DNA from: Candidatus Shapirobacteria bacterium
GTDB lineage: Bacteria; Patescibacteriota; Microgenomatia; 0-14-0-10-38-17
DNA: 33,051 bases
NCBI GenBank assembly: GCA_028697345.1
Contig: JAQVFF010000003.1
Coordinates: forward strand, 1 to 33,051
Direction: 5' to 3'
Notes under the pieces: generated by a model
The model's database searches: none
What the model saw: only the letters and a program-made list of their open reading frames with translations
Told to the model about the DNA's origin: nothing
Part shown: positions 1 to 33,051 of the stretch, in pieces
How the letters are laid out: each line of letters opens with the position of its first letter
How positions within the stretch are numbered: position 1 is the first letter of the stretch
Translations under genes and position numbers: made by a program

Positions 1-182
<182 letters not shown>

Positions 183-305
183 TTAAATAGTATAGCATTA
201 AAAAGATCAAAAATTATCTTCAGGGTTTTTTTGTTTAAGCATTTTTTTATTTCACCTATCTCCACAGCAAGTTATTGCTTCCAGTTTTAATTTATAGAAA
301 AAAGT

Positions 306-343
306 CATCTTTTAAACCTCTTGCAAAAGAGGTTTAAAAGATG
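306..343. terminator. Perfect 17-bp inverted repeat with 4-nt loop (terminator-like or insulator hairpin)
   Basis: CATCTTTTAAACCTCTT-GCAA-AAGAGGTTTAAAAGATG, followed by TTATTTTTC on + and ACTTTTTTC on -. Confidence 0.6.
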
Positions 344-355
344 TTATTTTTCTTC

Positions 356-384
356 TTGACGGCCCTCGAAATTTAGGATATTAT
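356..384 (+). promoter_or_regulatory. Sigma70-type promoter for the cohesin-like gene
   Basis: TTGACG (356-361), 17-bp spacer, TATTAT (379-384); ATG at 393. Confidence 0.65.
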
Positions 385-392
385 GAATTTTA

Positions 393-1046
393 ATGAGGAG
401 AAAATATCGGTCTTTTAGTTGTCAATATAATGTAGTGGCCTTAATATTTTGTATTTTTTTGTTTTTGGCCGCTCCATTTCCCCTTTTAGCCCAAACGGCC
501 ACTCCACATTTATCACTAAGCCCAACCGTCAAAGAGGTTGCTACCGGAGTAAACTTTAATGTTGTTGTTTCCGTTGATACTGGTGGTCAATTGTCGTCTG
601 GGGTTGATGCTATTGTTCAATATAATTCTTCTTTGCTGGAAGTAGTTAGTGTTAGCGAAGGAACGTTTTTTCCAACCATTACTACCCTAACCACTACTTT
701 GGGTAAAGTAGAAATCTACGGTGTAGCCAATACCGGTAGCCCAAAATCAGGAACTGGTACATTAGCAACAATTACTTTTAGAGGTAAGGCTGCCGGAACG
801 GCCACGGTTAATTTTGTTTGCCAACAGGGCAGTACCACTGACTCTAATATTAACTCAACCAGTGATAGTGATATTATTATCTGCGCCAACAACGTTAATG
901 CCTCTTATGTTGTTACTGGTACAACAGTAACTCCTACTATTGCCACCGGTCAAGATCTGCCCCAAACTGGTTTCTTAGAACCAACCGCTCTTATAATTGG
1001 CGGAGGAATTCTTTTAATGATTCTGGGATTAATTTTTGTTTTCTAA
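393..1046 (+). CDS. Secreted cohesin-domain-like protein with LPQTG motif and C-terminal TM helix
   Basis: N-terminal signal/TM; cohesin-like LSLSPTVKEVATGVNFNVVVSVDTGGQLSSGVDAIVQYNSSLLEVVSV...GTLATITFRGKAAGTATV; C-terminal LPQTGFLEPTALIIGGGILLMILGLIFVF. Confidence 0.75.
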   Translation: MRRKYRSFSCQYNVVALIFCIFLFLAAPFPLLAQTATPHLSLSPTVKEVATGVNFNVVVSVDTGGQLSSGVDAIVQYNSSLLEVVSVSEGTFFPTITTLTTTLGKVEIYGVANTGSPKSGTGTLATITFRGKAAGTATVNFVCQQGSTTDSNINSTSDSDIIICANNVNASYVVTGTTVTPTIATGQDLPQTGFLEPTALIIGGGILLMILGLIFVF

Positions 1047-1075
1047 TCTAAATCAAAAAGGGCAAATTTCTGACA

Positions 1076-1726
1076 ATGAAGAATAAAAAAAAGATTGTTA
1101 TTATTGTTGCTTTACTTTTAGCAATTGGCCTCATTGCTGGTCTGGTTTTAGGTTTGGATAAAGTTAAAAACTTTTTTGGGCAAGCGACTGGTCAGCAACA
1201 ACCGCAAGGAATTCGAGTCACTAGCATAACTGCTAATTCGGCTACTATTGTTTGGCAAACAACTACTCCGGTCATTGGTCAAATCGAGTATGGTACTACT
1301 CCAGGTAGTTTTTTGCTTCGATCTGCCGAAACTAATCAGACTGCTAATCACAACTTAACCCTGTCTCCCTTGTTGCCAGAAACAATTTATTATTTCAGAG
1401 TTCGGATTGGAGACCAAATTTATGATGACGGTGGCGCTCCTTACTCTTTTACCACCAAGGCAACTACCGAAGCTGTTCCTGCTAATCAAACATCATCCCC
1501 CCAGACTCAAAACGCTCAACTAGAATCTGACTATGATAACCAAACTGAACTAGAAGCAACCAAAGATGGCACTATTGCTCCTTCTCCTACAGCACCAGAA
1601 CAAAACAAATACATTTTGGGTGATTTTGTTGAAAAATTCGGCACTTCAGATCCTGAATTTGACATCAACAATGATGGGGTCGTTAATAGTCAAGACTGGT
1701 CCTTATACCAACAGCAAAATCCTTAA
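1076..1726 (+). CDS. Membrane-anchored fibronectin type III-like domain protein with C-terminal dockerin-like Ca-binding loop
   Basis: N-terminal TM (KKIVIIVALLLAIGLIAGLVLGL); FN3-like IRVTSITANSATIVWQTTTPVIGQIEYG...PETIYYFRVRI; C-terminal DINNDGVVNSQDW matches DxNxDGxVNxxD. Confidence 0.75.
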   Translation: MKNKKKIVIIVALLLAIGLIAGLVLGLDKVKNFFGQATGQQQPQGIRVTSITANSATIVWQTTTPVIGQIEYGTTPGSFLLRSAETNQTANHNLTLSPLLPETIYYFRVRIGDQIYDDGGAPYSFTTKATTEAVPANQTSSPQTQNAQLESDYDNQTELEATKDGTIAPSPTAPEQNKYILGDFVEKFGTSDPEFDINNDGVVNSQDWSLYQQQNP

Positions 1727-1784
1727 AAAAACGCTTTCGCACAAAAGGTAACATCCTAATATCACCTTAACAACTAATCCTGTG

Positions 1785-1856
1785 CAGGGCTGGAGAGACT
1801 CGAACTCTCAGTCCGGGTTTTGGAGACCCGTGGTTTACCAGTTAACCGACAGCCCT
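1785..1856 (-). tRNA. tRNA-Trp(CCA)
   Basis: Cloverleaf by eye: acceptor AGGGCTG/CAGCCCT, anticodon stem-loop CGGGT-CTCCAAA-ACCCG, T arm GAGAGTTCGAGTCTCTC. Confidence 0.9.
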
Positions 1857-1864
1857 AAAGGAAA

Positions 1865-2038
1865 TTATTTTAATTTGCTTGTTTCTTTATGAATTGTTGC
1901 TTTTTTACACTTTGAACAATATTTTTTAATCGTTATCTTCTCTGGTAGATTAATCTTATTTTTCTCAGTAACATAGTTTCTATTTTTACAAATAGAACAA
2001 AACAAACCAATTAAGACTCTATTACCCTTTTTAGCCAT
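1865..2038 (-). CDS. rpmG: 50S ribosomal protein L33
   Basis: Reverse translation MAKKGNRVLIGLFCSICKNRNYVTEKNKINLPEKITIKKYCSKCKKATIHKETSKLK (57 aa), two CxxC pairs; below the ORF-track length cutoff. Confidence 0.9.
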   Translation of the reverse strand: MAKKGNRVLIGLFCSICKNRNYVTEKNKINLPEKITIKKYCSKCKKATIHKETSKLK

Positions 2039-2098
2039 AATTTATCCCCTCCTTTTAATTAGTTAAACTAATCAAATTTAAATTTTTAAGTGACTTAG

Positions 2099-2119
2099 GA
2101 GCCGATGATGGGAATCGAA
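2099..2119 (-). repeat. 21-bp duplicate of the 3' end of tRNA-Thr(GGT)
   Basis: gagccgatgatgggaatcgaa at 2099-2119 is identical to 2235-2255, the T-arm/acceptor end of the intact tRNA. Confidence 0.85.
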
Positions 2120-2235
2120 GACCAACCCGAAAATTATTTCTAATCTCAACAATCTTCGATAACCCTTGAAAAACTATTCTTCCTGCTCCCAAAACAAAAA
2201 CCCTTGATGGGTTCTCGCCCATCATTAAGTTTCTG

Positions 2236-2307
2236 AGCCGATGATGGGAATCGAACCCATGGCCCCGTCTTTACCAAAGACGTGCTCTACCACTGAGCCA
2301 CATCGGC
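2236..2307 (-). tRNA. tRNA-Thr(GGT)
   Basis: GCCGATG/CATCGGC acceptor, CGTCT-TTGGTAA-AGACG anticodon arm, ATGGGTTCGATTCCCAT T arm. Confidence 0.92.
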
Positions 2308-2324
2308 ATAATTTTTTCTAAAAG

Positions 2325-2503
2325 AGCCACCTCTCGGATTTGAACCGAGGACCTACCGTTTACCTACCCGCCGGAATCTTGAGCCGATGGGCAGAATCGA
2401 ACTGCCGTCAGTGGTTTACAAAACCACCGCTTTACCATTAAGCTACATCGGCTTAAGACAGGCAGGCAAAACAGTTGCTCTAACCAACTAAGGCTAGGGT
2501 GAC
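2325..2503 (-). tRNA. Interrupted tRNA-Thr(TGT) or pseudo-tRNA: exon 1 = 2503-2467, insert = 2466-2363, exon 2 = 2362-2325
   Basis: Joining ...GAGCAACTGTTTTG to TAAACGGTAGGTCCTCGGTTCAAATCCGAGAGGTGGCT gives anticodon arm ACTGT-TTTGTAA-ACGGT, T arm CTCGG-TTCAAAT-CCGAG, acceptor GTCACCC/AGGTGGC (one C-A mismatch); D stem has one C-A mismatch. Confidence 0.65.
2382..2452 (-). tRNA. tRNA-Thr(TGT), nested inside the interrupted tRNA
   Basis: GCCGATG/CATCGGC acceptor, GCTT/AAGC D stem, GTGGT-TTTGTAA-ACCAC anticodon arm, GGCAG-TTCGATT-CTGCC T arm. Confidence 0.92.
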
Positions 2504-2634
2504 AAGAAACATCACTCAAAGCTAATTTTAACACAAAAATCTATTTTCTTGCTAAAATCAAACTTGTCTAATAAAATATAACTTATCGGTGAGTTTAACA
2601 AGCTATTAACAACTAAATAGCTTTCTTTTTGAAA

Positions 2635-2710
2635 GGGCCCGTGGCGCAGCGGCTAGCGCACTTGTATGGCATACAAGGGGTCAGGGGTTCAAATCCCCTC
2701 GGGTCCACCA
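2635..2710 (+). tRNA. tRNA-Ala(GGC), CCA encoded
   Basis: GGGCCCG/CGGGTCC acceptor, CTTGT-ATGGCAT-ACAAG anticodon arm, T arm GGGGTTCAAATCCCC, terminal ACCA. Confidence 0.92.
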
Positions 2711-2767
2711 AATGTCCCCAACCAACCCCAATTTTCACTTAAGAAATTCACTATGTTTTATTAAAAA

Positions 2768-4828
2768 ATGAATCAACAAAAAATCAACTTACTTTGTCAA
2801 AAAGTCCTGGAAACAACCTTTTCGCTCCTTTTTCTTCTTACCCCCTTAATATTTACTACTGTCAATTACGAGCTATTTGAGTTTAATAAGATGATTTTTG
2901 TTTACTTTATGACAATAATTGTCCTGACTGCCTGGGCAAGCAAAATGATTATCCAGAAAAAGATTATTTTTCAAAAAACACCGCTTTTTTGGCCTTTAAT
3001 AATCTTTCTACTGGGTCAAATAATTGCCACTATCACCTCTATTAATCGACACACCTCCTTCTGGGGTTACTATACCCGACAAAACGGCGGTCTTCTGTCT
3101 TTCATCGCCTACATCGTTTTATACTTTGGCCTAGTCAGTAATATTAAAGCACAACAAGCCAAAAAGTATTTAAAATATTGTTTGTTTTCATTGGCTATTG
3201 TTTCTCTATATGGAATTCTACAAAAACTGGGTATCGATAATCAATTTTGGAACCAAGACGTTCCTGCCCGAATCTTTTCTACCATAGGTCAACCCAACTG
3301 GTTGGCCGCCTGGATTAATGCTCTAATTTTTTTAAGCTTAGCTTTTTTTTTAAAAAAAGATACTAACTCCTTTATTTTTGGTTTAATTTTTCCAATTGCT
3401 TTTACTGCTCTTCTTTTCACTCGTTCCCGGTCTGGGTTTCTGTCTTTTTGGCTAATTTATCCCCTGTTCTGGCTAATCGCAACTATTAAACCTTCAATCG
3501 CCTTCAACTATAAAAAGATATTGTTCTTTTTTGGCGTTATCGGTCTTTTGTTAACCGTAATATTCCTCTCCCCTTTTGCCCAAATTAATAATTACCTTAC
3601 CCACCTATCACCAACCGATCCTCAATCATTACCAAAATGGAGTACGGAAAAAAATAGTTACCAGGAAACTAATCCCGACTTGGGTAGTGCTACTGCTGAT
3701 ATCAGGAAAACTGTTTGGCGTGGAGCTATCGATATCTTCAAAAACTATCCCCTGTTAGGAACCGGACCAGAAACATTTGCCTACTCTTACTATTGGTATC
3801 AACCACAAAGTCATAACCTTCTTTCAGAATGGGACTTTTTATACAATAAAGCCCATAACGAATACCTTAATTATCTGGCTACCACTGGAATAGTTGGTTT
3901 CACTACCTATTTTGGCCTAATTGTCACCACTATAATTTACCTTGCCTCTTTGGTCAAAAAAAATCACCGTTATCAAATCTTTTCTCTAACTATTTTAGCC
4001 GGTTATGTAACGATTCTAATTACCAATTTTTTTGGTTTTTCTGTCGTAGTTACTAACTTATTATTTTTCTTAATGCCAGCGTTGGCTTATTGCCTTAAAA
4101 GGCAAGATCAAACCAAGAAGCTCGCTAACTACTGCTCTGAATACCAAAAAATCGCTCTGGTTGTAATCGGACTAGTTGCCCTTAATCTTATTTTCTGGTT
4201 AACTCGCTATTGGCTGGCTGACTATTATTTTTCCCAAGCCGAAAAGAAATCTCAACAAAACTCCTACTCCCAGGCTTACCCAATTTATCAAAAAGCTAGA
4301 CAACTTAATCCCAAAGAACCTCTTTATCTTAGCAAAATGGCCTCTAATTGTGCTTATTTAGCTATTATTTTTAATCAAGAAAATAACAGCCAAGAAGCAG
4401 TCAGGTTTACTGATCAAGCCCAAGAACTAACTCAAGAAGCTATCAGGCTTAACCCTTATCAGCTCAATTTTTACCGACAACAATCTCAAACATACTACCT
4501 TCTTTCCCAAATTAAATCTGAATATTTAGACCAATCATACCAATCTCTTTTAGAAGCTCACCAGTTAGCACCAGTGAACCCAAAAATTACTTATAATCTG
4601 GCTGTTTTGTCTAGTCAATTGGGGGATCTTGCTCAAGCCATTTCTTGGCTGGAACAAACCATCAAATTAAAACCCAATTACCAAGAAGCCTATTATTGGC
4701 TGGCTAAATTCTATCAAAAAAACAACCAACCCGATAAGGCTGAAGAAACATTAACGTTTTTAATTAACAACCTGAACCCTGATCATCAAGAGGGGCAAAA
4801 ATTATTAGAACAAATCTTACCCAAATAA
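2768..4828 (+). CDS. O-antigen ligase/polymerase-like multi-TM protein with C-terminal TPR repeats
   Basis: Many TM segments, central loop with ...GTGPETFAYSYYWYQPQ..HNEYLNYLATTGIVG (Wzy_C/WaaL-like), then TPR-like helices (LAQAISWLEQTIKLKPNYQEAYYWLAKFY). Confidence 0.8.
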   Translation: MNQQKINLLCQKVLETTFSLLFLLTPLIFTTVNYELFEFNKMIFVYFMTIIVLTAWASKMIIQKKIIFQKTPLFWPLIIFLLGQIIATITSINRHTSFWGYYTRQNGGLLSFIAYIVLYFGLVSNIKAQQAKKYLKYCLFSLAIVSLYGILQKLGIDNQFWNQDVPARIFSTIGQPNWLAAWINALIFLSLAFFLKKDTNSFIFGLIFPIAFTALLFTRSRSGFLSFWLIYPLFWLIATIKPSIAFNYKKILFFFGVIGLLLTVIFLSPFAQINNYLTHLSPTDPQSLPKWSTEKNSYQETNPDLGSATADIRKTVWRGAIDIFKNYPLLGTGPETFAYSYYWYQPQSHNLLSEWDFLYNKAHNEYLNYLATTGIVGFTTYFGLIVTTIIYLASLVKKNHRYQIFSLTILAGYVTILITNFFGFSVVVTNLLFFLMPALAYCLKRQDQTKKLANYCSEYQKIALVVIGLVALNLIFWLTRYWLADYYFSQAEKKSQQNSYSQAYPIYQKARQLNPKEPLYLSKMASNCAYLAIIFNQENNSQEAVRFTDQAQELTQEAIRLNPYQLNFYRQQSQTYYLLSQIKSEYLDQSYQSLLEAHQLAPVNPKITYNLAVLSSQLGDLAQAISWLEQTIKLKPNYQEAYYWLAKFYQKNNQPDKAEETLTFLINNLNPDHQEGQKLLEQILPK

Positions 4829-4916
4829 ATTGCCCGACCCGCCAAAACAACTCTTTTGAGTGTATAGAAATTAACCAAAAACTAGGCTTTTCTACTTCAA
4901 GAGAAGTCTAAGATAT

Positions 4917-5010
4917 CTAGTGTTCGCTTTGCTCACACTATTCTATCTTGTTATAGCTTCGCGCGTAACGCCTAGTGTTCGCTTTGCTCACACTATTCTA
5001 TCTTGTTATA
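4917..5010 (+). repeat. Direct repeat 2 x 39 bp (4917-4955, 4972-5010), promoter-bearing
   Basis: ctagtgttcgctttgctcacactattctatcttgttata identical in both copies, 55-bp period; each contains TAGTGT...ACACTA inverted repeat. Confidence 0.9.
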
Positions 5011-5012
5011 AT
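4984..5012 (+). promoter_or_regulatory. Promoter of def-fmt-dac operon
   Basis: TTGCTC (4984-4989), 17 bp, TATAAT (5007-5012), ATG at 5019. Confidence 0.65.
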
Positions 5013-5018
5013 AACTTT

Positions 5019-5585
5019 ATGAAAATCATTACCGCCCCGAACCCAATTCTAAGGAAATCTTCTGTTCCCATTGCTAAAATTGATAATCAAACTAAGGGCC
5101 TGGTCAACCAATTAATCAACTCTTTGATCGATGGGGGTATTGGTTTGGCAGCTCCCCAAATTGGCCAAAACAAAACCATATTTATAATCAATCTTCCTCA
5201 AAAGAAGCCACAGATTTTTATTAATCCTGTTATTGTTAGTCATTCCCCAAAAAAACAATACTTTACCATTACCGATGCTGAAGAAGATAATCACCATCAT
5301 GGCCAAGTTCAACCATTCCTGGAGGGGTGTCTATCATTACCTAAATTTTATGGAACTGTCAGGCGTTGGCCCAAAATATCCGCCCAATGGTTAGATCTTG
5401 ATGGTAAAAAAAGACAAAAAAACCTAACCGGGTTAGGCGCTATCGTTTTTCAACATGAACTAGATCATTTAAAAGGGAAACTTTTTCCCGAAAGAATCAT
5501 CAAACAAGACGGTCAACTTTACCGTGAAGAAAAAAATGGTCAATTAAAGGAAATCTCGCCTCAAGATATTTTTAACCGGTTATGA
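5019..5585 (+). CDS. def: Peptide deformylase
   Basis: GIGLAAPQIG, EGCLSLP and HELDHLKG motifs; ATG at 5019 (MKIITAPNPILRKSS) preferred over the track start at 4920, which lies in the promoter repeat. Confidence 0.93.
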   Translation: MKIITAPNPILRKSSVPIAKIDNQTKGLVNQLINSLIDGGIGLAAPQIGQNKTIFIINLPQKKPQIFINPVIVSHSPKKQYFTITDAEEDNHHHGQVQPFLEGCLSLPKFYGTVRRWPKISAQWLDLDGKKRQKNLTGLGAIVFQHELDHLKGKLFPERIIKQDGQLYREEKNGQLKEISPQDIFNRL

Positions 5586-6478
5586 AAAAAAACATTGTCT
5601 TCTCTACTGTTTTCTTTGGTTCAGAAAAAGACTCTCTCATTATTTTGAAAAAGGCCCTTTCTTTACCCTACTTGAAAATAGCCACCATTGTTACCCAGCC
5701 TCCACGCCCAACCGGAAGGGGGCAATCAATTACCCCAACGCCAGTCGAACAATTTGCTAAAAAAAACAAATTGCCTCTAATCACTCCAACCAAGCTCAAC
5801 TTTAAAAGTTATCAAATAATAAAACAACAAACACCGGACTTGGCCCTCTTGGCTGCTTATGGCAACCTCATTCCCCAGCGACTAATAAATCTCTTTCCTC
5901 AGGGGATCATTAATGTTCATCCGTCGCTTTTACCTCAATTTCGAGGACCAACTCCAGTTGTTCAAGCTATCCTCAATAATAATAGAATAACTGGCGTCTC
6001 TTTATTTCTTATTGATAATAAAATCGATCATGGGCCAATTATCGCCCAAAAAAAACTAGTCATCAAAGACAATGACACTCAAGAATCATTAGCCAAAAAT
6101 CTTTTTCATCTTGGAGCCCAACTACTAGCCGAAAAATTACCTAACTACTTAGAGGGACACACTCCCCCTGAGCCGCAAAATCATCACCAAGCTACTTTTA
6201 CCAAATTACTCTCTCGCCAAGACGGTCAAATCAAGGCTTCTTGGCTAAAAAAGGCTCTAAAAGGAAATCGAAACCTAACCAATAAAGTTGATAGAATGAT
6301 TAGGGCCTTTTATCCCTGGCCCGGTACTTACACTATTATTAACGGTCAAAGAATAAAAATTATTAGTGCCCACAAAGAAAAAAATTATCTAAAACTTGAC
6401 CTGATACAATTTCCTGGACGCAAACCAATCGTTTGGAATAAAAACCTAATTAAAAGTCTTTTCTTGAATGAAATTTAA
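5582..6478 (+). CDS. fmt: Methionyl-tRNA formyltransferase
   Basis: NVHPSLLPQFRGPTPVVQAI, hydrolase core; overlaps def by 4 nt (ATGA). Confidence 0.92.
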   Translation: MKKNIVFSTVFFGSEKDSLIILKKALSLPYLKIATIVTQPPRPTGRGQSITPTPVEQFAKKNKLPLITPTKLNFKSYQIIKQQTPDLALLAAYGNLIPQRLINLFPQGIINVHPSLLPQFRGPTPVVQAILNNNRITGVSLFLIDNKIDHGPIIAQKKLVIKDNDTQESLAKNLFHLGAQLLAEKLPNYLEGHTPPEPQNHHQATFTKLLSRQDGQIKASWLKKALKGNRNLTNKVDRMIRAFYPWPGTYTIINGQRIKIISAHKEKNYLKLDLIQFPGRKPIVWNKNLIKSLFLNEI

Positions 6479-7403
6479 AAGGATTTTTATTACCAATCTC
6501 TTTTGTTTAATATTCTTATTAGCAACATCACTCTTTGTCCGCTACCATAATAATAAAAGGCCGTTATTATCGCCAATTCCTGATGTAGGCAAAATTATCG
6601 CTGCTTGGAGTCAAGATAAAAAGCCAATTTGGTCACCCGAAGATCGACTAAGTAACCTAGCAACTGCCCAGGTTGATGTTTTAGCTAAGTCTGCCCTGGT
6701 CGTTGACTTAAATAGCAATCAAACCCTTTATGCCAAAGAGGCTAATCAAGTTTTGCCAATCGCTTCCTTGACCAAAATTATGACCGCACTTGTTGCTTTA
6801 GAATCGGCTCCACTTAATTCTAAAATGGTTGTTTCTCACCAGGCCACTCAGGTTGGTGAGGCCACAATGAATCTAAAAACCAAAGAAAAGCTAACTCTGG
6901 AAGAATTGCTTTATGGATTAATGTTAGTATCCGGCAATGATGCCGCTACCGTCATCGCCGAAAATATTACCGGCCGAACCGCTCTTTTTGTTCATTTGAT
7001 GAATGAAAAAACTAATCAGCTTGGACTGAATAACACCCGTTTTTATAATCCTCACGGTCTAGACGAAAAACACACTCCTCCTAATCAAAGCACAGCTTAT
7101 GAGTTGGCCATTTTATCTTATTATGCCCTTGATAAGTTTCCCAGTTTGGGTAAAATCGCTGCCACCGATAGTATTGCTATTGAAGCCAATAGCGACCACC
7201 AAAGACATTATTTAATTAACAACTTAGGATTAGAGAGAACTTACCCCGGATTATTTGGATTAAAACCCGGTTATACCGATTCGGCTGGTTATTGCTTAGT
7301 GGGATTGGCTAAAAAAGAACAAAAAGCAGTTCTAGTGGTGTTGTTAAATTCTCCTAGCCTTAAAACAGACTTAGTCGCTCTTTTAGATTATTGGTTAAGA
7401 TAA
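6468..7403 (+). CDS. D-alanyl-D-alanine carboxypeptidase (S11 family)
   Basis: SLTKIMTALVAL (SxxK), SGND, GLKPGYTDSAGYC (KxG-like) motifs; N-terminal TM. Confidence 0.88.
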   Translation: MKFKRIFITNLFCLIFLLATSLFVRYHNNKRPLLSPIPDVGKIIAAWSQDKKPIWSPEDRLSNLATAQVDVLAKSALVVDLNSNQTLYAKEANQVLPIASLTKIMTALVALESAPLNSKMVVSHQATQVGEATMNLKTKEKLTLEELLYGLMLVSGNDAATVIAENITGRTALFVHLMNEKTNQLGLNNTRFYNPHGLDEKHTPPNQSTAYELAILSYYALDKFPSLGKIAATDSIAIEANSDHQRHYLINNLGLERTYPGLFGLKPGYTDSAGYCLVGLAKKEQKAVLVVLLNSPSLKTDLVALLDYWLR

Positions 7404-7609
7404 ACCTTTACTTTACCTTCTTTTTTAAACCTCTTAAGACAACTGGTGCAAACAATTGTTTTTTTTTCTTGTCCGGAAACCAACAAGGTGGTCTTTTGTA
7501 AGTTGGGTTTACGAACCACCTTTACTCTCTTCTTGATCCATTTTCCAGTTCCAGTTCTAATTACTTTATTGCCGACTACTGGTTTTTTAGCACAAACTTG
7601 ACACTTCAT
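7388..7609 (-). CDS. rpmB: 50S ribosomal protein L28
   Basis: MKCQVCAKKPVVGNKV...TTLLVSGQEKKTIVCTSCLKRFKKEGKV, L28 pattern with CxxC pairs. Confidence 0.8.
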   Translation of the reverse strand: MKCQVCAKKPVVGNKVIRTGTGKWIKKRVKVVRKPNLQKTTLLVSGQEKKTIVCTSCLKRFKKEGKVKVYLNQ

Positions 7610-7676
7610 ATTTTTAAAAATGGGTTAATTTCGTATGTTATACTAACACAGTAAAGTTACTTTTTCAATTTATATT

Positions 7677-8315
7677 ATGTTCGCAGGTTTGGAAAACCCC
7701 TTCTCTTTATTAATTTTTACTATCAGTTTTCTTTTTTCCCTTTCTGTTCATGAAGCCGCTCACGCTTGGGTTGCTGACCGATTCGGTGACCCGACTGCTA
7801 AATTTTCCGGCCGATTAACTCTTAATCCTCTTGCCCACCTAGATCCTATCGGAACATTACTGCTTCTTTTTTTTGGCTTTGGTTGGGGAAAACCGGTTCC
7901 GATTGATGAATTCAACCTTAATAATCCTCGTCGAGACACTGCTTTAATATCTCTGGGTGGACCAGCAGCCAATTTGATATCGGCGCTTTTTTTTAGTTTT
8001 TTTTGGTGGTCAACTTATCAAATAGGAATAAACAATTTTGTCATCGACAATTTACTACCAGGATTAATCCATCTTAATGTAATTTTGGGAATTTTTAACC
8101 TTTTGCCAATATATCCTCTTGATGGCAGCAAAATCTTAATCGGTATCTTGCCAAAAAAAATAGCTCAAACTACCGAACAGATCTTAAAACAATATGGTAT
8201 TTTTTTAATAATTTTGGTTTTTCTACCCATTTTTTCTGGTCAATCACTCATCAATCTCTTCCTGGTCCCAATCATTAATCTTATTATTACCACCTTTCTC
8301 TTTTGGTTAACCTAA
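7677..8315 (+). CDS. Site-2 protease-like M50 family membrane metalloprotease
   Basis: HEAAHAW (HExxH) and NLLPIYPLDGSKI motifs, about 6 TM segments. Confidence 0.9.
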   Translation: MFAGLENPFSLLIFTISFLFSLSVHEAAHAWVADRFGDPTAKFSGRLTLNPLAHLDPIGTLLLLFFGFGWGKPVPIDEFNLNNPRRDTALISLGGPAANLISALFFSFFWWSTYQIGINNFVIDNLLPGLIHLNVILGIFNLLPIYPLDGSKILIGILPKKIAQTTEQILKQYGIFLIILVFLPIFSGQSLINLFLVPIINLIITTFLFWLT

Positions 8316-8472
8316 AATTTTTTTAAAGATTTTTTTAATTATGGGGGAATTGAACCTTCAGGTAAAGGAGAACAAAAGAATTATTGTTTAATTCGTCCTA
8401 TTTTTTTTCTCCAAAAAAAACTTAAAGGAGGCTAACCAAGCTCTCTCTCTTTTTTAAAAATAGGGCAATAAA

Positions 8473-8625
8473 AGTCCCGCCTCTGAGGTTACTGCAGAAG
8501 TGTTCCCCGGTTAAACCAGGTGGGTTCCTGTCTTGACTTTTTACGGACAAGAACTTCTCGGATCCCATACACTTTTGCTTGGTGAGGAAGACTCTCATGC
8601 AGTCTTTCTCCTCAATGGCAGGACT
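8473..8625 (-). ncRNA. ssrS: 6S RNA-like structured ncRNA (about 153 nt)
   Basis: Reverse strand AGTCCTGCC...GGCGGGACT closing stem, then TTGAGG/CCTCAG, AGTGT/ACACT, apical GTTCTTGTC/GACAGGAAC, 3'-side hairpin CCTGGTTTAACCGGG; rod with large internal loops; U-rich 3' end. Confidence 0.6.
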
Positions 8626-8631
8626 AGCTTA

Positions 8632-8660
8632 ATATTAGCAAAAAGGGGTATAAGTGTCAA
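8632..8660 (-). promoter_or_regulatory. Strong promoter for the 6S-like RNA
   Basis: TTGACA (8660-8655), 17-bp spacer, TAATAT (8637-8632); predicted TSS about 8625, the first base of the closing stem. Confidence 0.75.
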
Positions 8661-8679
8661 TCTTGTGAAGAAGCGATAA

Positions 8680-9447
8680 TCAGTCGCTAAAACAAACCCT
8701 AATACCAGGCCCCATCGTAGATGAAATTACTAATTTTTTAATATTATGTCGACCAACTGCTTTAATGAGGGCCTCTAAATTATCTTTTAATTCTGTTGAC
8801 TTTTGACTGGTCCGGCCGAAAACTGTATGGATTAAGGGAAACTTTTTCTCTGTTCTAATTTTTACTCCCGAACTTGCCAACTCCTTAGCTTTTTTAGCTG
8901 GATCAAGAGTAACTGTTCCTTCCTTTGGGTTAGGCATCAGCCCTCGAGGGCCTAAAACTCGAGCGTAGGGAATCAACTTAGGCATCATCTTAGGACTAGC
9001 CAATAAAACATCAAAATCAATGCGGCCTGATTCTATCTTGGTCATTGTTTCCTTATCATCAGCAATAGCAATTAACTTTTTCTTTCCTTTAAAATAAGGA
9101 AAATTAACCCGAGTTGAAAAATTTTCCTGCTTTATCACTAAGTGGGCTTCGGCCATTTCATCAAAACCGGCCCAGGCTGTTTTAGCCAATAAGGATACTG
9201 CTTCTTTAACAGGATAAACCTTGTTTTTATCAACCAATTTTTTAACTTTCAAATATTTTGCTCCAAGAGAGGTTCTCTTCACTTTAGAAGCGGACTTTCC
9301 TTTCTTATCTTCATTTTTCTTTGTTTTTTTGGTTGACTTTTTTTTTGAACTAGATTTTTGAGCCCGATCAACCATTTGATCAGCACCAACTTCAGGATCA
9401 ACACTTGCTCCATTGTTTTTGATAGTAACTGTCTTTTTTTGTCCCAT
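8680..9447 (-). CDS. rplA: 50S ribosomal protein L1 with long Lys-rich N-terminal extension
   Basis: VLGPRGLMPNPKEGTVT L1 signature; SD GGAGGTG upstream. Confidence 0.95.
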   Translation of the reverse strand: MGQKKTVTIKNNGASVDPEVGADQMVDRAQKSSSKKKSTKKTKKNEDKKGKSASKVKRTSLGAKYLKVKKLVDKNKVYPVKEAVSLLAKTAWAGFDEMAEAHLVIKQENFSTRVNFPYFKGKKKLIAIADDKETMTKIESGRIDFDVLLASPKMMPKLIPYARVLGPRGLMPNPKEGTVTLDPAKKAKELASSGVKIRTEKKFPLIHTVFGRTSQKSTELKDNLEALIKAVGRHNIKKLVISSTMGPGIRVCFSD

Positions 9448-9869
9448 TATTTCACCTCCACGCCCATGCTTTTGGCAACCCCGATGATAATTTTTTTAGC
9501 CGCCTCTAGGTTGTCAGTATTAAAATCTGACATTTTTTCCTTGGCAATATTGGTAATCTGACTATCGGTTAGAGTTCCAGCCAAATTTCGACCCGGCTCC
9601 GTTGACCCCTTTGACAAATTCAAAACTTTTTTAATAAAATCTGATACTGGTGGCAATTTGGTAATAAAATTAAAACTTCGATCCTCATAAACAGTAATTT
9701 CCACCGGAATAACGCTGCCCTTCTTGTCAACCGTTTGAGCATTATATTGTTTAACGAAGTCCATAATCGGAATACCATGCTGACCTAATACCGGACCCAC
9801 TGGTGGAGCCGGAGTTGCTTCCCCGGCTGGTAAATTCAATTTAATCTTGGAAATAATTTTTTTAGCCAT
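9447..9869 (-). CDS. rplK: 50S ribosomal protein L11
   Basis: [32 protein letters not shown]. Confidence 0.97.
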
Positions 9870-9889
9870 AACTGTCTCCGTTAATTTTA

Positions 9890-10468
9890 TTAAGCTTTTC
9901 TCGCTTGCAGAAAATCAAGTTCTACCGGAGTTTCTCTGCCAAAAATAGACACCATTACTCGTAATTTTCCTCTTTCCTTGTCAATATTGTCAATTGTCCC
10001 CAAGAACCCAGAAAACGGCCCATCAACAATTTTTACTGCTTCGCCAACAGTAAACTTGACCGTATATTTCGGTTTTTCTGTTGCTAAGTAGTTCTTAATC
10101 ACCTTAATTTCTCTTTCTGTTACCGGAATTGGCTGATCACCAGCACCGACAAAGCCGGTCACCCCTTCACTTCCTCGAGCAGCCGCCCAAGAATTATCGT
10201 CAAAAACCATCTTAATAAAAATATAGCCAGGAAAAAGCATTTCTTCTTTAGTAAAACGTTTTCCTGACCTGATTTTCATCCTCTCCTCAGTTGGTATTAA
10301 AACTTCGAAAAATTTATCTTCTAATTTTAATGATTGTATTCTTTGTTGCAATATTTTGGCCACCCTGGCTTCTTGGCCAGAGTAGGTGTGAAGAATATAC
10401 CATTTAGCATTGGGATGATCGTTCTCGTTAATCACCCAGTGATTCTTAGTCTTTTTTTTATCTACCAT
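9890..10468 (-). CDS. nusG: Transcription termination/antitermination protein NusG
   Basis: [18 protein letters not shown] domain, C-terminal KOW ([18 protein letters not shown]). Confidence 0.96.
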
Positions 10469-10479
10469 AATTTTTAAGC

Positions 10480-10665
10480 CTAGTAACCAATAATCAATCT
10501 AATTAGTCGACTGAAAATAAAGTCCGATCCAGTTAAAAAGAGGCCGACGACAAGAGAAATAATAATCACTACCACGGTTAAATTGATAATTTCTCTTTTG
10601 GTCGGCCAAACAACTCTTTTAAGCTCGTTTTGAGCCTCTATTAAGAACTTACCAATGTTTACCAT
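10480..10665 (-). CDS. secE: Preprotein translocase subunit SecE
   Basis: 61 aa, EAQNELKRVVWPTKREIINLTVVVIIISLVVGLFL. Confidence 0.93.
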   Translation of the reverse strand: MVNIGKFLIEAQNELKRVVWPTKREIINLTVVVIIISLVVGLFLTGSDFIFSRLIRLIIGY

Positions 10666-10690
10666 AAGACCTATTCTACCACAGACAGTA

Positions 10691-11104
10691 TTATTTCAAT
10701 TCTATCTTGCCCCCGACTTCTTCTAGTTTTTTGGCAGCTTCCTCTGCCTCTTCTTTTTTAACATCCTTAACAATTTCGACAGGAGCACTCTCTACCAATT
10801 CCTTAGCCTCTTTGAGACCCAAGTTTGGATTAATTTCCCTGACTGCCTTGATCAGGCCAATTTTATTACTACCAATTTCTTGAAGAGACACCGTATAGGC
10901 TGACTTTTCTTCTGTTGAAACACTGTCACTAACAGCCGCTTGAGCAACTGGAACATTAGTAATAGCGGAAACACCAAATTTTTCTTCTAGAGCACTAATC
11001 AAATCGGCTAACTCCAAAACAGACAATGAACCGATTTCCTCGATTAATTGACCAACTTTTTTTGATTGTTCTTTATTTTCTTTCTTTTTCTTATCCTCAG
11101 TCAC
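10691..11104 (-). CDS. rplL: 50S ribosomal protein L7/L12
   Basis: GLKEAKELVESAPVEIVKDVKKEEAEEAAKKLEEVGGKIELK; GTG start with SD AGGAGGTG. Confidence 0.96.
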   Translation of the reverse strand: MTEDKKKKENKEQSKKVGQLIEEIGSLSVLELADLISALEEKFGVSAITNVPVAQAAVSDSVSTEEKSAYTVSLQEIGSNKIGLIKAVREINPNLGLKEAKELVESAPVEIVKDVKKEEAEEAAKKLEEVGGKIELK

Positions 11105-11631
11105 TATTTTTCACCTCCTTGTTGATTTTGTAACACTCTAATAGTTGAGGTAAAATTTTGTATTGGTGCACCAAGGGTAAATAGTAGATGACTTAAATTG
11201 GCAGCTAATCCTCCAACCAACATTGCCCTAAGATTATCTATCGAAGGCAAAGTGGCTAATCGAAGCATCTCTGAACCGTCAAAATATTGCTTCGTCTTAG
11301 TAAAAAAACCCAGCTTTAGGTCCGGATCAAGGCTATTTTCCTTCAAAAAATCGCAAAGGGTTGACAGGGGAGCCGTTTCGTCGGTCAAACTAAACAAACA
11401 GACCGTTGGTCCAGTTATTGGCTGATCAAGGTCAACATTATCTTCAATCGCCCGACCAAAGAGACTATTACGTATTACTTTCAATTGTCCCCCCACCTGA
11501 CCAACTCTCTGACGTAATTGATTAAAGAAATTAGCATCCCAACCCTGATAACCAACCAAAAAAAACCCTTTAGAATCTTTAATCTTGGCTTTTAAGTCGT
11601 CGATTTCGTAAACTTTTGTTTGTTTGACCAT
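11104..11631 (-). CDS. rplJ: 50S ribosomal protein L10
   Basis: L10-like KGFFLVGYQGWDANFFNQLRQRVGQVGGQLKVIRNSLFGRAIED; directly upstream of rplL. Confidence 0.93.
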   Translation of the reverse strand: MVKQTKVYEIDDLKAKIKDSKGFFLVGYQGWDANFFNQLRQRVGQVGGQLKVIRNSLFGRAIEDNVDLDQPITGPTVCLFSLTDETAPLSTLCDFLKENSLDPDLKLGFFTKTKQYFDGSEMLRLATLPSIDNLRAMLVGGLAANLSHLLFTLGAPIQNFTSTIRVLQNQQGGEK

Positions 11632-11755
11632 AAAAAAACACCTCTTGCCGAGGTGTTACCAATTATGAACAACCCTTATTTTGGTTACCTCGGCAGGAAA
11701 TTAAGCTTTAAGAAAACAATAAGCACCTGCTGTCTTTGGCGAAAACAGACTTATT
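11632..11755 (-). promoter_or_regulatory. L10 ribosomal leader with attenuator upstream of rplJ-rplL
   Basis: AAAGACAGCAGGTGC...CCTGCCGAGGT resembles the L10 leader; antiterminator TGCCGAGGT/ACCTCGGCA competes with terminator ACACCTC-GGCAA-GAGGTGT-T7. Confidence 0.8.
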
Positions 11756-11911
11756 TTTACCATAAGGTTCAACTAAAGTCAATGATTAATAAGAAAAAGC
11801 AAATCTGTCAACTTCTAACAATTTAGTTTTTTGATTATTTTACTTCTCTGTTAATTAACACCTCAAAAGACATCTTTTAAGGCTATTTATATTATAGTTA
11901 TTTTTTTCCTC

Positions 11912-11941
11912 TTGACAAAATAATTAATATTTTGATATATT
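11912..11941 (+). promoter_or_regulatory. Promoter of HTH gene
   Basis: TTGACA (11912-11917), 18 bp, TATATT (11936-11941). Confidence 0.6.
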
Positions 11942-11976
11942 TATTACTAGAAAACCTAATTAAGAAACCTATAATA

Positions 11977-12204
11977 ATGAATACTCCTAAAGTATCGGCT
12001 AGTAAAAAACTATCTCTTAATAGCCTTCCTGATTTATTAACTGTTCGTGAGGTTGCTGAATTATTGCGCGTATCTCCACTGACAATTAAGCGTTGGGGCA
12101 AACGAGGTAAATTACCGGCAATACGAATCAATTCCCGAGGCGATCGCCGCTACCGTAAAGAACAGGTTCTTTGGCTTTTGGGTATCCAGGAAAAAAAAGA
12201 CTAG
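11977..12204 (+). CDS. Excisionase/MerR-like helix-turn-helix DNA-binding protein
   Basis: LLTVREVAELLRVSPLTIKRWGKRGKLPAIRINSRGDRRYRKEQVLWLL (HTH_17). ATG 11977 preferred because the track start (11932) overlaps the -10 box. Confidence 0.85.
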   Translation: MNTPKVSASKKLSLNSLPDLLTVREVAELLRVSPLTIKRWGKRGKLPAIRINSRGDRRYRKEQVLWLLGIQEKKD

Positions 12205-12208
12205 TCCT

Positions 12209-12958
12209 CTATGGTCTATTTTTTAGTTTTTTGTTAATTACCAAAAAAACAAACTTCAATAACGATATTTGCCTTTTCCACCTCCAAGGCTCTTTAGACA
12301 ATCGCCATAGCCACTCCAATCCTAGGTCTCTAAATAGTCTTGGTGCTCGTTTAACTCGCCCACTTAAAAAGTCAAACGACCCCCCCACACCCACGGCAAC
12401 CCTTACCGGAATTTTTTCTAAATTTCGCCTAATCCATTGTTCTTGTTTTCCAGCTCCATAGGCAACAAAAATAAAATGACAACTTTTTTGGCCAATTTTC
12501 TCTTTAATAATCTTTCTATTTTCTTTATCACCTGATGAATCGGCCCAACCAGAATGAGTTCCCAAAACATTCAGGCCATATTTTTCTTTTAAATTTAGGG
12601 CACATTTTTGGGCTATTCCATCTTTGGCACCCAACAGAAAAACTGACCAGTCATTTTTTGGAGCTATCCGACAAATGTCAGTCATTAAATCAACACCAGC
12701 GACTCTTTCTTTACAACCTCTTTTACCGTAAAGAAGTCTAGAAGCCCAAACAAGACCAATACCATCTGGTATTGCTAAGGCCGCTTTATTTAAAATAGCG
12801 GCAAATTCTTTATTTTTTTGAGCCAAAACAATAAATTCTGGATTAGGGGTAACAATGTAATGTTTCTGGTTATCGGCGGCTATTTTAGAAACCTTCTCTA
12901 AAATTTCCTCTTTGCTTTGGGTGTTAATCTTAACACCCAAAATGTCAATTTTTGCCAT
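12209..12958 (-). CDS. WecG/TagA/CpsF family glycosyltransferase
   Basis: YIVTPNPEFIVLAQKNKEFAAILNKAALAIPDGIGLVWASRLL, RVAGVDLM, GVGGSFDFLSGRVKRAP. Confidence 0.93.
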   Translation of the reverse strand: MAKIDILGVKINTQSKEEILEKVSKIAADNQKHYIVTPNPEFIVLAQKNKEFAAILNKAALAIPDGIGLVWASRLLYGKRGCKERVAGVDLMTDICRIAPKNDWSVFLLGAKDGIAQKCALNLKEKYGLNVLGTHSGWADSSGDKENRKIIKEKIGQKSCHFIFVAYGAGKQEQWIRRNLEKIPVRVAVGVGGSFDFLSGRVKRAPRLFRDLGLEWLWRLSKEPWRWKRQISLLKFVFLVINKKLKNRP

Positions 12959-12988
12959 GTTTTTGTTTTACCAAAAAACCTTAATTTG

Positions 12989-14023
12989 TTATTGTTTGCT
13001 GATTGCTCGTTTATAAAGATCAATGTTTTCAATGGCAATGCCTGTTCCCTTTACAATACAAAGTATCGGGTCAGGAGCGACAAAACAAGGCACACCAATC
13101 TCCTCAGTCATCAACCGATCAAGGTTTTTTAATAAACTAGTTCCTCCGGAAAAGACAATTCCCTTGTCAATAATATCCCGAGCCAGTTCTGGTGGAGTGT
13201 CTTCCAAAACACCCTTAACTGCACCAACCATTTGGGTCAAAACCGGTTGAATCGCTTCGTTTATTTGACTACTAGTCAACTCTATTGAGCGAGGTAATCC
13301 CAACAAAGAATCTCGCCCTTTAATTTCCATCTTATCCTCTTTTTCCGGTTTAGTGGCAGAACCGATTTTAATTTTTACTTCTTCTGCTGTTTGATCACCG
13401 ATAATTAAGTTATAATTTTTTCTTAAATAGGCCATAATCGCCTCATCGATAAGGTTTCCACCCACTCGTAAGGAGTCGTGAACTACTACTCCTCCCAAAG
13501 CAATTACCGCAATCTCAGTCGATCCACCCCCAATGTCAACAATCATGTTGCCTGAAGCCTCGGCGATCGGCATTTGAGCACCAATTGCCGCTGCCAAAGG
13601 CTCATCGATTAAATAAACTGTTTTTGCTCCAGCCTGAATGGTAGCTTCCATTACCGCCCGCCTCTCTACTTGAGTCGCCCCGGTGGGAATACAAACCATC
13701 ACCTCTGGTTTCATAAAATGAGGCCCTAAAGCCTCACGAATAAAATAACGAATCATTGCCTCAGTAATACGATAATTGGCGATCACGCCTTCCCTTAGAG
13801 GCCGAGAGGCTACAATGTTTTCCGGTGTTCGACCGAGCATTTTTTTTGCCTCCCGGCCAACAGCTACTACTCGGTTATCATCAAAAGCAACCGCAACCAC
13901 CGTTGGCTCATTTAAAACAATCCCTTTACCCTCCAAATAAACTAGACAATTCGCTGTTCCCAAATCAATACCAACCCGTCTTGGTGATAGTCCTTTGATA
14001 ATATTTGATATTTTCTTATACAT
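12989..14023 (-). CDS. mreB: Rod shape-determining protein MreB
   Basis: GIDLGTANCLVYLEGKGIVLNEPTVVA; MIVDIGGGSTEIAVI; FSGGTSLLKNLDRLM. Confidence 0.96.
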   Translation of the reverse strand: MYKKISNIIKGLSPRRVGIDLGTANCLVYLEGKGIVLNEPTVVAVAFDDNRVVAVGREAKKMLGRTPENIVASRPLREGVIANYRITEAMIRYFIREALGPHFMKPEVMVCIPTGATQVERRAVMEATIQAGAKTVYLIDEPLAAAIGAQMPIAEASGNMIVDIGGGSTEIAVIALGGVVVHDSLRVGGNLIDEAIMAYLRKNYNLIIGDQTAEEVKIKIGSATKPEKEDKMEIKGRDSLLGLPRSIELTSSQINEAIQPVLTQMVGAVKGVLEDTPPELARDIIDKGIVFSGGTSLLKNLDRLMTEEIGVPCFVAPDPILCIVKGTGIAIENIDLYKRAISKQ

Positions 14024-14161
14024 TGGGGGCTAAAAAATAACTAATGTAAATTAATTATAGCACTCACTAACAACCGTCGATAAGTTATTTAAAAAATCTA
14101 AAATGCTCCTAAAAAAATAGCTTCATCTTTATTTTTGTGATATTATATTTCAAGTTAAGAT

Positions 14162-15469
14162 ATGAATCGGGGTCAAAAAAGAAATTTAATTACTCTTGCC
14201 AGTCTAATTTTAGTTGTTGTTTTAACACTGGTGGTTGGCTTCTTTGTTAGAGGTTATCGAATAGACACTGGTAATAAGACCCTTCAACCAACCGGAATTC
14301 TATCGGCCAACTCTGTTCCTGAAGGGGCTCAGGTTTGGATTAACGGAAAATTAAAAACGGCCACCAACCAAACAATAAACTTATCGCCGGGACACTATCA
14401 AATAGAAATTAAAAAACCCGGTTTTGCCACCTGGAAAAAAACCATTATTATCGAAAGGGAGGTGGTTTCTGAAACTAATGCTCGTCTTTTCCCCATTGCC
14501 CCCGATTTAAAAGCACTAAGCTTTACTGGAGCCAACCGCCCACAAATTTCTCCCGACGGCACCAAAATAGTTTATTTTGTTATTTCCGAGAAAGAGTCAG
14601 ACAATATAACCAAAGAGGCAACAATTAAGGAAAATCTTTCAAGTAATGACCAAGAAGAAGAAAGTGAAGCTGTTGCCGCTCTTGAGCCAGAAGAAAACAA
14701 AATTGGCTTATGGCTTATCAATTTGGCTGAAAAGCCATTGGGTCGTTCTTTTCAATCAAGAATTTTTATCCAACTAAGACCCGATTTTAATTTTGAAGAA
14801 GCGGTTATTCGCTGGTCACCAGACTCCAGAAAAATAATTATGATTGTCCCTAGCTCCAATAATAAAAAGGATTATTTCCTTCTTGATACTAATCAGTCTT
14901 ACGACTTTACCACCCCACCATTGATTGGGGAAAGAGAAAACCTTGCCTTAAAAACTTTAGCCGAATGGCAAGAACAAAATAATCTCGACTTTCAACAGCT
15001 TTTTGAGGAATTACCCGAAAAATTTCAAGATATTTTAATTGATCAGGCGGTCAATTTAGTTTTTTCTCCCGACGAACAAAAAATTCTTTACCAAGTTAAA
15101 AAGGAAATAAATCTACCCGAAAAATTTATCACCAGGGAAATTATTGGCACTTCAACCCAAAAAGAAAATCGCCAACTAAAACCTGGTTCCTGGTATGTTT
15201 ATGACAATAAAGAAGATAAAAATTTCCTGGTTCTGGAAAGTCAGGAAACCGAAGTTAGTTGGTTTACCACTTCCCGCCACTTGCTAATCACTAAGAAAAA
15301 TCTTTCAATCGAAGTTATTGAATATGACGGCCAAAACCAAACCACTATCTATTCGGGACCATTTGAAGATAACTATGTTTTCCCTTTCCCCTCGGGTAAA
15401 CAATTACTCATTTTAACATCATTAAACAAAAACCAACCCTCCGACCTTTATTCTATTTCCTTAGAATAA
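14162..15469 (+). CDS. PEGA-domain protein with WD40/TolB-like C-terminal region
   Basis: N-terminal TM; PEGA-like ILSANSVPEGAQVWINGKLKTATNQTINLSPGHYQIEIKKPGFATWKK; SPDGTKIVYFV / WSPDSRKIIMI / FSPDEQKILYQV. Confidence 0.82.
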   Translation: MNRGQKRNLITLASLILVVVLTLVVGFFVRGYRIDTGNKTLQPTGILSANSVPEGAQVWINGKLKTATNQTINLSPGHYQIEIKKPGFATWKKTIIIEREVVSETNARLFPIAPDLKALSFTGANRPQISPDGTKIVYFVISEKESDNITKEATIKENLSSNDQEEESEAVAALEPEENKIGLWLINLAEKPLGRSFQSRIFIQLRPDFNFEEAVIRWSPDSRKIIMIVPSSNNKKDYFLLDTNQSYDFTTPPLIGERENLALKTLAEWQEQNNLDFQQLFEELPEKFQDILIDQAVNLVFSPDEQKILYQVKKEINLPEKFITREIIGTSTQKENRQLKPGSWYVYDNKEDKNFLVLESQETEVSWFTTSRHLLITKKNLSIEVIEYDGQNQTTIYSGPFEDNYVFPFPSGKQLLILTSLNKNQPSDLYSISLE

Positions 15470-15502
15470 ACTGCTTTTTTGTCACTTGTCCTCACACTTT
15501 TG

Positions 15503-15574
<72 letters not shown>

Positions 15575-15647
15575 CAGAGAACAATTTGAATTTTAACACA
15601 GTCCAGGCTAAAATAAACTAAATAAAACTTTATATAGAACCTTAAAC

Positions 15648-15719
15648 GGAGAGTGGCGCAGTGGCTTAGCGCGCTAGCATCGGGAGCTAGAGGCCCCGGG
15701 TTCAAATCCCGGCTCTCCG
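15648..15719 (+). tRNA. tRNA-Pro(CGG)
   Basis: GGAGAGT/GCTCTCC acceptor, CTAGC-ATCGGGA-GCTAG anticodon arm, CCGGGTTCAAATCCCGG T arm. Confidence 0.9.
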
Positions 15720-15766
15720 ACTTTATCAAAAACTTCCCCTACCTTACAAAACAATCCCTAATAACA

Positions 15767-16819
15767 TTATGAACGTGACCATTTTTTTTCTTTTAGCCAA
15801 CAGGATAAAATTACCAATATCATTAATAAACAAGAGACTCCACCGGTAAAAATAATCACTCCTAAGAAATCCCGACTACCAAATAAATAAAATAGTAACG
15901 ACGGTAAAAAAGTAAAAATTAAAGATATTGATTGACTAAAGCCCAGATCCTGATGCCAAAACTCCTTTAAAGTAAATCCAAAAGCAAAAAAAGAACTAAT
16001 AATTGCTAATATCGCTAATGCCGCCATTATTCTTGCCCAAACTAAAGATATATTACTTAAGCCAAAAATAAACTCCTCTGATACCCCGCCACCCAATAAG
16101 CCCAACCCCACCACAATGAACAAACCATATAAAATCCCTGGCAATAGACTTCCCACGGTTATTGCCCGAAACACTGGTTTTCTTTCAAATTTTAAAATCT
16201 CCCCAAGTTCCGGTATTACCGCGGCACCAGCATAAGAAAAGAAAAAAACTGAAAATAACTGAATTAAATTATTGCCCGGACTAATGGCAAAATTATTTGG
16301 GCTAATTCTAATAGCACCCCAAAAGAAAAAGCTAACAAGCAATAAAATTAACAACCAGACAACAATAGTATTAACTCGAGCAATTGACTTTAAACCAAAT
16401 ACCATTATCCAAAAGGCAATTATAAAGAAAATTAGACCCCAAAAAAAAGAAGTTAACCAAGGAAATAAAAAATACAAAAAATCACCAGTACCAATTAAAT
16501 AGACCAGAAGCGTTCCATTAATATTAATCAGTATCGTCAAGCTACCCACTAAACCACCAGCCCGGCCCCAATACTTCCGACCATAACTGGCTAGCTGACA
16601 ATTTTCCCCAGAAGCCAATATCAGTTGTGCATAGGCCAAATTCAATAACCAACTAATCAAACCCACCAAAACCAAAACAATCATTCCCTTAATTAATCCC
16701 GATTGGTAAACAATAAAGGGCAAAGTAAAAACACCCACCCCAACAATAGCACCAAATAAAAATAATCCCCCTTGAAAGGTTAGATTATTTTTTCTCAAAC
16801 TCTTTAGAATAAATTTCAT
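15767..16819 (-). CDS. Amino acid permease (aromatic amino acid/tyrosine transporter-like)
   Basis: About 11 TM helices; LFLFGAIVGVGVFTLPFIVYQSG; internal Met at about 16819 (MKFILKS) chosen to limit overlap with ndk. Confidence 0.78.
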   Translation of the reverse strand: MKFILKSLRKNNLTFQGGLFLFGAIVGVGVFTLPFIVYQSGLIKGMIVLVLVGLISWLLNLAYAQLILASGENCQLASYGRKYWGRAGGLVGSLTILININGTLLVYLIGTGDFLYFLFPWLTSFFWGLIFFIIAFWIMVFGLKSIARVNTIVVWLLILLLVSFFFWGAIRISPNNFAISPGNNLIQLFSVFFFSYAGAAVIPELGEILKFERKPVFRAITVGSLLPGILYGLFIVVGLGLLGGGVSEEFIFGLSNISLVWARIMAALAILAIISSFFAFGFTLKEFWHQDLGFSQSISLIFTFLPSLLFYLFGSRDFLGVIIFTGGVSCLLMILVILSCWLKEKKWSRS

Positions 16820-17351
16820 TCTCCTTAAACCACAACTGCCTTTCTCTGGCCGCTTCTTCAACCGTTCCTGAGGCGTGAATTAAGTTATGAATTGATCTCT
16901 TTTCGGCATTGGTAATATCAGGGGAATCAAGACCAAAATCACCTCGAATTGTTCCCGGAGGAGCCGAAATCGGATAAGTCGGACCAACGATTTTTCTGAT
17001 TATTTCCACCGTGCCAGCTGGACCTTCCCAAATCATAGCCAAAACCGGACCCTCTGTTAAGTAGGCAACATTCCATTTTTGAACCATTTCTCCCATTTGA
17101 TGATTAGTCATTTTTCCAAACTCCTCATTAGGATCCATACCGTGTTCTTCATAAAATTGGCGAATTTTTTGACCAATATTTTCAAACCACTCATCGTCAA
17201 CCCCATAATGTTTAAAAGCCAAACTCTCGTCAATCCAAATCATTTTCATTGCCATTGGTCTTAAACCGGCTTTCTCAAAACGACTAACAATCTCACCAAT
17301 CAACCCCCTGACAACGCCGTCTGGTTTAACTAAAACTACTGATTGTTCCAT
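16785..17351 (-). CDS. ndk: Nucleoside-diphosphate kinase, elongated form
   Basis: EQSVVLVKPDGVVRGLIGEI, PPGTIRGDFG, NLIHASGTVEEA (active-site His); SD GGAGGTGAT. Confidence 0.93.
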   Translation of the reverse strand: MEQSVVLVKPDGVVRGLIGEIVSRFEKAGLRPMAMKMIWIDESLAFKHYGVDDEWFENIGQKIRQFYEEHGMDPNEEFGKMTNHQMGEMVQKWNVAYLTEGPVLAMIWEGPAGTVEIIRKIVGPTYPISAPPGTIRGDFGLDSPDITNAEKRSIHNLIHASGTVEEAARERQLWFKENEIYSKEFEKK

Positions 17352-18598
17352 TAAGTATCACCTCCCTTAAGGCTGCCAACTAAAGCAATTTTAATTTTTT
17401 CTGGAGAAAATATTTCTTTGGCAACCGACAAAATATCGGATTCATCAACACTTTTAATTATCTTTAGCACCTGATCCGCGCTTTTGACATCTGGTTCTAA
17501 TAATAGTTGCTTGCCGTAAAAATGAGCCTTCTTATAAGAATCTTCCAAGGATAAAAATAATTTCCCCTCAAAAAAATGTTTCGCCTTATCTAGTTCCTCT
17601 CTTTTAACTCTCTTTTCGGCTAATAAAAACAGCTGGTTTTTAATTTCTCTTATTGCCTCAGCCAACCTTTCCTTATTCAGCCCGGCCGTAATCTCAAAAA
17701 AACCCACTTCATTAAATAATTCCGTCGAGGAATTAATCGAATAACATAAACCTCGTTTTTCTCTAATCTCCTGGAACAACCGAGAAGACATTCCGCCGCC
17801 AAGGATAATATTTAACAAACCCTGAGCAAAGCGTCTTTTATCTTGCCTGGATAATGCCCGTACTCCCATCGCTAAATGAACCTGATCAGTTTCTTTATTA
17901 ACTTTTTTAATTTTTTCTCTTTCTGATTTTACTCTAAATGGACAAAAAGAAATCGTTTCTCCTCTCGGGGGAGAAGAAAAATATGCATTTATTTCCTTTT
18001 TAATTCTAGAGAGATTTTTTATTCCTCCAGCTACTACCAAAACTATTCCTCCCGACCAATAAAAAGTTTCCTTAAAATCAACAAAATCTTTTTGAGTAAA
18101 ATTGGTAATTGTTTCTTTGCGACCGACACCACTGGCTCCTAAGGGGTGATTAGGAAACAATAATCTAGCCAGTTCAATCTGGGCTCGATACTGGGGAACA
18201 TCATGATACATATAAAGTTCCTCTAAAATAACTCCCCTTTCAACACTAATTTCTTTTTTCGCCAACAAAGGCTCCAATAATAACTGCGAAATCAAATCCA
18301 AACCAACGCTAAAATCACGTCCAGCAGTCTTAGTATAATAATAGGTATATTCTTGAGCAGTAGCTCCATTATATTCGGCTCCAATTTCATCGACCGCGAG
18401 GGCTAAATCTTGCTTAGAGGGAAACTTTTTTGTCCCCTTAAAAACCATATGCTCATAAAAATGGGCCAAACCTTCTCTGCTTTCATCCTCGTAACGAGAA
18501 CCAACTCTTACTAAACCCAAAACCGTGACGCTTTCACTATGGTCAGGAAGTAATAACACTTTCAAGCCGCCTGATAAATTAAACTCTTCAAAAAACAT
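17351..18598 (-). CDS. M16 family zinc protease (processing peptidase-like)
   Basis: HFYEHMVFKGT (HxxEH) and Glu-rich downstream motif VERGVILEEL. Confidence 0.93.
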   Translation of the reverse strand: MFFEEFNLSGGLKVLLLPDHSESVTVLGLVRVGSRYEDESREGLAHFYEHMVFKGTKKFPSKQDLALAVDEIGAEYNGATAQEYTYYYTKTAGRDFSVGLDLISQLLLEPLLAKKEISVERGVILEELYMYHDVPQYRAQIELARLLFPNHPLGASGVGRKETITNFTQKDFVDFKETFYWSGGIVLVVAGGIKNLSRIKKEINAYFSSPPRGETISFCPFRVKSEREKIKKVNKETDQVHLAMGVRALSRQDKRRFAQGLLNIILGGGMSSRLFQEIREKRGLCYSINSSTELFNEVGFFEITAGLNKERLAEAIREIKNQLFLLAEKRVKREELDKAKHFFEGKLFLSLEDSYKKAHFYGKQLLLEPDVKSADQVLKIIKSVDESDILSVAKEIFSPEKIKIALVGSLKGGDT

Positions 18599-18741
18599 AA
18601 TTCTATTCTAATAAATTAGCAAATTAAAATAAATAAAAAAAATTACCGTTATGCTATTTTAGCACTCCCCTCTCTTCTCGTCATCTTAACAATAAGTCAA
18701 AAAGATTTTTCCAATTACTAACAATTGTTATAATATCCTTA

Positions 18742-20001
18742 GTGATTAATAATAAGACGGCATCATTGTTTACCAAAAATGCTCTAGTACCGCCTCGCTA
18801 CGAAGACTATAGTTTTGCCAACTTACCACAAGCAATCATTAACTTATTAACTAATTGCTACGCTTCTCGAAAGCTACCCAACAATGTTTTCCCCAAAGGG
18901 GAATTTTCTCATGTTTTTTTAATTCTGGTCGACAGTTTGGGCTACCTATCTTTTAGGCGATTTCAAAAATATTTTTCTCTACCCAAAAAGGCTATAATCT
19001 CTCCGCTGACAACAATTTTTCCTTCGACCACCGCCGCCGCTTTATCTACTTTTGCTACCGGCCTCCTTCCGCAAGAGCATGGCTTATTTGAGTGGCGCCT
19101 ATATTTGCCACAGGTTGACAATATTATTAAAACTCTTCCTTTCTGCTTTGAAGATAGCCGCCAACAAGACCAACTGATAGATCTTGGTTTTAGTCCTAAA
19201 AAAATATTCTTTAGCGAACCAACTATTTATCAAAAACTAGCCCGACAAAAAGTTGCTTCTTTTACTTTTAACCATCAAGACTACTATAAAAGCGCTTTTG
19301 CCAAAATCGTTCAAAAAGGGGCTAAACCAATCCCTTTTGCTAGCCTTTCTGAATTGTTGGTCACTTTAAACAAAACAGTTACCAAGATCACTCAAAAATA
19401 CTCCAAAACGTTTACTTTCGCCTACCTTGACTCACTAGACTCTATTGGTCATAAATATGGCCCTGAAAGTCTTTATTTTGAGGCCGAATTAGCTCAAATT
19501 GCCATGATGATTAACCAATTTCTGCTCCAATTCTTGCAAAAAAATTCCCAATCCAGTAGTTTACTGTTAATTACCGCTGATCACGGCCAGATTCAAGTTA
19601 ACCCTAAAAAAACCTTTTATCTTAATCGTTTTCACAAGTTAAAAAAGAGTCTCGCTTTAAAAGCCGATGGAAAACCAGTTCTGGCTACTGGAGGACCCAG
19701 GGATGTTTTTTTACATCTCAAAAAAGAAGCTGACAAAAATAATATTATTAGCTATTTAAAGAAAAACTTAATTAACCAAGCTGAAGTCTACTCTACTGCT
19801 CAAGCCTTGAAAATGGGTTGGTTTGGTAATCGTCAATCTTCTGAAAAATTTCAAGAACGTTTAGGTGATATTCTAATCTTGCCTAAAAACAATAGCACCA
19901 TTTGGCTAGATAATGGCGAAAAAAAAGTTGACAAGTTGGGTCATCATGGTGGTCTGACTGCTGAAGAAATGCTTGTCCCTTTGATCGCTATCCCCTTTTA
20001 G
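18742..20001 (+). CDS. Alkaline phosphatase superfamily type I phosphodiesterase/nucleotide pyrophosphatase
   Basis: FLILVDSLGYLSF, FPSTTAAALSTFATGLLPQEHG, YLDSLDSIGHKYGP, ITADHGQ; GTG start. Confidence 0.85.
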   Translation: MINNKTASLFTKNALVPPRYEDYSFANLPQAIINLLTNCYASRKLPNNVFPKGEFSHVFLILVDSLGYLSFRRFQKYFSLPKKAIISPLTTIFPSTTAAALSTFATGLLPQEHGLFEWRLYLPQVDNIIKTLPFCFEDSRQQDQLIDLGFSPKKIFFSEPTIYQKLARQKVASFTFNHQDYYKSAFAKIVQKGAKPIPFASLSELLVTLNKTVTKITQKYSKTFTFAYLDSLDSIGHKYGPESLYFEAELAQIAMMINQFLLQFLQKNSQSSSLLLITADHGQIQVNPKKTFYLNRFHKLKKSLALKADGKPVLATGGPRDVFLHLKKEADKNNIISYLKKNLINQAEVYSTAQALKMGWFGNRQSSEKFQERLGDILILPKNNSTIWLDNGEKKVDKLGHHGGLTAEEMLVPLIAIPF

Positions 20002-20053
20002 AAAAACTAAAGCAAAAAAATCAAATTTACTCTTTTTCAGTCTACACCTACAG

Positions 20054-21787
20054 TTACATTTTTTCTGGGGCTTCAATTCCCAACAAGCCTAAACCATTTT
20101 TTAAAACCTGGGCCGTTGCCTTACTTAATAATAAACGAAAAGCTTTTGCCTCTTTGTTTTTAGTCAATATTTGATGTTGGTTATAAAAAGTGTTGTAGTT
20201 TTGAGCCAACTGATAAAGTAGATTGGCAATTAGGTTTGGGGAAAACGTCCTGGCTGACTCATTAATTACTTTTTCAAAGTAGCAAATTAGTCTGGTAATT
20301 GCCAGTTCTTCTCTTTTTGGTTGGTATTCGGGTATTTTTGTTAAGTTGGTATCTGTTCCAGATTTCTCTAACACCCTTCGGGCTCGAGCATAGGTGTACT
20401 GTAAATAAGGCCCGGAATTGCCCTCTAGGGTCAATATTTTTTGCCAGTCGAAAACAATATTGGTTCTAGGGTTTTGTTTCAAGTCGTTATATTTGACTGC
20501 CCCTATCCCTACCACCCTGGCCACTTTCTCTTGACCTTTTATTGGTAAGTCTTTAGCAATACCGGCCTGAGTCGATAATTGACGAGCCCGATCAATCGCC
20601 TCTTTTAAAACCTTTCCCAAATGAATAATTCTACCACCCCTGGTTGATAGTTTCCCTAACCTTCCTCTAATCATACCGTGAGCAACATGAACTAGTCTTT
20701 CTCTCTTGATATAGTCCAGCTTCTCTGCCGCCTCAAATGTTTGGGTAAAATGAAGTTTGTGATCGGCACCCACCTCGTAAATAATCAATTCTGGATTCCA
20801 ACGCTCTACTCGATACTTAATTGTTGCCAAATCTCTTAATAAATAAGTGGTCGCCCCATCAGACTTAACCAACATGGCCGGAACCGGGCTGTCTTCCAAG
20901 GGCATTATTAAAGCCCCCTTACTTTTAATAACCAAGTTTTTGTTTTTTGCCTCATCTAAAACTGCCTTCATTTTATCTTGATAGAAACTTTCTCCTAAAG
21001 AAAAGTCAATATTAACCTTTAACAAACTATAAACCTTTTGATATTCAAATAAAGATAAGTTGACTAAATCCCGCCAAATGTTTTTCAGTTTTTGCTCACC
21101 CAACTCTAAACGCTTAAAATAACTCCTTGCTTTCTCTTGTAATCTAGGTTCTTGTCCTAGTTTCTGATAAAAATCGACATAAAGTTTCTCTAAATCCTCC
21201 ATGGTCAGTTTTTTTGGGTCAATTTTCTGTTGATCAATTTGATGAAGAAGAACACCAAATTGAGTACCCCAATCACCAAGATGGTTATCACCAACCGCTC
21301 GATAACCCAAAAAGGCAAAAATATTATAAAGAGCCTGACCAATAATGGTAGAGCGCAAGTGACCAACGCCAAAAGGTTTGGCGATATTGGGTGCTGAATA
21401 ATCAATGACCACTGTTTTTCCCCGACCAATTATTTGCCGACCAAAATCATCACCTTTGTTAATAACTTTAACTAACAACTTTTTATAGAACCTCTCTGAT
21501 AAATAAAAGTTGATAAAGCCCGGAGGAGCTACTTCTATTTTGTCAACCGTTTCCTTACCAGAAAAATTCTTTTCTAAAGTTTTTGCTATTACTTCTGCCA
21601 GCTCTAGCGGTGTTTTAGCTTCTGGGTAACTCTTGTTTTGAGAAAAGGCAACTAACGCAACGTTGGTAGCATAATCACCGTGGCCCTGAATACTATTCCC
21701 AGAGTCAAGATCAAAATCAATCCCAGATAAATTAATCTTATCCAAACTAGACGAAATCGCTTCTTTAATAACCCTTTCAACTGTCAT
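20054..21787 (-). CDS. argS: Arginyl-tRNA synthetase
   Basis: DYSAPNIAKPFGVGHLRSTIIGQAL; C-terminal DALR-type domain. Confidence 0.96.
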   Translation of the reverse strand: MTVERVIKEAISSSLDKINLSGIDFDLDSGNSIQGHGDYATNVALVAFSQNKSYPEAKTPLELAEVIAKTLEKNFSGKETVDKIEVAPPGFINFYLSERFYKKLLVKVINKGDDFGRQIIGRGKTVVIDYSAPNIAKPFGVGHLRSTIIGQALYNIFAFLGYRAVGDNHLGDWGTQFGVLLHQIDQQKIDPKKLTMEDLEKLYVDFYQKLGQEPRLQEKARSYFKRLELGEQKLKNIWRDLVNLSLFEYQKVYSLLKVNIDFSLGESFYQDKMKAVLDEAKNKNLVIKSKGALIMPLEDSPVPAMLVKSDGATTYLLRDLATIKYRVERWNPELIIYEVGADHKLHFTQTFEAAEKLDYIKRERLVHVAHGMIRGRLGKLSTRGGRIIHLGKVLKEAIDRARQLSTQAGIAKDLPIKGQEKVARVVGIGAVKYNDLKQNPRTNIVFDWQKILTLEGNSGPYLQYTYARARRVLEKSGTDTNLTKIPEYQPKREELAITRLICYFEKVINESARTFSPNLIANLLYQLAQNYNTFYNQHQILTKNKEAKAFRLLLSKATAQVLKNGLGLLGIEAPEKM

Positions 21788-21859
21788 AAAATAAATTATA
21801 CCCTATCCGACATCCTTAATCGCCCTAAACTCCTTGTGTCATCAATTATGTTTCTCTTT

Positions 21860-22783
21860 TTACTCTCTCCACCAGATCCTTCCATCACTAATCAGTTTAA
21901 TATCTCCTTCTTGGTCTGTTCTTAAGACGGTTAACCCAAAGCGGTCCAGCTGGTTAAGTAAATCTTGACTGGGATGGCCCCAAGGATTAGGACCAACAGA
22001 AATTATTGCTAAAAAAGATTTGAAAGAAGCAAGAAACTGATCAGTAAAAGCATATTTTGAACCATGATGGGCCACTTTAAATATTTCAACGTCAGGAAAA
22101 TTAGTAAAATTCATCATTTCCGGTTGAATCCGACTATCGGCATCTCCCATCATTAAAACATCAAAATTGTCAAAAGAAACATTAAAAACTAAGGAAAAAT
22201 CATTGAGAGATAGTGTTGTGTTTTCGTCGATAACTCCCAAAACTGGTTCTCTTTGATATATTCCGTCACCTTTTGAGATATCTAAGTTATTCGTTTTCTG
22301 TTGATTATCCGATAGTTGTTGAAGTAGCCAATCGGGATTAGGCCAATAGAACTTAATTTTAATCTTATCTACCGCCATTTCATCATTTTGCTCTACTCTT
22401 ACCAATTGCGCACCCCGATTGCTAATTTGGGCCAATAGTTTTTGAAAATCATGACTCTGTCGACTAATACCACCCCAAACAAAATATAACAATCGGTATC
22501 TTTCTGCTACCGCCAATAAGCCCTGGTAATGGTCTTTATCGGGGTGGGTTAAAATTACCATTTCTAACTGCCGATCCCAGAAGGGAATATTATTATTTAA
22601 ACATTCCAAAACGCTATTATTGGCTCCCCCATCAACAAGAACCTGATAATGACGATAACTAAACAAAATTGCATCTCCTTGGCCAACATTACAAAAAACT
22701 ACTTGAAGATTTTTGCTGGGCCAAAGCCAAATCAATGACAAAACGGTTCCCAACAAAACAAAAACCCTAAACCATCTACTCAT
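21860..22783 (-). CDS. ComEC C-terminal-type metallo-beta-lactamase domain protein with N-terminal TM
   Basis: LQVVFCNVGQGDAILFSYRHYQVLVDGG; LTHPDKDHYQG; HHGSKYAFTDQFL. Confidence 0.9.
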   Translation of the reverse strand: MSRWFRVFVLLGTVLSLIWLWPSKNLQVVFCNVGQGDAILFSYRHYQVLVDGGANNSVLECLNNNIPFWDRQLEMVILTHPDKDHYQGLLAVAERYRLLYFVWGGISRQSHDFQKLLAQISNRGAQLVRVEQNDEMAVDKIKIKFYWPNPDWLLQQLSDNQQKTNNLDISKGDGIYQREPVLGVIDENTTLSLNDFSLVFNVSFDNFDVLMMGDADSRIQPEMMNFTNFPDVEIFKVAHHGSKYAFTDQFLASFKSFLAIISVGPNPWGHPSQDLLNQLDRFGLTVLRTDQEGDIKLISDGRIWWRE

Positions 22784-23987
22784 CGGTTTTATTACTAATT
22801 TTTAATAAAAACCAGGCCAAAGGAACGATAATCAAGCTTATTAGGGCCATTCTTTCAGAAACACTTATGCTAAAAAGGGTCTGAGCCCAAAAATGACCAC
22901 CCCAAATAAAAACCTGTAAAGGCGGCCAGAAAAAAAGAGCCAACAGGCCAGCCAGCGATTGACTAATTAAACCCAAAAAAGTTAACCCTAACCCCCACAA
23001 CATTAATGGCTCAATTAGCCATAATAAACAAGCATTAGAAAGAAAAGAAAATGGCGAGAAAGAATTAAAATGAAGGGCCAAAAGTGGTGTTGTCATAGTT
23101 TGAGCCGCTAGGGTAGTTGCTAAATCTGACCAACGAAAGATTTTTTTAAATCTTTGATTGAACAGTAAAATTCCTAAACTTGCCCCAAAAGATAACTGAA
23201 AACCGACGTCCAAAAATATCAACGGATCGACTATCATCATCGCCTCTCCGGCTAAAAATAAATTCCTAAACGAATTAATCGGTCGACCAACCAGCTGTGA
23301 TACCAAGACCAAACCGCTCATTAATACCGCCCTAACAATCGGCGGATCATTGCCAACAATAAAACCATAGATAACAATTACCGGTAAAGAAAAAGTGATT
23401 ACCAATTGGCGACCTAAAAACCGACCAGTTTTCTTCAATAGCATCACTAAAGATAAAACATTGGCTCCGGAAGCCACCACAACATGAAGCAGTCCTGATG
23501 CTCTCATATCATCATAGAATCTTTTAGAAAATTGACCCTGATTACCCCAAACAACACCGGTCAACAATGAAGCCGGTTCTGATGGCAAGAGTCTCTCTAA
23601 GCTGGCGATTAAGCTTGTTCGCAACTTAAGGGTTATTCTGATAAAAGTTGACCAGATGTTATCTTTTTTTACCGAAATATCTGGATAATTAATCGAGCAA
23701 CGTTTTTGGTATTTTCCTATCAGTTGGCACTCTTGATTGCCAGATATCAACACTCTGTCTCCAGGGCTTAGGTTTCGATTAGTGCTGGTTTCTATTAAAT
23801 ATCCTTTTAACCAAAACCGTTGAACAGAATAAAAAATATTCGGCTCATCCCAAATAATTCCTTCAACGTTAATAAACTTTTCTTGTGATTTATTATTAAC
23901 CGACCAAAAACGCCAAAGCCAAGTTAGTAAAAAAACAACCGATAAACCAAGAAACAAAATGCGCTGACGTTGTTTTTTTTCAAACAT
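22776..23987 (-). CDS. comEC: ComEC/Rec2 competence membrane domain protein
   Basis: LLTGVVWGNQGQFSKRFYDDMRASGLLHVVVASGANV, PPIVRAVLMSGLVLVSQLVGRP, LDVGFQLSFGASLGILLF. Confidence 0.92.
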   Translation of the reverse strand: MFEKKQRQRILFLGLSVVFLLTWLWRFWSVNNKSQEKFINVEGIIWDEPNIFYSVQRFWLKGYLIETSTNRNLSPGDRVLISGNQECQLIGKYQKRCSINYPDISVKKDNIWSTFIRITLKLRTSLIASLERLLPSEPASLLTGVVWGNQGQFSKRFYDDMRASGLLHVVVASGANVLSLVMLLKKTGRFLGRQLVITFSLPVIVIYGFIVGNDPPIVRAVLMSGLVLVSQLVGRPINSFRNLFLAGEAMMIVDPLIFLDVGFQLSFGASLGILLFNQRFKKIFRWSDLATTLAAQTMTTPLLALHFNSFSPFSFLSNACLLWLIEPLMLWGLGLTFLGLISQSLAGLLALFFWPPLQVFIWGGHFWAQTLFSISVSERMALISLIIVPLAWFLLKISNKTDE

Positions 23988-24102
23988 CGTAATTACCTAC
24001 GGTTGACTTGGCTTAGACGAGTTTCACACCGGTGACCAAAAATAAAAGTTAATCCTTGAATCAAGGCAAGTAAACTCCTTAACTAAAGTTAACCGACTAC
24101 CG

Positions 24103-24750
24103 TTAAATCTCTATTTTACTCTCAATATCGGCAAAAGTTTTTTCGCCAATACCCTTTACTTCTTTAATTTCTTCAAGTGAGCTGAATGGCCCAACCGATT
24201 GACGATAATCAATAATCGCCTGAGCATACTTTTCTCCAATTCCAGGCAGGCTCATTAGTTCTTGAAGACCAGCCTGATTAATATTAACCCTGCCGATCAA
24301 ATCTTGATAGTCAACCACCTCTCCCGACAATTGCTCCCCTTGGCCCTGGTAGGGAATATAAATTTTTTCACCATCCTGGAGTAGCCGAGCCCGATTTAGA
24401 TTTTTCTCTAAAAAAGACCGACTCGCCCAACTGCTAACTCCCCCGCAGGCACTAATCAGGTCATTGACCCGAGAGTTTGCTGGTAACTGATAAAGTCCGG
24501 GACTAATCACCGCACCAGCAATATCAACAAAAACTGTTGTTTCCGTTTCCTGGGCAATGGTTTCAAAGGTAGTCAAATAACTGGCCGGCTCTCTTTCTAG
24601 CCAACCCCACTTCTGAACAAAAACTAAAACAATTAAAAATAATCCTAAAGAAACCAATAACCAATCAAAAAAATAGTTCTTTAGTAATTTTTTTCCGGAG
24701 CGATCAAAAGGAGATTGACGACCAACCATAATAATTTCAAAATTATTCAA
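24103..24750 (-). CDS. comEA: ComEA-like DNA-binding protein (SLBB + helix-hairpin-helix)
   Basis: TVFVDIAGAVISPGLYQLPANSRVNDLI; RVNINQAGLQELMSLPGIGEKYAQAIIDYRQ. TTG at 24750 or ATG at 24729 possible start. Confidence 0.93.
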   Translation of the reverse strand: MNNFEIIMVGRQSPFDRSGKKLLKNYFFDWLLVSLGLFLIVLVFVQKWGWLEREPASYLTTFETIAQETETTVFVDIAGAVISPGLYQLPANSRVNDLISACGGVSSWASRSFLEKNLNRARLLQDGEKIYIPYQGQGEQLSGEVVDYQDLIGRVNINQAGLQELMSLPGIGEKYAQAIIDYRQSVGPFSSLEEIKEVKGIGEKTFADIESKIEI

Positions 24751-24789
24751 TCATAAAGTCAGCTAACCAAAAATAAAAAAAATTAAGAA

Positions 24790-27486
24790 CTATTTCTTTA
24801 AAACAACAAAATTAATCAACTTTCCGGGGATAAAAACAATCTTTTTTATTTTCTGATTCAGTAAATGCTTTTTTACCGCTAAATCTTTTTTTACTATTAA
24901 AATAACCCTATCTTTATCCATCGATAAGCTACTATCCATATCAATTTTTCCTTTTAATCGGCCATTAATCTGAACAATTATTGTGTTCTTTTGAACTATT
25001 AAATATTTCTTTTGAGCCTTTGGCCAAGACTGTTGATGAACAGAAAAAGGCTTCTTTAAAACTCGACACCACAATTCTTCTGTCAAATAAGGAGCAAAAG
25101 GCGCTAACAGTTTTATTAAAATACCTAAATCTTCTCTCTTTAAAATTAACTTCTCGCTAAAAATAGTGTTGAGGTTTTCCATCATCGCCGCAATAGCTGT
25201 ATTGTAAGAAAAATTATCAATGTCTTTGGTAACTTTCAGAACCAACTGATGAACAAGACAACTGCCTCGATTATCAATTCTTTTCTTGTCCTCTCTTGCT
25301 TGGGTTTTAATTAAATTGCTAAAACGAATCAAAAACCTCTCAACTCCTTTGAGGGCGTTTTCGTTCCAAACCATAGTCGCTTCAAACGGACCCATAAACA
25401 TCAAATATGTCCTAAGTGTATCAACGCCGTATTTTTGCCATTTATCATCAGGGTTAATAACGTTATCTCGTGATTTACTCATTCTTTGGCCGTCATCACC
25501 CAAGATTACTCCATGAGAAATTCGCCGGTAATAGGGTTCTGGATACTGCTTAGGAACCACATCCAAATCATATAAAAATTGATAAATAAATCGCGAATAT
25601 AACAAATGGAGGGTATTATGTTCGTCTCCCCCAATATAAACATCAACCGGTAACCAATACCCTAAAACATCTTTGTTTTCGGAAAAGATATCTTGAGAAC
25701 TTTTTATTTTAGATTTGCTTTTAATTTGTTTTGAATCTTTTAATCTATTAGCAAAACAATAAGCCAAGTAGTACCAATCTGATCCTGCCCAGTTGGGCAT
25801 GGTATCAGTTTCCCGTTCAGCCTCGCCGCCACAACAAGGACATTTAGTTTTTTTCCAATTCAGGATATTGGCTAAAGGTGACTCTCCCGTGTCTGTCGGT
25901 TCATATTTTTCTACTTGTGGCAACTCTACTGGTAAATCTTCTTCTAAAACGGGGTACCAGCCAGGATTATTAATCAAAATATTAATATCAATCCCCTCTT
26001 TTGTTGCATATTCTTTTAACTTTTCAAAAATTTCTTTATCTTTTAGCTTCCAGTTTTGGGTTTTAACTTTGATATTTTGTGCACATTCGGCACAAAATAT
26101 CATCGGTATTGGTTCCCCCCAATAATGTTGACGAGAAAATATCCAATCTCTTAAGTGATAATTAACTGCTTTTCGACCTATTTGTTCTTTTTCTAAAAAA
26201 GCGATTATCTTTTTTATGGCCTGATCAGGAGTAAAGTTGTCGATAAAGTCAGAATTAATCATCCTGCCTCGATCAACTTCTGTATAGGCCTTTTGACTAA
26301 AATCCCAATTACCCGCTGGTTTAATAACCGGTATGATTGGCAAATCAAACTTTTTAGCAAATTGCCAATCGCGCTCATCGTGAGCCGGTACTGCCATTAT
26401 TGCTCCAGTTCCATAACTTTCTAAAACAAAATCCGATATCCAAATAGGAATTTTCTTCCGATTAACCGGATTAATAGCATAAAGTCCGGTAAAAACACCG
26501 GTTTTTTCTTTCGCTAAATCAGCCCTCTCTAAGTCAGACTTCCTTTTTGCTCTTTCTATATAATCTTCAATCTCTTGAATTCGTGATTTTGAAAGTTCGA
26601 ATTTATTCCGGGTTTTAAGATCAAAACTTAAAATTTCCCCAATGAGGCTATGTTCAGGAGAAATGACCATAAAAGTTGCCCCCCAAAGAGTATCTGGTCT
26701 TGTTGTAAACACCTCAAGATAATTTTTTTTGTCTGAAGACTGAAAATCGGAAATTGAAAATTTCACTCTCGCCCCTTTTGATTTACCAATCCAGTTAACC
26801 TGAGCCGCTTTTACCTTGTCAATAAAGTCGGTTTTTTCTAAACCTTTGATTAATTGATCGGCATAATCGGTGATTTTAACAATCCATTGATTTAATTTCC
26901 GCCGGGATACTTGAGCACCACAACGCTCGCATCGGTCATCAACAACTTCCTCATTAGCTAAACCTATTTTACAATCAGGACACCAATTAATCGGCATTGC
27001 TTCTTTAAAGGCCAGACCCATCTTAAAAAGTTGAATAAAAATCCACTGTGTCCAGCGGTAATAATTCGGTGTTGTGGTATTAATTTCTCGTTCCCAATCA
27101 AAAGAAAAGGCCATTTTTTTCATCTGTCTTTTGAAGTTGTCAGTATTTTCCCGACTAACATCCTGAGGCTTTCGACTAGTTCTAATGGCATAGTTTTCTG
27201 TCGGTAAACCAAAAGCGTCCCAACCCATGGGAAAAAGAACATTGCTTCCCGCCATTCTCGTCTTTCTGGCATAAACGTCAGCGCCAGTCATAGTGAAGGT
27301 GTGACCAATATGAAGACCGGATCCAGAAGGATAAGGAAATTCGACTAAAATGTACTTTTTCTTTTTCTTATCAAAGTCCTTACCTTGATAAAGACTTTTT
27401 TCCTGCCATTGTTTCGCCCAAAACTTTTCCCAACAATCAAAATCTAATTGAAACCTATCATCTTGCTCCTTTTTTTTATCAACCAT
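24790..27486 (-). CDS. leuS: Leucyl-tRNA synthetase
   Basis: PYPSGSGLHIGHTFTMTGADVYAR, WMGWDAFGLPTENYA-like motif, DDGQRMSKSRDNVINPDD (KMSKS). Confidence 0.97.
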   Translation of the reverse strand: MVDKKKEQDDRFQLDFDCWEKFWAKQWQEKSLYQGKDFDKKKKKYILVEFPYPSGSGLHIGHTFTMTGADVYARKTRMAGSNVLFPMGWDAFGLPTENYAIRTSRKPQDVSRENTDNFKRQMKKMAFSFDWEREINTTTPNYYRWTQWIFIQLFKMGLAFKEAMPINWCPDCKIGLANEEVVDDRCERCGAQVSRRKLNQWIVKITDYADQLIKGLEKTDFIDKVKAAQVNWIGKSKGARVKFSISDFQSSDKKNYLEVFTTRPDTLWGATFMVISPEHSLIGEILSFDLKTRNKFELSKSRIQEIEDYIERAKRKSDLERADLAKEKTGVFTGLYAINPVNRKKIPIWISDFVLESYGTGAIMAVPAHDERDWQFAKKFDLPIIPVIKPAGNWDFSQKAYTEVDRGRMINSDFIDNFTPDQAIKKIIAFLEKEQIGRKAVNYHLRDWIFSRQHYWGEPIPMIFCAECAQNIKVKTQNWKLKDKEIFEKLKEYATKEGIDINILINNPGWYPVLEEDLPVELPQVEKYEPTDTGESPLANILNWKKTKCPCCGGEAERETDTMPNWAGSDWYYLAYCFANRLKDSKQIKSKSKIKSSQDIFSENKDVLGYWLPVDVYIGGDEHNTLHLLYSRFIYQFLYDLDVVPKQYPEPYYRRISHGVILGDDGQRMSKSRDNVINPDDKWQKYGVDTLRTYLMFMGPFEATMVWNENALKGVERFLIRFSNLIKTQAREDKKRIDNRGSCLVHQLVLKVTKDIDNFSYNTAIAAMMENLNTIFSEKLILKREDLGILIKLLAPFAPYLTEELWCRVLKKPFSVHQQSWPKAQKKYLIVQKNTIIVQINGRLKGKIDMDSSLSMDKDRVILIVKKDLAVKKHLLNQKIKKIVFIPGKLINFVVLKK

Positions 27487-27683
27487 AGACTGTTATAATA
27501 ATTCAGTTGTTATCTTAACATAAGGCTGAAAAGTAAACAATTTAAAAAAACTCCAAGATTAGTCTCCGATTTTTCATTGCTTTATTTCCCGCCCACAACA
27601 ATAACTGATTTTTTTAACGATTAATAATTAATGGATTGCATAATTGTTTATTACCACGTCTAATTATTTGTTTAATTCTTAAG

Positions 27684-27712
27684 TTGACCAAAAATTTTAT
27701 TTTAGGTATTCT
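27684..27712 (+). promoter_or_regulatory. Promoter of the 27728 gene
   Basis: TTGACC (27684-27689), 17 bp, TATTCT (27707-27712). Confidence 0.55.
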
Positions 27713-27727
27713 TGAGTTAGAATAATC

Positions 27728-28453
27728 ATGAAACACGGCCGAGATTTTCTTAATATCCTTTTTATTGCTTTGGCTTTGACCCTAACGTCGGTGATAATTT
27801 TTTTTTGGACTCAATCCCCCCTGGCCGAATATAATTTCCAGTTCGTTGCGATCTTGGCTATTTTATTTCTAATTAGCCGAAAAATTGCCGACGATCAGCT
27901 ATTGGCTCACCCTGTTAATCTAATCATTTTTACCGCCGTTACTTTATTGTTAATTTCTGAAACCGGAGGTTTGGAGTCACCAATCTTTTTCATTGTTTAT
28001 TTTCTCCTCTTTGGCACCGCCCTTCTCAGTTCAGCCCCAATTGTTTTAACCTTAACCCTGCTTATTATGATTTTTTTCTCTCCTTCTTTAACCAGTATCA
28101 ATGCCGCTATTCAATTGGCTTCTCTTTTGTTAATCACTCCCTTGGCAGTTTTTTTCGGCCAACAATATCTCCAACTACTCAACCAACAAGGAGAAATCGT
28201 TTTTCTCAAAAAAGCCAATGAAATTAGTGAGAAAAGTCTGGCGAAACAAGAAACCAATACTTTAATCTGGCTCAGTCTTGACCTTAAAAACACCCTAATT
28301 GAAATTAGTGAAGACTTAAGCCGTTTACTCGCCGACCCTGTTCATTTTACTCCCAACCAAACCAAAAACTTAAAAAAAATCCACCAAAGGGTTCATGGTT
28401 TGCTAGAAGAGAGTCAAGTTGTTAAAAAATTAATCGATGAAGAAACCGACTAA
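27728..28453 (+). CDS. Multi-TM membrane protein with C-terminal HisKA-like helical hairpin, no kinase domain
   Basis: About 6 hydrophobic segments then NTLIWLSLDLKNTLIEISEDLSRLL...LTPNQ-like QTKNLKKIHQRVHGLLEESQVVKKLID. Confidence 0.65.
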   Translation: MKHGRDFLNILFIALALTLTSVIIFFWTQSPLAEYNFQFVAILAILFLISRKIADDQLLAHPVNLIIFTAVTLLLISETGGLESPIFFIVYFLLFGTALLSSAPIVLTLTLLIMIFFSPSLTSINAAIQLASLLLITPLAVFFGQQYLQLLNQQGEIVFLKKANEISEKSLAKQETNTLIWLSLDLKNTLIEISEDLSRLLADPVHFTPNQTKNLKKIHQRVHGLLEESQVVKKLIDEETD

Positions 28454-29627
28454 CAAAACAAATAGCCAGCCAAAACGCTTAAAAAGTATTTTTCTTAACA
28501 AATATTCACTGGCCAATAAGAAAACGGTTTTTTTGATTATAACTGGGCTAACAACTGTAATCATTATTGCCTCTTTTGCCATCGTCTTGGTTTCTAAGAA
28601 CGATCCTCAACCAGTAATTACCCCTCTCTCCAGACAACAAGCCCAAAATTCTGTTAAGCCGTCTGCCCAGGAAGCAACCTACTACATTAATATTGCTCAA
28701 AAATTTCTAACTCAAGCCGAAGAATTATCAAAAAATCCCCACCAAACAACACAAGACAAAGAGGCAATTTTAATCGCCGTCCAAAATTCTCTGACAACTA
28801 TTAATGAAGGTATCGTCCACTACCCGAAAGATGACCGTCTCTACGCCCAAAGAGCAAAAATTTATCAGGGTATCGCTTCCTTTTCTTCTGGGGCACTCGA
28901 GGCGGCCGTTGCCGATCTTGATCAAGCCCGAAAACTATCCCCTCAAAATCCTATTTATCCTAAGAGCCAAAGCCAAATCCTAGCTCAAATTGGTCAATAT
29001 CAAGATGCCAGTTTTTATGCTAAGTTGGCTTATGAAATTGAACCTCATAATCTACAAAATCTGATCGATTTGAGTCAAATTCAAATCAAGGCTGGTCAAG
29101 TCGATGGAGCCATCAAATCTTACCAAACACTGCTTTCTCTTCTCCCTCAAGATAGTCAAGAAATCATAACAATCAAAAAAGAAATTGCGGAACTAGAAAA
29201 ACTCTTATCTCAAATTAAAGATAGTCAAGGTTCAAGCCTTTATCTAACTAATGAACCAACTCCAAACCCAAGAAACATTCCAGCCGACATTAATTTTCTC
29301 CCTCAAGAGCAAGCCGCTTTACCGACAAATTTAATTATCGCCACTTCTCAAGAAAAAAACAACAATCAACAGTCACAAGGGGTTGATCTTAATGCCTTTG
29401 CCGGGGAAGCAACCATTCTCTCCGGACAGAATCAAACAATAATTTACAATCATAATTTAACCGAAACAAAAAAAATTAACCTTGCTCCTCAAGATAACAC
29501 TGATAATCAGGTTCTTTATGTTAAAGACAGAGTTGCTAATCCCAGCAACGGCGCTCCTTACTTTGTCGTTGCCCTTTCCAAACCTCTTAACCAAAACCTC
29601 GTTTTTAAATGGTGGATAATAGAGTAA
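28437..29627 (+). CDS. Membrane-anchored TPR-repeat protein
   Basis: N-terminal TM (TVFLIITGLTTVIIIASFAIVLV), TPR-like AAVADLDQARKLSPQNPIYPKSQSQILAQIGQYQDASFYAKLAYEIEP. Confidence 0.8.
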   Translation: MKKPTNKTNSQPKRLKSIFLNKYSLANKKTVFLIITGLTTVIIIASFAIVLVSKNDPQPVITPLSRQQAQNSVKPSAQEATYYINIAQKFLTQAEELSKNPHQTTQDKEAILIAVQNSLTTINEGIVHYPKDDRLYAQRAKIYQGIASFSSGALEAAVADLDQARKLSPQNPIYPKSQSQILAQIGQYQDASFYAKLAYEIEPHNLQNLIDLSQIQIKAGQVDGAIKSYQTLLSLLPQDSQEIITIKKEIAELEKLLSQIKDSQGSSLYLTNEPTPNPRNIPADINFLPQEQAALPTNLIIATSQEKNNNQQSQGVDLNAFAGEATILSGQNQTIIYNHNLTETKKINLAPQDNTDNQVLYVKDRVANPSNGAPYFVVALSKPLNQNLVFKWWIIE

Positions 29628-30580
29628 AATTCTCTTCTCGCTTCTGCTACTATATAGTCATGATGCTTATAATCTTTTTGGTTTTATCCGGTCTTTTTTT
29701 TTCTACTCCCAAAAACTGCCTGGCTCAATCTTTTTCTCTTTCCATCACCCCACCCATTCTCGAGGCCATGATCCAACCAGGCAAAAAAATTATTTATACC
29801 TTCGATCTACAAAATCATTCTCCTGTTCCAATTGACTTGACTGCCAGGATGATTCCCTTTGAGGCTAAAGATAACCAAGGCCATATTAGTCTTCTGAACG
29901 AAAACCCTCCCAATTTTTTTAATCTCCTTAATGCCGACATGGACTTTAATCAAGTTTTCTCTCTAGACCCCAAGCAAAAGCTCCAACTGGTGGTTAGAAT
30001 TGCCATTCCTAACAACCAGCCAGAGGGCGACTACTATCAAACCCTGCTTGTTGAACAATTCAACCCCAAGCTCCCATCGGGAAATATAAACCAATCGCTT
30101 GGAGCTGTAGGTTCCAATATTCTGCTAACCATCTCTCAATCTGGTCAACCGCAAAGAAGCCTCGACATTTCTTCGTTTTCTATTCAAAAAGCCTATTTTA
30201 ATAGGATCGTCGACTCTTTTGATATTGTCAGTTTTGAAATTCTACTTGAAAATACCGGCCAGGCTTTTGTAAAACCGGAAGGAAGCATTTTTCTCCAATC
30301 TAAAGGAGATAAAGATGATATTCACGAAATTAAAATTCGACCAGACAATATTCTCCCTGGCACTGTTCGACAAATGAAATGTTTAGAAAAACCCTGTTTT
30401 TTCAAACCACCTCAATTAATCGGCTCCTACCAGGCCCGCTTTGAATTTATTCTTGATGGTAAAAAATACCAATCTGGTATCGCCTTTTGGGTGTTCCCAA
30501 TCAAAATTACTCTTGGAATAACGATTTTTTTAATCACTCTGTTAATTTTTCTTTGGCACCTAAAACAAAAGCGCTATTAA
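29609..30580 (+). CDS. Secreted DUF916-like beta-sandwich protein with C-terminal TM anchor
   Basis: Signal peptide; FSLSITPPILEAMIQPGKKIIYTFDLQNHSPVPIDLTARMIPF; C-terminal WVFPIKITLGITIFLITLLIFLWHLKQKRY. Confidence 0.65.
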   Translation: MVDNRVKFSSRFCYYIVMMLIIFLVLSGLFFSTPKNCLAQSFSLSITPPILEAMIQPGKKIIYTFDLQNHSPVPIDLTARMIPFEAKDNQGHISLLNENPPNFFNLLNADMDFNQVFSLDPKQKLQLVVRIAIPNNQPEGDYYQTLLVEQFNPKLPSGNINQSLGAVGSNILLTISQSGQPQRSLDISSFSIQKAYFNRIVDSFDIVSFEILLENTGQAFVKPEGSIFLQSKGDKDDIHEIKIRPDNILPGTVRQMKCLEKPCFFKPPQLIGSYQARFEFILDGKKYQSGIAFWVFPIKITLGITIFLITLLIFLWHLKQKRY

Positions 30581-30659
30581 TCTAGACAATGCTTGCTATA
30601 AAAACAAAAAAAATTTTACTTAAATTTTTAAATATCCTATACTGTTCACACATTAATAA

Positions 30660-30688
30660 TTGACAACTAATTAAAAATTTGTTTAAAT
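30660..30688 (+). promoter_or_regulatory. Candidate promoter of the 30723 surface protein gene
   Basis: TTGACA (30660-30665), 17 bp, TTAAAT (30683-30688). Confidence 0.5.
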
Positions 30689-30722
30689 TTAATCAAAGAG
30701 GGTTGTTTTATCATTATTTGAC

Positions 30723-31970
30723 ATGAATAAAGATTGTTTCTTCCATAAGGGCTTGTTTTTATTAACTATTTCTTTGCTAACTCTTACCTTTTTTTTCGTT
30801 TATCCTGGCCTAGCAGGCTCTGCCAGCAACTTGAAAAATGCCCGAGTTGTCTTGTCCGATTCCCGACCTCTTTTCGAATATACTAAACACACCAACTATT
30901 TCCAAACCACTACTGCTATTCCAGCCTCTGGAAAAATTATTATTGACCTTGACCCTGAAAATAGTACTCCTTTCGATCTTGGAGTCGGCCACGGTTATGC
31001 CGACATGAGTCTAAGATATAGCGCCAACGCTGATATGTCGAGTGCCACCACCTGTACTTTAGCCGCCGCTCCAGATGTTGATGTAGTTGGGGTTAGCGTT
31101 AACAATAGCGATGAAATTATTACTATTACTTTGGCTCCATCGGGAACTTGTGCCGGTATTGCTGGTGATCAATATGTTGAAATTGTCATTGGTGATGGTG
31201 CCTCCGGTGGTTTAGATGACATTATAAATCCGGCCAAAGTAGCCGCCACCGGTACTGCTGATACCTATTTAATCGAGTATGAAACTCAAAACGCCGCTTC
31301 TGAAACCTTAGATACTGCTTCTGTTAAAGCGGCTATTATTGACGCCGTTACTATCACTGCTGAAGTTAAAGCTACTCTTTCTTGCCAGGTGGCCGGAGTT
31401 GGGGTTGGAACCAGTCTGGTTGGGGTTGGAGCCACTTTTAACGACTATGGTGTTGCCGGATTTACAACTAATGCCGACGCTGTCTCTTTTGGAGTTTTAG
31501 AAGCCAACTCAGCCTCCCAGTCTGCTCAACAACTTAAGGTCAACACTAATGGCGCCAACGGTTTTTATTTTGCCGTCAAACAATATGGAGATTTGACCTC
31601 CGACGGCGGTGATACTATTGATACTTTTGTTGATGGTGTCACCCAAGACAATTCTTCGCCAGTTATCTGGGCCCCCCCCTCAGCCTCAGTCGGTTCTCCG
31701 GATACTTATGGACACCTTGGTTATGGCACCACTGACATCACTCTCGATGATCTTAATGGTTCTGGCGATGAGGACCGTTTTTTTGAAACTAAATTCGCAG
31801 GATTATCAACCACTTATGAGGCTGTTTTAAGTAACGATGGTCCAAGCGACGGTATTAGCGCCGACACCAATGGTCAAACTTACGTTGTTTACCAAATTGA
31901 GATTTCAGGATTACAACAAGCCGGTATTTACTCCAACACTGTTTCTTATTTGTGCACTGGACGTTATTAG
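30723..31970 (+). CDS. Secreted beta-rich surface protein (WxL-like in layout, no WxL motif)
   Basis: Signal peptide; VSFGVLEANSASQSAQQLKVNTNGANGFYFAVKQYGDL; C-terminal QQAGIYSNTVSYLCTGRY; Ala/Gly/Thr/Asp-rich. Confidence 0.6.
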   Translation: MNKDCFFHKGLFLLTISLLTLTFFFVYPGLAGSASNLKNARVVLSDSRPLFEYTKHTNYFQTTTAIPASGKIIIDLDPENSTPFDLGVGHGYADMSLRYSANADMSSATTCTLAAAPDVDVVGVSVNNSDEIITITLAPSGTCAGIAGDQYVEIVIGDGASGGLDDIINPAKVAATGTADTYLIEYETQNAASETLDTASVKAAIIDAVTITAEVKATLSCQVAGVGVGTSLVGVGATFNDYGVAGFTTNADAVSFGVLEANSASQSAQQLKVNTNGANGFYFAVKQYGDLTSDGGDTIDTFVDGVTQDNSSPVIWAPPSASVGSPDTYGHLGYGTTDITLDDLNGSGDEDRFFETKFAGLSTTYEAVLSNDGPSDGISADTNGQTYVVYQIEISGLQQAGIYSNTVSYLCTGRY

Positions 31971-31996
31971 GCTAATATATTAAATTAATTCTATAA

Positions 31997-33051
31997 ATGA
32001 TCAAAAAGTCTGCCTGGTTAATATTTATTCTTATCTTACTATTGGCGACAGTCACCAGTTCTGTCTTAGGCCAAGAAAACCCAGCCGGCCAAGATCCCAA
32101 CAACCAGCAAGAAGAAGCCGTCATTCAAATTCAGGAACAGGGAATCATTACTCCGTCTCCCCAGCCTCAACCCACCCCTACACCGGAAACTTTAACCGAT
32201 AGCAACTTAATCACTATCAGCCCACCAATTCGAGAACTAGAACTGCCTCGGGGCAGCGCTAATTCTTATCAAATGTCCCTAACCAATCGAGGGCAAAAAA
32301 TGATTACCTTGGTTCTGCGAGCATCGCCATTCGTTGCCTCTGGAGACACCGGTGGCGTTGATGTCGCTGACGATCCTCTACCCGAAACCCAAAACTGGAT
32401 TATTATTAGTCCTAGTGTTGTTGCCTTAGAACCCGGAGAACAAACTGACATCACCTACACCATTATCGTTCCTCAAAACGCTGAGCCAGGTGGCTTTTAT
32501 TTTGCTATTACCGCACTTTTATCAAGCGACACCAGTGTTGGCGGACAACCAGACCAAATTACTACCGGATCAGCAATTAATCTTAATGTGGCTTCTTTAA
32601 ATTTGGTCACCATTGAAGGCCCGGTTAACTACGGTGCTCAAATCGCTGAATTTTCAACTCCTAAGGTTTTATTTGAATACGGTCCGGTACCATTTACTAC
32701 CCGAATTTTAAATTTAAGCAATGTCCACATTAAACCTATTTTGGAAATAGAAGTTAACAATACTTGGGGGCTGGAAAGCGCTAGTTTAATTCATGTCGAA
32801 AGACAAAACATTCTTCCTCAAGCTCAAAGACGCTACGAATCTGAATTTAGTGGCAAGTGGCACTTTGGTCGCTATTCAGCTACCCTAAGCGGCCTTTATG
32901 GCGACGGCCAAGTTCTTTCTTATACTATCTTTTTTTGGATCATGCCCTGGAAAATAATTTTGGCCATTTTACTTGCTTTGGTTATTATCATCCTGCTTAT
33001 CTTTTCCATCAAGCGCCAACTTGATGAAAAGAAAATATTGGAAGAAGAATT
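31997..33051 (+). CDS. Second DUF916-like secreted protein with C-terminal TM (open at window end)
   Basis: ATG 31997: MIKKSAWLIFILILLLATVTSSVLGQENPAGQ...NLITISPPIRELELPRGSANSYQMSLTNRGQKMITLVLRASPF...WIMPWKIILAILLALVIIILLIFSIKRQLDEKK. Missing from the ORF track because it is open-ended. Confidence 0.7.
   Translation, partial: MIKKSAWLIFILILLLATVTSSVLGQENPAGQDPNNQQEEAVIQIQEQGIITPSPQPQPTPTPETLTDSNLITISPPIRELELPRGSANSYQMSLTNRGQKMITLVLRASPFVASGDTGGVDVADDPLPETQNWIIISPSVVALEPGEQTDITYTIIVPQNAEPGGFYFAITALLSSDTSVGGQPDQITTGSAINLNVASLNLVTIEGPVNYGAQIAEFSTPKVLFEYGPVPFTTRILNLSNVHIKPILEIEVNNTWGLESASLIHVERQNILPQAQRRYESEFSGKWHFGRYSATLSGLYGDGQVLSYTIFFWIMPWKIILAILLALVIIILLIFSIKRQLDEKKILEEE

Follow-up and report, generated by a model that had tools for sequence, protein, structure and literature searches.

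Do two neighboring genes of an uncultivated bacterium, one encoding a cohesin protein and the other a membrane-anchored protein that ends in a dockerin-like loop, make up a cognate surface pair, and if so, of what kind? The question is raised by the window analyzed here (the whole stretch of 33,051 nucleotides), which comes from the genome of a Candidatus Shapirobacteria bacterium of the Microgenomates (G000; 0.63 Mb, 92% complete). Its open reading frames at 393-1046 (gene C) and 1076-1726 (gene D) lie on the same strand with 29 bp between them, just where the first-pass annotation had placed them. A working C-D pair would bear on how these uncultivated bacteria attach and build their cell surface. 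Our preferred reading, which we hold with moderate confidence, is that C and D are such a pair, in which a half-size "mini-dockerin" of D plugs into the cohesin of C in a calcium-dependent manner and so anchors C.

Table 1. Features of the C-D locus, in window coordinates.
Feature	Position	Strand	Basis
Candidate sigma-70 promoter, TTGACG-17-TATTAT	356..384	+	Consensus scan, 10/12; ~8 bp ahead of the C start codon
Gene C, 217-aa cohesin protein	393..1046	+	Open reading frame; PF00963; class-wide relatives
Signal peptide predicted in C, residues 1 to ~33	393..491	+	Charged N-terminus, hydrophobic core, ...FPLLA-Q; judged from sequence
Cohesin domain of C	525..866	+	PF00963 match; beta sandwich in ortholog, pLDDT 92-98; best Foldseek matches are solved cohesins
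LPQTG motif and C-terminal hydrophobic helix of C (sortase-type sorting signal, no basic tail)	957..1043	+	Sequence; conservation in orthologs
Gene D, 216-aa membrane-anchored FN3 protein ending in a mini-dockerin	1076..1726	+	Open reading frame; structure model
N-terminal membrane anchor helix of D	1079..1177	+	Hydrophobic stretch; helix 2-34 in model
FN3 domain of D	1199..1456	+	PF16656 and PF00041 above cut-off (residues 42-127); best Foldseek matches are FN3 domains
Mini-dockerin of D, helix - single F-hand loop - helix	1607..1723	+	Ortholog profile; pLDDT 86-97, helices 181-187 and 205-214
Calcium-binding-type loop of D, DINNDGVVNSQD	1661..1696	+	Match to dockerin F-hand consensus

A cohesin with a sortase-type tail

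The first-pass annotation had described C as a secreted, cohesin-like protein, and the cohesin part of that description is confirmed by sequence profiles and by predicted structure. Residues 45-158 match the cohesin family PF00963 well above its cut-off (E=2.2e-8; 34.8 bits vs 24.1), and a profile of C orthologs, searched against all PDB sequences, retrieves almost exclusively cellulosomal cohesins (of the 13 matches, one carries the annotation ribonuclease G/E), among them the cohesin chain of a solved complex with dockerin (1ohz_A). The fold predicted for the closest ortholog, from G002 (55-57% identical to C), a relative of 0.5 Mb and 82% completeness that belongs, as does G001, to the family of the window's genome, matches solved cohesins in Foldseek with a TM-score on the target of up to 0.8. 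This model was made from C and D of that relative read in frame through the stop codon (as Gly), purely a folding device, which recovered both folds and is silent on binding; the top match of the chain is the Clostridium perfringens cohesin-FN3 chain, which ranks first because the model held both proteins in one chain.

"Secreted" stands in part, as a signal peptide is predicted. What the earlier description missed is the LPQTG motif followed by a hydrophobic helix, on account of which C is predicted to be attached to the wall or membrane rather than simply secreted. The LPxTG-like motif is conserved among aligned C orthologs, and two sortases are encoded in the genome (G000:C38 and C16), so that C combines the motif, the hydrophobic helix, and the in-genome sortase of an LPXTG sortase substrate. 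Gram-positive LPxTG substrates share these features with C, but differ in their basic C-terminal tail: C ends in ...LIFVF, and its tail falls just under the cut-off of TIGR01167 (14.6 bits vs 15.9). The two sortases, together with a D-Ala-D-Ala carboxypeptidase encoded within the window, make peptidoglycan and sorting plausible in this organism.

Upstream of C, the candidate promoter is weak because such sites occur in the region just as often as chance predicts; if used, it would make the C message almost leaderless. Between C and a divergent mreB-like start (1-180, minus strand), positions 306-343 hold a perfect inverted repeat of 17 bp, flanked on either side by T-runs, which is terminator-like on both strands.

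A single-loop mini-dockerin at the free end of D

D had been described as a membrane-anchored, FN3-like protein with a dockerin-type end. The first two attributes are borne out by the N-terminal helix and by the two FN3 families matched above their cut-offs. In the structure model of the window's D (mean pLDDT 81.7), the terminal helix-loop-helix is predicted with confidence, and a disordered linker separates it from the FN3 domain. The third attribute depends on how the end is compared. Taken as a single protein, D matches only the second half of the PF00404 profile and remains below its cut-off of 22.9 bits (15.6 bits with the full-length protein, 19.3 with the segment alone). It has one loop instead of the two repeats of type I dockerins, and the loop is single in the closest orthologs as well; it does fit the F-hand consensus, and a helix follows it in the model. 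A profile of the D ends of 10 orthologs, on the other hand, retrieves solved cellulosomal dockerins first (3ul4, 6kg9, 6kgc, 1ohz; best E=1.1e-7), ahead of any calmodulin-like protein, and in profile-profile comparison it pairs with repeat two of the two-repeat dockerins found in relatives (probability 95.5, E=1.4e-8). The dockerin-type end is thus upheld by the ortholog profile and not by the single-protein Pfam match.

Two other readings of the loop were rejected. The consensus appears in none of 200,000 shuffles of the residues of D, and of 20 aligned orthologs 18 preserve the loop; conservation and shuffling together rule out a chance motif. Over the ~40-residue end of 10 orthologs, the loop aligns without gaps, and D19, G24, V26, N27, and D30 of the 39-residue segment are invariant. 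A truncated dockerin is ruled out by the conservation of the single loop in orthologs, and the earlier remark that only one calcium loop is recognizable is correct. In some relatives, two such loops occur with a linker between them and cysteines flanking, which suggests that the single loop is an independent unit.

In one family (f6; L075, L084, L086, L087), the gene order and C are kept while D has no calcium loop and ends in a cysteine motif, which in several members reads C-x-E/T-TDC...GCSTQDY..CLKK. A disulfide may possibly replace calcium in these proteins, and the C-D contact, if any, would therefore need no calcium there.

C and D stay together across the class

Of the 110 class genomes, 81 contain relatives of C (profile E<=1e-10); C-type cohesins occur in 32 of 116 genomes of a phylum sample, only about a quarter (E<=1e-12). 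Strong matches to D (E<=1e-28) number 33 and come from 28 class genomes. For 30 of the 33, spread over 27 of the 28 genomes, a same-strand cohesin match lies no more than 600 bp upstream of the start. With ~2 cohesins per roughly 900 genes, chance adjacency would be expected at ~1% or less per genome. Named genomes that carry both genes belong to Candidatus Shapirobacteria and other Microgenomates, and in relatives the two genes often overlap by 4 bp. A separate genome collection was scanned with a D query built from four closer sequences, the broad D alignment having no conserved stretch, and here C lies directly upstream of D in all 11 D loci. Conservation of the neighborhood across related genomes, which had been set beforehand as a test of the pair, is therefore found. 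Of the outcomes named in advance as refuting the pair, neither a missing cohesin profile match nor a lack of co-occurrence in relatives was observed. This adjacency shows a shared function for C and D; it is not proof of binding.

The usual order in most relatives comprises four genes: a dockerin protein (A), a membrane cohesin (B), the LPxTG cohesin (C), and the FN3-dockerin protein (D). Among the best 30 C loci, counted by eye from tables, the N-terminally anchored cohesin gene B lies upstream in 26, D lies downstream in 22, and the dockerin-ended gene A is found further upstream in 21, leaving eight in which C occurs without D. The A proteins are secreted and carry domains such as cohesin (often), CARDB, or PKD together with a dockerin of two repeats and a short tail that is acidic or reads QGQLY; several exceed the PF00404 cut-off, and their dockerin profile matches many solved dockerins. 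Two fused open reading frames (L022, L023), considered as natural cohesin-dockerin fusions, proved to be cohesin-FN3 proteins with no dockerin.

The pair on its own in two reduced genomes

A profile of two-repeat dockerins finds only D in G000 (92% complete) and G002 (82% complete), and finds others in G001, G017, and G021. G002 has one cohesin match and one mini-dockerin match, and these are adjacent. Neither A nor B was seen with C-D in G000, where only one further cohesin match, a partial one, exists beyond C. In both genomes, C and D are together despite a differing position relative to rplK-rplA and to a ligase-M50 block. That C and D are kept where no other dockerin is detected is the best argument for their being mutual partners, with missing contigs as the main caveat. 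The pairing put forward in the first-pass annotation is not random across relatives; that annotation overlooked the sortase tail, the four-gene operon, and the lack of any detectable two-repeat dockerin in this genome.

As a separate observation, G000 encodes a second cohesin-like membrane protein (L066 3329-4754, G000:C37), which scores 21.5 bits with PF00963 and so falls below the cut-off. The gene immediately upstream is EF-hand/dockerin-like, and its reading frame is interrupted by a frameshift, which could be an assembly error or real.

A proposed mechanism and its alternatives

If C and D are a cognate pair, C would be exported by Sec to display its one cohesin, and would probably be handled by sortase between LPQT and G and become linked to the wall. 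D would be held in the membrane by its N-terminal helix, presenting at its free end the half-size dockerin (one F-hand, ~37 aa) on an FN3 spacer and a flexible linker. Once calcium is bound, the mini-dockerin could plug into the cohesin of C on the same cell, so that C would be tethered to the membrane and a surface complex would have its base there. Among most relatives, A, with its two-repeat dockerin, and the membrane cohesin B may also be served by this base; both would have been lost in the reduced genomes. Several observations stand against a cognate pair: the loop of D alone is sub-threshold in Pfam and comes without the second repeat that defines type I dockerins, D of f6 has no calcium loop, and some genomes keep C without D. 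More tentatively, we propose that a sortase-anchored cohesin and a one-F-hand mini-dockerin are built into a class-wide four-gene operon of Microgenomates, of which C and D are the whole system in reduced genomes.

It could be that the cohesin of C instead binds the two-repeat dockerin of A, or that of other secreted proteins, and that D is an operon partner otherwise employed, its F-hand being merely a calcium-stabilized tip. A does have a textbook two-repeat dockerin and lies upstream in most of the best C loci, and D is missing directly downstream in some genomes that keep A-B-C (L080, L081, L082). We nevertheless find this rather unlikely, as C would be partnerless in G000 and G002, where an A-type dockerin was not detectable, and the second cohesin, B, could serve A.

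The lineage is thought to include cell-associated bacteria. Since C and D are both predicted to be surface-anchored, they might also pair in trans, with C on one cell and D on another (kin or host), thereby gluing cells together. We regard this as improbable: the genes are co-encoded and co-directional, with overlapping ends in relatives, which points to co-assembly on one cell, and no host factor is known, although a dockerin-domain protein is listed among the essential genes of the Saccharibacteria epibiont Southlakia (PMC10633639).

A reduced cellulosome, in which the pair would hold polysaccharide-degrading enzymes on the cell, is very improbable. In its favor, the expressed cohesins and dockerins of a Candidatus Shapirobacterales were read in this way (PMC9123182), some relatives have GH39-like genes in the vicinity of cohesin genes, and a dockerin protein of G001 contains a subtilase domain. 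Against it, searches of G000 yield D only and no dockerin-bearing enzyme (at 92% completeness, such a gene could have been missed), the lack of any detectable two-repeat dockerin argues against a cellulosome there, D bears FN3 rather than an enzyme, and C, having one cohesin where a scaffoldin has several, cannot scaffold several enzymes.

Relation to known systems

Like the cellulosomal type I and type II pairs (e.g. PDB 1ohz), C and D show the cohesin profile and fold, the F-hand loop consensus D-x-N-x-D-G-x-x-N-x-x-D, and a helix after the loop. They differ in that the dockerin of D has one F-hand rather than two, that C is a single-cohesin protein with a sortase-type tail, and that the system comes without a multi-cohesin scaffoldin or, in G000, any dockerin-bearing enzyme that could be found. 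That cohesins and dockerins also occur outside cellulosomes is known in general (Peer et al. 2009, as cited in PMC10066038). The cohesin of Archaeoglobus fulgidus (2xdh) and the cohesin-FN3 module of C. perfringens (2w1n) likewise lie outside cellulosomes; there, however, cohesin and FN3 occur in one enzyme, whereas C and D are two anchored proteins with no catalytic domain. From the same lineage are the cohesin and dockerin genes of a Candidatus Shapirobacterales, expressed in groundwater, and of a Candidatus Roizmanbacterium, for which "cellulosomes" are reported (PMC9123182 and its reference 117). The covered part of that paper presents these genes as cellulosome parts, and an operon, a one-loop dockerin, or a sortase tail is not described in it.

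In the part of the literature that was covered, no description was found of the four-gene operon, the one-loop dockerin, or the sortase tail. None was found of single-F-hand dockerins either, which is weak evidence, as most subscription papers lie outside that coverage. We regard C-D as a real, conserved, and new form of the cohesin-dockerin theme, with putative binding. Its conservation points to a stripped-down, non-cellulosome form of the cohesin-dockerin plug-and-socket. If true, a large group of uncultivated bacteria would gain a surface-assembly module that is concrete and can be tested, and the habit of taking the group's cohesins and dockerins for cellulosomes would be corrected. If the half-size dockerin does bind, it would also reveal which half of the classical module suffices, and could be used as a small affinity tag.

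Other observations in the window and in relatives

GH39-like genes adjoin cohesin or dockerin genes at three Microgenomates loci (L020, L029, L110). In the window's family, a subtilase of 1160 aa that also contains a dockerin and leucine-rich repeats is encoded beside two cohesin genes (L064 6023-9505, G001:C36). Further surface-type proteins are clustered at 28437-33051 of the window. One is a TPR protein, two have an extracellular portion and end in a membrane helix, with weak FN3/NEW3-like matches in one of them, and a secreted protein of 415 aa has no Pfam match. Pieces at 2101-2220 and 2320-2380 resemble neighboring tRNA genes and are probably degenerate copies within a tRNA cluster, while an Rfam L10 leader (RF00557) lies at 11624-11757, upstream of rplJ. 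Finally, a small, conserved MerR-like helix-turn-helix gene adjoins a cohesin gene in L019 (1810-2127), and the same type of gene occurs in the wider neighborhood of the pair in L101 (714-956) and in the window (11932-12204).
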